DNA from: Prochlorococcus sp. AG-424-P16
GTDB lineage: Bacteria > Cyanobacteriota > Cyanobacteriia > PCC-6307 > Cyanobiaceae
Reading direction: 5' to 3'
Assembly (NCBI GenBank): GCA_003213255.1
Contig: QCNI01000007.1
Location: forward strand, 1-60,953
Length of the DNA stretch: 60,953 nt
The notes under the pieces are model-generated. The model saw only the letters and a list, made by a program, of their open reading frames with translations. It ran no database searches and was not told the origin of the DNA. Position numbers and translations under genes: made by a program. This document shows, piece after piece, positions 1 to 60,953 of the stretch (positions are counted from its first letter, which is position 1; the number at the start of each line of letters is the position of its first letter).

Positions 1-91
1 AAGTTTTTCCTCTATAAGTTAGTTCATTGTGCTGCTTTTTAGCTGCTTCTTTGTTCTGGACGTACTTTTGTCCTCTGTAAATTAGAGTCAT
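1..91 (-). CDS. DUF4278 family protein, N-terminal fragment (cut by window edge)
   Basis: The gene runs off the left edge; only the first 30 codons are present. The start ATG is at 89-91 on the minus strand, preceded by a GGAG Shine-Dalgarno (antisense of 100-104). The visible residues begin MTLIYRGQKYVQN and contain LIYRG at residues 3-7 and LTYRG at 24-28, the repeated Y-R-G signature of DUF4278, a small family common in cyanobacteria and of unknown function. A long G+C-rich leader precedes it (see next entry). The family call rests on the two YRG motifs; the C-terminal part cannot be seen. Confidence 0.8.
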   Translation of the reverse strand, partial: MTLIYRGQKYVQNKEAAKKQHNELTYRGKT

Positions 92-195
92 TTTTTTAGC
101 TCCGGTTTCGCTTAAGTCCCCGTTCCATGGCTTAAGTCGATTTGCGGCTTGCTATACGCAAGTTGAACGTTTTGGTAGCGGTTGCTACAAATTTA
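92..195 (-). promoter_or_regulatory. G+C-rich, foldable 5' leader of the DUF4278 gene
   Basis: Read on the minus strand, this roughly 100-base stretch is much richer in G+C than its surroundings. It contains a CTTGC-gtata-GCAAG hairpin and two CTTAAG copies 14 bases apart (self-complementary, so able to pair), and it ends in the GGAG Shine-Dalgarno of the DUF4278 start. A TATTATAAA-like -10 element lies just upstream (antisense of about 190-200). A 10-codon reading frame (MERGLKRNRS) lies in the leader. It looks like a structured 5' UTR, but I do not recognise a named RNA family. Confidence 0.4.
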
Positions 196-396
196 TAATA
201 ACATCCATTAAAATTATTTGTCTAGGTTCTTAATAAATAAACTTAATATATTAATGATAGATTAGGTTTCTGATAAAAATATTTATCATAATCCCGGCTT
301 AATTTCTCACAGGTTACATTTTGTTCGTTTTTGAGAAGTATTTTTTATTTAATGAACTTTTAAATGTAAAATTCTTAAGATTATAAAATTTGTTTT
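196..396. other. A+T-rich intergenic region
   Basis: Spacer between the divergent DUF4278 gene and the 64-residue membrane protein. It probably contains both promoters. I see no ORF of note, repeat or convincing operator. Confidence 0.5.
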
Positions 397-591
397 ATGT
401 TTTCTAGAAGCAAAAAACCTACAGTAAAAAAATCTGCAATAGTTGAAGAGACTCCATTATTTGCTCAATTATTACCATTCGCAAACAGAATGAATGATAA
501 GGTCCAATTGGTAAATGCTTTGGCTTTTACTTTTATTATGGGATTCTCAATTTTTGGAATTGCTCTATGGAAACTATCAGGGCTGACCTAA
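397..591 (+). CDS. Small single-span membrane protein, possibly a divergent Hli-like protein
   Basis: 64 residues. The first 30 are polar and lysine-rich. Residues about 38-60 form one hydrophobic helix ending GIALWKLSGLT. The stretch FANRMNDKVQLVNALAF is faintly like the ExxNGRxAMxGF helix of high-light-inducible proteins, but the invariant NGR and AM residues are missing, so the link is weak. ATG start; no obvious ribosome site. Probably a thylakoid or plasma-membrane protein. Function not recognised. Confidence 0.6.
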   Translation: MFSRSKKPTVKKSAIVEETPLFAQLLPFANRMNDKVQLVNALAFTFIMGFSIFGIALWKLSGLT

Positions 592-596
592 ATATT

Positions 597-854
597 TTAT
601 TTTTGCAAAGCATCAATTTTTGATTCTTTGTTTTCAATTATGGTTATTAACCATCTAGAGGCTAGCCCTCTGGATATTGATCTATTTTTTAGAAATCTAC
701 ATATATATACGTGTAGATTTTTTTCGTTTTTGGAGTTAAATTTTTTCTCAAAATCTAAGATATCCTCTTCTGATGTTCTTTTTCTTAGCTCATCCACCAA
801 TGCATGACTGGAGGAATCATTAAACAAATTCCCAATATTTAAGCTTAATGTCAT
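597..854 (-). CDS. Hypothetical protein, picocyanobacterial type
   Basis: 85 residues, mostly charged, with no signal peptide or membrane span. Contains a Lys/Glu-rich middle (residues about 30-47) followed by a Cys-containing segment HVYICRFLKNRSISRGLASRW and a short helix WLITIIENKES. Convergent with the 64-residue membrane protein, ending 6 bases from it. No family recognised; length, codon use and position between genes support it being real. Confidence 0.6.
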   Translation of the reverse strand: MTLSLNIGNLFNDSSSHALVDELRKRTSEEDILDFEKKFNSKNEKNLHVYICRFLKNRSISRGLASRWLITIIENKESKIDALQK

Positions 855-942
855 AAATAATTTATGTCCCTATTTAAGAGGTAGCCATAAATTAAATTTT
901 TAAAAACTATTTTATATTTTTTATTTACAAATTATTCAAAAT

Positions 943-3276
943 TTAATCTTTTGGTTTAGCAAGAGGAAGCAAGCACTTATCTGAATCACAACCTGCTGGT
1001 CCTGCTTCAGATAGTTCTCCAACATCATATTTATTAAGAGCGTCAAAGAAATCGTTATTGACTTTCCTTTCTATTACTTTATTCTGCAATGATATATATT
1101 CCTCTTTACTTATTGGTTCAAAGGGTAATCTCGGGAAAGTAGCGTTAGCACTAAATCTAGCCAGCAATGCTGCTGAAATATATCCCTCATTATTTTCTAT
1201 TGCATTATGAATAGCTTTAGCTAAATCCTCGATTTCATTTTCTCTAAATTCTACGGTTGCAGAGGTATTATGCTCTGTGTAAAATTTCTGCACTTGCATG
1301 TAAAAATCAAATTGAGCTAATGCTGAGAAATTATTGATGTCTATTTGGTCTGCGCCGTCTATATTTGCCCAACTAACTTCTGTAGGGATTTCAACTAACC
1401 ATTCTGTACATCTCGGATCAAATGGATTATCGAGCAAGCAACCATTTTCATCTTTATCAGATTGAGATGGAACAACTGAGTAACCATAATCCATGCAAGC
1501 TAAAGCGATTGGGTCATTTTTTCTGAAAGTTATTCTTCTTATGAATCTTTGAGCCTTTGGAGGATGCCAACCTGGAGCTGCTCCAGTAAGAAGACTTTTA
1601 GTTCCAGCTGGCTGAACTGTTGTGCATCTATTTGGTCTCCTTAGATTATGCTTATCACAATATTCCCATACAGTTTCTTTTACTATTTTTCTCCAAGAAT
1701 CTAAGAATTTAGCTTCCTTTTCTTTGAAGGCCTTCCCTTCTTCGCTATTTGGCCTTCCTGCTTCCCACCATTTCAACCATGGCGTCCCAAAAGCATGGAC
1801 ACAAAAATCAAATAATCCAGTGAAACTTACTCCTACGATAGGATCATATTCCCTACTTTTTCTGTAACGCTCAACTTCAAATTCATGATTAAGTAAGCAT
1901 GCTACAGAAAGAGCGGCTGCTTTAAAAGCTTTTTTTTGCTCTTCAAAATTTCCTGGATCAATCTGATTTAAATGAACTTCAGCCAAATTGCAATGGAAAT
2001 CATTTCCCAAGATCTCCCCACAAGGGTTAAGTCCATATCGGCTCATCCTGTGGTCTAACTCTTCTTCTGAAAAAGGACCATAACTACTATTTATCCAATT
2101 TCTCGCTTCATCCTTGCCTTGTTCTGAGTAGATTTCAATAAATTCCTTTCTCAATTCATCATCTTTGAGAATATCTGCATTTGATCTTGCGATAGCTTCT
2201 GGTGCAAATTGAATGGCTCCCTCACCTGAATGGAATTGTTTTGTTACTGCATCCAAAACAGTTTGGTAAGTGGGTTTTGTATGGTAAACCCTAGTATGAT
2301 TGGCCATTCTGAGGGCATCTTTTTCAGGATCTATTCTCCAATTACCATTCTCATCTTGACTCCATAAATTTTCTTTTGCAGATGCGGCTTCCTTATCATC
2401 TGAAGCAAATTGTCTCATTCCAGCACTTCTTCTTATATTCCCAGCAACTATGGTTACTGCAGCTTCATCAATTAATAAACAACACTCTACAGTACTTAAT
2501 TTCCTACCAATTGCCTTGCCAAGAAGTGATGCGACTCTAGAGTAAAGATCTTTCAATTTGATAGGATTTGCCATACCACCAAAACCTTTTAATGATTCTC
2601 CCGCAGGCCTAATATCTTCCAAATCAATATAAACATCAATTTCTCTTTCAAGACTCTCGTTACTTGATGCCTCAAGAAGATATTTATAGCTATCTACCCA
2701 TCCTCTTCTGCTATCTCCAACTTTGATATGAAGATCTTTTCCTTTAATTTCTAATGATGACTTTTCTTCTCTTTGATCTTTAGGAGTTATTCCAACTTCA
2801 CTGACTGATTTAATGTTTATTTTGTTAATTACCGTAGGTAGATTATTTATAAAATGAGGCTCAATTATTGCACCTGTTCCACATCCCATCATTGCTAAGT
2901 CCATCATTAATGCGAAGGCTTCCCAATCAATTAAGTTTGTTGAGGTACAGTTGTATGCTCCTGAGAAATTTTGGTTCTTATTAATCCAAGGGGTTCCGCC
3001 TATCCATAACCATCTTCCTGAAGGTTGAGCTTTTTGGTTACTTTGCATCTCTCTCATTAGGATTAATTCTTCTTCAGAAAGTTTTCCTAATTCTTTTAAT
3101 CCAGATAAATTCCTTTCGCCTACTTCACTCCAGTTCTCCCTTTTGCCAGATGAAGTTTTTCTACTATAAGATCTGAAAAAAACTGGGTAAGCAGCTGGCG
3201 CAGTCTTTGGAAAATCATCTTTTTTAAGATTATTGGAATTGCTTTCTGAAGAAGCTTTATTTGGTGCAACAGTCAC
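943..3276 (-). CDS. nrdJ: Adenosylcobalamin-dependent (class II) ribonucleoside-triphosphate reductase
   Basis: Reduces ribonucleotides to deoxyribonucleotides for DNA synthesis, using coenzyme B12 to generate the thiyl radical, in the cytosol. Hallmarks of the monomeric class II enzyme: YNCTSTNLID (first cysteine of the active-site pair), GCGTGAIIEPH, the NPCGE catalytic loop with the following HCNLAEV, and a C-terminal redox pair GCDSDKC. Length about 777 residues fits the Lactobacillus leichmannii-type enzyme. I place the start at GTG 3274-3276 (VTVAPNK...). The frame stays open for 25 more codons to another GTG at 3351, and that extra stretch (MVRIVADATGRVIL...) overlaps a foldable leader, so it is probably not translated. 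No separate small subunit is present or expected. Confidence 0.95.
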   Translation of the reverse strand: MTVAPNKASSESNSNNLKKDDFPKTAPAAYPVFFRSYSRKTSSGKRENWSEVGERNLSGLKELGKLSEEELILMREMQSNQKAQPSGRWLWIGGTPWINKNQNFSGAYNCTSTNLIDWEAFALMMDLAMMGCGTGAIIEPHFINNLPTVINKINIKSVSEVGITPKDQREEKSSLEIKGKDLHIKVGDSRRGWVDSYKYLLEASSNESLEREIDVYIDLEDIRPAGESLKGFGGMANPIKLKDLYSRVASLLGKAIGRKLSTVECCLLIDEAAVTIVAGNIRRSAGMRQFASDDKEAASAKENLWSQDENGNWRIDPEKDALRMANHTRVYHTKPTYQTVLDAVTKQFHSGEGAIQFAPEAIARSNADILKDDELRKEFIEIYSEQGKDEARNWINSSYGPFSEEELDHRMSRYGLNPCGEILGNDFHCNLAEVHLNQIDPGNFEEQKKAFKAAALSVACLLNHEFEVERYRKSREYDPIVGVSFTGLFDFCVHAFGTPWLKWWEAGRPNSEEGKAFKEKEAKFLDSWRKIVKETVWEYCDKHNLRRPNRCTTVQPAGTKSLLTGAAPGWHPPKAQRFIRRITFRKNDPIALACMDYGYSVVPSQSDKDENGCLLDNPFDPRCTEWLVEIPTEVSWANIDGADQIDINNFSALAQFDFYMQVQKFYTEHNTSATVEFRENEIEDLAKAIHNAIENNEGYISAALLARFSANATFPRLPFEPISKEEYISLQNKVIERKVNNDFFDALNKYDVGELSEAGPAGCDSDKCLLPLAKPKD

Positions 3277-3405
3277 GATAAAAAAACGTATGTAAATAAC
3301 CCGTACTGGAAGAATAACTCTACCTGTGGCGTCTGCAACTATTCTTACCACTATTTAACGGTTTGTGTAGAATTATGTTTAATATGAAATTTTTGTTTCA
3401 AGAAA
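3277..3405 (-). promoter_or_regulatory. Promoter and foldable 5' leader of nrdJ
   Basis: On the minus strand a TTGAAA box, 18 bases, then CATAAT can serve as promoter (antisense of about 3372-3401). The resulting leader of about 95 bases contains a 7-bp stem, AAGAATA pairing with TATTCTT (3340-3346 with 3310-3316), enclosing a G+C-rich loop (GCAGACGCCACAGG). nrdJ leaders are known to carry RNA elements in some bacteria. I could not match a cobalamin-riboswitch consensus here. Confidence 0.35.
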
Positions 3406-3409
3406 GGAT

Positions 3410-4105
3410 ATGGAAAGAGTCCCCGAACCTGAATTAATGGAAGAAAAAGAGCAGGTCATTTCTTATGACGAAGCTGATTTTTCAGAAGGGGAAGTTAATC
3501 TAATTAATCAAATAAATAAATATCTTTTGAAAAAAAATATTTCTTTAGGTGAAAAAGATTTAATAGTTGATTTAGGATGTGGCCCAGGAAATATTTCTGA
3601 GAAGTTAGCAATAAAATGGCCTAATACTGCAGTCTTAGGAATAGATGGTTCTAAAGAGATGATTTTGAGAGCAGAATATAATAAAGGAATTTCTAATAAT
3701 CAAAAAAAATTAAAAAATTTACGCTACATTTGTTCTGACATCAAAGACATTAAATCAAATAATTTTTTATTTAAAAAAAATATTAGTTTACTTGTAAGCA
3801 ACAGTTTAATTCATCACATTACCAATCTTGAAGATTTCTTCAACACAATAAGAATTTTATCTAGTAATATTACTGTAAATTTTCACAAGGACTTAAAAAG
3901 GCCATTAGATGAAAAGTCTGCTTTAGAACTCAAAGCTCAATGTTCAACTAAATATAATGAGATTTTAACTAATGATTATTATGCCTCTTTAAGAGCTTCT
4001 TATACTTTTAAAGAGTTAAAAAATTTCATCTCAGAGAATGATCTATCCTCTTTAGATGTGTTTGAGGAAGGTGAAAATTATTTAATAGTCTATGGTAATG
4101 TTTAA
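3410..4105 (+). CDS. Class I SAM-dependent methyltransferase
   Basis: 231 residues. The SAM-binding glycine loop VDLGCGPGN is near residues 49-57, followed by the acidic end of strand 2 (VLGIDGSKEM) and the SDI segment of motif II, as in Rossmann-fold methyltransferases. LLVSNSLIHHITNLEDFF is the usual post-motif region of small-molecule methyltransferases. Substrate cannot be told. Divergent from nrdJ; 31 bases upstream of prfC on the same strand, so possibly co-transcribed. Confidence 0.85.
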   Translation: MERVPEPELMEEKEQVISYDEADFSEGEVNLINQINKYLLKKNISLGEKDLIVDLGCGPGNISEKLAIKWPNTAVLGIDGSKEMILRAEYNKGISNNQKKLKNLRYICSDIKDIKSNNFLFKKNISLLVSNSLIHHITNLEDFFNTIRILSSNITVNFHKDLKRPLDEKSALELKAQCSTKYNEILTNDYYASLRASYTFKELKNFISENDLSSLDVFEEGENYLIVYGNV

Positions 4106-4136
4106 GAACTAAGTGAAAGGCCCTTATATTATATAA

Positions 4137-5774
4137 ATGAGCTTGGGTACTAAAATTCTAAATAATAAAGAAATACTGGATGCGGTAAATAAAAGAAGAA
4201 ATTTTGCTATTATTTCACATCCAGATGCTGGGAAAACGACTCTTACCGAGAAGCTTCTTTTGTATGGAGGTGCCATTCAACAGGCAGGAGCAGTAAAAGC
4301 TAGGGGTAATCAGAGAAAAGCCACCTCAGACTGGATGGAACTTGAGAAACAAAGAGGTATTTCTATTACATCAACTGTATTGCAATTTGAATATGAAAGA
4401 TCTGTAATTAATCTATTAGATACACCAGGACACCAAGATTTCTCCGAAGATACTTATAGAACATTAGCTGCTGCTGATAATGCAGTTATGTTGGAAGATG
4501 CTGCTAAAGGACTAGAACCTCAAACTAGAAAATTGTTTGAAGTTTGCAAGATGCGAAAAATACCAATATTTACTTTCATAAATAAAATGGATAGACCAGG
4601 TAGAGAGCCATTTTCTTTACTTGATGAAATTGAATCAGAACTTGGATTAAATACCCTACCTATTAACTGGCCAATAGGGAGTGGCGAGGAATTTAGAGGA
4701 GTTATTGATAGATTTTCGAGAGAGGTGATTTTATTTGATAAAGCAGTGAGAGGGAAACAATCGAATGAGAAAAGATTAAGTCTTGAAGATAAAGAGCTAT
4801 CAAAATATGTTGAGAGAGATTTACTTGAAAACTCACTTGAAGAATTGGAGGTTCTTGATGAGGCAGGATCTAAATTTGAAAAAGAAAAAGTTTTTAATGG
4901 CTCTTTAACCCCAGTTTTCTTTGGATCTGCCATGACTAATTTTGGCGTAAGGCCATTTTTAGATAGTTTTTTAAAAATGGCACAAAAACCAACTTCAAGA
5001 AATAGTAATAAAGGGGATATTGAACCTGCAAGCGATGAATTTAGTGGGTTTGTTTTTAAGCTTCAGGCAAATATGGATCCAAAGCACAGAGATAGGGTTG
5101 CTTTTATAAGAGTTTGTAGTGGCAAATTTGAAAAGGATATGTCAGTTAAACATTCCAGAACTGGGAAAACAATTAGATTATCAAGACCACAAAAAATATT
5201 TGGGCAAGATAGAGAAGTAGTTGATGATGCCTATCCTGGGGATGTTATTGGTTTAAATAATCCAGGGATGTTTTCTATTGGAGATACTCTTTATACGGGA
5301 GCTCATCTGGAATATGAGGGTATACCATCCTTTAGTCCTGAAATATTCAGCTGGCTAAGAAATCCAAATCCCTCAGCATTTAAAAACTTTAGAAAGGGTG
5401 TTAATGAACTTCGAGAAGAAGGAGCTGTTCAGATTCTTTATGATTTTGATGAGAGTAAAAGAGACCCTATACTCGCAGCCGTTGGTCAATTGCAGCTGGA
5501 GGTAGTAACTCACAGATTAAAAAGTGAATATGGTGTAGATGCAAATCTTGAAGCAATGCCATATCAATTGGCTAGATGGATTTCTGATGGATGGCCAGCT
5601 ATTGAAAAACTAGGCAGAATATTCAACTGTAAAATAGTTAAAGATTGTTGGAATAGGCCAGTTATTCTTTTCAAAAATGAGTGGAATCTAAATCAGTTTG
5701 TTGAAGACAATAATCAATTAAATTTAAACAAAGTTGCGCCCGTTGTTAGTGGAGTCGAACCAATTGTTTTATAA
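4137..5774 (+). CDS. prfC: Peptide chain release factor 3 (RF3), GTPase
   Basis: 545 residues. RF3 uses GTP to recycle RF1/RF2 from the ribosome after termination. The translational-GTPase motifs are all present: G1 [10 protein letters not shown]2 region QRGISIT, G3 DTPGHQDF and G4 NKMDR. The [12 protein letters not shown] stretch after G1 and the C-terminal region lacking EF-G domain IV and V are typical of RF3 rather than EF-G. ATG start, no clear Shine-Dalgarno. Full length. Confidence 0.95.
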
Positions 5775-5825
5775 AGTCTTAATGGATTATAAAATTAGTT
5801 AATCTGTTAGTATTAGTAAAAAATT

Positions 5826-6500
5826 TTGGATTCAAACAGTAATAAAAATAATAACGAAAAATCACCTTATGAAATCTTAGGTGTAAAAGAAGGTGCTGCT
5901 TTTGAGGATATTCAGAAGGCTAGAGATATTAAAGTTAAAGAGGCTGGTGAAGACTTAATTTTAAAAGCGAAAATAGAATCTTCCTTTGATCAATTACTCA
6001 TGGGTAGTTTGAAAGCCAGGCAATCAGGAAATGTAAGCTATGAAGCTGTGAGTGCCTCAAAAAAAGAAAAACAAATTAATCAATTTACCAATAATAACTT
6101 CCCACTTCTTTCTAAGATAAAAAATTTAAATAATAACTCTAACAATTCAAGTCAGTATAGTTTGCCAAAAATAACTACCCCCTCATTTGATAATCTTTTA
6201 ATAAAAATATCTGTTGGGCTATTATTTTTAATTTTGTTATTTATCAGTCCAGACTCTAATAATAGACTTTTACTCTCTATCTCAACATTAATACTTACCT
6301 ATACTCAAATTAAATCAGGGAAAAGATTTATAGGTTCTCTGGGTTGGAGTGTTACCTTTCTCTCGATAGGATTAATATTTGGTGGATTGCTTGAAAATAA
6401 TTCTTTCATTCAGGAAGTATCAAACAACTCTTTATCAATACAAAAAATTCAAAGTATTCCGGCCATGGTTATTTTATGGCTAGGCGTGATTTTTTTATGA
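5826..6500 (+). CDS. CPP1-like (DUF3353) membrane protein with J-like domain
   Basis: 224 residues, TTG start (MDSNSNK...). Residues 14-70 form a J-domain-like helical region starting [17 protein letters not shown] and lacking the HPD tripeptide of true DnaJ proteins. The C-terminal half has about four hydrophobic spans. This is the layout of the cyanobacterial/plastid CPP1 family, chaperone-like for protochlorophyllide oxidoreductase in plants. The Asn-rich linker (about 85-105) is low complexity. Its end overlaps the convergent hslO end by 6 bases. Confidence 0.8.
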
Positions 6501-7403
6501 TTGATTTTCTATCATTGATTTAATTTCTTCATAATTTATAAGATATTTATTTTTACAAAATTCACAAACCAACTCTGCTTTGCCATCTTTCTTGAGGATG
6601 TCCTCTAACTCGCTCTTATCAAGCATTTTCATCGCATTAAAACTTCTTTGTTTGGAACACTTGCATTTAAAACTCACTTCTTGAGAACGAGCTTTTTCAG
6701 AGATTGATTTATCGTCAATATCGGGAAATATATTTCTAATTAACTCAAGAAGATTATCTTTTGACTTAAATAGATCTTCGCTGAAAGAAGTAATTTCTTT
6801 GCATCTTTCTTCAAGTAGTGAGACTAGCAGAGGGTCAGTATCTTTTTTAGGTAAAACTTGAGCTAATAAGCCACCACTACAAATAACACTTTTATTTTGA
6901 ATTTTTTCTCCAATAAATACAGCAGAGGGAGTTTGCTCTGAATGATATAAATATGAAGCTAAGTCTTCAGCAATATTCCCATTTACTAATTCAACAGTGC
7001 TTGTAAAGGGTTCTCCAAATCCACTATCTCTAATTACATTTAAATATCCTGTACCTAATGCTTTTTTAAAATCAAAAGAATATTTATTATTATCTATTTT
7101 GACTAGGTCCAATTCTAAATTAGGATTCCCTACATAACCCCTAACTTTCCCGTCTCTACCTGCATCAACTAGTAATCCCTTTAAAGGTCCGTCAGATCTA
7201 ACTCTTAAAGTGACTCTCCCATGCATTATTTTCATCGAGCTTGCTAAAAGCAGTGAAGCACTTAATGCTCTGCCTAAGATACAGGTGGTTAAGTAAGAAA
7301 GGCCGTGTCTTTTTTTTGCTTCTAAAGAAGATTCTGTTGTTAAGACCGCAACTAATCTTATTCCTCCATTGGCTGCAGTAGCCCGAACTATCCTATCCTG
7401 CAT
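6495..7403 (-). CDS. hslO: Hsp33, redox-regulated holdase chaperone
   Basis: 302 residues. Cytosolic chaperone switched on by oxidation and zinc loss. The N-terminal substrate-binding domain begins [20 protein letters not shown]. The C-terminal redox switch is intact: KCKC at about residue 247-250 and CEFC about 30 residues later, giving the four zinc-binding cysteines. The gene sits 9 bases after the ABC ATPase gene on the same strand, so the two probably share a transcript. Confidence 0.95.
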
Positions 7404-7412
7404 GATTTTCTT

Positions 7413-8039
7413 TCATAAAACTTTGATTTTCCCTTTTTCCAAGGATAATATCCTAGAAGGAATTCCCTCAAATAATGCAGGTTCATGAGTAACAATAATA
7501 ATTGTATTTTTATTTTTTAAATCAAGAATTAAATTCTTCACATCATTTCTCATTGAATAGTCTAATCCAGCAGTTGGTTCATCAAGTAAAAGAATTGAGG
7601 GGTTTCTAAGTAGTTGAACTGCTACAGCTAACCGCCTTTGTTGTCCGCCACTTAGCTGTTCTGGTGGTTGAGTCAGATTAATTTTTTTCAAACCAACTTT
7701 ATTTAAAACTATTTCTATATTTTTTTCTCTTAAAGATTTATGGCCTATTTTTAATTCTTTACCAATGGTTGTACCTATAAAGTATCTTTCAGGAAATTGG
7801 AATACTACTCCACAAAACCATCTTCTTTGTCTAGAAGACAAAATTTTATTCTTCCAAGTAATTTTTCCCTTTTGCGGATTTGTTAATCCGCTTATTATTT
7901 CGAGGAGTGTTGTTTTCCCAGAACCACTATTGCCACAAATTAAAATGATTTCATTTTCATGAACTTTTAAATTTAAATTGTCTATTATTTTTCTTTCACC
8001 AGTTTGGGGTTGATAAGATATTTCTTTTAAGTCAAGCAT
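7413..8039 (-). CDS. ABC transporter ATP-binding protein
   Basis: 208 residues, a lone nucleotide-binding domain. Walker A GNSGSGKTT is at about residues 35-43, signature LSGGQQRR mid-protein, Walker B ILLLDEPTAGLD and the switch histidine in IVTHEP. The sequence resembles CbiO/EcfA-type ATPases. No permease gene is adjacent, so the substrate is unknown; the membrane partner must be encoded elsewhere. Slightly short for the family but all catalytic motifs are present. Confidence 0.88.
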   Translation of the reverse strand: MLDLKEISYQPQTGERKIIDNLNLKVHENEIILICGNSGSGKTTLLEIISGLTNPQKGKITWKNKILSSRQRRWFCGVVFQFPERYFIGTTIGKELKIGHKSLREKNIEIVLNKVGLKKINLTQPPEQLSGGQQRRLAVAVQLLRNPSILLLDEPTAGLDYSMRNDVKNLILDLKNKNTIIIVTHEPALFEGIPSRILSLEKGKIKVL

Positions 8040-8122
8040 TATTAATTAAGTTATAGGTATAAATTTTAATCTAGTAATAACTTACTTATAATAGCTGTAG
8101 ATCTAAAAAGTTATTAGTCAAT

Positions 8123-8566
8123 ATGAATATTATTTTTAGGGAAGTTGATCCTTTTAATTGTTGGATATGGATCAGGTTTTCAGAATCGCCTACTCAAGAC
8201 GAAAAAAATTATTTAGATGGTGTTTTTGATAGTTGGTACGTTTTAGGAAGGTTAGGTGGATTTAATTCTGAAAATTTGCAAACTCATGAAGAGGGTTCCG
8301 ATCTAAGTTGGATGTCTTATGATAACGATCAAAAAAATGCATCTCTTCCAGCCTTAATGCATAATTTAGGAATTATGGAATATCAAAATCTTTGGGGAAG
8401 ATGTTGGGTCGATTTTGGAACTTCAGACTCCATTTCAATAGATATATTAATTAATTCTTTGAATGAGATATCAAATAATTATGTAAAAATTGAAGAGTTA
8501 ATAATTGGGGGTGAAAATAATGATTGGGCAATTGAAGAACATGAAGATTTGGTTTTCAAAGATTAA
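8123..8566 (+). CDS. DUF3531 family protein
   Basis: 147 residues, soluble, acidic and tryptophan-rich (CWIWIRF, DSWYVLGRLGG, QNLWGRCWVDFGT). These blocks match the DUF3531 family of cyanobacteria and plastids, function unknown. It ends 9 bases before rsmE on the same strand and probably shares its transcript, which continues into the DUF92 gene. Confidence 0.8.
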   Translation: MNIIFREVDPFNCWIWIRFSESPTQDEKNYLDGVFDSWYVLGRLGGFNSENLQTHEEGSDLSWMSYDNDQKNASLPALMHNLGIMEYQNLWGRCWVDFGTSDSISIDILINSLNEISNNYVKIEELIIGGENNDWAIEEHEDLVFKD

Positions 8567-8575
8567 GTGTTTTAG

Positions 8576-9349
8576 ATGGAAGACTTAACAAGATTAATTA
8601 TTTCCCATGAAAGAATTGAAAATATTAAGAACAATAATTTAGAACTTTCTAAAGAAGAGGCTCATTATTTAAATAAAGTAATGAGGATAAAAAATGGTAA
8701 AGAAATATTTATAACTAATGGAGAGGGTTCATTATGGAAAGCTATAAAAGTTAAAAATGATTGTTTAGAAATAATTAAATTAAAAAAACCTTACTTATCT
8801 CAAGAACAAGAAATTTACTTATTAGGAATAGCTGTTGTTATACCAAAAAGTGGTTTTGAGGATATTTTAAAAATGTGTACTGAAATAGGAATCGATTATA
8901 TACAGCCATTATTTTCAGAAAGACAGGTAAACAAAAATTTGAATTTTTCAAGAAAGCTTTTGAGATGGAATTCAATTATCAAAGAAGCAGTTGAGCAAAG
9001 TGAGAGATTATGGAAACCATCCATTTTAAATGGTATGGATATTATTAAATGGCTAAAAAGTAGAGATAATCAAGAAAGAGTTTCAATTTCTATAACGAGA
9101 GAAGAAACACCATATGACTTAAATAAATGGTTAAGAAAACAACAAGAATTTGCAAATAAAAAAGGAGGTATATTTTGGAATGTAATTGGCCCTGAAGGGG
9201 GTTGGTCCTCTAAAGAAATTGATTTTTTTAAAAAAAATAACATTACCTTTGTGAAACTTTCCGACACTATCTTAAGAACTTCGACGGCTAGTATTAACGC
9301 ATCGTCAATCCTAAATCAGTGGAGAATTGATTTGAAATTAAAGAATTAG
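8576..9349 (+). CDS. rsmE: 16S rRNA (uracil-1498-N3) methyltransferase RsmE
   Basis: 257 residues. SPOUT-class methyltransferase that modifies U1498 of 16S rRNA near the decoding site. Seen: N-terminal PUA-like segment (EAHYLNKVMRIKNGKEI), a SPOUT strand VVIPKSGFEDILKMCTEIG, and the knot region IGPEGGWSSKEIDFF followed by LSDTILRTSTASINASSI, which binds SAM. Start ATG at 8576. Middle gene of the DUF3531-rsmE-DUF92 run; the next start is 7 bases after its stop. Confidence 0.92.
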   Translation: MEDLTRLIISHERIENIKNNNLELSKEEAHYLNKVMRIKNGKEIFITNGEGSLWKAIKVKNDCLEIIKLKKPYLSQEQEIYLLGIAVVIPKSGFEDILKMCTEIGIDYIQPLFSERQVNKNLNFSRKLLRWNSIIKEAVEQSERLWKPSILNGMDIIKWLKSRDNQERVSISITREETPYDLNKWLRKQQEFANKKGGIFWNVIGPEGGWSSKEIDFFKKNNITFVKLSDTILRTSTASINASSILNQWRIDLKLKN

Positions 9350-9355
9350 ATAAAT

Positions 9356-10099
9356 ATGGATTTAATTAGAAATCAATTTTTTATAGGTCTTTGCATTAAT
9401 TTTATTTTGATTTATATATTTTGCAGGATTCCTTTAATGACGAAAAGTGGTTGGGTAAGTGCAGGCATCTTAGGCACAATTTTGTGGGGATGTTTGTCTT
9501 GGCAGGGATGGATGTCAGTTGTAATTTATTTATTATTTGGATCCCTCGTTACCAAAATAGGTTTTAAATTTAAAAAAGCACAAGGAATTGCTGAAAAAAG
9601 AGGCGGGAGGAGAGGTCCTGAGAATGTCTGGGGCTCAGCAGCTACAGGATTATTTCTTGCCATTATGACCAAATTTAATGCTGCCAATATAGTGATGTTT
9701 AAAGTAGGTTTTGCTGCAAGTTTTGCTGCAAAGTTGGCGGATACTTTTGGTAGCGAAATTGGGAAAAGATTTGGTAAAGACACATACTTAATTACTTCAC
9801 TTAAAAAGGTGGATAGGGGAACTGAGGGAGGAATAAGTATAGAAGGAACATTAGCTAGTGTTTTGGGATCAATATTTATGTCTTTTATAATGCTTCGTCT
9901 ATCAATTATTTCTACAAATTATCATTTTATAGTTGTTGTAGTTTCTGGATTCTTGGCAACACTTTCCGAAAGTATTATTGGTGCTAAATTTCAAAACATA
10001 TATAAATTAAGTAATGAGTTGGTAAATGCTATTCAGACAAGTATTGCTTCTGTTTTTGCTATCTTTGCTCTTATTTTATATTCATATTTTTTAAATTAA
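9356..10099 (+). CDS. DUF92 family integral membrane protein (possible prenyl-phosphate kinase type)
   Basis: 247 residues with about six hydrophobic spans. Conserved polar loops EKRGGRRGPENVWGSA, AAKLADTFGSEIGKRFG and KKVDRGTEGGISIEGT are the signature of DUF92/TIGR00297. A plant member of the family (VTE6) phosphorylates phytyl phosphate for tocopherol and chlorophyll-phytol recycling, so the same role is plausible in this phototroph, but that is inference. Convergent with the SGNH hydrolase. Confidence 0.85.
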   Translation: MDLIRNQFFIGLCINFILIYIFCRIPLMTKSGWVSAGILGTILWGCLSWQGWMSVVIYLLFGSLVTKIGFKFKKAQGIAEKRGGRRGPENVWGSAATGLFLAIMTKFNAANIVMFKVGFAASFAAKLADTFGSEIGKRFGKDTYLITSLKKVDRGTEGGISIEGTLASVLGSIFMSFIMLRLSIISTNYHFIVVVVSGFLATLSESIIGAKFQNIYKLSNELVNAIQTSIASVFAIFALILYSYFLN

Positions 10100-10115
10100 T
10101 AATATTTGGAAAGAC

Positions 10116-10760
10116 CTAAGATTCCTTCCATTTTTTGAGAATCTCCCAGCTTTTAAGTCTTTGGAAAAGCCAGAAATGACCTTTGGAATTTAGATGAATT
10201 CCATCATGCGTTATCCAATTTTTACTCCTTTTATCAGAGTACATTTCTCTAAAAGTAGGAAGAAATGGGACATTCTGATTGAGGCATACTTCCTCCATTC
10301 TCCTTTCATAAGAATTACAAAAATCATTTGAGTACCATAGACATCCTGCGAACGGCATTTTGCTTTCGTCTACTGGTGTAAGACCAATAACAAATACATT
10401 TGTTTGAGAGTTCATTTCATTAATTAGCCTCTCTAATCCATATTCAAATCCATCTATATCTAATTGATGTCTTCCATTTTTCTGACCAATTGCTGCTGTG
10501 TCGTTAAGACCTACATTTAGTATTATTGCTTTAGGTTTATTTCTTCTCGTTTCTCCTCTAGATGACCATTCTTTTTCCCATCTAGATGAAACTTTTTCTA
10601 TCCCATCTCCCCTAACGCCAAGTTGATAAATAACTGGCCCATTGTGGTTATTGCACCAATCTTTTCTAAGCCTCTCACACCATCCACCACCCTCATTATC
10701 TCCCCATCCATAAACTGAGCTATCTCCAATTACAACTAGCTGTTTTGGTAAACTAATCAC
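10116..10760 (-). CDS. SGNH/GDSL-type hydrolase
   Basis: 214 residues, no signal peptide. The four SGNH blocks are visible: block I VVIGDSSVYGWG (Ser nucleophile, residues about 10-20), a Gly in VRGDGIEK (block II), the GLND of block III (ILNVGLNDTAA), and block V DGIHLNSKGH carrying the catalytic Asp and His. Esterase or lipase-like activity expected in the cytosol; substrate unknown. Confidence 0.88.
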   Translation of the reverse strand: MISLPKQLVVIGDSSVYGWGDNEGGGWCERLRKDWCNNHNGPVIYQLGVRGDGIEKVSSRWEKEWSSRGETRRNKPKAIILNVGLNDTAAIGQKNGRHQLDIDGFEYGLERLINEMNSQTNVFVIGLTPVDESKMPFAGCLWYSNDFCNSYERRMEEVCLNQNVPFLPTFREMYSDKRSKNWITHDGIHLNSKGHFWLFQRLKSWEILKKWKES

Positions 10761-10809
10761 TAAAACCGGAAAAAAATAATTACTTGATTTAACAAATTAT
10801 TCTTACAAA

Positions 10810-10941
10810 TCAAGTTAAACTATTTTTGATTTTACCATTTATTAATTCGCCAAATATTGCGAGGGAGCTATAAGCTATCAAAACTAATGTAACTTCTTGC
10901 CATGCGAAGGAACTTAGTAGGAAATTCTTTAAATTAAACAT
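10810..10941 (-). CDS. Small single-span membrane protein, 43 residues
   Basis: Starts MFNLKNFLLSSFAWQEV, followed by a hydrophobic helix VTLVLIAYSSLAIFGELI and a short basic tail. Lies 12 bases downstream of the aminotransferase stop on the same strand. Its size and the match to the spacer suggest a real gene, but no family is recognised. Confidence 0.5.
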   Translation of the reverse strand: MFNLKNFLLSSFAWQEVTLVLIAYSSLAIFGELINGKIKNSLT

Positions 10942-10953
10942 AACTTAATTAAT

Positions 10954-12150
10954 TTAATAGTATTCTGAGATTGCTTTTTCAAGCCTCTGTAGTCCATCTT
11001 TTATTTTAATTTCTGAAGCTGCACAAGATATTCTTATACATTGATCAGCTCCAAAAGCTTTTCCAGGTACAACAACTAATCCGTAATCTTGAAGAGCTTT
11101 ATTGCAGAAATCAACAGAAGTAATTGAGGAGTTGGGTAATTTTGGAAATGCGTAAAATGCTCCATTAGGTTCTTCAATATAAATCCCATTTATATTATTA
11201 AGGCCCTCATAGAGAAGTCTTCTTCTTTGATCATAATGGCTATTTATCATTGAGAAAAACTCATTATTCATTTTTAAACCCTCTAAAGCACCTTTTTGAA
11301 CAAAAGAGCAAACATTACTTGTACTTTGACTTTGTAATGCTGAGGATGCTTTGATTACATCTTTGGGACCTACTAAATAACCTATCCTCCAGCCAGTCAT
11401 AGCCCATCCTTTTGCAAACCCATTTATTATAAAAATCCTATCTTTTAAGTCATTTGCTAATGAAGATAAACTGTAGTGTTTAAATTCTTTTTTAAGGATT
11501 AGTTCGTAAATCTCATCAGAAAGAATATTGATATTTGGATTTTCTCTAGCTAAATCGGCAATTTGTAATAATTCTTCCTTTGACATAACTCTTCCAGTAG
11601 GATTATTAGGAGAATTGATAATTATAAATTTAGTTTTTGAAGAGATTTTAGACTTCAAGTCTTTTATATTTATTTTAAATCCATCTTCAGCAGAAGAATT
11701 TGTAAAAATTGGCTTCCCACCCGCCAATCTAACCATCTGGGGATAACTCAACCAATATGGAGAAGGAATAATAACTTCGTCTCCAGTATTTAACAAGATT
11801 TGGAAAAGATTATATATTGCCTGCTTAGCACCATTTGTGACCATTACATTTTCAAATTCATAATTTAAATCGTTTTGAATTTGAAGTTTATTTGCAATTG
11901 CTTTTCGGAGATCTAAATTCCCCGCTGCGGGCCCGTACTTTGTGAATCCATCAAATATAGCTTTACTTGTAGCCTCTATAACTTCTTTTGGGGCATCAAA
12001 ATCAGGTTCTCCTGCACTTAAATTGCAAATATCTACTCCTTCTGCAGATAATTGATTTGCTTTAGCACTTATCTGCAATGTAAGAGAAGGCTCAATTGAA
12101 AGTGCCCGATCAGATAAATTAACTTGAATCATTGACTTATGACTTTTCAA
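10954..12150 (-). CDS. aspC: Aspartate-type aminotransferase, class I/II PLP-dependent
   Basis: 398 residues. Transfers amino groups between aspartate and 2-oxoglutarate-type substrates with pyridoxal phosphate. Seen: substrate Gly-rich turn LSAGEPDFDAP near residue 44, NSPNNPTG, the Tyr in LSDEIYE, the Schiff-base lysine in NGFAKGWAMTGWRIGY, and the carboxylate-binding Arg in CIRISCA. The start may be the internal Met of MIQVNLSDRA (12132), giving 392 residues, since homologs usually begin there. Substrate preference is inferred from family similarity. Confidence 0.88.
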   Translation of the reverse strand: MKSHKSMIQVNLSDRALSIEPSLTLQISAKANQLSAEGVDICNLSAGEPDFDAPKEVIEATSKAIFDGFTKYGPAAGNLDLRKAIANKLQIQNDLNYEFENVMVTNGAKQAIYNLFQILLNTGDEVIIPSPYWLSYPQMVRLAGGKPIFTNSSAEDGFKINIKDLKSKISSKTKFIIINSPNNPTGRVMSKEELLQIADLARENPNINILSDEIYELILKKEFKHYSLSSLANDLKDRIFIINGFAKGWAMTGWRIGYLVGPKDVIKASSALQSQSTSNVCSFVQKGALEGLKMNNEFFSMINSHYDQRRRLLYEGLNNINGIYIEEPNGAFYAFPKLPNSSITSVDFCNKALQDYGLVVVPGKAFGADQCIRISCAASEIKIKDGLQRLEKAISEYY

Positions 12151-12291
12151 ATATGACTTTTAATAATGACAAATGCATAAATTAAGAATAAATAAAACTA
12201 TCACACTATGGTTGAATTTAGTTCATTTTCTTAATCTATTTTATTTTCATGCTTTGAGTTCTTAAGATAAAAATATTTAAGGTTTTTTTCG

Positions 12292-12795
12292 GTGAAAAGG
12301 TTAGTAATTGGTAGAGGAAGTGTATTTGCAGATTTGTTAATAATTGGTGAGGCACCTGGAGCACAGGAAGATTTAGAAGGAAAACCTTATGTAGGTAAAT
12401 CTGGGAAGCTATTAAACGAATTATTAATACAAGCTGGGATTGACTATGAGAAGGATGTTTATTTTTGTAATGTAATTAAATGTCGTCCACCAAATAATAG
12501 AAAACCCACTGCTAGAGAAATTAATATTCATAAACCTTGGTTATTACAGCAAATAAAGCTAGTTGATCCAAAATTTATATTACTTACTGGTTCAACTGCT
12601 ATGAGAGCTATTTTAGAAGTTAAAGATCCTTTAAGTAATTCAAGAGGTCAATGGATTAAAAAAGATGGGAGAGAAATTATGGTAATTTTTCATCCTTCTT
12701 ATTTGTTGAGATTTCCTTCAAAAGAAATCAATAAACCTTACCATCTAACTTTGAAAGACCTAGAGAATGTAAGTAGGAAACTATATGCCGTATAA
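12292..12795 (+). CDS. Family 4-type uracil-DNA glycosylase lacking most Fe-S ligands
   Basis: 167 residues, GTG start. Removes uracil from DNA at the start of base-excision repair. Motif 1 IGEAPGAQED and motif 2 HPSYLLR are intact, as are VIKCRPPNNRKP and LLTGSTAMRAIL. Canonical family 4 enzymes are about 190-200 residues and bind a 4Fe-4S cluster with two N-terminal Cys plus two internal ones. Here the protein begins just before the GRGSVFADLLIIGEAPG segment. The in-frame region upstream reaches a stop after 7 codons without any Cys, and the usual fourth Cys position reads NIHKPWL. Only the KCRPP Cys remains. Confidence 0.85.
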   Translation: MKRLVIGRGSVFADLLIIGEAPGAQEDLEGKPYVGKSGKLLNELLIQAGIDYEKDVYFCNVIKCRPPNNRKPTAREINIHKPWLLQQIKLVDPKFILLTGSTAMRAILEVKDPLSNSRGQWIKKDGREIMVIFHPSYLLRFPSKEINKPYHLTLKDLENVSRKLYAV

Positions 12796-12830
12796 TTTAG
12801 TGAAATCCTTTTTGAATATCAAGAATTTTA

Positions 12831-14048
12831 ATGTCATTTACTCAATCAAAAGAGGTTAATAGTCTCTCTAAAAGATATTCAACTCATATTGAGAGAAGGA
12901 TAACTAGAACAGTAATGGTGGGTGATGTCGCTATTGGAAGTGATTATCCAGTAAGAGTCCAATCGATGATAAATGAAGATACGATGGATGTCGAAAATGC
13001 TTACTTAGCTATCAAAAGACTACATGATGTGGGCTGTGAAATAGTGAGGTTAACTGTCCCTTCCCTGGCACATGCTAAAGCAGTAGGAGATATAAAGGCA
13101 AAATTATTAGAAAATAATATCAACACCCCCTTGGTGGCAGATGTTCACCATAATGGTATGAAAATTGCAATGGAAGTTGCAAAACATGTTGATAAAGTAA
13201 GAATTAATCCTGGATTGTTTGTTTTTGAAAAATCAGATCCTACAAGAACTGAATATACAGATGAGGAATTTGAAACTATTAAGCAAACAATACTTAAAAG
13301 ATTTACCCCTTTAGTTGAAGTTTTAAAGGCTGAAAACAAAGCTCTAAGGATTGGAGTTAATCATGGGTCTCTTTCTGAGAGGATGCTTTTTACTTATGGA
13401 GATACCCCATTAGGAATGACAGAATCTGCGATGGAGTTCGTCAAAATTTGTGATGAGCTTGATTTTCATAACATAATTATTTCTATGAAAGCTTCTAGGG
13501 CTCCGGTCATGATGGCAGCTTATAGAATGATTGCAGATAGGCTTGACTCAGAAGGATATAACTATCCCTTACATTTAGGAGTGACCGAAGCTGGTGATGG
13601 TGATTATGGAAGGATTAAAAGTACTGCTGGAATTGGAACGCTTTTAGCCGAGGGATTAGGAGATACCATCAGGGTTTCCTTAACAGAAGCTCCAGAAAAG
13701 GAAATACCAGTGTGCTATTCAATTTTGCAATCTTTAGGATTAAGAAAAACAATGGTTGAATACATCAGTTGCCCTAGTTGCGGTAGAACACTTTTCAATC
13801 TAGAAGAAGTTGTAGATAAAGTTAGGAACGCCACCTCACATTTAACGGGTCTAGATATAGCAATAATGGGATGTATTGTTAATGGGCCAGGAGAAATGGC
13901 AGATGCTGATTATGGTTATGTTGGGAAAGGTAAAGGAACTATTGCCTTATATAGAAGGAAAGAAGAGATAAAAAGAGTACCTGAAGATGAGGGTGTTAAT
14001 GCCTTAATCCAACTTATAAAGGATGATGGGAAGTGGATTGATCCTTAA
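12831..14048 (+). CDS. ispG: 4-hydroxy-3-methylbut-2-enyl diphosphate synthase (GcpE)
   Basis: 405 residues. Penultimate reductive step of the non-mevalonate isoprenoid pathway, feeding carotenoid and phytol synthesis; cyanobacterial enzymes use ferredoxin. Seen: [14 protein letters not shown] near the N-terminus, a TIM-barrel segment ending [10 protein letters not shown], and the C-terminal 4Fe-4S site with ISCPSCGRT and [11 protein letters not shown]. Full length. It follows the UDG gene by 35 bases on the same strand. Confidence 0.96.
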
Positions 14049-14109
14049 GGATTTGTCAAAATTTTGAATTATAAATAAATTCTTTTTATAATAAAAAATA
14101 TCTAATTAT

Positions 14110-15444
14110 TTGAAGATAAGAAAATTGCTTAAAAAAAAATTTATATTTCTGTTTGCGACATCCTTTTCTGGACTATTTTTAAATAATTTTGCAGAGGCAA
14201 CAGTTTTAAATAATAGTTATAAAGAAGTAATTGATCATGTTTGGCAAATTGTATATAGAGATTTTCTTGATTCAAGCGGCAAATTTCAAAAGTCCAATTG
14301 GATTAATTTAAGAAAAGAAGTTTTATCAAAAACATATTCAGATAGCAATGATGCATATGATGCGATTAGAGATATGCTTTCTAACTTGGATGATTCTTAT
14401 ACAAGATTTTTAGAACCTAAGGAATTTAATCAAATGAGAATCGATACCTCTGGTGAATTAACTGGAGTTGGTATCCAAATAGTTAAAGATAAAGAATCTG
14501 ATGATTTAATAATTATTTCTCCCATAGAGGGTACCCCTGCATTTGATGCTGGAATTAAAGCTAGAGATAAAATATTATCCATAGATGATATTTCTACTGA
14601 AGGTATGAATATTGAGGAGGCTGTGAAATTAATAAGAGGACAAAGAGGTACTAAAGTAAAGCTTGAAATTCTTAGAGGTTCTAATTCCTTTTTTAAGATT
14701 TTATCAAGAGAAAAAATTGAAATAAAATCTGTATCAAGTAAAATCAATCAAACCAAAAACGGCTTATCAATTGGCTATGTAAGAATTAAACAATTTAATG
14801 CAAATGCATCAAAAGAGACTAGAGATGCTATTAAGGATTTAGAAACAAAAAAAGTCGCAGGATATGTTCTTGACTTGAGAAGTAATCCTGGAGGTTTATT
14901 AGAATCAAGCATTGATATCTCAAGGCACTTTATTAACAAAGGAGTAATAGTTAGTACGGTAAGTAAAGATGGTTTAAAAGAAACAAAAAAAGGAAACGGT
15001 CAAGCTTTAACAAAAAAGCCCTTAGTTGTCTTAGTTAATGAGGGTTCTGCTAGTGCTAGTGAAATAGTCTCTGGTGCAATAAAGGACAACAAAAGAGGAA
15101 AATTAGTCGGGAAGAAAACGTTTGGTAAAGGTTTAGTTCAATCTATGAGAACATTAGTTGATGGTTCAGGTCTAACTGTTACAGTCGCTAAGTATTTAAC
15201 TCCGAACGGCACTGATATAAACAAATCTGGAATTATTCCAGATATAGAAGTAAGAATGAATATAAACCCTATACTTCAAAGAGAGATAGGAACTAGAAAA
15301 GATAAACAATATAGAGCTGGTGAAAAAGAGCTAATAAATATAATTAATAGAAAGAATCAGATAAGCGAATTTAAGCCCGACACCACAAACCTTAATGCAT
15401 TCCTAAAAATTAATAAGGAAGATAAAGTATTTTCATTAAATTAA
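14110..15444 (+). CDS. ctp: Carboxyl-terminal processing protease, S41 family (Ctp)
   Basis: 444 residues, TTG start giving MKIRKLLKKKF then a hydrophobic signal segment (IFLFATSFSGLFLNNF) and an AEA-type cleavage site, so it is exported to the lumen or periplasm. A PDZ domain covers about residues 110-190 (SGELTGVGIQIV). The catalytic Ser is in NEGSASASEIVSGAI and the Lys in GKKTFGKGLVQS. Such proteases trim the C-terminus of the photosystem II D1 precursor or act in protein quality control; which paralog this is cannot be told. Its last 4 bases overlap nadA's end. Confidence 0.9.
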   Translation: MKIRKLLKKKFIFLFATSFSGLFLNNFAEATVLNNSYKEVIDHVWQIVYRDFLDSSGKFQKSNWINLRKEVLSKTYSDSNDAYDAIRDMLSNLDDSYTRFLEPKEFNQMRIDTSGELTGVGIQIVKDKESDDLIIISPIEGTPAFDAGIKARDKILSIDDISTEGMNIEEAVKLIRGQRGTKVKLEILRGSNSFFKILSREKIEIKSVSSKINQTKNGLSIGYVRIKQFNANASKETRDAIKDLETKKVAGYVLDLRSNPGGLLESSIDISRHFINKGVIVSTVSKDGLKETKKGNGQALTKKPLVVLVNEGSASASEIVSGAIKDNKRGKLVGKKTFGKGLVQSMRTLVDGSGLTVTVAKYLTPNGTDINKSGIIPDIEVRMNINPILQREIGTRKDKQYRAGEKELINIINRKNQISEFKPDTTNLNAFLKINKEDKVFSLN

Positions 15445-16355
15445 TTACTCATATCCAGCATTTTCTTTATTGGCACATAGGCTCTTCTTATTATTTCTGG
15501 GTCTAGTTCGATAGACGGGGAATTATTTTTCAAACAATCAAGAATTTTTTCTAAAGTATTTAATTTCATATATGGACACTCGTTACATTTACAACCTTCT
15601 ACATCTGGGACTTCAATAAAAATTTTATTAGGTTCTTTCTTTTTCATTTGATGGATTATTCCAGGTTCAGTTAGTACCATGTAAGTTTTAGATGGATCTT
15701 TACTCACGAAATCAAGCAGCTTACTTGTTGATCCAATAAAGTCTGAGAGAATTAGTAAATTTTGACTACATTCAGGATGAGCAATTACTTTTGATCCTGG
15801 ATTTTGATATTTTAATTTTAGAAGTGCTTCTTCACTAAATGATTCATGAACAATGCAGCTGCCAGGCCATAATTTAAGATCTCTTCCTGAATTTTTCTGT
15901 ACCCATCTCCCAAGATTCTGATCTGGCGCAAATATTATCTTTTTATCTTCAGGTATCTTTTTAATTAATGAGACTGCATTACTGCTTGTACATATCAGAT
16001 CACTTTGAGCTTTTACTTCTGCAGTGCAATTTATATAACTTACGACATAGTGATCTGGATTTTCTTCCCTGAATTTTTGAAATTTATCTGAAGGACAATC
16101 GTCTGCTAATGAGCATCCTGCGTCAATATCTGGTAGTAGGACTGTTTTATTAGGGCTAAGTATTTTTGCGGTTTCGGCCATAAAGTGCACACCGCAAAAA
16201 ATTATTATATCTGCGTCATTATTTGCAGCTTTCCTAGATAGATCTAATGAATCGCCAATAAAATCTGCAATTTCCTGAATCTCTGGAGCTTGATAATAGT
16301 GCGCAAGAATAATTGCATTAGCTTTTTTGCAACGCTCCTTTATTTCAGAAATCAA
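15441..16355 (-). CDS. nadA: Quinolinate synthase
   Basis: 304 residues from the TTG at 16353-16355. Condenses iminoaspartate with dihydroxyacetone phosphate to quinolinate in NAD synthesis, with a 4Fe-4S cluster. Seen: AIILAHYYQAPEIQEIADFI, FCGVHFMAETAKIL, the Cys-containing blocks DAGCSLADDC, WPGSCIVHE and VEGCKCNECPYM. The frame is open upstream to a CTG at 16407-16409 (LTSITSTAKQKS...), which would give 322 residues; the true start is uncertain. Divergent from the metallophosphoesterase. Confidence 0.93.
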   Translation of the reverse strand: MISEIKERCKKANAIILAHYYQAPEIQEIADFIGDSLDLSRKAANNDADIIIFCGVHFMAETAKILSPNKTVLLPDIDAGCSLADDCPSDKFQKFREENPDHYVVSYINCTAEVKAQSDLICTSSNAVSLIKKIPEDKKIIFAPDQNLGRWVQKNSGRDLKLWPGSCIVHESFSEEALLKLKYQNPGSKVIAHPECSQNLLILSDFIGSTSKLLDFVSKDPSKTYMVLTEPGIIHQMKKKEPNKIFIEVPDVEGCKCNECPYMKLNTLEKILDCLKNNSPSIELDPEIIRRAYVPIKKMLDMSN

Positions 16356-16458
16356 ATCCTCTTCGTTTTGAACTGATTTCTGTTTTGCAGTAGAAGTTAT
16401 ACTGGTCAGGATTTAGAATATCTCTAAATAGATTATATGCCTTTAAACAGAAAAAATT

Positions 16459-17292
16459 CTGACAAATTTAAAAATTGCTATTGTTGGTGACTGTCATGGT
16501 CAATGGTCTGAATTAGACTTGAAGGTTCTATCGATTATCAAACCAAATATTGTTTTATTTGTTGGTGATATTTCTGATGGAAGTGTCAAAATAATTAAAA
16601 AAATCAATGAGATCAAAATTCCTACTTTTGTGATTTTAGGAAATCATGATAGAGGGAAAGATTCTACTGGCGAAACTCTCTCAAAGCAGATACGTGTTCT
16701 AGGTGAAAAATATTGTGCATGGGATTTGAAAATTTTTAATAATCAAATAAATTTATTGTCTGCAAGACCATGTAGTTCTGGCGGAGGCTATTATCTCTCA
16801 AAAGAAGTTAAAGGTGTTTATGGACCTATCACCGAACAAGATTCAATAAATAAAATTATCAAATGTTCGGAAAAGACTGTTGAAGATATACCTTTAATAA
16901 TTATGTCTCATGCTGGCCCTTCGGGTTTAGGTTCAGAACCTAAAAGCATTTGTGGGAAAGACTGGAAATTACCCTCTTTAGATTGGGGAGATAGAGATTT
17001 GTCTGTTGCTATCTCTCAAATACAAAAGAGAAGAAAAGTTGACCTTGTAATTTTTGGTCATATGCATAATCGGCTTAAAAGAAATCTTGGTTTAAGAGAG
17101 ATGTTTAAAATTGATAGTAAAGGGACAATTTATTTCAATACTGCTGTAGTGCCAAGATACAAAACTGATGAAGATGGGAAATTACTAATTAACTTTTCAT
17201 GGATTGAGTTTGAAAAAAAGGAATTAAGAAATGTCTCTCACCGATGGTATTCAGAGTCTGGTGAAATTTGTGAAGAAGATAAATTTTTTTAG
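16459..17292 (+). CDS. Calcineurin-like metallophosphoesterase
   Basis: About 277 residues if started at CTG 16459. All metal-binding motifs are present: GDCHGQW near the N-terminus, FVGDISDGS, LGNHDRG, the His in MSHAGPSGLG, and the terminal GHMHNR pair. The first ATG/GTG/TTG in frame is TTG 16519, but starting there would delete the GDCHG metal site. Hence a non-standard start (CTG 16459, or ATT 16456 or 16474) is required. Substrate unknown. Confidence 0.82.
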   Translation: MTNLKIAIVGDCHGQWSELDLKVLSIIKPNIVLFVGDISDGSVKIIKKINEIKIPTFVILGNHDRGKDSTGETLSKQIRVLGEKYCAWDLKIFNNQINLLSARPCSSGGGYYLSKEVKGVYGPITEQDSINKIIKCSEKTVEDIPLIIMSHAGPSGLGSEPKSICGKDWKLPSLDWGDRDLSVAISQIQKRRKVDLVIFGHMHNRLKRNLGLREMFKIDSKGTIYFNTAVVPRYKTDEDGKLLINFSWIEFEKKELRNVSHRWYSESGEICEEDKFF

Positions 17293-17315
17293 GATTTGAT
17301 GTTTTTGTTTATATT

Positions 17316-18113
17316 TTAATTATTTTTGGGCTTTTCATATCTTGAAAATAATGTTTGAGACAAGATATAACCTGCAATTCCTGCGGCTGTAAAAGCTAAA
17401 CCATTTTTAAATAAAGGTAATAAATCATTTGTTCTGGATATTATTGGTGCCAAACCAAAAATTCCAAATAACATTCCCCATAAGGGAGAAAGAAGAGCTA
17501 AAAATCCAATTGATATGACTTGACCTTCTTTTCTTGGCGCAGATGCAAAACCTGCTACTAAACCTCCAAGAATAGATGTACATAAAGTCCAAATATATTG
17601 CTCTTTTGGTAGGCCAGGGACAACTTGGCATCCTCCTCTTTCGAGGCAAATCTTTACTGAATCAATTGCATCTAATACTGCACCATCCTCACCGTGATCT
17701 TTAACATAGTATTGGTTGCCAAATCTTGTTTGAAGTTCAACCCAAAATAACCTTGGCATAAAATTAAAATAAGCCTCTCCGACGTTAAAGTTCAGCAAAT
17801 TTCCCCCTCTAGGATCCGCAACTATCAACAAACTTGTCTCATCTAAATCCCAATAGTCCTTTATAGCGCTACCAGGAGAACTTTCAAACTGAGATAAATA
17901 TTTAATTTTCCACCCACTTTCAATTTCTAAATTATTGAGCTTTTCCTCTAAAGATTTTTTCTGATTAGGGCTTAATGTTTTAGCTAAATCAATTACTGGT
18001 GTTTTTTCTTCTGGTAAGAGATTTGGATTATTTATAGCGAAAACGGGTTTATGTGAAATTAAAACTAATATAGATAGAAATATTCCTAATAAATAGTTAA
18101 TCTTTGAAGGCAT
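17316..18113 (-). CDS. TPM-domain membrane protein (Psb32-like)
   Basis: 265 residues. N-terminal signal or anchor (residues about 5-26, LLGIFLSILVLISH), then a TPM domain starting VIDLAKTLSPNQKKSLEEKL and containing LLIVADPRGGN. The C-terminal part has two or three membrane spans. TPM domains occur in Psb32 and in putative lumenal phosphatases; the role in photosystem II repair is known in other cyanobacteria but only inferred here. Convergent with the metallophosphoesterase. Confidence 0.8.
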   Translation of the reverse strand: MPSKINYLLGIFLSILVLISHKPVFAINNPNLLPEEKTPVIDLAKTLSPNQKKSLEEKLNNLEIESGWKIKYLSQFESSPGSAIKDYWDLDETSLLIVADPRGGNLLNFNVGEAYFNFMPRLFWVELQTRFGNQYYVKDHGEDGAVLDAIDSVKICLERGGCQVVPGLPKEQYIWTLCTSILGGLVAGFASAPRKEGQVISIGFLALLSPLWGMLFGIFGLAPIISRTNDLLPLFKNGLAFTAAGIAGYILSQTLFSRYEKPKNN

Positions 18114-18144
18114 AAATAAGTTTTATCTCTTTATATCTTCGCCG

Positions 18145-19335
18145 ATGAATAGCTTACCCGCGAATAATCCAGATTGGTTAGTAAAAAAAATAATAAAAAT
18201 GGGTGGGACTATAAGTTTTTATGATTTTATGAATTTTGCATTAAATGATCCTATTAATGGTTATTACGGCAGCGGTAAAGCTGAGTTAGGCGTTCGAGGA
18301 GATTTTGTTACATCACCATCTTTATCTGATGATTTTGCTTTTTTGGTTGGTAAACAAATAGAAGATTGGTTGATTCAGTTCAAAAGTAGTTTTTTATCTA
18401 ATAAGACATTATCTGTAACTGAATTTGGAGCTGGAGATGGAAGCTTTATGAGTGGATTAATTAAATATTTTTTAGAAAACAGCAAGAATTTTTTAGAAGG
18501 AGTTTCTTTTGTAATTATTGAACCTAATGAAGGGATGGTACAAAAACAAAAAAATAAATTGGAGGAATTTTTGAACTTAGGTATTGATATTTTATGGAAA
18601 GGTTTGGATGAAGTAGAGGAAAATAATATAAATGGAATAGTTCTAGCAAATGAGGTTTTGGATGCTTTGCCAGTAGAAAGAATAACCTTCACAAAGGGAA
18701 AATTAATTCGACAAGCAGTTTCTATAGACAAAAAATCATATAAATTATTTTTTGATAAAATGCCAATTACACGTGAATTGGAAAAAAGTTTTAAACTTGC
18801 TAAAAGTAAGTTGGGAATAACTATTCCGCCTGAAGATGCTCTTGAAGGATGGACTACAGAATGGCATGTAGATAACTCAAAATGGTTAGAAGCTATTTAT
18901 GGAAAAATCAATAATGGTATTTTATTGATAATTGATTACGCTAAAGAAGCTAAAAAATACTATAACTCTAAGAATTCTGATGGGACGATAGTTTCATATG
19001 AAAATCAAAAAATGAAGAATAATGTCCTAGATTCTCCTGGAAATTGCGATTTAACATCTCATGTGTGCATAGAAACTTTAATTAATGATGCTGAGACTCT
19101 TGGATTTAATACTGATGGAATAACTAAACAAGGCGAGGCTTTGTTGGCGCTTGGATTGGCAGAGAGACTTTATGGGATTCAGAAAGAATTTAAGGAGAAT
19201 TTATCAAATGCTCTTTTAAGAAGAGAGGCATTACTTAGACTCGTAGATCCTGTTTGTTTAGGTGATTTTAAATGGTTTGTTTTTAAAAAGTTTAATGAGA
19301 AGAAAATGAATATAAATTCAACCTGTTTGCGTTAA
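18145..19335 (+). CDS. MidA/NDUFAF7-like SAM-dependent methyltransferase
   Basis: 396 residues. [22 protein letters not shown] at the N-terminus and the glycine loop [13 protein letters not shown] (residues about 93-105) are characteristic of the DUF185/MidA family, whose mitochondrial member methylates an arginine of complex I. The bacterial substrate is unknown; NDH-1 assembly would be the natural guess. Later conserved features: [14 protein letters not shown] and [17 protein letters not shown]. Ends 4 bases inside the convergent aroB end. Confidence 0.88.
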
Positions 19336-20423
19336 GAAAAAAACTTTAAAAATAATGAATCTTCTACGTCATCATATATATCAACAGCACCAATTTCTTT
19401 CGGTAATATAAACCTCATTTTGCCATTACGAACTTTTTTATCGCCCATAAGTATTGTTTGAACGTCTTCTTTATTTATTTTGGGGATCTCGGTAGGAAGA
19501 TCATAACTCTCTAAGAGAATTCGCTGTCTCTCTAATTCTTCTTTAGACCATAACCCTTTTTCAAGTGCTATTTTCCCTGCAATATTCATACCAATTGATA
19601 TTGCCTCACCATGCAGAAATTTGCCGTAACCACATAAATTTTCAACAACGTGACCAAAAGAATGACCATAATTCAATATTGCTCTAACACCATTTTCATG
19701 TTCGTCTTGAGAAACAATATGAGACTTTGTTTTAATTGAACTACTAATTATTTTAATTAGATATTTCTTTTTGAGATTTATAAGTTCATTTTTGTTTTTT
19801 TCAATTTCTAAGTATTCGAAAAGTTCTTTATCTCTTATTACTCCGTATTTTATTACTTCAGCCATGCCTGCACTAAATTCTCTTTTGGGCAAACTTTTTA
19901 AAGTTTCTGGATCAATAAAAACTGCTTTAGGTTGATTGAAAGCTCCAATTAAATTCTTACCTTTTGGATGATTTACTCCAGTTTTCCCTCCCACAGATGA
20001 ATCAACCATTGATAATAATGTTGTTGGAATCTGAATATATTCGATGCCTCTCAGCCAAGTTGCAGCTGCAAAACCACTTACATCTCCAACAATTCCTCCT
20101 CCAAGGGCAATAATTATTGAATTTCTATCTAAGCCAAATTCAAATGCTACATCATATATTTCACTTAAGGTTTTTAAGTTTTTATATGATTCTCCAGCCT
20201 TGATAAGGAACATTTTGGCCTGAAATTTATTATCTCTTAAATTATTTAAAAATTTTTCTCCATACAAATTTGATATTTCTTCATTTGAAATCACAAGTAT
20301 TTTTTTATTCTTTGTTATTCCAATTTTTAAAAGTTCTTCGCTGATATTATTCAATATCCCTGCCTCTAGAGTTACTTCGTATGACTTATCACCTAATGGG
20401 ACTAATATTTTTCTCTTATTCAC
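19332..20423 (-). CDS. aroB: 3-dehydroquinate synthase
   Basis: 363 residues. Second step of the shikimate pathway, NAD- and divalent metal-dependent, cytosolic. Seen: [13 protein letters not shown] (dinucleotide loop), [22 protein letters not shown], and the metal-binding [11 protein letters not shown]. Length matches the family. Divergent from purK with a 125-base spacer that must hold both promoters. Confidence 0.96.
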
Positions 20424-20548
20424 AATTGATTACCTAGTTAAAATTTATAAATATTTGGTATTAAATACTTTATATATTAGCAAAATTTAAGCTCTAGATC
20501 CTTAAAAATTCAGTTGTTAAGAATTAGAAATGGTAATAAAATCATGCT

Positions 20549-21739
20549 ATGAGTTTTAAAAAAAATATAAACGATATTAAGAAAAATTATTCCCTAGGAA
20601 TAATTGGAGGGGGTCAACTTGCTTTGATGTTAACCGAGGCAGCAAAAAAAAGAGATCTAGAAGTATGTGTGCAAACAAAATCTTGTGATGATCCTGCTGG
20701 TTTAAAAGCAGATCATGTCATAGAAGCTGATCCTTTAAAGATAACAGGTAATAAATCATTAATTAATAAGTGTGAAAAAATAATTTTTGAAAATGAATGG
20801 ATTAAAATTGATAAATTAAATTTAATTGACAATAAAGATATTTTTGTTCCAAGCCTTAATGCAATTAAGCCATTAGTAGATAGGTTTTCTCAAAAAAAAT
20901 TAATAGACAGAATGAATATTCCCTGCCCAAAATGGATAAGTATTGAAGATTTTAAAAATCTCTCGGATGAGGAAATTAATAATTGGATTTTTCCTCTAAT
21001 GGCAAAATCAAATAAAGGTGGATATGACGGCAAAGGGAACAGAAAAATAAAGACAAAAGAAGATTTAGATTTTTTTTTAACAGAGAATAGTTCTAATGAA
21101 TGGTTAATAGAAGAATGGATAGAGTATGAAAAAGAACTGGCTCTTGTTGGTTCGAGAGATAGGACCGGTAAGATAAGATTCTTTCCAATAGTTGAGACAT
21201 TCCAATCAAACCATGTTTGTGATTGGGTTCTTGCACCTGGAATAAATGAATATGATTTGAACTTATTTGCAATAAATATTTTCTCTTCAATAGTTAATGA
21301 ACTTAATTATGTTGGAGTTTTAGCTATTGAATTCTTCTATGGAGATAATGGTCTTTTAATTAATGAAATAGCTCCTAGAACACACAACTCAGCTCATTTC
21401 TCTATTGAAGCTTGTACTTCAAGTCAGTTTGATCAATATGTTTGCATCTCTTCTGGGATAATGCCACCAGAAATCAAAATGAACTGTGAAGGGGCAATTA
21501 TGATAAATTTACTGGGGTTGAAAAAGAATTTCCCAATCTCAATGGAAACAAGAATTAAAATGTTATCTGAAATTGAGGGTTCTAATATTCATTGTTATGG
21601 CAAATCTCGAGAAATTCTGGGAAGAAAAATGGCTCACATTACATTTTTATTAAATGGTAAAACGCATTTAGAAAGATATGATGAAGCTCAAATTTTATTA
21701 ACTATGGTAAGAGACATTTGGCCATCTCCAAATGCATAA
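20549..21739 (+). CDS. purK: N5-carboxyaminoimidazole ribonucleotide synthase
   Basis: 396 residues. ATP-grasp enzyme of purine synthesis that carboxylates AIR. Seen: LGIIGGGQLALMLTEAAKKR at the N-terminus, the ATP-grasp loop KSNKGGYDGKGN, the VGVLAIEFF strand, and the metal-binding NEIAPRTHNSAHFSIEAC. Full length. Immediately followed by the 6S RNA gene on the same strand, a conserved neighbour in cyanobacteria. Confidence 0.95.
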   Translation: MSFKKNINDIKKNYSLGIIGGGQLALMLTEAAKKRDLEVCVQTKSCDDPAGLKADHVIEADPLKITGNKSLINKCEKIIFENEWIKIDKLNLIDNKDIFVPSLNAIKPLVDRFSQKKLIDRMNIPCPKWISIEDFKNLSDEEINNWIFPLMAKSNKGGYDGKGNRKIKTKEDLDFFLTENSSNEWLIEEWIEYEKELALVGSRDRTGKIRFFPIVETFQSNHVCDWVLAPGINEYDLNLFAINIFSSIVNELNYVGVLAIEFFYGDNGLLINEIAPRTHNSAHFSIEACTSSQFDQYVCISSGIMPPEIKMNCEGAIMINLLGLKKNFPISMETRIKMLSEIEGSNIHCYGKSREILGRKMAHITFLLNGKTHLERYDEAQILLTMVRDIWPSPNA

Positions 21740-21753
21740 TAAAATAAGTTAGA

Positions 21754-21944
21754 GTTAGATTACTGGATCTTTGGTTAAGTTCTTCTTTATGTGCTCTGAT
21801 CTGACTCTCTTTCGACGTGAGGAGACTGTCGTGATGCGGTAGTAAACCGATCTTGTAATCGGAAACGAAAGCCCACTTTGAATCCTCTTCTGGCATTTCC
21901 AGGTCGATGCAGCAGAGAACTGACGGGGATCCGGTGTTACCTAT
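21754..21944 (+). ncRNA. ssrS: 6S RNA
   Basis: About 190 bases starting a few bases after purK. The ends pair: TTACTGGATC at 21760-21769 with GATCCGGTGTTA at 21928-21939. The interior has an imperfect long stem with a central bubble, including CGGAAACGAAAGCCCAC, typical of 6S RNA, which mimics an open promoter and sequesters RNA polymerase. Location downstream of purK matches established cyanobacterial synteny. The exact ends are approximate. No protein ORF is credible in it. Confidence 0.85.
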
Positions 21945-21990
21945 CAAAATCCCTGCTAAAACAGGCTTTTGGTGGGTATTTTATTTTTTT
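21945..21990 (+). terminator. Terminator of 6S RNA
   Basis: Nested stems CAAAA/TTTTG and CCTG/CAGG (21945-21971) followed by a T-rich run (TTTTATTTTTTT, 21979-21990). Confidence 0.55.
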
Positions 21991-22048
21991 AGAATAACTG
22001 AGCCGTTTTTATTCTCTATCAGTGTAAAGAATTTATTTGCAACAATAC

Positions 22049-22096
22049 TTGACGATCCATTTCTAATGTATCTATATTAATAGTACATATGTATTG
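22049..22096 (+). promoter_or_regulatory. Promoter with LexA-like box, first DUF1651 operon
   Basis: TTGACG at 22049-22054, an 18-base spacer, and TATATT at 22073-22078. Three bases later comes TAGTACATATGTATTG (22081-22096), one base off the cyanobacterial SOS-box pattern RGTAC-N3-DGTWC. The box covers the expected transcription start, where a repressor would block. The same elements in the same order, with the box exactly 3 bases after the -10, precede the paralogous operon at 24.5 kb. Confidence 0.6.
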
Positions 22097-22103
22097 CTAA
22101 GTA

Positions 22104-22403
22104 ATGACTTTAGGAGGAGCTAATGTTTGGACTAATTTTTCTTACGGTTATCGTAATGAGTCCCCAAGTGGTTGGTTGCTTAGCCCAGACCGCAGCAGAT
22201 TAATTTTATTTATAAGTAATAAAAAATCTCCAAGAAATAGTATGAGAATTTTTGCTCATACATATTATGCAAATGATCTTGGTGAGCCAATGGCAATTAA
22301 ATCATCCACTCAAATGTATTTGGATAATGCTTGGGATAAATGGCATGACCTTCAATTAGAAGGTTGGACTTTTGAAGAACTTGAATTACCTGAATCTGTA
22401 TGA
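22104..22403 (+). CDS. DUF1651 family protein
   Basis: 99 residues. The DUF1651 body starts at SGWLLSPDRSRLILF (about residue 22) and contains AHTYYANDLGEP and a Trp-rich end (WDKWHDLQLEGW); it aligns along its length with the protein at 24548. The ATG has no Shine-Dalgarno and lies within about 20 bases of the predicted transcript start. The strong AGGAGG that follows (22112-22117) instead serves the overlapping +1-frame ORF at 22123. The true DUF1651 start could be internal or depend on translation of that ORF. Stop overlaps the next gene's start (ATGA). Function unknown; small soluble protein. Confidence 0.75.
   Translation: MTLGGANVWTNFSYGYRNESPSGWLLSPDRSRLILFISNKKSPRNSMRIFAHTYYANDLGEPMAIKSSTQMYLDNAWDKWHDLQLEGWTFEELELPESV
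22123..22203 (+). CDS. Overlapping +1-frame hydrophobic peptide, 26 residues (candidate)
   Basis: ATG at 22123 preceded by AGGAGG with 5-base spacing, the best ribosome site in the area. The peptide starts MFGLIFLTVIVMSPQ and continues VVGCLAQ, ending in AAD. The paralogous locus at 24567 encodes an ORF of identical length beginning MFGLIF and carrying PQ-x-x-GCL. Eleven of the first 20 residues are identical and the rest are hydrophobic or small swaps. The VVGC/LAGC segment resembles a lipobox. May be a single-span membrane peptide or tiny lipoprotein under the LexA-like promoter. No experimental evidence; see findings. Confidence 0.5.
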   Translation: MFGLIFLTVIVMSPQVVGCLAQTAAD

Positions 22404-22540
22404 CTAACTTAAATCCAATCAAAAAGAAATTATCAAAAGTAGATAGAAAGATATCTATGCAAGACCCATCAAAATTATTAGCAGAATTTTTTAATGGTGT
22501 TGTCATTGAACTTGATGAAGAATATAAATATGACTCATAA
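22400..22540 (+). CDS. Hypothetical protein, 46 residues
   Basis: Starts at ATG 22400 overlapping the DUF1651 stop by ATGA, which suggests translational coupling. Sequence begins MTNLNPIKKKLSKVDRK, continues with SKLLAEFFNGVVIELDE, soluble and charged. Its end overlaps the next start by 11 bases. No family recognised. Confidence 0.6.
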   Translation: MTNLNPIKKKLSKVDRKISMQDPSKLLAEFFNGVVIELDEEYKYDS

Positions 22541-22682
22541 AGAATTGATAGATCAAGTTTCCGCAAATTTATTTAAACAAAGTGGAAAGTTAGAAAGCAG
22601 AAGATCTTGGTTGGCAATGAGAAATTATCTTGAACAATTAGATACTGAACAACTTAAATCTATGCTTAAGGACCACGGATGA
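22530..22682 (+). CDS. Hypothetical protein, 50 residues
   Basis: Starts MTHKELIDQVSANLFKQSG; helical, charged, with no membrane span, ending MLKDHG. I chose ATG 22530 rather than the upstream in-frame ATGs because it overlaps the preceding gene by 11 bases in the usual operon manner. Last gene of the four-ORF DUF1651 operon. Function unknown. Confidence 0.6.
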   Translation: MTHKELIDQVSANLFKQSGKLESRRSWLAMRNYLEQLDTEQLKSMLKDHG

Positions 22683-22692
22683 TTTAAAAACT

Positions 22693-22806
22693 TTATTTAG
22701 TTTTTATTTTTTTCTTAATTCTCAGAAAACCGTAAGTTGCAAAGCCAACCAAAAACATATCCAAGTAAATATGCCAATTAGGAAAAATCTGGTGTATTAA
22801 TTCCAT
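22693..22806 (-). CDS. Small single-span membrane protein, 37 residues
   Basis: Starts MELIHQIFPNWHIYLDM, then a hydrophobic stretch FLVGFATYGFL and a lysine-rich tail. Its ATG shares one base with the TAA of the ligase-like gene upstream (TAATG), so the two are likely translationally coupled. No family recognised. Confidence 0.5.
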   Translation of the reverse strand: MELIHQIFPNWHIYLDMFLVGFATYGFLRIKKKIKTK

Positions 22807-23555
22807 TAACGTTTTATTGCCACTTGCCAATAAGGATAATCTAAATTTGATTTTTCTCTAATCAATTGTAATTTTCTAGAATTTATTTTTACTACTATTC
22901 CATCTGTTGGATATTGACTAAAAAGCTTCCCTTCTAGCCATTGTTTTCTAAATACTTCAATTTGGCTCGTAAAGTTGCATGAAATATCCTGAGGGATCGT
23001 GAAGCCAAGCTTTGAAAGACTTTTTTTGGACTCATATTGGTTAAGTGTTGAATTAAGTATTTGAAATGCGCAGAAGCTAAGACTTTCAGAAAATCCTTCT
23101 TTAGCCCTTAGAAATCCAGAAGCGATTCTCTGGGAGATATTTGGACTTTGGTTGGGTGCATATAATTCACCTCTAACTTGAAGAACTCTTCTTAAAGGGA
23201 GATTATTGGGAATGTTTTGGACTTTAATAAGTTTACTAGTAACGTCTGCCCCTTTTCTTGAAATTGCTTTCTCCAAGGTTCCATCCCTATATTGCAAAGC
23301 AACAGCACAACCATCAATTTTTGGTTCAATTAATAATCTGGTATCTACTAATAATCCTTTCAAAAATTCATCTATTGAATCCTTTTCTAATGAAGGTAAA
23401 ACTAGTTTATTTTTCTTTTTAAAGTAATCACAATTTGGGTTTGTTCTTAATAAATTTTTTTCAAGTTGGTCGAACTGCTTATCAGAGATTAAAGCATTAC
23501 CATTTCTATAATTATCGTCATACCATTCAATTCGTTCTTCTAAATAAGTCTTCAT
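22806..23555 (-). CDS. NAD-dependent DNA ligase-like protein, N-terminal half only
   Basis: 249 residues against about 670 for LigA. Residues 1-65 resemble domain Ia (Tyr and Asp pattern, EWYDDNYRNG, ISDKQFDQLEKN), the NAD-binding cap. The adenylation domain has motif I EPKIDGCAVAL (Lys 79), motif III QVRGELY, motif IV DGIVVKI and motif V YWQVAIKR. OB-fold, zinc finger, HhH and BRCT domains are absent, and the ORF ends cleanly after motif V. It could adenylate itself with NAD but is unlikely to seal nicks unaided. Overlaps the upstream gene by 4 bases (ATGA) and the downstream one by 1. Confidence 0.85.
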   Translation of the reverse strand: MKTYLEERIEWYDDNYRNGNALISDKQFDQLEKNLLRTNPNCDYFKKKNKLVLPSLEKDSIDEFLKGLLVDTRLLIEPKIDGCAVALQYRDGTLEKAISRKGADVTSKLIKVQNIPNNLPLRRVLQVRGELYAPNQSPNISQRIASGFLRAKEGFSESLSFCAFQILNSTLNQYESKKSLSKLGFTIPQDISCNFTSQIEVFRKQWLEGKLFSQYPTDGIVVKINSRKLQLIREKSNLDYPYWQVAIKR

Positions 23556-23761
23556 TTAATTAGATGGCTGAAGTTTTGGTCAGGTATCCAACTTGGTTTA
23601 TCTATAATCCATTTTTCTCTATCTTCATATTTAACAGTCCATAAAAGAAATAAAGAAATTTCTTTAAGAGTTATGCTAAACAAATATCTCGTTTTTGGAC
23701 TTTTTGATATAAATCCAAATAATAATATTAATAAAATAAGTTCAAACATACCTTTAATCAT
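23552..23761 (-). CDS. Hypothetical membrane-anchored protein, 69 residues
   Basis: N-terminal hydrophobic segment FELILLILLFGFI, then basic and Trp-containing residues (LLWTVKYEDREKWIIDKPSW). Its stop overlaps the start of the ligase-like gene by 4 bases, so both are on one transcript. Function unknown. Confidence 0.6.
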   Translation of the reverse strand: MIKGMFELILLILLFGFISKSPKTRYLFSITLKEISLFLLWTVKYEDREKWIIDKPSWIPDQNFSHLIK

Positions 23762-23792
23762 TTAAAAACTCAGCATAATTTTTGCGAACTTT

Positions 23793-24050
23793 TTAATTAA
23801 TGCAATTCTTATAACCCTCAATCTTTGCTAGTTCATCAACATTCAAACCTGTTTCTTCTAGTAAAGTTTCTCCTATATCGTCCTTATTAAATTTAGTTAA
23901 AGCCCCTTTAGTAGAGTACTTAATACATTGGTTTTTGTATTTTGCTTCTTTGACAACAGGAGATAAATAAAAACCAAACAAGATGATAAAAGCCCCATAG
24001 GTTACAACTTTTCTATGGTTTTTCCACCATTCATAAAATTTATTGGACAC
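23793..24050 (-). CDS. Small membrane protein with C-terminal Cys pair (TM-2Cys family)
   Basis: 85 residues. One membrane span (VVTYGAFIILFGFYLSPVV, about 15-33), then a soluble tail with Cys in NQCIKYS and YKNCIN, about 40 residues apart. The layout is shared with the proteins at 31470 and 60021: helix, short basic linker, Cys, acidic helix, Cys. Possibly periplasmic or lumenal tail with a disulfide. A TTGACA-like -35 sits upstream (antisense of about 24086-24098). Function unknown. Confidence 0.6.
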   Translation of the reverse strand: MSNKFYEWWKNHRKVVTYGAFIILFGFYLSPVVKEAKYKNQCIKYSTKGALTKFNKDDIGETLLEETGLNVDELAKIEGYKNCIN

Positions 24051-24124
24051 GAAAAATAAATGACTATTTTCTATTTTAAATTGACTGTCAACAAATTACT
24101 TTAGAAATTTAAGGATTGGTTAAT

Positions 24125-24427
24125 TTATTTTTTTTCATTAATAGATTTAACCCAAGAATAATATCTTGATTTTCTAATCCTTTGCTCTTTCGAGACTAAT
24201 CTATCTGCAGATTCTAGGGGTGATTCTCCTTTCTTGACTTTTGTTGTAATAGAAATACCAAAACCTTTTGCTTCAATTTTTGCAATGCCACCCTCTAAAA
24301 AAAATAAAAAAGACCAACCTTTGTTCCATCCTAAATAGAAGGGATTTCGATACATTGCATTCTTTTGGAGATACTCTTTAAATGATATTTTCCTTTTCAA
24401 GGAGTTACTTGTAGTCACTATTACCAA
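24125..24427 (-). CDS. Hypothetical protein, 100 residues
   Basis: Basic, with aromatic segment RNPFYLGWNKGWSFLFFLEGG and a C-terminal charged helix (ESPLESADRLVSKEQRIRKSRY). No clear signal peptide; one marginal hydrophobic patch. Divergent from the second DUF1651 operon. No family recognised. Confidence 0.6.
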   Translation of the reverse strand: MVIVTTSNSLKRKISFKEYLQKNAMYRNPFYLGWNKGWSFLFFLEGGIAKIEAKGFGISITTKVKKGESPLESADRLVSKEQRIRKSRYYSWVKSINEKK

Positions 24428-24495
24428 ATAAGAAGTTTACGGCTGATTATTTCTGGAAAGTAATTTTAGTATTTAAATATTTATAAAAGGAATAC

Positions 24496-24542
24496 TTGAC
24501 GTCTGCGAGTAGTACATTTATATTATTAGTACAACTGTATTA
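24496..24542 (+). promoter_or_regulatory. Promoter with LexA-like box, second DUF1651 operon
   Basis: TTGACG at 24496-24501, 17 bases, TATATT at 24519-24524, then 3 bases and TAGTACAACTGTATTA (24527-24542). This has the same one mismatch to RGTAC-N3-DGTWC as the box at 22081. An extra half-site AGTAC lies in the spacer (24511-24515). The matching arrangement in two paralogous promoters argues for shared regulation. Confidence 0.6.
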
Positions 24543-24547
24543 TCTTC

Positions 24548-24838
24548 ATGACCTCAGGAGTCGCTAATGTTCGGACTTATTTTTATCGTGGCAGCCTTAT
24601 TGACCCCCCAACTGGCTGGTTGTTTAACAAAAAAAGTGGTTTACTAATTTTTTTTGAGAGTTATAAGAAATCTGTATCTAATAACTTACTAGTATATACT
24701 CATCTTTTCTATGCAAATGAATTAGGTGAACCAGCCCAAATTAAAAATTCAAGACTTCATTCTATTGAGTGCGCTTGTGAAACATGGAATGAATTAATTT
24801 CAGGAGGTTGGCAAATTGTTACTAATAAATTCCAGTAA
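24548..24838 (+). CDS. DUF1651 family protein (paralog)
   Basis: 96 residues. Aligns with the protein at 22104 over its whole length: TGWLFNKKSGLLIFFES, THLFYANELGEP, CETWNELISGGW. The ATG has no Shine-Dalgarno, and AGGAG (24556-24560) inside the gene points at the +1-frame ORF at 24567. Followed 2 bases later by the Cys-rich protein gene. Function unknown. Confidence 0.75.
   Translation: MTSGVANVRTYFYRGSLIDPPTGWLFNKKSGLLIFFESYKKSVSNNLLVYTHLFYANELGEPAQIKNSRLHSIECACETWNELISGGWQIVTNKFQ
24567..24647 (+). CDS. Overlapping +1-frame hydrophobic peptide, 26 residues (candidate, paralog)
   Basis: ATG 24567 with AGGAG 6 bases upstream. Peptide begins MFGLIFIVAALLTPQ, then LAGCLTKK and ends VVY. LAGC is a textbook lipobox, although the n-region lacks basic residues. 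Same length, same start hexapeptide and same PQ-x-x-GCL as the ORF at 22123, and the same position relative to the promoter. The C-terminal six residues are not conserved. Candidate only. Confidence 0.5.
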   Translation: MFGLIFIVAALLTPQLAGCLTKKVVY

Positions 24839-24840
24839 TC

Positions 24841-25074
24841 ATGATTAAGGTAAATCCGACAAAATGGGAATATTTAAAAGAATCTACCCTAAAACGAAAA
24901 CGAACAAAGATTTGTATTACTTGCAATCACTTTCGCTACAGCACTACAGAAACTTTTGCTACTATCTTGATTTGTCCAAAATACGAAAAACGCATACCAC
25001 AGGGTGATCATCTACTTAAAGGCTGTGAGCATTGGCAAAAAAATAGGACGATATTTTCCCCTGAAGCATCTTAA
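24841..25074 (+). CDS. Cys-rich putative zinc-binding protein
   Basis: 77 residues. Possible metal ligands CITCNHF near residue 26, then CPKY, then CEHW near residue 61; CxxC plus two later Cys and nearby His suggest one zinc site. Rest is basic. Lies 2 bases after the DUF1651 stop, so it is the second gene of that operon and would share the LexA-like control. Not recognised beyond this. Confidence 0.65.
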   Translation: MIKVNPTKWEYLKESTLKRKRTKICITCNHFRYSTTETFATILICPKYEKRIPQGDHLLKGCEHWQKNRTIFSPEAS

Positions 25075-25174
25075 TTATTCTCTAATAAAACTTCTCTCGG
25101 TAGAGATATTTAATTATGTAAACAAAGCATTATTTTATACAACTTAAAAAATTCTTTTTAAGTAATTTTGAAAT

Positions 25175-25276
25175 ATGATTCAATTCTATTTTTCTATATT
25201 TTTATTAGTTGTGCTTACATTTTTTGCACTTTTATTAGATGCACCAGAATTGGCATCTTTAATTCAAACATTTTAG
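25175..25276 (+). CDS. Tiny single-span membrane peptide, 33 residues
   Basis: Begins MIQFYFSIFLLVVLTFFALL, then DAPELASLIQTF: a hydrophobic helix with a short acidic-polar tail. Directly followed by a terminator hairpin, which supports a real transcript end. No strong ribosome site. Function unknown. Confidence 0.45.
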   Translation: MIQFYFSIFLLVVLTFFALLLDAPELASLIQTF

Positions 25277-25284
25277 AAAATAAT

Positions 25285-25312
25285 AAATCAGCATTTTTAC
25301 TGATTTACTTTC
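25285..25312 (+). terminator. Hairpin after the 33-residue peptide
   Basis: AAATCAG (25285-25291) pairs with CTGATTT (25300-25306), followed by a T-rich tail. Confidence 0.5.
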
Positions 25313-25347
25313 TTAATAAGTAAGACTTAGGTTTAACTTGTTGAATA

Positions 25348-25394
25348 GGAGGGATCTAATGATTGACAGTCCACCAGAGAAGTTAAATTATTAA
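25348..25394 (+). ncRNA. Short transcript with strong ribosome site and 11-codon ORF (candidate)
   Basis: AGGAGGG at 25348-25353 stands 5 bases before ATG 25359, which opens an 11-codon ORF (MIDSPPEKLNY). The unit ends at the terminator at 25427. It may be a small RNA or a peptide-coding leader. Strong Shine-Dalgarno sequences are rare in this window, which is why it stands out. Confidence 0.35.
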
Positions 25395-25426
25395 ATTTAA
25401 ATCTAGATAAAACTAATGCTAAATCT

Positions 25427-25471
25427 GGAATGAATCTTCAATTTGAGATTCATTCCTTATTAATTTCTTTC
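25427..25471 (+). terminator. Strong rho-independent terminator
   Basis: Perfect 11-bp stem GGAATGAATCT/AGATTCATTCC (25427-25437 with 25446-25456), 8-base loop, then a T-rich tail. It closes the short transcript beginning near 25330; otherwise no gene lies between 25395 and 25569. Confidence 0.7.
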
Positions 25472-25569
25472 TAAAAAATGTAAATTATAAATATTAAATT
25501 TTAAAAGTAAAAAACTGTTCATATTAAAATGATTTGAGGCCTAAGTCTCTCCTAAGATAGTGGCAAACT

Positions 25570-25752
25570 TTACCTGAATCCGAAACCAGTTTTCTGTTCT
25601 TCTTTTTCTTCCCATTCATTAATAATTAGTTTTAGTAAACTTTTAAGTTCTGAATTTGAAGCATCAGTATCTTTTTGAAGATTTATACAAATGTTTTTTA
25701 TTTCCTCAAATGCATTATCAATTAATATTGTTTTTTGATCTGGATTAGCCAT
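25570..25752 (-). CDS. Hypothetical protein, 60 residues (paralog of 27501)
   Basis: Helical acidic protein. The core AFEEIKNICINLQKDT...INEW aligns without gaps over 34 positions with the protein at 27501 (VYELIKEELSELQKKT...QNEW), 12 identities including LQK-x-T and NEW. Soluble, function unknown. Confidence 0.6.
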   Translation of the reverse strand: MANPDQKTILIDNAFEEIKNICINLQKDTDASNSELKSLLKLIINEWEEKEEQKTGFGFR

Positions 25753-25758
25753 AGAATT

Positions 25759-25956
25759 TCAAAATGCTCCATTACAGTTGAACCCACTGCAGTTAATTAC
25801 CCTGAAGATATTCATTACAAAGTTGTGGAATCTTTCATCATAAAAAAATGCCCAGGTTGTAAATATAGCAACACCAGAGACAGCAAAGGCAACATATTGA
25901 AGCCAATGAATTCCATAGCTATCCAATCCATTTTTATCAAAATCAGAATTACTCAA
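25759..25956 (-). CDS. Hypothetical single-span membrane protein, 65 residues
   Basis: One hydrophobic segment (YVAFAVSGVAIFTTWAFF, about 21-38) with polar ends and a C-terminal CSGFNCNGAF Cys pair. The overlapping plus-strand ORF has a less natural composition, so I take this strand. Lies 6 bases upstream of the 60-residue gene on the same strand. Confidence 0.55.
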   Translation of the reverse strand: MSNSDFDKNGLDSYGIHWLQYVAFAVSGVAIFTTWAFFYDERFHNFVMNIFRVINCSGFNCNGAF

Positions 25957-26056
25957 TTGCTTTTTTACATATAATATAAATTTTTTTTTTAAAAGGAGAG
26001 TTTATTTTGAACGAAAGATTATATTTTTTTCTTTAAGACCTTGATGTACTGATAGT

Positions 26057-26311
26057 TTAAATAAAACCAGGTATTATCCACCCAAAAAAACCGTAGTTTA
26101 TTATCAAAGCGAGAAAACCAATCATAGCTAATCTCCCATTTGTTATTTCGGCATTTTTCCAAAATTTACCCATATAGTTTTTATTTTTTTTCGAATTTTT
26201 ATCTATCAAATAATTAGGTTCTAAAGGCTCCTGCAACCTTTTGATGGCGTATAAAGAAAATTGAATTGTAATTGCGATGATAACAACTATAAAACTAGTA
26301 AGTGCATCCAT
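26057..26311 (-). CDS. hli: High-light-inducible protein (Hli/Scp) with extra N-terminal span
   Basis: 84 residues. C-terminal helix AEITNGRLAMIGFLALIINY (about 54-73) is the chlorophyll-binding Hli motif (E-x-x-N-G-R-x-A-M-x-G-F), so the protein should bind chlorophyll and carotenoid in the thylakoid and help photoprotection. Unusually, residues 4-22 (LTSFIVVIIAITIQFSLYA) form a second membrane span; most Hli proteins of this size have only one. A fusion with a tiny anchor, or a diverged two-helix form, is possible. Confidence 0.88.
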   Translation of the reverse strand: MDALTSFIVVIIAITIQFSLYAIKRLQEPLEPNYLIDKNSKKNKNYMGKFWKNAEITNGRLAMIGFLALIINYGFFGWIIPGFI

Positions 26312-26663
26312 TTTTAGATTTCATATGAGATCAATTAGTAAGCCAAAAAGTAAATGACATTTGTATACATTAAAAATTTCCTCTTTTCTGCTTTATTAAG
26401 AGAGGAAAACCCAACTTGAATTATTAACTAATGTAACATACTTAAAAAAAAATAGTATGAATTCTTACTTTTTTTTTGGATTTCACATTTTTAAGTACTT
26501 TACTGTTACATTTATGTGTAAAAAACGTCCTAAGACTAGTCTTAATTGAATTGCAGAATTAGTTTTAAAGTTTTTACTTTAAATCAGATAAAATATTGAA
26601 AAATTCTTATAAGTAATATCTTTAATGCCATTTATTTATAATATTTTTAATAACTAGAAATTG
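26312..26663. other. Intergenic region with a bidirectional hairpin
   Basis: 352 bases without a clear gene. Holds the hli promoter region and a hairpin TTTCCTCT/AGAGGAAA at 26376-26407 that could terminate in either direction. A 14-bp palindrome (TAAGACTAGTCTTA, 26531-26544) lies here, within chance expectation. Nothing else seen. Confidence 0.5.
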
Positions 26664-26783
26664 TTATTTTTGTTTGATTTCCGGAAGGTAGAATTTATTG
26701 CCTAATGTATAACCAATTGACATCAGAACGAAACCAATAAGTTGAGGTAAATGAGAATTTGCTAGAGAGATTTTTTCAATCAT
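26664..26783 (-). CDS. Small membrane protein, 39 residues
   Basis: Begins MIEKISLANSHLPQLIGFVL, continues MSIGYTLGNKFYLPEI; one marginal hydrophobic span. Clean ORF in an A+T-rich region, no recognised family. Confidence 0.4.
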   Translation of the reverse strand: MIEKISLANSHLPQLIGFVLMSIGYTLGNKFYLPEIKQK

Positions 26784-26834
26784 TTCTCAGTCTATAAATT
26801 TATATATTAATAAAAATTTTTAAATAATGTAAGT

Positions 26835-27008
26835 CTATTTTCTTTTTGATTCTTTAATCTCCCCAGATTTTTTTAGTGAATTAACAAGTCTTTCATTTTC
26901 TGTTTTTAAATTTTCTAATGCAGATTTTGTGAATTGTTCTTTAGCCTCAAATTTTGCTGAACTTATAACTTTTTTATTAGGGAGTTTTTTCTTTGGTTCT
27001 GACTTCAT
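26835..27008 (-). CDS. Small basic coiled-coil protein (paralog of 30810)
   Basis: 57 residues from the ATG at 27006-27008 (MKSEPKKKLPNKK...); an in-frame ATG at 27020 would add 4 residues. Lys/Glu-rich helix. LKTENERLVNSLKKSG matches LLTNENDFLVKSLKKAG in the protein at 30810, so the two share a C-terminal module. Function unknown. Confidence 0.55.
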   Translation of the reverse strand: MKSEPKKKLPNKKVISSAKFEAKEQFTKSALENLKTENERLVNSLKKSGEIKESKRK

Positions 27009-27107
27009 ATTAAAATGCAATTTAAAAAATTTTAAAAGTTATTTTTTTTGGGTTAGGTATTATTTTTTACAGTTTTCTGGTTAATAATATTTGTTTACAT
27101 ATATAAA

Positions 27108-27320
27108 TTAATCTTTATCTTTTGGGAGCCTTAACCATCCTGTAGTCCATTCTGATTTTAGTTTTGCCCATGAAATTCTTTTAATATCTTTTTTATTTTT
27201 GGTAGGAAAAATATCAACCCATCTATCTTCTTTTTTCCCACCATAAGCTTTAACTTGAAAATGCCTATTACCATTAATTGTTTTTGGTGCTGTCCAACAC
27301 AAAGTAGGAGGCCATTTCAT
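27108..27320 (-). CDS. TIGR02450 family Trp-rich protein
   Basis: 70 residues. The pattern WPPTLCWTAPKTINGNRHFQ, then DRWVDIFPT, then the tail WAKLKSEWTTGWLRLP with regularly spaced Trp residues is the TIGR02450 signature. The family is widespread in cyanobacteria and some marine bacteria, role unknown. Soluble. Confidence 0.78.
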   Translation of the reverse strand: MKWPPTLCWTAPKTINGNRHFQVKAYGGKKEDRWVDIFPTKNKKDIKRISWAKLKSEWTTGWLRLPKDKD

Positions 27321-27344
27321 GAGAACTTTTTAAAAGTTAAAAAA

Positions 27345-27431
27345 CTAAAGGTTGCTTTGCCCAGTTAACACTAAACCATAATATGCAATCGTACCAAGGA
27401 TAAGTACGATTCCTAGTATTCTAATAATCAT
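27345..27431 (-). CDS. Tiny single-span membrane peptide, 28 residues
   Basis: Starts MIIRILGIVLILGTIAYYGL and ends LTGQSNL: a hydrophobic helix with a polar tail, similar in build to the peptides at 29327 and 29429. Low certainty because of size. Confidence 0.4.
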   Translation of the reverse strand: MIIRILGIVLILGTIAYYGLVLTGQSNL

Positions 27432-27500
27432 GATTAAATGTTTTAAATTCCAATAATAATAAAGAAATTTTATAAATTTGCGTTGAAGATTTAATATTTT

Positions 27501-27710
27501 CTAATTTTTCCTTTTTTTATTTCTAACTATGGAGTGGCAAGATTCAGGATGCCATTCATTCTGAATCTTGCCAATGAATTCATAAATAAATGAATCGGGA
27601 CATTCAGTTTTTTTTTGAAGTTCTGAAAGTTCTTCTTTAATGAGTTCATATACACTTGTTATTACCCCTAAATTTTCTTCTTGGGAGGGCGCCCATTTTT
27701 TATTCTCCAT
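27501..27710 (-). CDS. Hypothetical protein, 69 residues (paralog of 25570)
   Basis: Shares the helical core VYELIKEELSELQKKT...NEW with the protein at 25570, but has a basic tail with extra Cys (ESCHSIVRNKKRKN). Start overlaps the end of the upstream 63-residue gene by 11 bases, suggesting one transcript. Function unknown. Confidence 0.6.
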   Translation of the reverse strand: MENKKWAPSQEENLGVITSVYELIKEELSELQKKTECPDSFIYEFIGKIQNEWHPESCHSIVRNKKRKN

Positions 27711-27891
27711 TAATATTTTTTAAATTATTTTCCACAATATCGTAATAGGTTATGTCTCCATAATCAGCATCTGAACAACATAAATCTCCATATAGTTCCT
27801 CTAACAAATCGTACGCATCTGAATAATTATCAAAACTTTGAGCTGTTAATTCATCATCTTTCCCATCAATTCTAATTATTTTGTAGGTCAT
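27700..27891 (-). CDS. Hypothetical acidic protein, 63 residues
   Basis: Begins MTYKIIRIDGKDDELTAQSF; strongly acidic with a CC pair (LYGDLCCSDADYGD). Soluble. Its end overlaps the 69-residue gene. No family recognised. Confidence 0.55.
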   Translation of the reverse strand: MTYKIIRIDGKDDELTAQSFDNYSDAYDLLEELYGDLCCSDADYGDITYYDIVENNLKNINGE

Positions 27892-27951
27892 ATTTTCTTA
27901 GATACAAAAAGTATTTTTTTGATTCATTAGAACACTTTATAAATAAAAATC

Positions 27952-28158
27952 TTATTTAGGAGTATTAGTTGGGTAAAGCTTTTGAATTTTATTTTTCTGA
28001 ATTTCTATTTTTCTTCTTTCATATTTTTTTTCCATTATTTTCCTGATAAATAACTGGGGGATAAGCCAAACTAATGCGATAGCTATAGCCATGAAAGCAG
28101 GATTTCTCCACGTTAACCTAATAATCTCTTGTATAAATTCTTGATTGAAAATTTCCAT
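27952..28158 (-). CDS. Hypothetical single-span membrane protein, 68 residues
   Basis: Hydrophobic stretch FMAIAIALVWLIPQLFI (about 22-38) followed by a long lysine-rich coil (RKIMEKKYERRKIEIQKNKIQK). Probably membrane-anchored with a cytoplasmic tail. Function unknown. Confidence 0.6.
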   Translation of the reverse strand: MEIFNQEFIQEIIRLTWRNPAFMAIAIALVWLIPQLFIRKIMEKKYERRKIEIQKNKIQKLYPTNTPK

Positions 28159-28332
28159 ACATTCAATTTTGATGATAAAAATATCTTTGCTTTCTTTTAT
28201 AAAATCTTTTAAATTTCATAATCCATCATAACCTTAAAAAATCTAATAAGGAATTTTATAAATTTTTTCTTTTTCTAGTTCGTTTTCTTTTATATTTGGA
28301 TTTAGATTAATTTTTTATTTTTTAGTTTAGAG

Positions 28333-28998
28333 ATGTCGACTTATCTAATTACAGGATCAAATAGGGGTATTGGATTAGAACTATGTAGGCAAATTCATAA
28401 TAGGGGAGATAATGTAATTGCAACGTGTAGGAAAGCTTCAAAAGAACTTAGAGATTTAGGAGTGAGAATTGAAGAGAATATAGAAATTTCTTCAGATGAG
28501 TCGATAACAAATTTGTGTAAAAAACTATCTGGAGTTAATTTAGATTGTTTAATTCATAATGCAGGAATTTATGAATTTAATTCTTTCGAAAACTTGGATA
28601 AGAAAAGTATTTTGCGTCAATTTGAAGTCAATGCATTGAGCCCAATATGTGTGACTCAATCACTTAAACATCTTTTAAAAAGATCTTCTAAAGTTGCCTT
28701 TATCACAAGTAGAATGGGATCTATTGAAGATAATACATCAGGAAGTTCTTATGGTTACAGGATGTCTAAGGTCGCCTTGTCCATGGCAGCAAAATCACTT
28801 TCCATAGATTTATCAAGGAAAGATATTTATGTAGCTATTTTGCATCCTGGGTTAGTGAGTACAAGAATGACTGGCTTTACAAGAAATGGAATTAGTCCTG
28901 AAGAATCAGCAAATGGCCTTTTAAAACGTATTGATTCATTAAATAAAAATAACTCGGGCACATTTTGGCATGCCAACGGAGAAGTTTTGCCTTGGTAA
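28333..28998 (+). CDS. Short-chain dehydrogenase/reductase
   Basis: 221 residues. Rossmann fold with the cofactor loop TGSNRGIGLEL (residues about 7-17), NAG in LIHNAGIYEF, catalytic Ser in FITSRMGS and the Tyr-x-x-x-Lys in YGYRMSKVAL. Resembles the C-factor/SDR group acting on small carbonyls; substrate unknown. A full-size enzyme isolated among small hypotheticals in the accessory stretch. Confidence 0.88.
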   Translation: MSTYLITGSNRGIGLELCRQIHNRGDNVIATCRKASKELRDLGVRIEENIEISSDESITNLCKKLSGVNLDCLIHNAGIYEFNSFENLDKKSILRQFEVNALSPICVTQSLKHLLKRSSKVAFITSRMGSIEDNTSGSSYGYRMSKVALSMAAKSLSIDLSRKDIYVAILHPGLVSTRMTGFTRNGISPEESANGLLKRIDSLNKNNSGTFWHANGEVLPW

Positions 28999-29100
28999 TA
29001 TCAGTACATTTATATCATTAATTTGTTAAAAAAATTTTAAATTTTATACAAATTCCTTTCCTTGTTTAATTCTTTTGGTTATCTTTAAAAAAACATTAGT

Positions 29101-29115
29101 AAAGGAGGTGATTCA
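29101..29115 (+). promoter_or_regulatory. Exceptionally long Shine-Dalgarno
   Basis: AAAGGAGGTGAT (29101-29112) is fully complementary to the last 12 bases of 16S rRNA as known from other bacteria (ATCACCTCCTTT); the next bases TC are mostly consistent. GGAGG stands 8 bases before TTG 29116. Few genes in the window have any Shine-Dalgarno. Confidence 0.65.
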
Positions 29116-29238
29116 TTGTCGTATCTACCGAAAAATGCGGTTAATAAAGAGGCCGTGAATTCAGTATCTTCATCACATTCATCGGTCTCTTTTTCTTTGA
29201 TTAAGAAAAAAGGTTTTATAATCAATAGATTTATATAA
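29116..29238 (+). CDS. Small Ser-rich peptide, 40 residues (TTG start), or leader RNA
   Basis: TTG-initiated ORF starting MSYLPKNAVNKEAVNSVSSS, with a Ser-rich middle and basic end. It sits optimally behind the 12-base Shine-Dalgarno. The DNA also folds as a hairpin AAGAGGCCGTGAAT/ATTCATCGGTCTCTT (about 29147-29202) with a T-run after it, so it could equally be a short structured RNA. A GTG at 29108 opens only a 16-codon frame. I could not decide between peptide and RNA. Confidence 0.45.
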   Translation: MSYLPKNAVNKEAVNSVSSSHSSVSFSLIKKKGFIINRFI

Positions 29239-29261
29239 ATCAGTGACTTAATAATTAAAAG

Positions 29262-29295
29262 CTCTGCATCTCAAGAAGTTGCAGAGTTTTTTTTT
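29262..29295 (+). terminator. Terminator hairpin
   Basis: CTCTGCA (29262-29268) pairs with TGCAGAG (29280-29286), followed by nine T. Ends the transcript of the SDR/29116 region. Confidence 0.75.
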
Positions 29296-29326
29296 ATGAA
29301 TTTAATATATTCAATGAAAATTCACT

Positions 29327-29428
29327 CTATCTTTTTTGGCCGAAGTAAATTAAGGCTAAAAAAGATAAAGTGCTTACAAAAGCGATTAAATACCACCCAG
29401 TTGAGGAATTGCTAGTTACTTCTGTCAT
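29327..29428 (-). CDS. Tiny single-span membrane peptide, 33 residues
   Basis: Starts MTEVTSNSSTGWYLIAFVST and ends LIYFGQKR: short polar N-terminus, hydrophobic helix and a basic end. The upstream gene's stop abuts its ATG, so it is the last of four membrane ORFs in a row. Function unknown. Confidence 0.5.
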   Translation of the reverse strand: MTEVTSNSSTGWYLIAFVSTLSFLALIYFGQKR

Positions 29429-29518
29429 TTATTTTGAATTATCGGAGGAATTGATTATTTGAGTGAAAATCACAATTGATATCATTAAAAAAACTAAAAG
29501 GATGTAAGTTACGTTCAT
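29429..29518 (-). CDS. Tiny single-span membrane peptide, 29 residues
   Basis: Starts MNVTYILLVFLMISIVIFTQ and ends NSSDNSK: a hydrophobic helix with a polar tail. Directly abuts genes on both sides (next start right after its TAA; previous stop right before its ATG). Confidence 0.5.
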   Translation of the reverse strand: MNVTYILLVFLMISIVIFTQIINSSDNSK

Positions 29519-29773
29519 TTATAGAAAAATGCTAATTATCAAAAAGATTATTCCTAGAACTACCGTAACAATTGCTCCATCTACTAATAAGTCTTTCCAT
29601 GTATAACTTTTAAGCATCCTTGTTTTATCTTCTTCACTCATAAGGTTTTTTAACCACGTCCAATCTAAAATCTGTGTCAATGCAATACCAAAAATTAAAT
29701 GACCAATTAAGATGCCGATTACATTAACTCTAGAGATATCTTTAGTAAGACTCGTAATAATAAAAAAGTCCAC
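29519..29773 (-). CDS. Small two-span membrane protein, 84 residues
   Basis: Hydrophobic segments around VIGILIGHLIFGIALTQIL (18-36) and VVLGIIFLIISIFL (70-84), joined by a charged loop (MSEEDKTRMLKSYTWKD). Its ATG shares a base with the stop of the 75-residue gene, indicating translational coupling. No family recognised. Confidence 0.6.
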   Translation of the reverse strand: MDFFIITSLTKDISRVNVIGILIGHLIFGIALTQILDWTWLKNLMSEEDKTRMLKSYTWKDLLVDGAIVTVVLGIIFLIISIFL

Positions 29774-30000
29774 TAGCTTTTTTCTTTATTAGATAAAGCT
29801 CCACCTTCTTCCTTGTATTTTTCCCAAGCTTCACTTATTTTCGCTTTAGAGAAATTTTGTTTTCCCTCAGAGAATTTATTTTTGAGGTTATTTAAACTAT
29901 TAGTCAGTTGTTTTTTTGTTGGTTCATCAAGAAAGTTTGATGTTAATTTCCATAAATACCAGCTACTAGCTAGAAGAAGAATCAATCCGAGTAATTGCAT
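29773..30000 (-). CDS. Small membrane-anchored protein, 75 residues
   Basis: N-terminal anchor QLLGLILLLASSWYLW then a charged helical tail (NNLKNKFSEGKQNFSKAKISE). First gene of the four-gene membrane-peptide run 30000-29327. Function unknown. Confidence 0.6.
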   Translation of the reverse strand: MQLLGLILLLASSWYLWKLTSNFLDEPTKKQLTNSLNNLKNKFSEGKQNFSKAKISEAWEKYKEEGGALSNKEKS

Positions 30001-30090
30001 ATTAGTTTTTTCCCATCCTACAACTTTTCAAATGGTTTCGATAATTAATTTATTTAATAACTAGTAGAGTTTTTTTGACATAAATAGAAA

Positions 30091-30246
30091 TTAAAACTTT
30101 AACCAGTGGAAAAATATTCTATCCAGCAACCATATAGTTAAACCACCTTCCAGGAAAGCCAACCAGTACATCCCATAATCAGAAAATCCCATTTGTTCTT
30201 TCACTGTTTTAATTAACTTTTTGTGAGCTTGAATGAGATCTTTCAT
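30091..30246 (-). CDS. Small membrane-associated protein, 51 residues
   Basis: Begins MKDLIQAHKKLIKTVKEQMG, charged, then an aromatic hydrophobic half (YWLAFLEGGLTIWLLDRI). Clean ORF with ATG, no clear Shine-Dalgarno. Not recognised. Confidence 0.5.
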   Translation of the reverse strand: MKDLIQAHKKLIKTVKEQMGFSDYGMYWLAFLEGGLTIWLLDRIFFHWLKF

Positions 30247-30267
30247 GAACAATCAAATTTTTTAAAC

Positions 30268-30513
30268 CTAGTGAATTTCTTTAATTAAAAAACCCTTCCC
30301 GTAGCAAGATAGACATGTTTTAGTCTCATCTAATGAAATTCTTAGAAAACCTGCTCCATTACATCTAAAGCAATTTACTTTTGTGTTTGAATAGATTTTT
30401 GATTTAATTTTAGCAGCACGATTTAAATAAGAAATAGTTTCCTTACGACCGTTTGCTTGAGAGGCTTTGTTTAAAAGCTTTTTGTAGTTGACTTTAAGTT
30501 CTTGGGTATTCAT
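30268..30513 (-). CDS. Zinc-ribbon protein with two CxxCxGxG motifs
   Basis: 81 residues. N-terminal helical half (LKVNYKKLLNKASQANGRKE), then CFRCNGAGFL and CLSCYGKGF spaced 21 residues apart. This is half of the DnaJ cysteine-rich domain (which has four such repeats) and should bind one zinc. No J domain. Possibly a stand-alone DnaJ-zinc-finger-like redox or chaperone protein, as in BSD2-type proteins; inference only. Confidence 0.7.
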   Translation of the reverse strand: MNTQELKVNYKKLLNKASQANGRKETISYLNRAAKIKSKIYSNTKVNCFRCNGAGFLRISLDETKTCLSCYGKGFLIKEIH

Positions 30514-30809
30514 TTTTTAACTGAAACTAGTTTTCAAATATAGGTAAAGAGAAGCAATAAATAATTAAAATAAGCCCTATGAATTTACCATTTATATTTA
30601 TAATCTGATCTCATGTTGAGATTAAAATAATATAACCGATATTTTTTTTTATGGTTATTTTAGGAGAACTTTTTTTATTTTTAATAGAAATTTTATATTT
30701 AATGAACTAATTTCAAATCTTTAAAGATTGATTAATTGTTGTATTTAGCAGAACAAATTTTTAATTAAAGAGATTACTTGAAATAATAAAATTTTGTTAA
30801 ACCAGGAGT
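30514..30809. other. A+T-rich intergenic region
   Basis: Nearly 300 bases with only short ORFs below credibility and long A/T runs. No repeat or operator seen. Confidence 0.5.
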
Positions 30810-30935
30810 TTATCCAGCCTTTTTTAGACTTTTTACTAAAAAATCATTTTCATTAGTAAGTAAATCAAACTTTGATTTTTTAATTTTTTCTTTGATTTCA
30901 GTAGTCGGATTGGTTTTAATTTTGTTGGTATTCAT
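30810..30935 (-). CDS. Small basic protein, 41 residues (paralog of 26835)
   Basis: I start at ATG 30933-30935 (MNTNKIKTNPTTEIKEK); an upstream extension to 31040 would add a 35-residue hydrophobic part that the paralog lacks. Ends LLTNENDFLVKSLKKAG, matching the end of the 26835 protein. Function unknown. Confidence 0.5.
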   Translation of the reverse strand: MNTNKIKTNPTTEIKEKIKKSKFDLLTNENDFLVKSLKKAG

Positions 30936-31469
30936 AAATTTAAATATCAATCTTAAAAAAATGACAGAACCAATCTTAGTGATCATCAAAACAAAATGTG
31001 GATATATTTTTTTAAAAAGAGAAAATATTTTATTTTGCACATAGAAGATTTAATTTAATCAACATATTGTGGAAAACCCTGTTGAAAAACACTAAAAAAG
31101 TGGATAACTCTCGGGGAGCATTATCAAAACAAGCTTTTCTGGAATAATTTTTAAGTATTAATACTTCATCAAGAAAAGTTTAAATATAGTTTAAGATGCA
31201 CCATAAACTATTGTTATAACTGTGGGATCATTACTTTTATATTTATAAAAAGGATTTTATCTAGAAACTAGTGTTGAGAAAAAATTAAAAAATTTATTTC
31301 TGAATGATGTATCAAATTGACAAATAAAGTTAAGAAAAATAAAAGGAAACTTGAATTTTTGAAAATTTGTCTCACCTGTTTAAATTAAGTCTTGATTCGG
31401 TTTTCTCTATGGCAACACTTCCCAAACATAAGATTAATCAAATAGGTTTGTATGAGTTAAAAATTTAAA
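30936..31469. other. Intergenic region with two DnaA-box-like sites
   Basis: Over 500 bases without a convincing gene. At 31068-31076 TGTGGAAAA and at 31099-31107 AGTGGATAA are the reverse of TTTTCCACA and TTATCCACT, close to DnaA-box patterns and 31 bp apart. The rest is A+T-rich with no repeat array. Confidence 0.4.
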
Positions 31470-31706
31470 ATGACAGAAGAAAAAAAGGATTCAAAAAAAT
31501 GTTCTGGGAAGAAAAACATTATGTTTGCCTATGGTTTTATACAACTTGGTTCTAGTTTAGTATCTGCAATAGCTTTAGCTGCGATTGCTTTTGGATTCTG
31601 TTCAGTAAAAAAAGAGTCTAAACTCTTTAATAAATGTGTTGCCGATATTATTGAAGATGGTGGGACCAATTCTGAGGCCGTAAGGTATTGCAATGGGGGC
31701 AATTAA
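31470..31706 (+). CDS. Small membrane protein with C-terminal Cys pair (TM-2Cys family)
   Basis: 78 residues. Basic N-terminus, a membrane span (FIQLGSSLVSAIALAAIAFGF, about 24-44), then FNKCVADIIEDGG and YCNGGN at the end. Same build as 23793 and 60021 but with a shorter Cys-Cys loop. Function unknown. Confidence 0.6.
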   Translation: MTEEKKDSKKCSGKKNIMFAYGFIQLGSSLVSAIALAAIAFGFCSVKKESKLFNKCVADIIEDGGTNSEAVRYCNGGN

Positions 31707-31728
31707 AAGTCTCTAACAGAAAAATTAA

Positions 31729-31971
31729 ATGGATTCAACCTGTGATTTGATTATTGATTCTTTAAAAGGGGAGCCAATTGGAGAAACTGATCATTTTATT
31801 TGGTTTATAACGGATATTGGCATTGTTGCCCTATTTAAAAAAGAGGAAAACTTTGAAACTTATAGTTCGAATGTTGAAATTGAGGCAAATAAAATTGCTT
31901 TAGACATAACTAAAGAAGAAAAAGAGTACCTCAAAATAAAAGATAAACAGCTTTTCTTGTTTTATTCATAA
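31729..31971 (+). CDS. Hypothetical acidic protein, 80 residues
   Basis: Begins MDSTCDLIIDSLKGEP; acidic, with short hydrophobic stretch IWFITDIGIVALF and a Glu/Lys-rich C-terminal half. 22 bases after the TM-2Cys gene on the same strand. Not recognised. Confidence 0.55.
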   Translation: MDSTCDLIIDSLKGEPIGETDHFIWFITDIGIVALFKKEENFETYSSNVEIEANKIALDITKEEKEYLKIKDKQLFLFYS

Positions 31972-31991
31972 TCTAGGATTTAGTTCTTGAT

Positions 31992-32186
31992 TTAGTAAGA
32001 TGGCTCAAGGTTAAAGGCCGGCTCAATGATATTGTTTTCGCTAATTAATTCGTAGGTTAGCTCTTTGTTTAGGGCATTTATATAAGATGTATAAAGTTTT
32101 CCCCAAACAAATTCAAATTCATCTTTACTTAAATTCTTGAAAAGAATTTCTCCTTTGAAGTAAATGTGATAAGAATCATTCATCAT
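31992..32186 (-). CDS. Hypothetical protein, 64 residues
   Basis: Aromatic and acidic (MMNDSYHIYFKGEILFKNLS, later ELISENNIIEPAF). Soluble. Convergent with the 80-residue gene, 20 bases apart. Not recognised. Confidence 0.5.
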   Translation of the reverse strand: MMNDSYHIYFKGEILFKNLSKDEFEFVWGKLYTSYINALNKELTYELISENNIIEPAFNLEPSY

Positions 32187-32279
32187 GGAAAATTAATCTT
32201 ATCCTTTTTAACGCAGTGAGATATGTCTGTAGTATAAGGTGCTACTAAAAAGATATTTATATTTGGAATTCAAATACTT

Positions 32280-32591
32280 TTAGACTATCCTTGTATTCAT
32301 TTTTTGTTTTTTGAATAATCCTACTGTCTCATCAAGATCCATACACGGCTGAATACTTATATCCATTAACCTTCTCCAGGGATGCCATTGCTTCCAAATT
32401 GTCTCAAGAGAATCTGCACTTACTACAGAATGTCCAATCCCATTTTGAACCATAAAAATCCAAGAATGAACCTCATAGTTTTCAGGTCTGTTTTGGGGAC
32501 CACCTGATTCATACCAATTAATTAGCATTTCTGCCCCTTCTTCTTGATCCTCGCCATCAGTAAATTCGTAAGAAATCAAATACCTTTGCAT
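32280..32591 (-). CDS. DUF3303-like protein
   Basis: 103 residues with EVHSWIFMVQNGIGHSVV and WKQWHPWRRLMDISIQPCMD, matching the SW and W-x-x-W blocks of DUF3303, a small alpha/beta barrel-like family of unknown function. N-terminal part LINWYESGG also fits. Soluble. Confidence 0.6.
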   Translation of the reverse strand: MQRYLISYEFTDGEDQEEGAEMLINWYESGGPQNRPENYEVHSWIFMVQNGIGHSVVSADSLETIWKQWHPWRRLMDISIQPCMDLDETVGLFKKQKMNTRIV

Positions 32592-32874
32592 ATAGATTAT
32601 TATTAAAATCTCAAAACTATTTTAACTCTAGATTAAGATATTGCCTCCCAATTTAATTAATGCTATGAAGTTTATAGAAGTGATTGTTTTAAATGACCGA
32701 AAGATTTTGGAAAATTAAAAAGAATATTTTGACTAATTTATCTTTTATTAATAGGACAATCTTCAAGTATTTTCAAAAACATGATCTGTTCGTATAGCTC
32801 AAGTTAACAGATAAAATTTGATACTTTTTAAAATACCTTAAATTAGTTACCATATTTGTACTGTATAGATACCA

Positions 32875-33258
32875 ATGATAAATAAAAAGGACCAAAGCGA
32901 TCCAATTGATAATTTAGAGTATGAAAAAGTTCTAGAAGAAGAAATAATAAATTCGTACGAAAGTAAATTTCAGAAAGATACTGTAGAAGATATTAAAAAG
33001 ATTAAATTTTACAGACTTAAAAGAACCCCATTAGAAATACTAAATAGGACACTTTTCTTTTTCTTTATTGGAAGTTTTCTTTTCTCTTTGTTTTTAGCTT
33101 ATTCAGAAAGTAAGTTATGGTTCATACTTTATGTAATAAGTGCATTGTCATGTGTTTTCTATACTCCTAATAGAAAAGCACTTAAAGAATTAATAGCAGC
33201 TTGGCCAAATATAGAGGATCTCATTAAGGGGAGGAGTTTGTGGAGAAAAGGCAAGTAA
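32875..33258 (+). CDS. Hypothetical membrane protein, 127 residues
   Basis: Charged N-terminal half (about 60 residues), two adjacent hydrophobic segments (FFFFIGSFLFSLFLAY, LWFILYVISALSCVFY) and a basic tail with AAWPNIEDLIKGRSLWRKG. Topology likely N-in, C-in. No family recognised; ATG start. Confidence 0.65.
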   Translation: MINKKDQSDPIDNLEYEKVLEEEIINSYESKFQKDTVEDIKKIKFYRLKRTPLEILNRTLFFFFIGSFLFSLFLAYSESKLWFILYVISALSCVFYTPNRKALKELIAAWPNIEDLIKGRSLWRKGK

Positions 33259-33265
33259 ATAGATT

Positions 33266-33358
33266 ATGAAACCGATAAATGCATTTAAAAAGTGGTTATT
33301 AAATATTCTTGTGCCATACATAGAGAGCACCAACAAGAAAAAAGAGGATAAAAAATGA
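33266..33358 (+). CDS. Small basic peptide, 30 residues
   Basis: Starts MKPINAFKKWLLNILVPYIE and ends in a lysine-rich tail. Its stop overlaps the next start (ATGA). Likely co-translated with the 45-residue membrane peptide; not recognised. Confidence 0.45.
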   Translation: MKPINAFKKWLLNILVPYIESTNKKKEDKK

Positions 33359-33492
33359 GTTTAATAAAGGTTGGAATTATTGTTGAATCTTTTTTGTTTG
33401 TGGGAGTTTTTTTATGGGTTAGGAAACTAAATAGTAAACAAAATAGGCAACCATCTCTATCAAAAAAAACAATAAAAAATCTCAAATTTTAG
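33355..33492 (+). CDS. Single-span membrane peptide, 45 residues
   Basis: Starts MSLIKVGIIVESFLFVGVFL with a hydrophobic N-terminal helix, then a basic tail (WVRKLNSKQNRQPSLSKK). ATGA overlap with the preceding peptide. An antisense ORF covers much of it but has no support. Confidence 0.5.
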   Translation: MSLIKVGIIVESFLFVGVFLWVRKLNSKQNRQPSLSKKTIKNLKF

Positions 33493-33574
33493 AATTTTGA
33501 TCACAAAATAAGGAATCTTTATAAAGAGATCAAATTTAGGGGAAAATTCTTTACTTTTTTCTCTCACTTTGTGT

Positions 33575-33967
33575 ATGAAATCGTTTAGAACATTTACATC
33601 GTTTTTAAAAAATATGGTTTCCTCCATCCAAGGTCTTGCTCCAATAACTAATCCATTAAATAGTGTCTTAATAGAAAAGAAGCTAATAAATGTTGATCAA
33701 AAGTTTATTCAACTTGCTTCTCTGGCAGAAGGGTTACCTCGTACAGAAGTTATTGAAAGTGGTAGAAATTATTGGAGAGGTGTTTGTAGAAGCTTAATTT
33801 TTAGATTCCCTGATGATCTTGAAATTTTAAAGCTTGATTTAAGAAGTTATGTAGATAGATCTAAAGGAATTATTCAGATAAGATCCGCAGCAAGATTAGG
33901 GCAATCAGATTTAGGAGTAAATCTTAGAAGAGTGGAATACTTGTTTAATCAATTAGAGAAATTTTAA
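33575..33967 (+). CDS. DUF1499 family protein
   Basis: 130 residues from ATG 33575. The conserved blocks SLIFRFPDDLEILKLD and the C-terminal IQIRSAARLGQSDLGVNLRR are the DUF1499 signature. N-terminal part is amphipathic with no clear signal peptide. Function unknown; widespread in cyanobacteria and plastids. Confidence 0.8.
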   Translation: MKSFRTFTSFLKNMVSSIQGLAPITNPLNSVLIEKKLINVDQKFIQLASLAEGLPRTEVIESGRNYWRGVCRSLIFRFPDDLEILKLDLRSYVDRSKGIIQIRSAARLGQSDLGVNLRRVEYLFNQLEKF

Positions 33968-34044
33968 TTAATCTGTTTTTTATAAATTTAAGGTTCTTTT
34001 TACTCAATAGGTGTGCTTTAATTCGTAAGAATAATTGAATTGCC

Positions 34045-34176
34045 ATGGTAAAGATAATCTTAGTTGGAATTATTGTCGCACTTGTATATTCTCAACCTGA
34101 CCTTCGTCTTACAGTAGCTGAATGGTTAAAAGCAGCTTCTGATTTTCTAATTGAATCGGTACAAGTAAAACCTTGA
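34045..34176 (+). CDS. Small membrane protein, 43 residues
   Basis: Starts MVKIILVGIIVALVYSQPDL, a hydrophobic anchor, then amphipathic TVAEWLKAASDFLIESV. Clean ATG ORF between DUF1499 and the K+ channel. Not recognised. Confidence 0.5.
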   Translation: MVKIILVGIIVALVYSQPDLRLTVAEWLKAASDFLIESVQVKP

Positions 34177-34358
34177 ATTAATTTTTATGAAGCATTAAAT
34201 AAGACCTGAAACAGTAATCATTTGTTTAATGCATACAGCTACGAAAATAAATATTAATATCCTGCTTAATATGTATTTCACTTAAACAAATAAATAGTTT
34301 TAGGAACATAATAGAAAATTTTTTTGAAATTTTTGAATAGTTAACGATAATAAGGGAT

Positions 34359-35414
34359 ATGAAGCTTAGATTATTTGAGTTCTATTTTATTAAAGACTAT
34401 TTAAGGCCTTGGTTTGGTCTTATTTATTCTTTATTCTTTCTGTTTTTTTTAGGTGCAATTGGCTATCGAATAACAGAAGGATGGGAATGGAGTGATTGCT
34501 TATGGATGGTTCTAATCACAATAACCACTATTGGTTTTGGAGAAGTTCAACCTTTAAGTCCTGAAGGCAGGATCGTAACTGTTTTAGTAATCGTTGGCGG
34601 ATTGATCTTTATTCAATTTACCTTTCAAAAAGCTGTTAGATTATTCGAATCTGGCTATTTTCAAAGAGTAAACGAATTACGTTTTAAAAGACTTCTTAGA
34701 AAAATGGAAAATCATGTAATTTTGTGTGGATATGGGAGGGTAGGTCAGGAAATATCTAACCAAATAAAGACGCAAAATATTCCAATTATTGTGGTTGAGA
34801 GCGATGAAGATAGAAAAAAGATTGCTGAAGAAAATGGTTTAGAAGTGCTTTGTGCTGATGCGACTCTTGATGAGACTTTAAAACTGGCAGGATTAGAAAA
34901 ATGCAAAAGTTTGGTCGTAACTTTACCTAATGATGCTGCTAATTTATATGTAGTTTTAAGCGCTAAAGGGATAAGAAGTTCAATAAGAGTTATTGCAAGA
35001 GCTGGAACTGAAGAAGCTGCAAGTAAGTTGAGATTAGCCGGAGCAAGTATAGTTGTAAGCCCATATATTGCAGCAGGAAGAGCCATGGCATCAATGGCAT
35101 TAAGACCTATTGCTATTGACTTTCTTGATTTGCTTGCAGGAAGTGAATGTGAAATTGAAGAATTTGAATTAAGTAATGATATTAGTCTTTTTGAAACAGC
35201 AGAGAAAAGATCACTTTCGGAACTTGGAATAGGTAAAAAGAGTGGTGCAAAAATATTAGCTATTAAAGAAAACGAAAAATTATTTACAAACCCTGGAGGT
35301 AATTTCATACTGCAGCCAGGACAGGTATTAATTGCCTTTGGTAGTAAAGAACAACTAAATATTTTGAATGGATTATTAGGTAATCTTGTCGTAGCAGTAG
35401 AGCTATTAAAATAG
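34359..35414 (+). CDS. kch: Potassium channel with RCK (TrkA) domain
   Basis: 351 residues. Two-span channel core: TM1 (LIYSLFFLFFLGAIGY), pore with filter TITTIGFGEVQP, TM2 (IVTVLVIVGGLIFI). The RCK-N domain starts HVILCGYGRVGQEISNQI, followed by a TrkA-C domain (about 250-340). Likely tetrameric, ligand-gated K+ conductance in the plasma membrane. Full length. Confidence 0.92.
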   Translation: MKLRLFEFYFIKDYLRPWFGLIYSLFFLFFLGAIGYRITEGWEWSDCLWMVLITITTIGFGEVQPLSPEGRIVTVLVIVGGLIFIQFTFQKAVRLFESGYFQRVNELRFKRLLRKMENHVILCGYGRVGQEISNQIKTQNIPIIVVESDEDRKKIAEENGLEVLCADATLDETLKLAGLEKCKSLVVTLPNDAANLYVVLSAKGIRSSIRVIARAGTEEAASKLRLAGASIVVSPYIAAGRAMASMALRPIAIDFLDLLAGSECEIEEFELSNDISLFETAEKRSLSELGIGKKSGAKILAIKENEKLFTNPGGNFILQPGQVLIAFGSKEQLNILNGLLGNLVVAVELLK

Positions 35415-35468
35415 ATAGAACGCGATTAAGAATTAATAGCTAAATTAGTTGTGAGTGAAATAAATCAA

Positions 35469-35822
35469 ATGAAAATATTTAAATATCTACTTGTAATTCC
35501 TGTAATAACTTTAATAATTGTTTTCCAAACCTCTTTGCAAAATAGATATCTAATGGCTTCTGATATTAGAGATGGAGAAACAATTTTTAGAAATGTTTGC
35601 GCAGGCTGCCATATAAGAGGTGGATCAGTCATTCTCAAAGGATCTAAATCATTAAAACTTTCTGACCTTGAAAAAAGAGGAATAGCAGATGAGATTTCAA
35701 TAGTAAAAATTGCCAATGAAGGGATTGGTTTTATGAAGGGTTATAAAAATAAATTAAAGGATGGTGAGGATAAGGTTCTTGCACAATGGATTATTCAAAA
35801 TGCAGAAAACAGTTGGGAGTAG
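35469..35822 (+). CDS. Cytochrome c6-like c-type cytochrome
   Basis: 117 residues from ATG 35469 (MKIFKYLLVIPVITLIIV, signal or anchor segment). The alternative GTG at 35451 adds 6 residues. Heme attachment CAGCH near residue 46, followed by IRGGSVI, and the axial Met in GIGFMKGYKN. The C6 pattern (GCHIRGGSVIL...LKLSDLEKRG) is clear, but the usual NAMPAF around the Met is diverged, so electron transfer partner and redox potential may differ from classical PetJ. Lumenal. Confidence 0.85.
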   Translation: MKIFKYLLVIPVITLIIVFQTSLQNRYLMASDIRDGETIFRNVCAGCHIRGGSVILKGSKSLKLSDLEKRGIADEISIVKIANEGIGFMKGYKNKLKDGEDKVLAQWIIQNAENSWE

Positions 35823-36017
35823 ATGAAAAGTTTGCTTCTTTAATATGTTGTGTGAGGAAAATTAAAGAAGCATTTTCATATTAAAACATCATGTTTAAGG
35901 ACAAATTAAAAAACTAATAAGATCAAATAAAAAAAATAAGGACATTATGTAAAGCAATTATGAAATAATTACATCAAATAAATTTGATTATATAAAATAA
36001 AACTGTTGGAACTTTAA

Positions 36018-36746
36018 ATGGCTATTAAAGATCATAAAAGTTTGCAAGACTCAAAAATTCTTCTTGTAGAGGATGACAAGAGTATTAGGCTGACAGTCAG
36101 TGAGACGTTGAATAGCGAAGGTTTTAAAGTATTAAGTTTCAAAGATGGTTTGAGTGCTTTAGATTTTATTACTAATGATTCTAAAAATAATGTTGAACTA
36201 ATAATTCTCGATTTAATGTTGCCCGGATTAAATGGATTAGAGTTATGTAGAAAAATAAGAAGTGAAGAAAATTATACACCCATACTAATTTTGAGTGCTA
36301 AAGATAATGAGTCAGACAGGGTTCTTGGTTTAGAGGTTGGTGCAGATGATTATTTAACAAAACCTTTTGGTTTAAATGAATTAATTGCTAGATCAAGAGC
36401 CTTAATAAGAAGATATAAACGTAATAAAAAAAATATAGAAAAATCACAAACTGTCATCGAGTTTAATCACATAAAAATGTTTGTGGAAGAATGTAGGGTA
36501 ACTTCTTTTGATAAAGAAATAACATTATCTCCAAAAGAATTTAAATTATTAGAGTTATTTATGAAAAATCCAAAAAGGGTATGGTCAAGAGATTTAATTC
36601 TGGAAAAAATTTGGGAAATTGACTTTATTGGTGATACTAAAACTGTAGATGTTCATGTTAGGTGGCTCAGAGAGAAACTAGAAGAAGATCCCTCAGCTCC
36701 AAAGTTTCTTAAAACTGTAAGAGGTTTTGGATATAAGTTTGGATGA
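36018..36746 (+). CDS. phoB: Phosphate regulon response regulator
   Basis: 242 residues. Receiver domain with acidic pocket VEDDK and phospho-Asp in IILDLMLPGLNG, LSAKD and TKPF. The C-terminal winged helix (SPKEFKLLELF, then VDVHVRWLREKLEED and the end VRGFGYKFG) is of the OmpR/PhoB type. Binds Pho boxes; candidates lie upstream of pstS and pstC in this window. Its stop overlaps phoR's start (ATGA). Confidence 0.93.
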   Translation: MAIKDHKSLQDSKILLVEDDKSIRLTVSETLNSEGFKVLSFKDGLSALDFITNDSKNNVELIILDLMLPGLNGLELCRKIRSEENYTPILILSAKDNESDRVLGLEVGADDYLTKPFGLNELIARSRALIRRYKRNKKNIEKSQTVIEFNHIKMFVEECRVTSFDKEITLSPKEFKLLELFMKNPKRVWSRDLILEKIWEIDFIGDTKTVDVHVRWLREKLEEDPSAPKFLKTVRGFGYKFG

Positions 36747-37903
36747 AAATGAAAACTCTACAAGAAGTATTATTGTTTTTACATCAGAAGTGGAAAATAA
36801 AAGTCAAGCATTTTTCTCAATCAAAAGAAAAAAAATTTGAAGTTGATAAAAATAAGTATAAAAGAACTATTGATTTCCCATTTGACAAAATTAGACCTCA
36901 AGAAATGTTGTCTTGGTTGGATTATTCATCACAAGGATGGATAATCTTATCATCAGACCTAACAATAAAATTTATTAATAAAAAGGCTTTATCTCTTATT
37001 AGGTTTATTAAATATAAAGATGTCATTGGAAAAGCAATTAATGATATTAATGAGCTTGAATTACTGAGAAATAAAATTCTTTACTCAAGAAAAAAAGATT
37101 TTCCAGTCAGCATTGATTTCACCATCGCAGGAGAACCTATTTGGGCAAATATTATTAGAGGAAGCAAAAAGAGTTATTTAATATTATTGGAAAGTAAATT
37201 ATCAATTGAATCTATAAAAAAACGACAAAATCAATTAATTAATGATGTGTCTCATGAACTGAAAACCCCCCTTACATCTCTTATCTTAATTGGGGAAAGA
37301 CTGGAAGGAGTAATATCAAAAAAGGATAGGTATCTTGTTAAAAGGCTTAAGAAAGAATCAAAGAGATTGAGAAAAATGGCCGAAGAGAGTTTAGAGCTTT
37401 CCAAGTTAGAAAGTAGCGAATCTTTTAATAAAAATAAAAAAATATCTATTTCAGATTTGGTTATGGAATCTTGGCAAACCTTAAAACCGCTTGCAGATAA
37501 AAAAAATATAAAAATAAATTTATTTATACCAACAAAATATTATATTTCTGGTGATATTGAAAATTTAAAGAGAGCATTTATAAATATTTTGGATAACTCT
37601 ATACGTTACTCTCCAACAAATGAGGAAATACAAATTGAAATTTTTAAGAGAGATAGCTCTGTTGTTATAAGAGTGAGGGATAAAGGTATTGGATTAGAAG
37701 AAAATGAATATAATGATATTTTTTCTCGTTTTTATCGTGGGGATCCATCAAGGACTAAATTTAAAAAAAGTGGTAGTGGTCTAGGTCTTTCAATAACAAA
37801 AAAAATAATCAATAACAATAAAGGGTTTATAAAGGCTTTTAATCATAAAGATGGTGGAGCGATTGTTGAAACCATCTTTCCGTGTATTAATACAGATATA
37901 TAA
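36743..37903 (+). CDS. phoR: Phosphate sensor histidine kinase, without membrane span
   Basis: 386 residues. A PAS-like domain around 50-135, then the dimerisation/His box NDVSHELKTPLTSL, N-box NILDNSIRYSP, G1 RDKGIGLEEN and G2 SGSGLGLSITKK. No transmembrane segment or signal peptide is visible; the N-terminus has only a short amphipathic stretch (LQEVLLFLHQKW). It would therefore be peripheral or cytosolic, relying on contact with PstB/PhoU-type proteins for sensing. No phoU gene is in the window. Confidence 0.92.
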   Translation: MKMKTLQEVLLFLHQKWKIKVKHFSQSKEKKFEVDKNKYKRTIDFPFDKIRPQEMLSWLDYSSQGWIILSSDLTIKFINKKALSLIRFIKYKDVIGKAINDINELELLRNKILYSRKKDFPVSIDFTIAGEPIWANIIRGSKKSYLILLESKLSIESIKKRQNQLINDVSHELKTPLTSLILIGERLEGVISKKDRYLVKRLKKESKRLRKMAEESLELSKLESSESFNKNKKISISDLVMESWQTLKPLADKKNIKINLFIPTKYYISGDIENLKRAFINILDNSIRYSPTNEEIQIEIFKRDSSVVIRVRDKGIGLEENEYNDIFSRFYRGDPSRTKFKKSGSGLGLSITKKIINNNKGFIKAFNHKDGGAIVETIFPCINTDI

Positions 37904-37930
37904 TAAAAATTTAAATTCTTAAAGGTAAAA

Positions 37931-37960
37931 AAAAAGACCTGTGTTTAGCAGGTCTTTTTG
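37931..37960. terminator. Bidirectional terminator, phoR/porin
   Basis: Perfect 11-bp stem AAAAAGACCTG/CAGGTCTTTTT (37931-37941 with 37949-37959) with a 7-base loop. A- and T-runs on both sides allow use by phoR (plus) and the convergent porin gene (minus). Confidence 0.8.
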
Positions 37961-37992
37961 ATGTGTGTAAGATTTCTAAATTAAACTTTAAT

Positions 37993-39342
37993 TTAGAATT
38001 TAAATGTTGTTTTAACCATTACACCAGTTTGATCTGGAGTGCCAGTTGTTGATGACTCCTTGACGAAAACAAGTGGAGTAATAGTCACACCATCATTTAA
38101 TGGATAGTCATAGTATACTTCATACATCATCTCTTCAGTTATAGAACCAGCACTTTCAGTCTGAATTCCATTAGTACCTATAGCAGCACCAAGTTCACCT
38201 GCACCTACATCACCGTTAATTCCGACGAAGTACGCTAATGTTTCGTCCGCATTTGCGTCAGCAACATCGAGATCTCCGACTTCATAACCAGCACTGATGT
38301 TTAAACCGTTATCAAATGAGTAGAAAGCGTTTAATGCTGTATATGTTTCGTTAGCAGTACCATTCTCTTGCATTCCGTAAGTTAAAGAAACGCCGTAGTT
38401 ATCAGCAATATAAGCTAAGTTAACACCGTAAGCGTCATTTTCAGCTGTAGTCATAAGACCTTCTTCATCACCTGCATAACCTACAGCACCAGTAAAGCCA
38501 TTACCGAAATCATATTCTGCCATTGCAGAAGCACCAGCATTATCGACATTTGCCATTACATTACCACAATCATCAAGAGTGTTGGATGGACCACCATAAG
38601 CACATGCTGTTGTGAATATTTTACTAGCGTCATACCCGTCAGAAACGAGAACAGTCAAGTTATCTCCCAAAGGAAATTTGTATGCAACACCGTCGACTTT
38701 AAGTTGGTCGCTTGTATTGTTAAGGTCGAATTCATCGACTGGATTACCAGATGTTCCATTACCAGAATCAATTTTTACGGTAAATGAATCTTCACCAGTA
38801 AAACTAGTTTTTATTGCAGAATCAAAAGTGTATTGAAATTGGACTTCTTCGTCACCATCAGTAACTGAGGCTGTTACACCTTTACCATCAACAGCACCGA
38901 TTGCCATCCGAGCTTTGAATGAAATAGTAGATGTATCAGAAAAACTTCCAGCTTCGATTGTGTTTACACGAGATTCGAGGCCATCCACTCTTCCTTTCAT
39001 AATTGCCAACTCGGAACCAAGCTCATCACTTAGTCTATCTATTGCAGCTCCGTTCATTAAGCCTTCACCGCCTGCAATTAAGTTGTTCAATTCAGCAGCA
39101 GCTTCTAAACGAGTAACTGAGCTCCCATTGAATTTTGAACTATTTGTAAGTTCCTTTAATGAATCGTAAGCCCAATCTCCAGGGATTAAAGTTTCTGATT
39201 TAAAGTTGTCTAGAGATACTAATTTGTTAGTTCTAGAATAATCACTAAGATCGGATGTGTTGATCTCAGCAGCATTTACTGCAAATCCTGAAACAAGTGA
39301 AATGATCGCAGGAGCAGCAATTAATTTTTGAAAAAGTTTCAT
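37993..39342 (-). CDS. som: Outer-membrane porin, SLH-domain (Som-like)
   Basis: 449 residues from MKLFQKL (a second in-frame ATG at 39351 adds MRN). Signal peptide ending AVNAAE, then a single SLH-like domain (DWAYDSLKELTNSSK, VTRLEAAAELNNLIAG), a short coiled coil (RLSDELGSELAIMKGRV) and a beta-barrel of alternating residues to a terminal Phe (TFKF). Passive diffusion of solutes through the outer membrane. Placed between phoR and pstS, so phosphate-responsive expression is plausible. Confidence 0.88.
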   Translation of the reverse strand: MKLFQKLIAAPAIISLVSGFAVNAAEINTSDLSDYSRTNKLVSLDNFKSETLIPGDWAYDSLKELTNSSKFNGSSVTRLEAAAELNNLIAGGEGLMNGAAIDRLSDELGSELAIMKGRVDGLESRVNTIEAGSFSDTSTISFKARMAIGAVDGKGVTASVTDGDEEVQFQYTFDSAIKTSFTGEDSFTVKIDSGNGTSGNPVDEFDLNNTSDQLKVDGVAYKFPLGDNLTVLVSDGYDASKIFTTACAYGGPSNTLDDCGNVMANVDNAGASAMAEYDFGNGFTGAVGYAGDEEGLMTTAENDAYGVNLAYIADNYGVSLTYGMQENGTANETYTALNAFYSFDNGLNISAGYEVGDLDVADANADETLAYFVGINGDVGAGELGAAIGTNGIQTESAGSITEEMMYEVYYDYPLNDGVTITPLVFVKESSTTGTPDQTGVMVKTTFKF

Positions 39343-39454
39343 GTTCCTCAAACACGTAAAATTAGATACATTTATTTGTATCCAAACTTAATCTAAACGT
39401 CTTTAAGTTAAGAAACGGGTAAGAAATAAAGTCAAAAAGGAAATTTAAAGAAAT

Positions 39455-39473
39455 CTTAAATATCTCTTAAACT
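39455..39473 (+). promoter_or_regulatory. Candidate Pho box upstream of pstS
   Basis: CTTAAATA-TCT-CTTAAACT: two 8-base repeats with a 3-base spacer (11-bp period), fitting the cyanobacterial PhoB/SphR box (PyTTAAPyPyT/A repeats). About 220 bases from the pstS start. Confidence 0.5.
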
Positions 39474-39587
39474 AAAAGTGAAATTGTCTGCAAATCTTAA
39501 AATTTTTATTAATAAAAGTTCAAAATTTATATGAATTTATAATCAAATTTTTTTAAAACCAAATGAAAGTAAGCCCATCTTTTATTT

Positions 39588-39606
39588 AGTTTAAAATGAG
39601 GTTAAG
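39588..39606 (-). promoter_or_regulatory. Candidate Pho box, reverse orientation
   Basis: Minus strand reads CTTAACCT-CAT-TTTAAACT; the first repeat is a perfect CTTAACCT and the period is 11 bp. About 90 bases upstream of pstS but oriented toward the porin. Confidence 0.5.
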
Positions 39607-39692
39607 AACTAATTAATTAAAAGATAAACTTTTAATTTAAGAGTATTTGTGTTTGAATTCAGTGCTATAAATATGGAGTCTTTTATTTAATC

Positions 39693-40688
39693 ATGACATC
39701 CATGAACATTGCTAAGAAAGCTTTGGTTTTCACTTCTGCAGTAGCCATTGCTGCTGGTACAAGTGTTCCTGGCACAAGTGTTTCTGCTAGAACAAGATTA
39801 AGTGGTGCTGGGGCATCATTCCCTGCCAAAATTTACACTCGTTGGTTCAAAGATTTAGCCTCTTCAGGTGGACCAAGAGTAAACTATCAAGCTGTTGGTT
39901 CAGGCTCTGGAAGAAAAGCTTTTATTGATCAGACAGTAAACTTTGGTGCTTCTGATGATCCTATGAAGGATAAAGATATAGCAAAGGTAACAAGAGGATT
40001 AGTACAGATTCCTATGGTTGGAGGAACTATTGCTTTTGGTTATAACTATGATTGTGATTTGAAACTTTCCCAAGAGAAAGCAGTACAAGTTGCTATGGGT
40101 ATGGTTAAAAACTGGAAAGAATTAGGCTGTAAACCTGGTAAATTAACTTGGGCACATCGTTCTGACGGATCAGGCACAACCAAAGCTTTTACTAACTCTA
40201 TGGAAGCTTTTTCAAAAACCTGGACATTAGGCACAGGTAAGTCTGTTAAGTGGCCTTCAGGTGTTGGAGCAAAAGGGAATTCAGGCGTCGCTGGAGTTAT
40301 ACAAAATACTCCTGGTGCAATTGGTTATGTTAACCAGTCTTATATAAAAGGTAATGTGAAAGCTGCTGCACTTCAGAACCTTTCTGGAGAATATGTAAAG
40401 CCTACAGTTGAGGCAGGAGCTAAAGCTCTCAATGGTATTACTTTAGATGAAAATCTCGCTGGCAAAAATCCTAATCCAACAGCAAAAGGAGCATATCCTA
40501 TAGCTTCATTGACATGGATACTTGCCTATGAAGAAGGTAATGGTAGAAACACTAAAGCTATCAAACAAGCCTTTAATACATTATTAAGTGATGAGTATCA
40601 AGATAAAGCTCCATCACTTGGATTTGTTCCTTTAAAAGGCGATATTCTTGAGAAATCAAGAGCTGCTGTAAAAAGAATCGGTAAATAA
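39693..40688 (+). CDS. pstS: Phosphate-binding protein of the Pst transporter
   Basis: 331 residues. N-terminal signal peptide (MTSMNIAKKALVFTSAVAI...) with cleavage near VSARTRLSG. Phosphate-contact blocks: GAGASFPAKIYTRWF, SGSGRKAFID, FGASDDPMKD and RSDGSGTT. Captures phosphate in the periplasm for PstC/A/B, which are encoded further downstream at 45.1 kb rather than next to it; chrA, arsJ, gap and arsR are interposed. Confidence 0.95.
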   Translation: MTSMNIAKKALVFTSAVAIAAGTSVPGTSVSARTRLSGAGASFPAKIYTRWFKDLASSGGPRVNYQAVGSGSGRKAFIDQTVNFGASDDPMKDKDIAKVTRGLVQIPMVGGTIAFGYNYDCDLKLSQEKAVQVAMGMVKNWKELGCKPGKLTWAHRSDGSGTTKAFTNSMEAFSKTWTLGTGKSVKWPSGVGAKGNSGVAGVIQNTPGAIGYVNQSYIKGNVKAAALQNLSGEYVKPTVEAGAKALNGITLDENLAGKNPNPTAKGAYPIASLTWILAYEEGNGRNTKAIKQAFNTLLSDEYQDKAPSLGFVPLKGDILEKSRAAVKRIGK

Positions 40689-40706
40689 ACCGTAAGACAA
40701 ATATTT

Positions 40707-40738
40707 AAAAGGGGGAATTTATTTCCTCCTTTTTTTAT
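40707..40738. terminator. Terminator after pstS
   Basis: AAAAGGGGGAA pairs with TTCCTCCTTTTTT around a short loop; can serve pstS and the convergent chrA gene, whose stop lies at its end. Confidence 0.65.
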
Positions 40739-41961
40739 GCAAACAAATATTTTGATAAACCTAATATTAAAGATAAAAGAATAAGTATGTATGTTGGAAC
40801 TGTTTTAAAAAAAGATAATAGTGTGGAGATTAAAACTATAAAAATAGAGCTAATTAAAAAGAATTTTGATGAAAAACTATCTTCAATTAAATTAAAGCCA
40901 GAGAAAATAACTGCTCCAGGAATTGTATTGATTACTCCTTCGATAAAGTAATTAATCGATTTAATTCTGTTTTTTATGAAGCCTTTTCCAAAAACAAAAA
41001 TCATTAAAAAACTTGGTAAAAAAATTGCAAAAGTTGATATAAATGAATACTTTATAGCTTCATGTATTCCTCCGACCGAAAACCCAGCTTTGTATCCAAT
41101 AAAACTTGTAGTTAATAAGACAGGGCCAGGTGTTATCTGGCCAATCATTATCCCATCTATAAATTCATTATTTGTTAACCATCCTTGTGAGATAACATAA
41201 TCACTCATTAGAGGAATGATTACTAATCCCCCTCCAAAAATAAAAAGTCCAGATTTAAAGAAGAAAAAAAACAGATTAAGATAATCTATTAAAAACTTTG
41301 AGTTTGTAGAGAGCTTTAAAAAATTATAAAACTTGGCAATATCCAAAAAGATTGAGCTAGTTAAAAATGAGGTTGTTGAAAATATAGATAAAGGAACCAA
41401 GCTATAAAAAATATTTTTCCATTTCTGTAAGAAAATATTTATCAAACCTGCAATAGTAAGAATTGTTATGAGGGGAAATTGAATACTATTATATTTTGCA
41501 AATATAAGTAGAAATAAGATTGAGCTAGAGAATAATACCCGATCTAACCTTAATCTTTTTTTTAAAAGAACTAATGAAAATGAAAAAATTATTCCTGCAA
41601 TAATAGGAGGATTAAAATAAATTAAATCATTTAGAAATTTTGATCCAGAATAAATTTGCCAAAAAAAGCTAAGAACTAATACCGAAATGAATCCTGGGAT
41701 AATGAAACATATACCGGATATCAATCCACCAAGATAACCATTAATTTTAAGACCTAGATATATTGCTAATTGAGTGGATATTGGCCCTGGAAGCAATTGA
41801 CATAAACCAATACCTTTTTCAAAAGATTGGGTTGAGATCAATTTTTTATTATTTATAAGTTCATCTTCGAATAAGGAAATATGAGCATATGGTCCTCCGA
41901 AACTGAAAATACCAATTTTTAGGAAAATTTTTGCAAGTTCAATTAAGGATATTTTTGCCAT
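40735..41961 (-). CDS. chrA: Chromate transport protein ChrA family
   Basis: 408 residues, about ten spans, two CHR domains. Each opens with a FGG motif ([16 protein letters not shown] near residue 17; [15 protein letters not shown] in the second half) and has a LLPGPISTQ or [10 protein letters not shown] partner. Bidomain ChrA exports chromate and perhaps sulfate-like anions. Located in a block of oxyanion genes; contribution to phosphate or arsenate handling is speculative. Confidence 0.9.
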
Positions 41962-41991
41962 TTAAATATGCTAATTTCTAAAAATTAGTTT

Positions 41992-43251
41992 TTATGGTGA
42001 TGATAAGCTTTGTTTGATTGATGGTAATTTAAGACTCGAAATCCAAGATAATAATATTAGAAGTGATGAAAAATAAAGACAATATTGAAGACCAATACTT
42101 GGATTTCTCCCAATCATAAATAGTAAGCCAGATAGTAATGTTCCAATTAGTCTTCCAGCAGCATTTGCCATGTAATAGAAGCCAACATTTAAACTGATTT
42201 TTTCATTATCAGAGTAGGCCAAAATCATATAAGAATGTGTAGAGGAATTCATTGCAAAAACAAATCCAAAAATAGTAAGTCCTAAAATTATTGCTATTGA
42301 AGGAGAACTTTCTCTCCATAATGCGACTCCTATTAAAGATGGTATGACCATTAATACGGCACTCCAAAATTGGATAGCTTTACGATCTGGACTTTCTTTC
42401 TGGCCCAACATCTTTCTAATTGCTGGAGCAGAAGCCTGAACAATTCCATAACCTATTACCCAGGCCCCAAGAAATAATCCTATTTCCATGTAGTCCCAAC
42501 CAAATGCCATATCTAGGAATACTGGAAGAGCTACAACAAACCAAACATCTCTTGCTCCAAAAAGAAAGAATCTTGCTGCTGAAAGAATATTTATTGCATT
42601 TGATTTTGAAAAAAGATCATTAAAAGCTGGTTTGGTTTTCATCTTGCCAATTTCTCCAGGCAAAATTAATGTCAATAAAAAGGCTAAGCAAAGCCCAAAA
42701 CCCATAATTCCTACAGCATTATTGAATCCAAATAACTTATATAAAAGTCCACCCAAGAAAAAGCCAACTCCCTTAAGAGCATTTTTAGATCCAGTTAAAA
42801 TAGCAACCCATTTAAAAAGTTGTTTTTGGCCAGTATCATTGCCATCATTTGTCTCTGGAACAACTGTCTTAACAGCACTTTTAGCACTCATTTTGTTTAA
42901 ATCTTTTGCTATCCCACTAACTGCTTGAGCAACCATAACGTATGCGACACTAAAAATTATCGGCCAATCTTCCTTAACTGGAATAAGCATAAAAAGAGCG
43001 ATGATTTGCAGGATAGTCCCAATCCATAAAGTAAGCCTTAATCCATATCTTGCTCCTATCCAGCCACCATAAAGATTAGTAATTATTCCAAAAAACTCAT
43101 AAAAAAGGAAAAGTAAAGCAATTTGCAGAGTTGTGTAACCTAGCTCATGAAAGTGACCAACAACTAATAATCTTAATGCTCCGTCAGTAAGTGTGAACGC
43201 CCAATAGTTTGCCGTTACAACACTATATTGTTGAATATTAGATAGCTTCAT
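41992..43251 (-). CDS. arsJ: ArsJ, MFS exporter of 1-arseno-3-phosphoglycerate
   Basis: 419 residues, about 12 spans of a major facilitator protein, with the ArsJ-type start (SNIQQYSVVTANYWAFTLTDGALRLLVVGHFHELG). Adjacent to a GAPDH gene in the same orientation (11 bases away), the diagnostic pair: GAPDH forms unstable 1-arseno-3-phosphoglycerate from arsenate and glyceraldehyde-3-phosphate, and ArsJ pumps it out. In the cytoplasmic membrane. Confidence 0.92.
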   Translation of the reverse strand: MKLSNIQQYSVVTANYWAFTLTDGALRLLVVGHFHELGYTTLQIALLFLFYEFFGIITNLYGGWIGARYGLRLTLWIGTILQIIALFMLIPVKEDWPIIFSVAYVMVAQAVSGIAKDLNKMSAKSAVKTVVPETNDGNDTGQKQLFKWVAILTGSKNALKGVGFFLGGLLYKLFGFNNAVGIMGFGLCLAFLLTLILPGEIGKMKTKPAFNDLFSKSNAINILSAARFFLFGARDVWFVVALPVFLDMAFGWDYMEIGLFLGAWVIGYGIVQASAPAIRKMLGQKESPDRKAIQFWSAVLMVIPSLIGVALWRESSPSIAIILGLTIFGFVFAMNSSTHSYMILAYSDNEKISLNVGFYYMANAAGRLIGTLLSGLLFMIGRNPSIGLQYCLYFSSLLILLSWISSLKLPSIKQSLSSP

Positions 43252-43262
43252 AAAGACATAAA

Positions 43263-44285
43263 TTAAATCTCTTTTTTGATTACATATTCAGTAAGATCTG
43301 CAAGTCTGCAGCTGTAACCCCACTCGTTGTCATACCAAGCGTATATCTTTAATAAATTTGAATTAACAACCATCGTTGATAAACTATCAACTATTGAACT
43401 TCTAGAGTCGTTTACATAATCTGCAGAAACTAAAGGTCTTTCTTCGTAGCCAAGAATTCCTTTTAAATATGTTTCTGAAGCTTCCCTTAGTGCCAAATTT
43501 ACTTTTTCAGTTGTCACTTCTTTATTTAATTCAAAAACTGCATCAGTTAAAGAACCATTAAGGAGAGGAACTCTTACTGCATGTCCATTTAATTTTCCTT
43601 TTAATTCTGGAAAGATCTCAGCGATAGCTTTAGCGGATCCAGTGGTAGTAGGTATTAAACTTTGCATACATCCTCTTGCTCTCCTTAAATCACTTTTATA
43701 AAAATCTACAGGTACTTGAGTATTCGTTACATCGTGAATAGTTGTAATAGCACCATGTTTGATTGAAAAATTTTCATTGATTACCTTTACTATCGGAGCT
43801 AAACAATTTGTAGTGCAGGATGCTGCGGTTACTAATTTATGTTTGGAAGGGTCGTAAAGATTTTGATTTATACCGTAAACAATATTAAGTGATTCAGCTT
43901 CTGCAACAATTCCTTTGACTGGACAAGCTACTATTACTCTTTTCATCCCAAGAGAATCAAAATAGGGATTTAGTTTGTCTGGCTTTTTATTCTTTCCAGT
44001 ACATTCCAAAATAATATCTACAGAAGATTTCTGCCAAGGTACATCAATGTAATTTTTAAAAGATGTATATGTTAATTTCTTTCCGTCAATTATTATTTCT
44101 TTATCTTTAACCTTTATATCTTTCCCCCATCTGCCATGGACTGAATCGAATTCGAGTAGATGCGCAGCGGCATTCGAATCTCCTGCTATCTCATTAATGT
44201 GAGTTATTTCTATATCAGCTCTATCCCATAATGCTCTGAAAACTAATCTGCCAATTCTTCCAAAACCATTAATTCCAATTTTCAT
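43263..44285 (-). CDS. gap: Glyceraldehyde-3-phosphate dehydrogenase, ArsJ-partner type
   Basis: 340 residues from ATG 44285 ([15 protein letters not shown]); an in-frame ATG at 44306 adds 7 untypical residues. NAD-binding GFGRIGR, catalytic Cys in [11 protein letters not shown], His in [11 protein letters not shown], and WYDNEWGYS at the C-terminus. Because it sits with arsJ and arsR and not with glycolytic genes, I expect it to make 1-arseno-3-phosphoglycerate rather than serve central carbon metabolism. Confidence 0.93.
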
Positions 44286-44314
44286 TGCTTTGAAATTATC
44301 TTCCATAATTATAC

Positions 44315-44330
44315 ATCAAAATATTTTGAT
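44315..44330. promoter_or_regulatory. Candidate ArsR operator
   Basis: Perfect 16-bp palindrome ATCAAAATATTTTGAT in the 96-base divergent spacer of gap and arsR. It fits ATCAA-N6-TTGAT, the operator form described for cyanobacterial ArsR. Likely represses gap-arsJ and perhaps arsR until arsenite or arsenate stress. Confidence 0.65.
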
Positions 44331-44381
44331 ATATAAAGATATTTTTATTAATGAAATCTTTTTTATTTAAGCTATATTTAA

Positions 44382-44723
44382 GTGAATTTAATTACTTTAA
44401 AATTGTTAAAAGAAAGTAGCAAAGTAAAAAAAGAAAATATATCTAAGTTGATGGTTTCATTTTCTGATCCTTTTAGGCTAGAAATAATTGACCTAATGAT
44501 GGATGGAGAAGTTTGTGTTTGCGATATTATGAAATTAACTAATTTATCTCAATCAAGAATTTCATATCACATAAAAATATTGAAGGATGCTAGTCTTATC
44601 TTAGACAGACAAGAAGGTAGATGGGTGTACTACAGCCTAAATAAACAATCCCTCTTTTTGATCAAGGAATGGATAACTTCTTTGACGGCTTATTCCTCAA
44701 ATAGAATACGTTGCTGCGAATAA
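44382..44723 (+). CDS. arsR: ArsR-family metalloid-responsive repressor
   Basis: 113 residues, GTG start. Winged helix with the metal/metalloid site in GEVCVCDIMKLTNLSQSRI (As(III)-binding CVC type) and wing RQEGRWVYYSL. Ends RIRCCE, adding two C-terminal Cys. Divergent from gap and arsJ, whose spacer carries the palindromic operator. Confidence 0.9.
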   Translation: MNLITLKLLKESSKVKKENISKLMVSFSDPFRLEIIDLMMDGEVCVCDIMKLTNLSQSRISYHIKILKDASLILDRQEGRWVYYSLNKQSLFLIKEWITSLTAYSSNRIRCCE

Positions 44724-44741
44724 GTTATATTTTAGATTTTA

Positions 44742-44948
44742 TTATTTAACTTCTGATTCCCTGTCATAAATCATTCCTGATTGTTCCATCCACTCAGCTT
44801 TAGTTTTGCAATTTTGTTTGTGATTAAAGATGTGAAAACCTTCAATAATAATCATTATGGATAGAAGTAAAACAGGAATAAAATATACAGGGGAAGAGAT
44901 TACTTCTTTATATTTGATTTGAGCAATAAATTCCCTGTATTTAAACAT
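44742..44948 (-). CDS. Hypothetical single-span membrane protein, 68 residues
   Basis: MFKYREFIAQIKYKEVI, then a span SPVYFIPVLLLSIMIIIEGF (about 19-38) and a polar C-terminal tail with one Cys (HKQNCKTKAEW). Lies between arsR and pstC, opposite strand. Not recognised. Confidence 0.6.
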   Translation of the reverse strand: MFKYREFIAQIKYKEVISSPVYFIPVLLLSIMIIIEGFHIFNHKQNCKTKAEWMEQSGMIYDRESEVK

Positions 44949-45061
44949 CGCCTCATTTCTATTGGATAAATAATATTCACCTATGGTTAAGTAAAGTTAA
45001 AGAAAAAAATTTTTGAAGAAATTAAGTTTGAGGTTGTTTCCTTTTCATGACTTTCTTATAC

Positions 45062-45080
45062 CTTTAACCCCTCTTAAAGT
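45062..45080 (+). promoter_or_regulatory. Candidate Pho box upstream of pstC
   Basis: CTTTAACC-CCT-CTTAAAGT: two 8-base repeats with 3-base spacing (11-bp period), 47 bases before the pstC start. Matches the cyanobacterial Pho-box repeat pattern well. Confidence 0.6.
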
Positions 45081-45126
45081 CATTTACAACATTTAGTAGT
45101 AGATTTGGAGATATATTCTTTTTTTA

Positions 45127-46074
45127 ATGGAAGAGAAATTAACTCTTTTCAAGAATCGTAAAAGATTCGGAATTGAAAAAAATATAGATTTAATCTTTAA
45201 AAATACAACCCTAGCCTTGTCTAGTCTTGTTGCAATAGTACTTTTTGGAATTATTTTAGTAGTCTTTTTTCAGTCATTTGAATCATTTTCAAGGTATGGC
45301 TTAAATTTTCTAGTAACTTCTGAATGGAATCCAGTAAAAGATGAATATGGAGCTTTTACAGCAATATATGGGACATTAGTTACTTCTCTTCTTTCATTAT
45401 TGATTACTATCCCTTTAGGTGTTGGAACTGCGATATTTATTACAGAGGATTTTGTTCCGAAATTTGTCAGAGAAACAGTAGGTTCATTTGTTGAATTACT
45501 AGCAGCTATACCATCTGTCGTATTGGGATTATGGGCGATATTTGTTATGGAACCTTTCTTTAGAGAGTTTTTTGTTTTTTTACATAAATTCTTTGGTTGG
45601 ATTCCTTTATTTAGTTCGGAGCCTGCAGGTCGGAATTCACTTTTAGCGATAATAATTTTAGTGGTAATGCTTTTACCAATAGTGACCTCGATAGCTAGAG
45701 ATAGTCTGAATCAAGTTCCCAAAAAGCTTAGGAATGCTTCCTATGGAATTGGTGCAAGTAGATGGAAAACTATATTTTCGGTAATTTTGCCTGCGGCATT
45801 ATCAGGAATTATGGCAGGTGTTCTATTGGCGTTAGGCAGGGCAATGGGTGAAACCATGGCTGTCACGATGATTATTGGAAATTCTAATGTATTTAGTTGG
45901 TCACTATTATCTCCTGGATATACCATCTCTTCTATGCTTGCAAACCAGTTTGGTGAAGCCGATGGAAGTCAGGTCTCATCACTTTTTTATGCGGCTTTTG
46001 TACTAATGATCCTATCTTTAGTGGTTAATATCTTTGCTCAATGGCTAGTTAAGAAATTTAGTCTCAAATATTAG
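45127..46074 (+). CDS. pstC: Phosphate ABC transporter permease PstC
   Basis: 315 residues, six spans. The permease loop LNQVPKKLRNASYGIGASRWKTIFSVILPAA (EAA-type coupling region) and GRAMGETMAVTMIIG identify PstC. N-terminal cytosolic tail before TM1. First gene of pstC-A-B; the pstA ATG directly follows its stop. Confidence 0.94.
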   Translation: MEEKLTLFKNRKRFGIEKNIDLIFKNTTLALSSLVAIVLFGIILVVFFQSFESFSRYGLNFLVTSEWNPVKDEYGAFTAIYGTLVTSLLSLLITIPLGVGTAIFITEDFVPKFVRETVGSFVELLAAIPSVVLGLWAIFVMEPFFREFFVFLHKFFGWIPLFSSEPAGRNSLLAIIILVVMLLPIVTSIARDSLNQVPKKLRNASYGIGASRWKTIFSVILPAALSGIMAGVLLALGRAMGETMAVTMIIGNSNVFSWSLLSPGYTISSMLANQFGEADGSQVSSLFYAAFVLMILSLVVNIFAQWLVKKFSLKY

Positions 46075-46974
46075 ATGATTATGAATTCTCTTTATTACCA
46101 GAAAAAACTATCACGAAATGTAGGAGATAAATTCTTTACTTCTTTATCAGTTTTTTGTGCACTCATTGCAATTCTTCCTTTGATTTTTGTGGTTACATAT
46201 ATTCTTATTAAAGGGGGAGCTCAAATCACACCAGAATTATTTACTTTAGAACCAAATCCTCCTGGAGATGATTTAGATGCGGGAGGAATTAATCCTGCAT
46301 TAATTGGGACACTAGTTATTACAACTATTGCTTCAATTATTGCCATACCAGTAGGTGTTGGCGGTGGAATATATCTTGCAGAATATTCTAAAGGCGGTGC
46401 ATTTTCAAAATTTATTAGATTCGGAGTTAATGTTTTAGCTGGTGTTCCTTCAATAATTGCCGGTGTATTTATTTATGCCTTAATCGTTTCAACAAAAATT
46501 TTATTTGGCAGTATGTACAGTGGTTTTGCAGGAGGTATGGCTCTTTCAATATTGATGTTGCCTACAGTTATAAAAACTACTGATGAAGGTTTAAAGTTAG
46601 TACCAAATGAATTAAGGTATGCTTCTCTAGGCATAGGAGCAAGTATGTATACAACAATATTAAAAATAACTTTACCCACAGCATTTAGATCTATTGCTAC
46701 TGGCGTTGTGCTTGGAATCGCAAGGGCTGCAGGGGAAACAGCACCTTTGATATTTACTGCTTTATTTTCTTACTACTACATAGTAGGTTTTGAAGATTTG
46801 TTTTACGAGATGGGCTCATTAGCTGTTTTGATATATAATTTTGCCCTTGAACCTTATGATGCACAGAATAAACTAGCCTGGGCGGCTTCCTTTATTCTTG
46901 TCATATCAATACTAACAGTTAATATTTTTTCAAGGATATTTGCCGCTTTTACTGAGAAAACTAAGAGGGTATGA
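46075..46974 (+). CDS. pstA: Phosphate ABC transporter permease PstA
   Basis: 299 residues, six spans. Coupling region [22 protein letters not shown] and [15 protein letters not shown] are PstA hallmarks; [13 protein letters not shown] in the second span region. Partner of PstC in the membrane pore. ATG follows pstC stop without a gap; its stop lies just before the pstB ATG. Confidence 0.94.
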
Positions 46975-46975
46975 A

Positions 46976-47785
46976 ATGATTGAAAACACTAAAAAGTCGC
47001 AAAAGAAAAACATTTTATCTCTTGAGGATGTTTCTATTAGTTATGGCACTTTTGAAGCGGTAAAAAATGTTTTTTTAAATTTTAAAGCAGGAGATATAAC
47101 TTCACTCATTGGCCCTTCTGGTTGTGGTAAATCAACCGTTCTTAGAGCTTTGAATAGAATGAACGATTTAATCCCTAATTGTTCGTTAAAAGGGACAGTC
47201 CTCTTTGATGGAACTAATATCTATGACAAAAGAGTAGATCCAGTTGAAGTTAGAAGAAGAATCGGAATGGTTTTTCAGCAACCTAATCCTTTTCCAAAAT
47301 CTATATACGAAAATATTGCATTCGGAGCAAGAATCAATGGCTTTACGGGAGATATGGATGAATTAGTGGAAAGTTCCTTGAGAAAAGCTGCTGTATGGAG
47401 TGAATGTAAGGATAAATTAAATGATAGTGGTTACTCTTTATCTGGTGGACAACAACAGAGATTATGTATTGCTCGAACCATCGCAATTGAGCCTGAAATA
47501 ATTCTCATGGATGAGCCATGCTCAGCTTTAGATCCAATCTCTACTTTGAAAATAGAAGAGACGATGCACGAACTTAAGAAGAATTACACAATAATAATCG
47601 TTACCCATAATATGCAGCAGGCATTAAGAGTCAGTGATATGACTGCTTTCTTTAATGCAGTTGAATACGAAGATGGTGATGGAGGGAAAGTCGGCTATCT
47701 TGCCGAATTTGATTCTACTAAGAAAATTTTTAACTCTCCAAAAGAAAAAACCACTCAGGAATATATATCAGGTAAATTTGGTTAA
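46976..47785 (+). CDS. pstB: Phosphate ABC transporter ATPase PstB
   Basis: 269 residues from ATG 46976 ([11 protein letters not shown]); an in-frame start at 46940 lies inside pstA and is rejected. Walker [10 protein letters not shown], signature [13 protein letters not shown], Walker [13 protein letters not shown], switch His VTHNMQQ. Drives phosphate uptake. No phoU follows. Confidence 0.95.
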
Positions 47786-47892
47786 TTTATAATTTTGCCT
47801 TTAAAAGAATAATTTTTACTTTTTAAGAAAGCTTAGGGGTAGACAAACAGTATAAATACCTATATAGTTATTTCGAATTAGTAAGTTTATCT

Positions 47893-47982
47893 TTGAAAAA
47901 CTACCCTTTTTTACCTTTCTTGATTTTTGCAGGGGCTCTCATAACAACTGCAACAATAGGATTGCCCGTATTTACTTCATAA
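47893..47982 (+). CDS. Possible tiny membrane peptide, 29 residues (TTG start)
   Basis: Begins MKNYPFLPFLIFAGALITTA, continues TIGLPVFTS. Hydrophobic single span. Start codon TTG without clear Shine-Dalgarno; low confidence. Confidence 0.3.
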   Translation: MKNYPFLPFLIFAGALITTATIGLPVFTS

Positions 47983-48012
47983 TTTAAGAGTATTTCTATT
48001 TCAGGTAATCTT

Positions 48013-48168
48013 ATGGTTTCATTAATAAATAAAGAATTAACTGGAAGTCCTAATAAAACCTTAATAAAGGGAAATTTATTTGACTTTATAAAAAAAAGAG
48101 AGAATATGAATCTGTGTGGGAGTGAAAAATCTGTATTAAAACCATTTTTAAAAGTGGTTAATTTCTAA
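48013..48168 (+). CDS. Hypothetical protein, 51 residues
   Basis: Begins MVSLINKELTGSPNKTLIK; basic and soluble, one Cys (MNLCGSEK). Clean ATG ORF between pstB and the coiled-coil gene. Not recognised. Confidence 0.35.
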   Translation: MVSLINKELTGSPNKTLIKGNLFDFIKKRENMNLCGSEKSVLKPFLKVVNF

Positions 48169-48178
48169 TTTATTTATC

Positions 48179-48325
48179 ATGGATAAAACTAAAGAACAGT
48201 TAGAAAAATTAAGAGAAGTAGCAGAAGCATCTCTTACAAAAACGGATGAACTTCAAAAAGTTCTTGCTCAAATCGAAGCTTTAATGTCTAGAGAAGAATC
48301 ACAAACATTATCAAAGAAGAAGTAA
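48179..48325 (+). CDS. Small coiled-coil protein, 48 residues
   Basis: Starts MDKTKEQLEKLREVAEASLT; heptad-like Leu/Ala spacing through residue 38, then a basic tail. Begins 11 bases after the 51-residue ORF. Plausible small helical protein; function unknown. Confidence 0.5.
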   Translation: MDKTKEQLEKLREVAEASLTKTDELQKVLAQIEALMSREESQTLSKKK

Positions 48326-48434
48326 TTATTAAAAAATAATTTTAGGATTTGTACTTTTAATTACACCTCTACAAATCCATTGTAGTTATTAATTGGTTAT
48401 GCAGAACCCGTTCCAAAGTTTTCTGTTAGGTCTC

Positions 48435-48470
48435 GAGGTCTTACCTTCTTTAAGTAAAAGACCTCTTTAA
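48435..48470 (+). terminator. Terminator
   Basis: GAGGTCTT pairs with AAGACCTC (48435-48442 with 48458-48465), then TTT. Ends the small-gene transcript after pstB; the upstream 100 bases hold nothing clear. Confidence 0.55.
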
Positions 48471-48507
48471 ATTGTATGTTTTTATTATATTTTAATAACC
48501 TGCTTAT

Positions 48508-48810
48508 TTAGTTGATTACTTTGTAGATTTCTTTCAAGCAGACATTTACATCGAAAGATTCAGTATTTACGACCTCTAATCCTGTTTTTTCTGTAACTTC
48601 AACAGTGGCATTGCATTCGTCTTGTTTAAGAGCCATGTAACTTGGTTTTTTGTCTTCTATATCTAATTCAGTGCTGGATTCAGTATCTTCTTTATATTGC
48701 TCCATTACAAGTGTGAGTGCCTCTATCTCAACGGAAAAATTCTCATTTGCATTTGTGCCATATGGAATGATAAGAAATGGAAATAAAATCAAGGCTATTA
48801 TTTTTTTCAT
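48508..48810 (-). CDS. Secreted small protein with a Cys pair
   Basis: 100 residues. Signal peptide MKKIIALILFPFLIIPYGTN with cleavage near NANENF. The mature part is acidic with Cys in QDECNATVEV and NVCLKEIY, which could form a disulfide. Periplasmic or lumenal; function unknown. Confidence 0.65.
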   Translation of the reverse strand: MKKIIALILFPFLIIPYGTNANENFSVEIEALTLVMEQYKEDTESSTELDIEDKKPSYMALKQDECNATVEVTEKTGLEVVNTESFDVNVCLKEIYKVIN

Positions 48811-49016
48811 TTCTATAAAATGTGTTTATTTTTTTTATAACGTGAATAGCCTGCAAAAGGAAGGGGCATCATTTTTACGAAAATTTAACTATTACTATTT
48901 CTTAAAAAAAATAGATTAATTGATTTAAATTAATTGATAAAAAAAGAAGACGAGACTTTAAAGTATAAATTGGTATATCTAAATGAAAAATTTAAGTCAC
49001 TTCAGTAGGATTTTTT

Positions 49017-49667
49017 TTAAGATTTTATTTCGATAATTTCTTCCTCAGAAACAATTGCCCATTTTTTAAATGACTTTTTGCAGGGATATCCTCCTGTTAG
49101 GTCTCCAAATGCAGGCAAAAATAAAGTATTTTTATTCTTATCCATTGCGAAGCACCTAAATGATAATTTATCTCCGTTGTTTTTTATATAGATTTTTGGA
49201 TGATAATGTCCACAAATATTCAATGTTTTATTATCGCCTAAATCAACTGGTTCATGACTAAAAGTAATATTTTTAGTTTTTCTAATATCAAAAATTTTAA
49301 TATTTTTAATATTGCAACCTACATCGTGATTTCCTAGGACTAGTTCAACGTTGGTTTTTAGTAGTTTAGGAAGATCCTCAACTTTTTTTTGAAGAGTTTT
49401 ATCTATTGAATATTTGCTGTGGAATAAATCTCCTAATATTATTAACTTTTCAGGACTATAATTTTTTACTATTTTTTTTATTCTTGCGAAATTGTTTTTA
49501 TCTGAATTATTAGTAAGAGGTATACCATTTTGCTGAAAATACTCAGCTTTCCCAAGATGAATATCGCATATTAACAACTCTTTTGTTTCCGGTAGAAATA
49601 ACGCTCTTGAAGGAAGCATCTCTAATAATGTATCTTCCCAACAAAATTTAAAAGAACTTTTTTTCAT
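49017..49667 (-). CDS. pdeM: Ligase-associated phosphoesterase/endonuclease PdeM
   Basis: 216 residues. Metallophosphoesterase motifs ICDIHLGKAEYFQQNG, ILGDLFHSK, LVLGNHDVG and NICGHYHPKIY. This build plus the neighbouring helicase, ligase and exonuclease matches the ligase-associated PdeM family (DNA damage response). Starts right after the helicase stop; last gene of the module. Confidence 0.9.
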   Translation of the reverse strand: MKKSSFKFCWEDTLLEMLPSRALFLPETKELLICDIHLGKAEYFQQNGIPLTNNSDKNNFARIKKIVKNYSPEKLIILGDLFHSKYSIDKTLQKKVEDLPKLLKTNVELVLGNHDVGCNIKNIKIFDIRKTKNITFSHEPVDLGDNKTLNICGHYHPKIYIKNNGDKLSFRCFAMDKNKNTLFLPAFGDLTGGYPCKKSFKKWAIVSEEEIIEIKS

Positions 49668-52154
49668 TTAATCACTATATTTTTTTATAAGTTTTTCTAC
49701 TCTTTTTTCTATTGGTTCATTGCTTAAAGTATTTTTAAGTCTTTCAACTAGTAAAGGAAAAGCAAAAGGAGTTGGAGTTTGTATCTCGTTTAGTAGCATT
49801 TTTAAATTTTTTAATCTTTCTAATGATCTAGATATTCTTTTATTTTCTAATTGATATTCTTTAACTTCTTGATGCGATTGTTTTATCAAAAGATGGCCTT
49901 CTTCATATTTAGTAAAGACATCGTAGAAAAGACTTGAACTTATTTGAAGTTGGGAAGAAGTTTTTGTTTTGGTTGGATTATTTTGATTTACTAGTCCACT
50001 TATTTGGGCAATATTTTTAAATCTACGTTTTGTTAATTCTGAAAAATTAATTGCATTTTCTAGATCTTCTTCCAATTTTTTGTTATTCAAAAAGTAATCA
50101 GCTTCTTTTTTTATTATGGAAAAATCATAATCTTCTGCAGTAGTTAAGCTGAATCCAAAATCATTAGCAGTAATACTAAATGTAGATTGTTTTAATTTTG
50201 CCAATCTCAAAGCCCATAAAAATGCAATTCCTTCATTTACAAATTTGCCATCAAGTGTAAAAACAAAAAGATTTGATAAATCCTTGGTTTTATATATTTC
50301 TATAAGGAATTCATCTTTCTTTGGAATATTTGAAAGAACTTTTTGTTTCTTCAATATTGGGCGTAATGAATTGAGTTCAGGATTTAAGTAATCATAATTT
50401 TCTAGTTCGTTGCATATATCTATTTCTTTTCTCAAACTCTCACAAAGTAGATCAGAAATTGCCATTTGACCTCCAACCCATGCAGGAATTAGAGAACTTT
50501 TTTTTGTTGATTTTTTAACGTATAAAATCATATCTCTTATTCTTACAAATTGAAGCATTTTGCCAGCAAAGTAAAAGGTATCCCCGGTATTTAATTTTGA
50601 AGCAAAATTCTCCTCTAAATTACCTAAAGATTTACCTTTCATATATTTGACATTAACAAATTTGTCACTTGTAATTGTCCCAATATTGAACTTATGCATT
50701 CTTATTAAAGATTTGTCTTTTACAAAATATTTAAAGTTTTCATTATTATTTTGTGATTCTTCTTTAACTATCTTTTTATATTTTGGATATGCTTTAAGAC
50801 ATTTTCCTCCATATTCTAAAAAGTCAAGGCACCAATTCCAATCTTGATTTTTTAAGTTTCTATAACTCCAGCAATTTTTAATTCTTTCTTTCTCAATTTT
50901 CGGATCAAAGCCATTTCCACATGCCAAACTTATTAGATGTTGTAGAAGCACATCATAAGATAATTCAGGAAGTCTAATTTCCTCAGATATACCACTTTTT
51001 ATTATTCTTCTCATTGCACTAATCTCTAATAACTCTAAAGAATTAGTAGGCATAAAAATTATTTTTGATTTTCCACCTGGTCTATGAGCACTTCTTCCCG
51101 CTCTTTGGATAAGTCTAGCTAAATTCTTTGCACTACCAATTTGAACTATTTGATCTACAGGTTGGAAGTCAACTCCCAAATCTAACGAGCTGGTGCAAAC
51201 TACCCATTTTATTAATCCGTCTTTAACCCCTTCTTCAACTCTTTTTCTATCTTCTTTATCCAGGGAGCCGTGATGAAGTGCAATTTTGTCTTCCATCTCT
51301 GGGAGAAAAAATTTAAGACATTGATACCATCTTTCAGATTGATTTCTCGTATTGGTGAATAATAAGGTGCTTTTATTTTTATCTAGGATTTTTAATAGTG
51401 AAGAATGGCTTCTAATCCCAAGATGCCCACTCCATGGAAAGGTAGTTTCCTCTTCTGGTAAAACACTTAAAATTTCGATCTCTTTTTGAATATTTGTACT
51501 TATAATTTTGGGTTTAATAGCGCTCATCCCAACTATTGCTCTTGCTGCTTCTTCAATATTTCCAATAGTTGCAGACATTGCCCAAATTTGTAAATTTTTT
51601 ATATTTCCTCTTAGCCAACTTAAAGATAACTCGCACTGGTTTCCTCTTTTACTACCCATCAATTCATGCCATTCATCAATAATTATTGATGACAACTCCT
51701 TGAACAGATTATTAGATTCTTTATTAGAAAGTAAAAGAGATAGGGACTCTGGAGTGGTAATAAGAATATTAGGTGGTTTAGTTAGTTGCTTTTTCTTTTC
51801 ATATGGGGTTGTATCCCCGTTCCTAATTTCAACAGTGATCTCTTTATTAAAATGCAAAGCTGCTAATTGTATCGAATTTTTTAGATCTCTACTTAGTGCT
51901 TTTAAAGGGGTTATTAATAATATATTCACACTTTTATTATTTTTGGGATCTTCTATCTTTGATAGAGGTCCCATTAATGCAGCATATGTTTTGCCGCATC
52001 CAGTAGGAACTTGTATTATGCCACTCTCTCCATTTAAAAATGCTTCCCAAGATTCGATCTGATAGGGTAGTGGCTCCCATCCATTTGTGGAGAAAAACTG
52101 TTTAATTTTAGAAATAAAATTATTTTGCTTATTATTTTTCGTAATATTTTTCAT
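49668..52154 (-). CDS. Ligase-associated DEXH helicase, Lhr-like
   Basis: 828 residues. Walker A QVPTGCGKTYAALM (about 48-61), DEXH-type motif II IIIDEWHELMGSKRGNQ (DEWH), motif III MSATIGN, and in domain 2 TNTRNQSERWY and RAGRSAHRPGGK. The winged-helix and C-terminal core regions typical of the 3'-to-5' Lhr family follow. Overlaps the ligase gene by 4 bases (ATGA). Works with the ligase and exonuclease in a repair pathway of unclear substrate. Confidence 0.92.
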   Translation of the reverse strand: MKNITKNNKQNNFISKIKQFFSTNGWEPLPYQIESWEAFLNGESGIIQVPTGCGKTYAALMGPLSKIEDPKNNKSVNILLITPLKALSRDLKNSIQLAALHFNKEITVEIRNGDTTPYEKKKQLTKPPNILITTPESLSLLLSNKESNNLFKELSSIIIDEWHELMGSKRGNQCELSLSWLRGNIKNLQIWAMSATIGNIEEAARAIVGMSAIKPKIISTNIQKEIEILSVLPEEETTFPWSGHLGIRSHSSLLKILDKNKSTLLFTNTRNQSERWYQCLKFFLPEMEDKIALHHGSLDKEDRKRVEEGVKDGLIKWVVCTSSLDLGVDFQPVDQIVQIGSAKNLARLIQRAGRSAHRPGGKSKIIFMPTNSLELLEISAMRRIIKSGISEEIRLPELSYDVLLQHLISLACGNGFDPKIEKERIKNCWSYRNLKNQDWNWCLDFLEYGGKCLKAYPKYKKIVKEESQNNNENFKYFVKDKSLIRMHKFNIGTITSDKFVNVKYMKGKSLGNLEENFASKLNTGDTFYFAGKMLQFVRIRDMILYVKKSTKKSSLIPAWVGGQMAISDLLCESLRKEIDICNELENYDYLNPELNSLRPILKKQKVLSNIPKKDEFLIEIYKTKDLSNLFVFTLDGKFVNEGIAFLWALRLAKLKQSTFSITANDFGFSLTTAEDYDFSIIKKEADYFLNNKKLEEDLENAINFSELTKRRFKNIAQISGLVNQNNPTKTKTSSQLQISSSLFYDVFTKYEEGHLLIKQSHQEVKEYQLENKRISRSLERLKNLKMLLNEIQTPTPFAFPLLVERLKNTLSNEPIEKRVEKLIKKYSD

Positions 52155-53791
52155 GATATTTTTTTCATTAGTTCATAAGCATTTTCTAAGCTATCTGCAT
52201 CATTAATTTTTTTATCTTTTCTCCATTTTGTTATTCTTGGAAATCGTACTGCTATTCCTGACTTATGACGTTTAGAAATTTGTATTTTCTCAAAAGATAT
52301 TTCGAATACCATTTCTGGTTTTAACGATCGAACAGGACCAAATTTTTCTATTGTATTTTTTCTTATCCACTTATCTAGCTCTTTAATCTCAATATTCGTT
52401 AAACCAGAATATGCACTTGCAAATTTAATTAATTCTTTGTCTTTCCATAATGCAAAACTGTAATCTGTATACAGACCAGCTCTTCTGCCGCTACCGCCTT
52501 TAGCGTAAATTAAAACAGCATCCAGTTGCATAGGATCAACTTTATATTTCCACCAAATCCCTTTCTTTCTACCAGAGGAGTATATAGAAGTCTTTTTCTT
52601 AATTATTAATCCTTCAGTATTATTTTCTCTAGATTTTTCTTTATAATCTAAAGCATCAGTCCAATCTTTAGGAAAAATTAAATCACATATTTTGAAAATA
52701 TCAGAGATATTATTCTCAGTTTTAATTTTCCATTTTGAAAAATATTTTTCTAACTCAATTCTTCTATTTTCTAATTTAATTTCTCTTATATCTCTCCCAT
52801 TAATCTCTAAAAGATCATAAGCAATAAAAATAACGGGATATTTTATTTGGATTGATCTAGTAGGAGACTTTCTATTTATTCTTTTTTGAAGTAATGAAAA
52901 ATCAAAGGGAATTTGTTCTTTAAAATTCCAAACTAATAATTCCCCATCAAGAACAAAATCATCTTTTATATGTGACATTTTCTCTACTAATTCTGGGAAA
53001 GATTCATTTACTAATTCTTGCCCTCTTGTCCATAACGAAACATTGCCTGATCTTTTAATTAATTGCAACCTTATACCGTCGTATTTCCATTCAAATTGAA
53101 AATCATTTATTGAATTTTTGAAGATTTTATCTTCAATAGTATTTGCTAGAAGAAATGGAAATGGTTTGGAATTTAACTCTTGAAGATTTATATTCTTGTT
53201 AATTAAAAATTCATATGAATCAATTGAAGGTTTAAAATCACCCATCAACCTATGAGAAATAATCTCTTCCTCAATATTAATTAGTTTTGATATTGATTTT
53301 GTGATTAATCCTATAGAGACTCCTACTCTAAAAGTTCCTGTAAGAATTTTATTAAAAATTAGATGGTTATCTTCAGGTAATGTTTCCCAAAGATTTTTAA
53401 TTTCTAAATTTTTCTCCTCCTCATTAAGTTTTGATAATGCAGGTATTGTTTCGCTTAGTAATTCATTGAGACTTATATTTGATAATTTCTTTTTTCTAGA
53501 ATTAGTTTTATTTTTAAGTAATAACGTTATTACCTCAGCAGAATCTCCAACTTTTAAATAACATGTATCAATTAACCATTTAGGATATTCATATATTTGA
53601 GAAAAAAGATTTTTTAAATACCTTCCACTAATAAATCTCTTATTATTTTTTCCAGTTAGTAAATATATTGCCCATGAATTATCTATTGGATCATTAGATA
53701 AAAAATAATTCTTTAAAACTTCAATTTTATTATTTGTACTATTAATAGAATCTAGATCGCCAAATAATTCTGAAAAATTTTTTAAGCTCAT
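52151..53791 (-). CDS. ATP-dependent DNA ligase
   Basis: 546 residues. N-terminal DNA-binding domain, then the adenylation domain with motif I FEWKYDGIRLQL (Lys near 236), motif III VLDGELLVW, motif IV EGLIIKK and motif V WWKYK; the OB-fold ends with the RFPRITKWRKDK basic tail (motif VI). Belongs to the bacterial LigB-like ligases linked to the Lhr/exonuclease/PdeM set. Separate from the NAD-type fragment at 22.8 kb. Confidence 0.93.
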   Translation of the reverse strand: MSLKNFSELFGDLDSINSTNNKIEVLKNYFLSNDPIDNSWAIYLLTGKNNKRFISGRYLKNLFSQIYEYPKWLIDTCYLKVGDSAEVITLLLKNKTNSRKKKLSNISLNELLSETIPALSKLNEEEKNLEIKNLWETLPEDNHLIFNKILTGTFRVGVSIGLITKSISKLINIEEEIISHRLMGDFKPSIDSYEFLINKNINLQELNSKPFPFLLANTIEDKIFKNSINDFQFEWKYDGIRLQLIKRSGNVSLWTRGQELVNESFPELVEKMSHIKDDFVLDGELLVWNFKEQIPFDFSLLQKRINRKSPTRSIQIKYPVIFIAYDLLEINGRDIREIKLENRRIELEKYFSKWKIKTENNISDIFKICDLIFPKDWTDALDYKEKSRENNTEGLIIKKKTSIYSSGRKKGIWWKYKVDPMQLDAVLIYAKGGSGRRAGLYTDYSFALWKDKELIKFASAYSGLTNIEIKELDKWIRKNTIEKFGPVRSLKPEMVFEISFEKIQISKRHKSGIAVRFPRITKWRKDKKINDADSLENAYELMKKIS

Positions 53792-53793
53792 AT

Positions 53794-54780
53794 TTATTTA
53801 CCGAATAAAAGAACATTTATTGATTCCTTTTTAACTAAATATTTACTTAATGCTTCACTATCCCCATGATGAAAAAATACATTTTTTGCTTCAGACTTTT
53901 TTACTACTTCCAGAATTCCATCCCAATCCGCATGATCAGAGATTGCGAATCCTTTATCATATCCAGATCTTTTCCTTAGAGCTCTTATTGACATCCATCC
54001 ACTCGCAAAAGCTGTTTGAATGTTTTTAAAATTTTTTAAAAAAGAACCTTTACTTAAAGATGGCGGTAATAATATTAGACTTCCTTTAAGTTCATCTATC
54101 TTTTTTTTATTTTCAATTTTTATAGTATCTTTAATATCAATTCCAAGTTCCCTATAACTATTGTTCATTTTGTGAATACTGCCATGGGAATAAATATTGC
54201 CTTTAAAATTTGTTTGACTAATTTCGTTTAACAATCTCTGGGCTTTTCCAAGTGAATAGCAGAAAAGTAAAGAAGTTTTTTCTGGTGAATTGGTTATCCA
54301 TTTTGAAATATCATTTGCTATTTTATTTGATTCATCCCACTTAAATATTGGCAAACCAAAAGTACATTCGCTTATTAAATAATCAGTTTTTACTATTTCA
54401 TATTGTTTGCAAGTATCATCTTTTTGAAGCTTAAAGTCACCTGAAATTAGCCATTTTTCTTCAGCAAAAATAAACCTAATTTGACTAGATCCAAGGATGT
54501 GACCGGATGGATGAAAAGAAATAATAATTCCATTTATCTTAAATTCTTCTTCATATTCAAAAGTCTTAATTTTGATATTATCTCCAACTCTTTCTTTCAG
54601 AAGTATCGCAGTTTCCTTAGTAGAAATGTATTCTTCACAGCCAAATGTAAAGTGATCAAAATGAGCATGAGTTATTAATGCCTTTTTTACTGGCTTTCTT
54701 GGATCAATCCAAATATCAGCAAGTTCACAATAAAGATTTCCATCCTTATATCTAATTAAATATTCTTGTTTAGTACTCAA
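53794..54780 (-). CDS. Ligase-associated exonuclease, metallo-beta-lactamase fold
   Basis: 328 residues. Metal motif THAHFDHFTFG, then HPSGHILGSSQ and SGDFK, and further conserved His/Asp residues in ISDHADWDG, as in beta-CASP nucleases (SNM1/Artemis-like). First gene of the module; its stop is 2 bases before the ligase start. Predicted to trim DNA ends before ligation. Confidence 0.9.
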   Translation of the reverse strand: MSTKQEYLIRYKDGNLYCELADIWIDPRKPVKKALITHAHFDHFTFGCEEYISTKETAILLKERVGDNIKIKTFEYEEEFKINGIIISFHPSGHILGSSQIRFIFAEEKWLISGDFKLQKDDTCKQYEIVKTDYLISECTFGLPIFKWDESNKIANDISKWITNSPEKTSLLFCYSLGKAQRLLNEISQTNFKGNIYSHGSIHKMNNSYRELGIDIKDTIKIENKKKIDELKGSLILLPPSLSKGSFLKNFKNIQTAFASGWMSIRALRKRSGYDKGFAISDHADWDGILEVVKKSEAKNVFFHHGDSEALSKYLVKKESINVLLFGK

Positions 54781-54815
54781 AACTAAGTCTCTTACAATGA
54801 AGTTAATTTAGCTAA

Positions 54816-55229
54816 TTATGCCCACGCTTGTTTTGATAAAGCTATGGCTGAAATTGTTAGTAAAGCAATAACTACAAATTTGTTACTCCAATTAATCATG
54901 AATAAACTAATTTTGTTGAGAGAAACTCTATTAGATGGCACAATCTTTTTTTTATTCAAAATGCGATGATTTTCATTATTTCCTAAGTAATTTAAATTTT
55001 TAATCTCATTTATTAATTTAGATTCGCAAGTTGAGAGTTTTTCAACTTGATTTAATAATTCAATATCTTCTGGCCTTAATAAAGAATTTAATTCTTTAAT
55101 TTGTCTTTCGTTTTTCATAAGAAATTTATTAACTATCTCGTCTGTCCCTAACCCCTTCTTTATGCTTAAAAGAATATCATCTCTTTCCCAGGATTTTTCA
55201 AGAGAATTTAAAATTTTGCTTATGTCCAT
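54816..55229 (-). CDS. Hypothetical tail-anchored protein, 137 residues
   Basis: Charged helical body (ISKILNSLEKSWERDDIL...) with a single C-terminal membrane span FVVIALLTISAIALSKQAW. Upstream of the repair module on the same strand with a 35-base gap, so possibly in its operon. Function unknown. Confidence 0.6.
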   Translation of the reverse strand: MDISKILNSLEKSWERDDILLSIKKGLGTDEIVNKFLMKNERQIKELNSLLRPEDIELLNQVEKLSTCESKLINEIKNLNYLGNNENHRILNKKKIVPSNRVSLNKISLFMINWSNKFVVIALLTISAIALSKQAWA

Positions 55230-55313
55230 TTTAAGTATTTTTACTTATGATAAATTATTATTTTTTTCTTCTGTGGCTTATTCCTTTGAGTAATTAAAAA
55301 AAATTATTTTTAT

Positions 55314-55595
55314 TTAAGATTTACGAATAAGTCTGTTAGCAAAATATTTTATCTTTACATTTTCTACAATTTTTTTAGAACTACTTTTAGTTTTAACTTT
55401 ATTTAAATTGATCACTTCATCTGAAACATTTTTGCCCGTTTCAAAATAACTTTTAATTTTTTCTAATTCTTCTTTATTTAATCTTTTTGTTGCACCTTTT
55501 GCATTGATTCCAAGTTTTTTGCAGGCCAATAATATTCTATTACTTTCGATATTAAGATCTTTGGCAATACTGAAAATAGGAGTGTTGATAGACAT
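55314..55595 (-). CDS. Stand-alone IF2 N-terminal-like domain protein
   Basis: 93 residues. Residues 5-55 (IFSIAKDLNIESNRILLACKK, LGINAKGATKRLNKEELEKI) resemble the IF2_N fold that usually occurs inside initiation factor 2 N-terminal regions. The rest is a basic tail (KTKSSSKKIVENVKIKYF). No GTPase is present. May bind nucleic acid or ribosomes; inference. Confidence 0.65.
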   Translation of the reverse strand: MSINTPIFSIAKDLNIESNRILLACKKLGINAKGATKRLNKEELEKIKSYFETGKNVSDEVINLNKVKTKSSSKKIVENVKIKYFANRLIRKS

Positions 55596-55693
55596 TATTT
55601 TCTGTACTATGAAATTTATTATTTATAGTATATTTATAAGTTAGAAATTAAATATAATTTTAAATATTTATTAATTTTATAAACTTTTTTTAA

Positions 55694-57013
55694 TTAGGCT
55701 ACTTCATCTTCAAAATTTTTTAAATCATTAAACTTCTTCTTCATGGTTGGATTATTTCTAGTTAATTTCTTTACTGTCAAATCTTGAGATTTGCTGTCAG
55801 CAGATAAAAGATGTTTTTTTGAGAGAACTAAAGCCTCTTTAGTTTTTTGTAAATGGGTTATTGATTTATCAATTTCTGAAATTGCATCATTAAATCTGTC
55901 CTGGGCTAGTGAAACATTTTTACCAACTGCATTTTTGAATTGCTGAAGAGTACTTTCAAAATTAGTTATGTCAAAATTCTCACGTTTCATTAAATCAATT
56001 TGTGATTTGTATTTTAAAGTTTCCAAAGATGCATTTCTTAGCAGAGAAATAATAGGCAAGAAAAATTGAGGTCTAATGACATACATTTTTGGAAATCTAT
56101 GAGAAACATCTACTATGCCAGCATTATATAGTTCACTATCTGGTTCTAGAAGGGATACGAGAACTGCATACTCACATGATTTTTGTCTTCTATCTTTATC
56201 TAATTCTTTTAGAAAATCTTCGTTTTTTCTTTTATTAGTTCCATTTAAACTTTCATTCTTCATCTCAAACATTATGGATACGACTTCGGTTTTATTTTCA
56301 TCAAACTCTCTAAATATATAGTCACCTTTACTTCCTGAAGTGGCATCATTATCCTTTTCAAAATATGAGTTTTTAAATGCAGAGGCACGATTCAGATTAA
56401 ATTGAGTTTCGCAATGGATTTCTAATGTTTCTCCTATCATCTTTGTAGATAATCTAGATTTCATTTCTCTTAACTCCTGAATAGTCAGGTCCCTTTCACT
56501 AATTTTGCTTTTAAACTTTTCTTCAATTAATTTTTCATTAATAGAATGTTCAAGCTTCATCTTTTCAATGGAATTTGTTAAAGATGAGTTTTCTTTTTCT
56601 AAATTAGTAACAGCTTCATTAATTTTGTTTTTTAAAGATAATTCTGAAATTAAAGACTGGTTTTTAATTTCGTCTTTCAACTTGATTAATTCATTATTTA
56701 ATGAATTAATTTTATTTGTTGCTTGATTTTTTAAATCGTTAATAACATTTGTTTTCTTTTCTTCAGCTATTTTTAATTTAGATTCAAGAGTTTGGATCTC
56801 AGACTCTTTAATCCGATTCTGCTCTATTAACTGTATTTTTAATTCACGTTTTAATATTTCTAAAGCTTTTTTATTATCTTCTTCAGCCAAGATAAGCCTT
56901 TCTTTTATTTGTTTATTAAATTCTTCGTCTTTTATCTGAAGAAGTATTTCTTCAAAGCTGCTGGGATCAATTCGGAAAGTTTTGCCACATGAAGGACATT
57001 TAATATCTTTCAT
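55694..57013 (-). CDS. DUF2130 family protein (zinc ribbon, coiled coil, nuclease-like core)
   Basis: 439 residues. N-terminal zinc-ribbon-like CPSCGKTFRI, a long coiled coil (about 40-190), then a globular domain with SGSKGDYIFRE, MFEMKNES and CEYAVLVSLLEPDSELYN. The Asp/Glu-x-Lys arrangement resembles PD-(D/E)XK nucleases; DUF2130 members often sit near defence or repair genes. Activity is not established. Full length. Confidence 0.8.
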   Translation of the reverse strand: MKDIKCPSCGKTFRIDPSSFEEILLQIKDEEFNKQIKERLILAEEDNKKALEILKRELKIQLIEQNRIKESEIQTLESKLKIAEEKKTNVINDLKNQATNKINSLNNELIKLKDEIKNQSLISELSLKNKINEAVTNLEKENSSLTNSIEKMKLEHSINEKLIEEKFKSKISERDLTIQELREMKSRLSTKMIGETLEIHCETQFNLNRASAFKNSYFEKDNDATSGSKGDYIFREFDENKTEVVSIMFEMKNESLNGTNKRKNEDFLKELDKDRRQKSCEYAVLVSLLEPDSELYNAGIVDVSHRFPKMYVIRPQFFLPIISLLRNASLETLKYKSQIDLMKRENFDITNFESTLQQFKNAVGKNVSLAQDRFNDAISEIDKSITHLQKTKEALVLSKKHLLSADSKSQDLTVKKLTRNNPTMKKKFNDLKNFEDEVA

Positions 57014-57144
57014 TTTTTAATTACAAAATTAATATTAGAAAGGATTTAATATTCGAATTATGTAAAAAGAATATTATTCTTGACTAAGAATAAACAATGA
57101 ACCAATATTATGCATTAAAAAATAAAGAAATTACTCAATAAAAG

Positions 57145-57513
57145 TTATATTAATCCTGATTCCTTAAGAATATTTATTTTATTTGCTAATTCTATATCTG
57201 CAGAAGATATTGAGCGGTCTAATGTTTTGTGAGATGAAATGGTGTAACCACTGTCATCAACAAATTCGTCTTCCCCATCTTTTAAGTGGGAATTTTCATT
57301 TTGGAGATCTTTAAAATTATCCGACTTAAATATATTTGACTTACTGATATTACTATATCCAAAATTCGCAATTCCTCTAGCATCTAATGCTTCCTCAACT
57401 AATATTCCAACTACTTTAGATCTACTTATAGATTCGCTCTTGGATATTTCATCAATAATTTCAAGAACTCTTTTTCTAGGAAGATATCCTATCCTTTTAA
57501 CTTTATTTTCCAT
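57145..57513 (-). CDS. Putative ribbon-helix-helix DNA-binding protein
   Basis: 122 residues. N-terminal segment RIGYLPRKRVLEIIDEISKS...ISRSKVVGILVEEAL has the strand-helix-helix rhythm of RHH/CopG domains. The C-terminal part is acidic and low in hydrophobics. Could regulate nearby small genes or be the antitoxin-like half of a lost pair; no partner seen. Confidence 0.55.
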   Translation of the reverse strand: MENKVKRIGYLPRKRVLEIIDEISKSESISRSKVVGILVEEALDARGIANFGYSNISKSNIFKSDNFKDLQNENSHLKDGEDEFVDDSGYTISSHKTLDRSISSADIELANKINILKESGLI

Positions 57514-57742
57514 AAGTTTTTAAGTATGTCAATATTGTAACACTTCTGTCAAATCAATTCAGATTTTGATTAATAACACTTATTTATAAATTTAAATAGT
57601 AGGAATAAAGTATAATTTCAAAGAACACTCATTCAAAGTTATTTCTCAAATACTCATTGGGATAGTTTTAAATGCTTCTTCTAATTACTTTTTCAATTTG
57701 GTTCTGATTTTTGAAATTTTCTCAATTTAAATTCCAAATATT

Positions 57743-57946
57743 ATGAAAGATAAACTATATGATAATGCTGATAGCTTTGCAATGTCATTTGATGAGGAAT
57801 GGGAAAATGTTGATTGTGATGATATACGATTAAAGATAGATATGGTATTAGAACTTTTATCAGATCACCCTTTTTTGAGATCTAATCCTGAAAATGCTAG
57901 AAAAATGGCAGAATTTAGAATATTTTCATTAAAAAAATTTCAATAA
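57743..57946 (+). CDS. Hypothetical acidic protein, 67 residues
   Basis: Begins MKDKLYDNADSFAMSFDEEW; acidic N-terminus and a basic C-terminal helix (NARKMAEFRIFSLKKFQ). Soluble, no family recognised. Confidence 0.55.
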   Translation: MKDKLYDNADSFAMSFDEEWENVDCDDIRLKIDMVLELLSDHPFLRSNPENARKMAEFRIFSLKKFQ

Positions 57947-58004
57947 TTATTTTTTAAATTTTTTAAAGTTAATTATTTTAAGATTAATTTTAATAACTTA
58001 AGAT

Positions 58005-58178
58005 TTAAAGATTTGGTGGATTAAAAAATCCCTTACTGTATAAAAATATTATTATTCCAATAATTGGACCTATCCCAAAAACAAAAAGCACTAATTTCGC
58101 AGAATTTTTTGTTTGACCTAATTTTTGATCTTTTAAATTTGAATTAGTTTGTTTTTTTTTAGATTTTTTCTTTTTCAT
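58005..58178 (-). CDS. Small basic single-span membrane protein, 57 residues
   Basis: From ATG 58176-58178 (MKKKKSKKKQTNSNLKD); a longer start at 58226 adds 16 untypical residues. Very basic N-terminus and span LVLFVFGIGPIIGIIIFLY near residues 28-46. Resembles small cyanobacterial DUF proteins of the thylakoid membrane. Confidence 0.55.
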   Translation of the reverse strand: MKKKKSKKKQTNSNLKDQKLGQTKNSAKLVLFVFGIGPIIGIIIFLYSKGFFNPPNL

Positions 58179-58314
58179 GAAGGATATATTACTACAATTC
58201 GACTTTAAAAGATTTTGATATGTCATTGGGTTTGAAAAAAATTTTCAAATTGAAAAAACTTATATGGGAGTCAAAAAAGATCGTATTGTATAATGTAAAG
58301 AATATAAAGGAAAT

Positions 58315-58512
58315 ATGAGTGCAACTAAGAGAGAGGAAGTTTGTTCTCACCTTAGATATATAAGGTTAGAGCTTAGAGAGATGCATCAAATGCTCATAAA
58401 AGAAGATTTGTTGCCAGATCTTAATGAAGCAAAGGAAGTACTCGCTCAGCTTGATGCTTTACTGGATTTATTATCAGAAAAAAAAGTAACAAAGATAAAA
58501 AGCCAATTTTGA
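58315..58512 (+). CDS. Hypothetical helical protein, 65 residues
   Basis: Two helices with heptad spacing (REEVCSHLRYIRLELREMHQ, later LAQLDALLDLLSEKK). One Cys. Soluble, perhaps dimeric. Not recognised. Confidence 0.55.
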   Translation: MSATKREEVCSHLRYIRLELREMHQMLIKEDLLPDLNEAKEVLAQLDALLDLLSEKKVTKIKSQF

Positions 58513-58536
58513 GATATTTCAGTTAAATTGATTGTA

Positions 58537-58731
58537 TTAAAGATAATTTGTAGCTGATTCTATTTTTTTTCTATTGTCGTGCATCTGTTCTAATTTATTG
58601 TAAATTTCTTTAATTTGGATTTGTATTAAATCGGTCGAATGTATATTACTTAATGCATCTAAGGTTGATAGAAGGCTTTCTTTGGCTTCAATTAAATGTC
58701 TACATTCTTTACTGCCTGCTTCGTAAGACAT
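58537..58731 (-). CDS. Hypothetical helical protein, 64 residues
   Basis: Cys/His near the N-terminus (SKECRHLIEAKES), coiled-coil-like C-terminal half. Convergent with the previous gene, 24 bases apart. Not recognised. Confidence 0.5.
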   Translation of the reverse strand: MSYEAGSKECRHLIEAKESLLSTLDALSNIHSTDLIQIQIKEIYNKLEQMHDNRKKIESATNYL

Positions 58732-58874
58732 AGGATTATTATAAAGAAAATTATTATCTTAAATATATTAAAAATTCTTCCGTATTGGTTGATACTCTTA
58801 TTAAATCAACGCTTATTATTGTAATTTTCAATACAGAATAAGAAATTATTTTTACTAGGATTTAATAAAAACAA

Positions 58875-59057
58875 ATGCAAGAAAACTCCATAGACTATAA
58901 ATTCTGTATTAAATTGGCACTAGATAATGCAAAAAAAAGAATTAATTTATTAGATAATTTTGATAAAAAGTGTGTAATAGAAGAATATAAAGAATGGATT
59001 AATGATGGTTTAAATAAGCATAAGGTTTTACTACTAAGAGATGATCCGATCATCTAA
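58875..59057 (+). CDS. Hypothetical protein, 60 residues
   Basis: MQENSIDYKFCIKLALDNAK then charged helices ending LLLRDDPII. Soluble. Not recognised. Confidence 0.5.
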   Translation: MQENSIDYKFCIKLALDNAKKRINLLDNFDKKCVIEEYKEWINDGLNKHKVLLLRDDPII

Positions 59058-59077
59058 GAAACACTTCAAAATATTTT

Positions 59078-59173
59078 TTAATTCTTTGTAGTAGAAGTAA
59101 TCTTAAATAAAAAATAAAGACTTACGATAAAAATTACTGACAGAATAAAAGTTAATGATGAAAAACTATCCAT
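59078..59173 (-). CDS. Tiny membrane peptide, 31 residues
   Basis: Starts MDSFSSLTFILSVIFIVSLY: a hydrophobic helix with a basic tail ending STTKN. Same build as the peptides at 29327 and 29429; low confidence. Confidence 0.4.
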   Translation of the reverse strand: MDSFSSLTFILSVIFIVSLYFLFKITSTTKN

Positions 59174-59232
59174 ATCTATATTAATTAAAAAATTTATTTA
59201 ACTATAGCAGTTAAGTTAAATAAGTTTTGCAT

Positions 59233-59361
59233 TCAGTTTTCTTTAAAAAGTGAAAGAATAAATTTATTCAAACTTTCTTTTTCTAAAAATATTTTTTTCT
59301 TTTTATAGGTCTTTAATTTCATAAAAATTAAATCAATTAAGTGTTCTGATTTTGGAGTCAT
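59233..59361 (-). CDS. Small basic protein, 42 residues
   Basis: Starts MTPKSEHLIDLIFMKLKTYK with a lysine run, then IFLEKESLNKFILSLF. Convergent-free, clean ORF; downstream of the lipoprotein gene on the same strand by 9 bases. Confidence 0.45.
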   Translation of the reverse strand: MTPKSEHLIDLIFMKLKTYKKKKIFLEKESLNKFILSLFKEN

Positions 59362-59370
59362 ATATTAAAT

Positions 59371-59721
59371 TTATTTTTCTAATAAATAAATTTTCTCTTC
59401 ACCTATTTTATCTGGCTTTGTTATTTTACATCCTTTATCTTTTTCCATATTGCAATCTTTAGTGGCAGGAACAGATTTCCAGGTACAAATTTTTTCTTCG
59501 GATTCTTCTTTTAAAATATTCCATCCATCATCTAAGTATTCTGAAATACCATCCTCTCCACAAGAAAACCTTATTTCCATTCTTTTCTTTTCTGAATTAG
59601 GATTATCCTCAATATTTTTTTCCAAATTATTTGTTGGATACTCTTTATTTGTGGATGTCCTACAAGAAATCAAGAAACTTGCGATTAGAATTAACATAGG
59701 AACTTGTTTTATTATTTTCAT
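59371..59721 (-). CDS. Small lipoprotein with several Cys
   Basis: 116 residues. Signal segment KQVPMLILIASFLISC: lipobox LISC, so it should be lipid-anchored. The mature part has further Cys (FSCGEDG, ICTWK, KDCNMEKDKGC), possibly disulfides. Function unknown. Confidence 0.7.
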   Translation of the reverse strand: MKIIKQVPMLILIASFLISCRTSTNKEYPTNNLEKNIEDNPNSEKKRMEIRFSCGEDGISEYLDDGWNILKEESEEKICTWKSVPATKDCNMEKDKGCKITKPDKIGEEKIYLLEK

Positions 59722-59762
59722 TTTTTTAACTTTTGATGAATCTAAATTATTTAGATTATAGT

Positions 59763-59939
59763 TTATTTTGATTCTATTAATTTTAATAGTTTATCCATTT
59801 TATCCATCAAGTCTTTGACATCACCTGGCATCGGTAATATTAATTCTTCCGTAACTTGTAAATGCATTTTCTTTAAGTTTTGCCTCAAATCTTTTAAATG
59901 CATTTTTACGTTTTCTTTCTTTTGTTTTATATCAGTCAT
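59763..59939 (-). CDS. Small helical protein, 58 residues
   Basis: Begins MTDIKQKKENVKMHLKDLRQ and ends in a Met/Leu-rich helix (VKDLMDKMDKLLKLIES). Soluble coiled-coil type. Clean ATG ORF between the lipoprotein and the 148-residue gene. Not recognised. Confidence 0.5.
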   Translation of the reverse strand: MTDIKQKKENVKMHLKDLRQNLKKMHLQVTEELILPMPGDVKDLMDKMDKLLKLIESK

Positions 59940-60020
59940 AGGAATAAAATTTAAACTTTATTAAACTTAAAGTTACTATCATAATATTGAGATGCTTATT
60001 TATAGAAAATAATTCAAAAT

Positions 60021-60467
60021 TTAATTTTTTAAATTCTCTATTTCATAGATTTCTTCGCCACCGTAACAAAAATTTGTAGATAACATTTTTATTTCTCTAT
60101 TATTAATTCCGATTGTATTTTTATTTGTAATGATGTAATTTTTAGCAATCGCTTCACAATCTAATTTATTTTTTGCATGTTTAATAACTGGATAAAAATA
60201 TGCCAAAGTAGTAATTATAAACAAAAATATAATTATTGATCTTTTTTCATTTTTAATAAATTCTTTAGATGTTTTTTTAGCTTTTAATATTTTTACTAGT
60301 AATTTATCTGGTAATCCTATTTGAACAAATAATAACTCTACCCACCATGGAAGGTCCTTATCTTTCTTTTTCTTTAAGTTTGAGGAAGTATTCATTTTCT
60401 TAGCTTCATAGTTTTGGTTTTTCAGTTCTTTAGGATTTGTTGTTTCTTTTTTATTCATATCATCCAA
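60021..60467 (-). CDS. Membrane protein with C-terminal Cys pair (TM-2Cys family, long member)
   Basis: 148 residues. A polar N-terminal half (KELKNQNYEAKKMN...), a membrane span SIIIFLFIITTLAYFYPVI near residue 77-95, then KLDCEAIAKNYI and FCYGGEEI. Shares the TM-Cys-helix-Cys-(Y)-x-G-G pattern with 23793 and 31470. Function unknown. Confidence 0.6.
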   Translation of the reverse strand: MDDMNKKETTNPKELKNQNYEAKKMNTSSNLKKKKDKDLPWWVELLFVQIGLPDKLLVKILKAKKTSKEFIKNEKRSIIIFLFIITTLAYFYPVIKHAKNKLDCEAIAKNYIITNKNTIGINNREIKMLSTNFCYGGEEIYEIENLKN

Positions 60468-60586
60468 TGATTTATTTGGAATGTAGAGGTTTTATTTTGA
60501 TTTGGAAACTATATCTTCATTTTATGAGTTTTAATTTAATTTATCTATGAATTTGAGTATTGTTAATCTGTATTTAGAAATTTTAA

Positions 60587-60856
60587 ATGGCAAAAAAAAG
60601 AAGGAAGTTAAATAAGGATTTTGAGAAAAAAATATATTCATCAAAAAAAAATGTCGAATTAGTACTGGCAAAAATCTATGATATCGATGATGAAGACATA
60701 CAAAAAGAATATATGAGCGCCTTTAACAAAGTGGTTTACTTATATGATGAATTAAAAGAAGATTACGATCGACAAGGATTTTCTGATAATTCTGAAGAAC
60801 TTTTAATAAGCTATAAAAATGCTTTTAACCTTTTCGAATCAGAATTTGAAATTTAA
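60587..60856 (+). CDS. Hypothetical charged protein, 89 residues
   Basis: Basic N-terminus (MAKKRRKLNKDFEKKIYSS) and acidic helical remainder (YDIDDEDIQKEYMSAFNKV). Soluble, single-domain. Not recognised. Confidence 0.55.
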   Translation: MAKKRRKLNKDFEKKIYSSKKNVELVLAKIYDIDDEDIQKEYMSAFNKVVYLYDELKEDYDRQGFSDNSEELLISYKNAFNLFESEFEI

Positions 60857-60869
60857 ATTCAATTTCTAA

Positions 60870-60953
60870 TTATCGTTTGTAAGGTATTACAGGTATTTCT
60901 ATTAGCTTTCCTTTTTCGAGATCAGATCTTTTCTCTTGTAAATTTTTGATACA
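60870..60953 (-). CDS. C-terminal fragment of a gene cut by the window edge
   Basis: The last 27 codons of a minus-strand gene; residues read KNLQEKRSDLEKGKLIEIP then VIPYKR before TAA. Too little for a family call. Confidence 0.5.
   Translation of the reverse strand, partial: CIKNLQEKRSDLEKGKLIEIPVIPYKR

Follow-up and report, generated by a model that had tools for sequence, protein, structure and literature searches.

A candidate membrane peptide nested out of frame in LexA-boxed DUF1651 genes of Prochlorococcus

What do the two paralogous DUF1651 genes encode that lie in the 60,953-nucleotide stretch of Prochlorococcus sp. AG-424-P16 analyzed here (the window)? At both loci, the only Shine-Dalgarno (SD) sequence ahead of either possible start serves a hidden ATG in the +1 frame, and neither DUF1651 ATG has one. 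The original prediction had pointed out this placement of the AGGAGG in the gene at 22104 (gene A) and the same arrangement, with an equally long hidden ORF, in its paralog at 24548 (gene B), about 2.4 kb beyond. We confirm both points: each hidden ORF starts with ATG, lies in the +1 frame and encodes 26 amino acids. The features of the region are listed below by their positions in the window.

20549-21739: purK, with PurK_C and ATP-grasp matches
21757-21941, forward strand: 6S RNA (RF00013, 91 bits), following purK and preceding DUF1651 gene A with its LexA box
22049-22078, forward strand: putative sigma-70-type promoter of gene A, by consensus match (-35 TTGACG at 22049-22054, 18-base spacer, -10 TATATT at 22073-22078)
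22082-22095, forward strand: putative LexA box of gene A, AGTACATATGTATT, by pattern match
22104-22403, forward strand: DUF1651 gene A, 99 amino acids, ATG without SD, folded domain from about residue 20
22112-22117, forward strand: SD AGGAGG, 5 bases ahead of the hidden ATG of A
22123-22203, forward strand: hidden +1-frame ORF A, 26 amino acids from an ATG, MFGLIFLTVIVMSPQVVGCLAQTAAD, constrained core at residues 2-11
22400-22540, forward strand: 46-amino-acid ORF overlapping the stop of DUF1651 gene A (ATGA)
22494-22682, forward strand: 62-amino-acid ORF, possible third gene of operon A, without a convincing family match
22806-23555, reverse strand: 249-amino-acid ORF between both LexA-boxed operons
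24496-24524, forward strand: putative promoter of gene B, by consensus match (TTGACG, 17-base spacer, TATATT at 24519-24524)
24528-24541, forward strand: putative LexA box of gene B, AGTACAACTGTATT, by pattern match
24548-24838, forward strand: DUF1651 gene B, 96 amino acids, ATG without SD
24556-24560, forward strand: SD AGGAG, 6 bases ahead of the hidden ATG of B
24567-24647, forward strand: hidden +1-frame ORF B, 26 amino acids from an ATG, MFGLIFIVAALLTPQLAGCLTKKVVY, in B the frame under stronger selection
24841-25074, forward strand: 77-amino-acid CxxC protein, downstream of gene B

The nested arrangement and its spread

The two ATGs of each locus are 19 bases apart, and the hidden ORFs lie over the start of DUF1651. 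Both genes belong to PF07864, with 40.3 and 48.8 bits against a cut-off of 22, and in both the domain begins only at residue 23 (gene A: E=4.3e-10, residues 23-89). An AlphaFold2 model of A gives residues 1-17 a pLDDT below 50 and most core blocks 88-92, so that the first 17 or so residues of DUF1651 are predicted to form a disordered tail. The modeled core (m995528bc3b86) has a beta-beta-beta-beta-alpha order. A Foldseek search with it returned PUR-alpha and PC4 chains in the first rows, at E 0.28 or worse, with Z below 5 in a second comparison; the suggested resemblance to these nucleic-acid-binding folds is weak and not significant, and we treat it as a lead only. Downstream, the 46-residue ORF is probably in the same operon as gene A, and in MED4 a similar 45-residue ORF directly follows the PMM0684-type gene. 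The downstream ORFs found nothing convincing in the family libraries, the best match being an unknown PHROG for the 77-residue protein (E 0.004). The 249-residue ORF on the reverse strand has a sole Pfam match, to the NAD-dependent DNA ligase adenylation domain (PF01653).

The hidden peptide recurs throughout the genus. A DNA pattern for peptides of the MFGLIF type is present in 167 of 200 Prochlorococcus genomes, compared with 4 of 200 for the backwards control, and among 60 pattern places that were fetched, five were unrelated chance matches (L169-L172 and L203). In a family-wide draw of 201 genomes, 12 carry the pattern, nine of them in the window's genus; the three outside it do not exceed the level of the backwards control (6 genomes). 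Among the best 80 of 179 relatives of gene A, 77 are from Prochlorococcus and three from uncultured Synechococcaceae. Other genomes of the genus have a divergent type of DUF1651 (L313-L316), which also carries a hidden 26-residue ORF beginning MFGLIFLT.

Copies were collected by the body of DUF1651 (280 distinct ones) and sorted by best-matching query into types A (like 22104), B (like 24548), C (like PMM0684 of MED4, including the divergent L313-L316) and D. All 103 B copies retain the hidden ATG, as do 128 of 132 A and 28 of 30 C copies; the ATG of DUF1651 is retained in 100 of 103, 131 of 132 and 29 of 30, respectively. All 103 B copies have the GGAG of the SD unchanged, even at one base that is silent in DUF1651, while in the same copies silent bases at -14 and -5 are variable (61% and 55% majority); the SD is conserved as such. 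The RNA fold of the start region is not unusual (z 0.74 and 0.98). All 265 peptides scored (130 A, 103 B, 28 C and 4 D) have a 19-residue Kyte-Doolittle mean of at least 1.63, with family means of 1.90-2.12, and by hydropathy the hidden peptide is predicted to be a short, single hydrophobic helix.

The two products can be lost separately, since copies exist in which only one of them is damaged, in both directions. DUF1651 is ruined and the 26-residue peptide intact in L112, L136, L157, L307 and L174, and L206 has lost only its DUF1651 ATG. In the opposite direction, which the prediction itself had named as evidence against it, DUF1651 is kept and the hidden ORF lost in 3 of 135 A, 0 of 105 B, 2 of 34 C and 2 of 6 D copies; such copies exist but are uncommon. 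They comprise the A copies L119, L279 and L281, with ACG at the hidden ATG, the C copies L308 and L309, whose hidden start is lost, and the D copies L240 and L005, the hidden ORF being altered in other D copies. In two further A copies the hidden ORF ends after residue 19 with its helix still complete, and both frames are damaged in L151, L156 and L312.

Selection on the two frames

For each type, a tree was built without the overlap region, and parsimony changes were counted by their effect in each frame. SN changes are silent in DUF1651 and alter the peptide, NS changes are the reverse, and the downstream, DUF1651-only part of the same gene served as the control. The main codon count comprised 130 A, 103 B and 30 C sequences (about 265 copies). 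Expressed as parsimony events, which are not fully independent and to which recombination would add, the SN:NS counts are as follows.

Downstream control: A 238:73, B 195:99, C 180:45
Peptide residues 2-11: A 9:3, B 12:51, C 6:15
Peptide residues 12-19: A 33:3, B 6:17, C 10:19
Peptide residues 20-26: A 48:5, B 9:10, C 27:9

Relative to the downstream control, the ratio is reversed in B (Fisher 5e-12 for residues 2-11, 2e-4 for residues 12-19) and in C (2e-6 and 1e-6). In both types, the hidden frame is the better preserved frame over peptide residues 2-19; residues 20-26 do not differ significantly from downstream in B (p=0.13) or C (p=0.51). Codon-level purifying selection on the second frame, by which an overlapping gene is recognized, is thus found in B and C, and A has depletion only.

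In A, the DUF1651 frame is better preserved. The SN:NS ratio at residues 2-11 equals the downstream ratio (p=1.0) and then moves further towards DUF1651 (p=0.05 and 0.02), with 29 SN and 5 NS changes over residues 1-15; the best 80 A copies were picked for their likeness in DUF1651, and this choice alone makes differences that change DUF1651 rarer in A. Over residues 2-11, SN changes are depleted about fourfold, at 9 against 37 expected from the downstream rate (P=4e-8), and leaving out residue 8, which alternates between T and M, gives 3 against 35. The other classes of change are also few there (NS 3, NN 2). Depletion of all classes would be predicted by dual coding, as it would by a constraint on the bases themselves, and both frames look constrained. 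A general effect of the 5′ end is unlikely in A because the SN-type rate between the two ATGs is not depleted there (5.28 per site against 5.13 downstream, over only 3.6 sites); the corresponding rates in C (14 sequences) are 0.75 and 1.34.

Changes were also sorted by codon position of DUF1651 in intervals of 30 bases. In the interval 11-40, counted from the hidden ATG, positions 1, 2 and 3 have 56, 31 and 12 changes in B and 29, 10 and 9 in C, whereas elsewhere position 3 is usually the most variable. Single intervals of this kind should not be over-read, since in B the interval 101-130, outside the overlap, also has more changes at position 1 than at position 3 (41, 25 and 34).

Because part of the sample came from the MFGLIF-type pattern, which already allows synonyms in the hidden frame, the count was repeated on copies fetched by DNA or DUF1651 similarity. 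In this subset, SN:NS at residues 2-11 is 8:29 in B (p=3e-6), 6:15 in C (p=2e-6) and 4:0 in A, where the 4 SN changes against 13.6 expected are a modest depletion (P=0.002). Within this subset, neither the peptide nor DUF1651 is damaged in 89 of 93 A, 79 of 83 B and 26 of 31 C copies by a strict rule that uses fixed positions and scores GTG starts as broken. Loci were taken from among the matches listed, including the best 80 of 179 relatives of gene A, and the 20 regions picked from genomes with fewer pattern matches lean towards broken copies. Copies with frame-breaking indels were left out of the counts (L118, L151, L154, L156, L157 and L280, later also L307 and L312, and from the subset the two A copies of L118 and L280), as were tblastn matches under 100 bits; L174 lies outside the counts, its DUF1651 being too decayed for tblastn.

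Hence the per-frame analysis of the overlap that had been proposed, run here on about 265 copies, reveals protection of the hidden frame in B and C. The claim of selection on the hidden frame is clear for these two types, and for A it becomes one of dual constraint with DUF1651 the better preserved frame, so that the comparison of the two paralogs on which the claim was based fits B more than the gene at 22104. Recounted by eye, that comparison gives, as predicted, 11 identities in 20 codons for the hidden frame and 9 in 20 for the DUF1651 frame. The equal length of the two hidden ORFs is real and is weak evidence, because the hidden stop falls in the TTA/CTA-ATT codons of a conserved Leu-Ile of DUF1651 and residues 20-26 are unconstrained.

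LexA boxes, phage induction and the MED4 counterpart

Both genes have TTGACG and TATATT separated by 17 or 18 bases, with the LexA box three bases after the -10 element. The LexA pattern RGTACNNNTGTAYT, from the consensus in PMC3091678, matches twice in the 61-kb window, both times at these genes, with 0.02 matches expected. Over the whole genome (76%, incomplete), there are eight matching places, and the backwards control matches once. Because genes that we take by eye to be recA and lexA are among the eight, the pattern appears to find real SOS genes. Another is a third DUF1651 gene, which lacks a hidden ORF. A homolog of the 77-residue CxxC protein (L320, G000:C8 near 39425) has its own near-palindromic LexA box, so the CxxC gene that follows B appears to be an independent SOS gene. 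In all, four of the eight places belong to this module. LexA boxes also lie ahead of small ORFs of 68 and 76 amino acids (L317, G000:C6 near 21576, and L323, C26 near 3168). A looser box accompanies 130 of 134 A, 104 of 105 B, 30 of 30 C and 3 of 6 D copies, and the promoter elements also stand out in A copies aligned on the box. Judged from these elements, transcription would start within the LexA box, some 20 bases ahead of the DUF1651 ATG and some 40 ahead of the hidden ATG, and LexA would control both loci in the cell.

The order purK, yfr7/6S RNA, DUF1651 is common to the window and MED4, where yfr7 lies between purK and PMM0684 (PMC1242208), a member of the same DUF1651 family (PF07864) at the same place. 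The C copy of MED4 has its DUF1651 ATG at 652944, 100 bases after yfr7 (652625-652844), and from this position is PMM0684. By position again, the other copy in MED4, at 774.7 kb, is probably PMM0819. Transcripts of PMM0684 and PMM0819 have been reported to rise during infection by phage P-SSP7 (PMC5490813). PMM0684 and its neighbors are listed among 41 host genes that rise during cyanophage infection, with PMM0684-0686 among the mid-to-late induced genes (PMC2518516). According to the same paper, PMM0684 has an antisense RNA whose level increases along with that of the mRNA. The relevant passages of these two papers and of PMC1242208 make no mention of an overlapping peptide for PMM0684/DUF1651, and a full-text literature search by the DUF1651 family name and the MED4 locus tags returned no further report on these genes. 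As to a viral origin, gene B had no match in viral_contigs, gene A had one 90% match there, to a single contig (L325), and phage records, searched with gene A, contained no match.

A proposed overlapping gene pair and its alternatives

We consider it likely that each locus is an overlapping gene pair on one LexA-controlled mRNA, encoding DUF1651 and a single-helix membrane peptide. On the best reading of the sequences, the pair would be SOS-induced and probably phage-induced. DNA damage, and probably also phage infection, would cause LexA to leave the box just behind the -10 element, and ribosomes would then start at both ATGs, 19 bases apart on one mRNA. The first, without an SD, would yield DUF1651 with its disordered tail; the second, served by the SD, would yield the 26-residue +1-frame peptide, which would insert into the membrane through one helix at about residues 2-19, presumably the part of the peptide that is kept by selection. 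We think it probable that the overlap came about when the disordered tail of DUF1651 was overprinted. What the peptide does is a more tentative matter. Action on the membrane is its likeliest role; by analogy, it may lower membrane activity or energy during damage or infection in the manner of TisB or DinQ, a suggestion about which we are somewhat doubtful. Still less likely, in our view, is a version in which the hidden peptide is the best-initiated product and the main selected product of the B overlap, acting as a nested TisB/DinQ-like damage-response or anti-phage abortive peptide. The damage-inducible membrane peptide of the original prediction is thereby upheld in its hydrophobic single helix, by hydropathy, and in its LexA box, by sequence; its action we infer.

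TisB is not known to sit within a protein gene whose codons it shares, which sets it apart from the hidden peptide. Small regulatory peptides out of frame in a larger gene are known, as with ComS within srfA of Bacillus, which is not a membrane peptide and has an unrelated function. A small membrane-associated protein embedded in the frame of another gene, as the hidden peptide would be, is found in the Rz/Rz1 spanins of lambda. Rz1 is an outer-membrane lipoprotein (PMC5295617, PMC6139136), whereas the hidden peptide has no conserved lipobox. In E. coli, TisB (tisB-istR) is described as a small LexA-controlled membrane peptide (PMC8145889), and DinQ (dinQ-agrB) as an SOS-induced, LexA-controlled single-transmembrane peptide of 27 amino acids with an antisense RNA at its locus (PMC3567139). 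The hidden peptide likewise has fewer than 30 residues, one predicted helix and a LexA box, and an antisense RNA has been reported for its MED4 relative (PMC2518516), one that rises with its mRNA, unlike a simple antitoxin. DinQ is intergenic, whereas the hidden ORF shares the first part of DUF1651 in another frame, and the likeness to both E. coli peptides is meant as one of form (box, length and helix).

Alternatively, only DUF1651 might be made, with the +1 ORF a passenger in a region conserved because it encodes the N-terminus of DUF1651 and serves translation initiation. We regard this as improbable. The DUF1651 frame does dominate in A, the N-terminal motif NVW(S/T)NFSYG is common to the aligned A, C and D copies (one D copy has NAW), and the hidden ATG is lost in those 3 of 135 A copies. 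However, a passenger should not produce the opposite codon signature that B and C have in the full and the restricted samples, nor should the peptide be kept in B, where the DUF1651 tail has lost the motif. The predicted disorder of that tail, the SD that is invariant at a DUF1651-silent base, and the peptides that outlive ruined DUF1651 copies speak against it as well.

Quite improbable, too, is a regulatory leader, in which translation of the hidden ORF, and not its product, tunes DUF1651 through competition for ribosomes. Such a decoy would need no particular amino acids, yet residues 2-19 are kept in B through many silent changes and the SN:NS ratio is reversed in C; nor does the start region have a notable RNA fold. 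The placement of the hidden ORF's SD inside the 5′ end of DUF1651, which has none of its own, and the unconstrained residues 20-26 would suit a leader.

A programmed frameshift is very unlikely. By this mechanism, ribosomes starting at the SD-served ATG would make the helix and slip near a CCC codon to give a membrane-anchored DUF1651. A run of six C is found at the junction in 80 of 103 B copies, but it is missing from the other 23 and is present in 0 of 132 A and 0 of 30 C copies, so the slippery site is not conserved. Moreover, the hidden frame of B is constrained past this site (residues 15-17, 1 event against 11.6 expected), and the DUF1651 start is retained at the rates given above, in all but three of the 103 B and one of the 132 A copies. 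In its favor, in one B copy (L280) the frame of the hidden ATG runs on into an intact DUF1651, and in another (L118) a deletion has the same effect but a stop follows later. Both are natural fusions by indel, in which an assembly error is possible.

Finally, we reject the colicin-lysis-type mini-lipoprotein that had been suggested from the lipobox-like VVGC/LAGC segment, and think it extremely improbable: such lipoproteins have an invariant lipobox Cys and a positively charged n-region, whereas residue 19 of the peptide, though Cys in most A and B copies, is not conserved (C/Y/F 111/16/5 of 132 A, 98/5/0 of 103 B and 2/27/1 of 30 C copies, hence Tyr or Phe in 21 A copies), and 264 of the 265 A, B and C copies have no K or R in residues 1-8.

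The overlapping pair of DUF1651 and a single-helix peptide is therefore the reading we favor. We regard it as a well-supported candidate whose kinds, an SOS membrane peptide and an overlapping gene, are known, and whose combination is uncommon. If it is correct, then Prochlorococcus would possess an SOS membrane peptide, and, should this unannotated peptide be the operon's best-initiated product, tests aimed at DUF1651 alone would see only half of the gene's products. The loci would also be a same-strand bacterial overlap whose duplicates show which frame selection sees: one paralog uses the shared bases chiefly for DUF1651, the other chiefly for the peptide.
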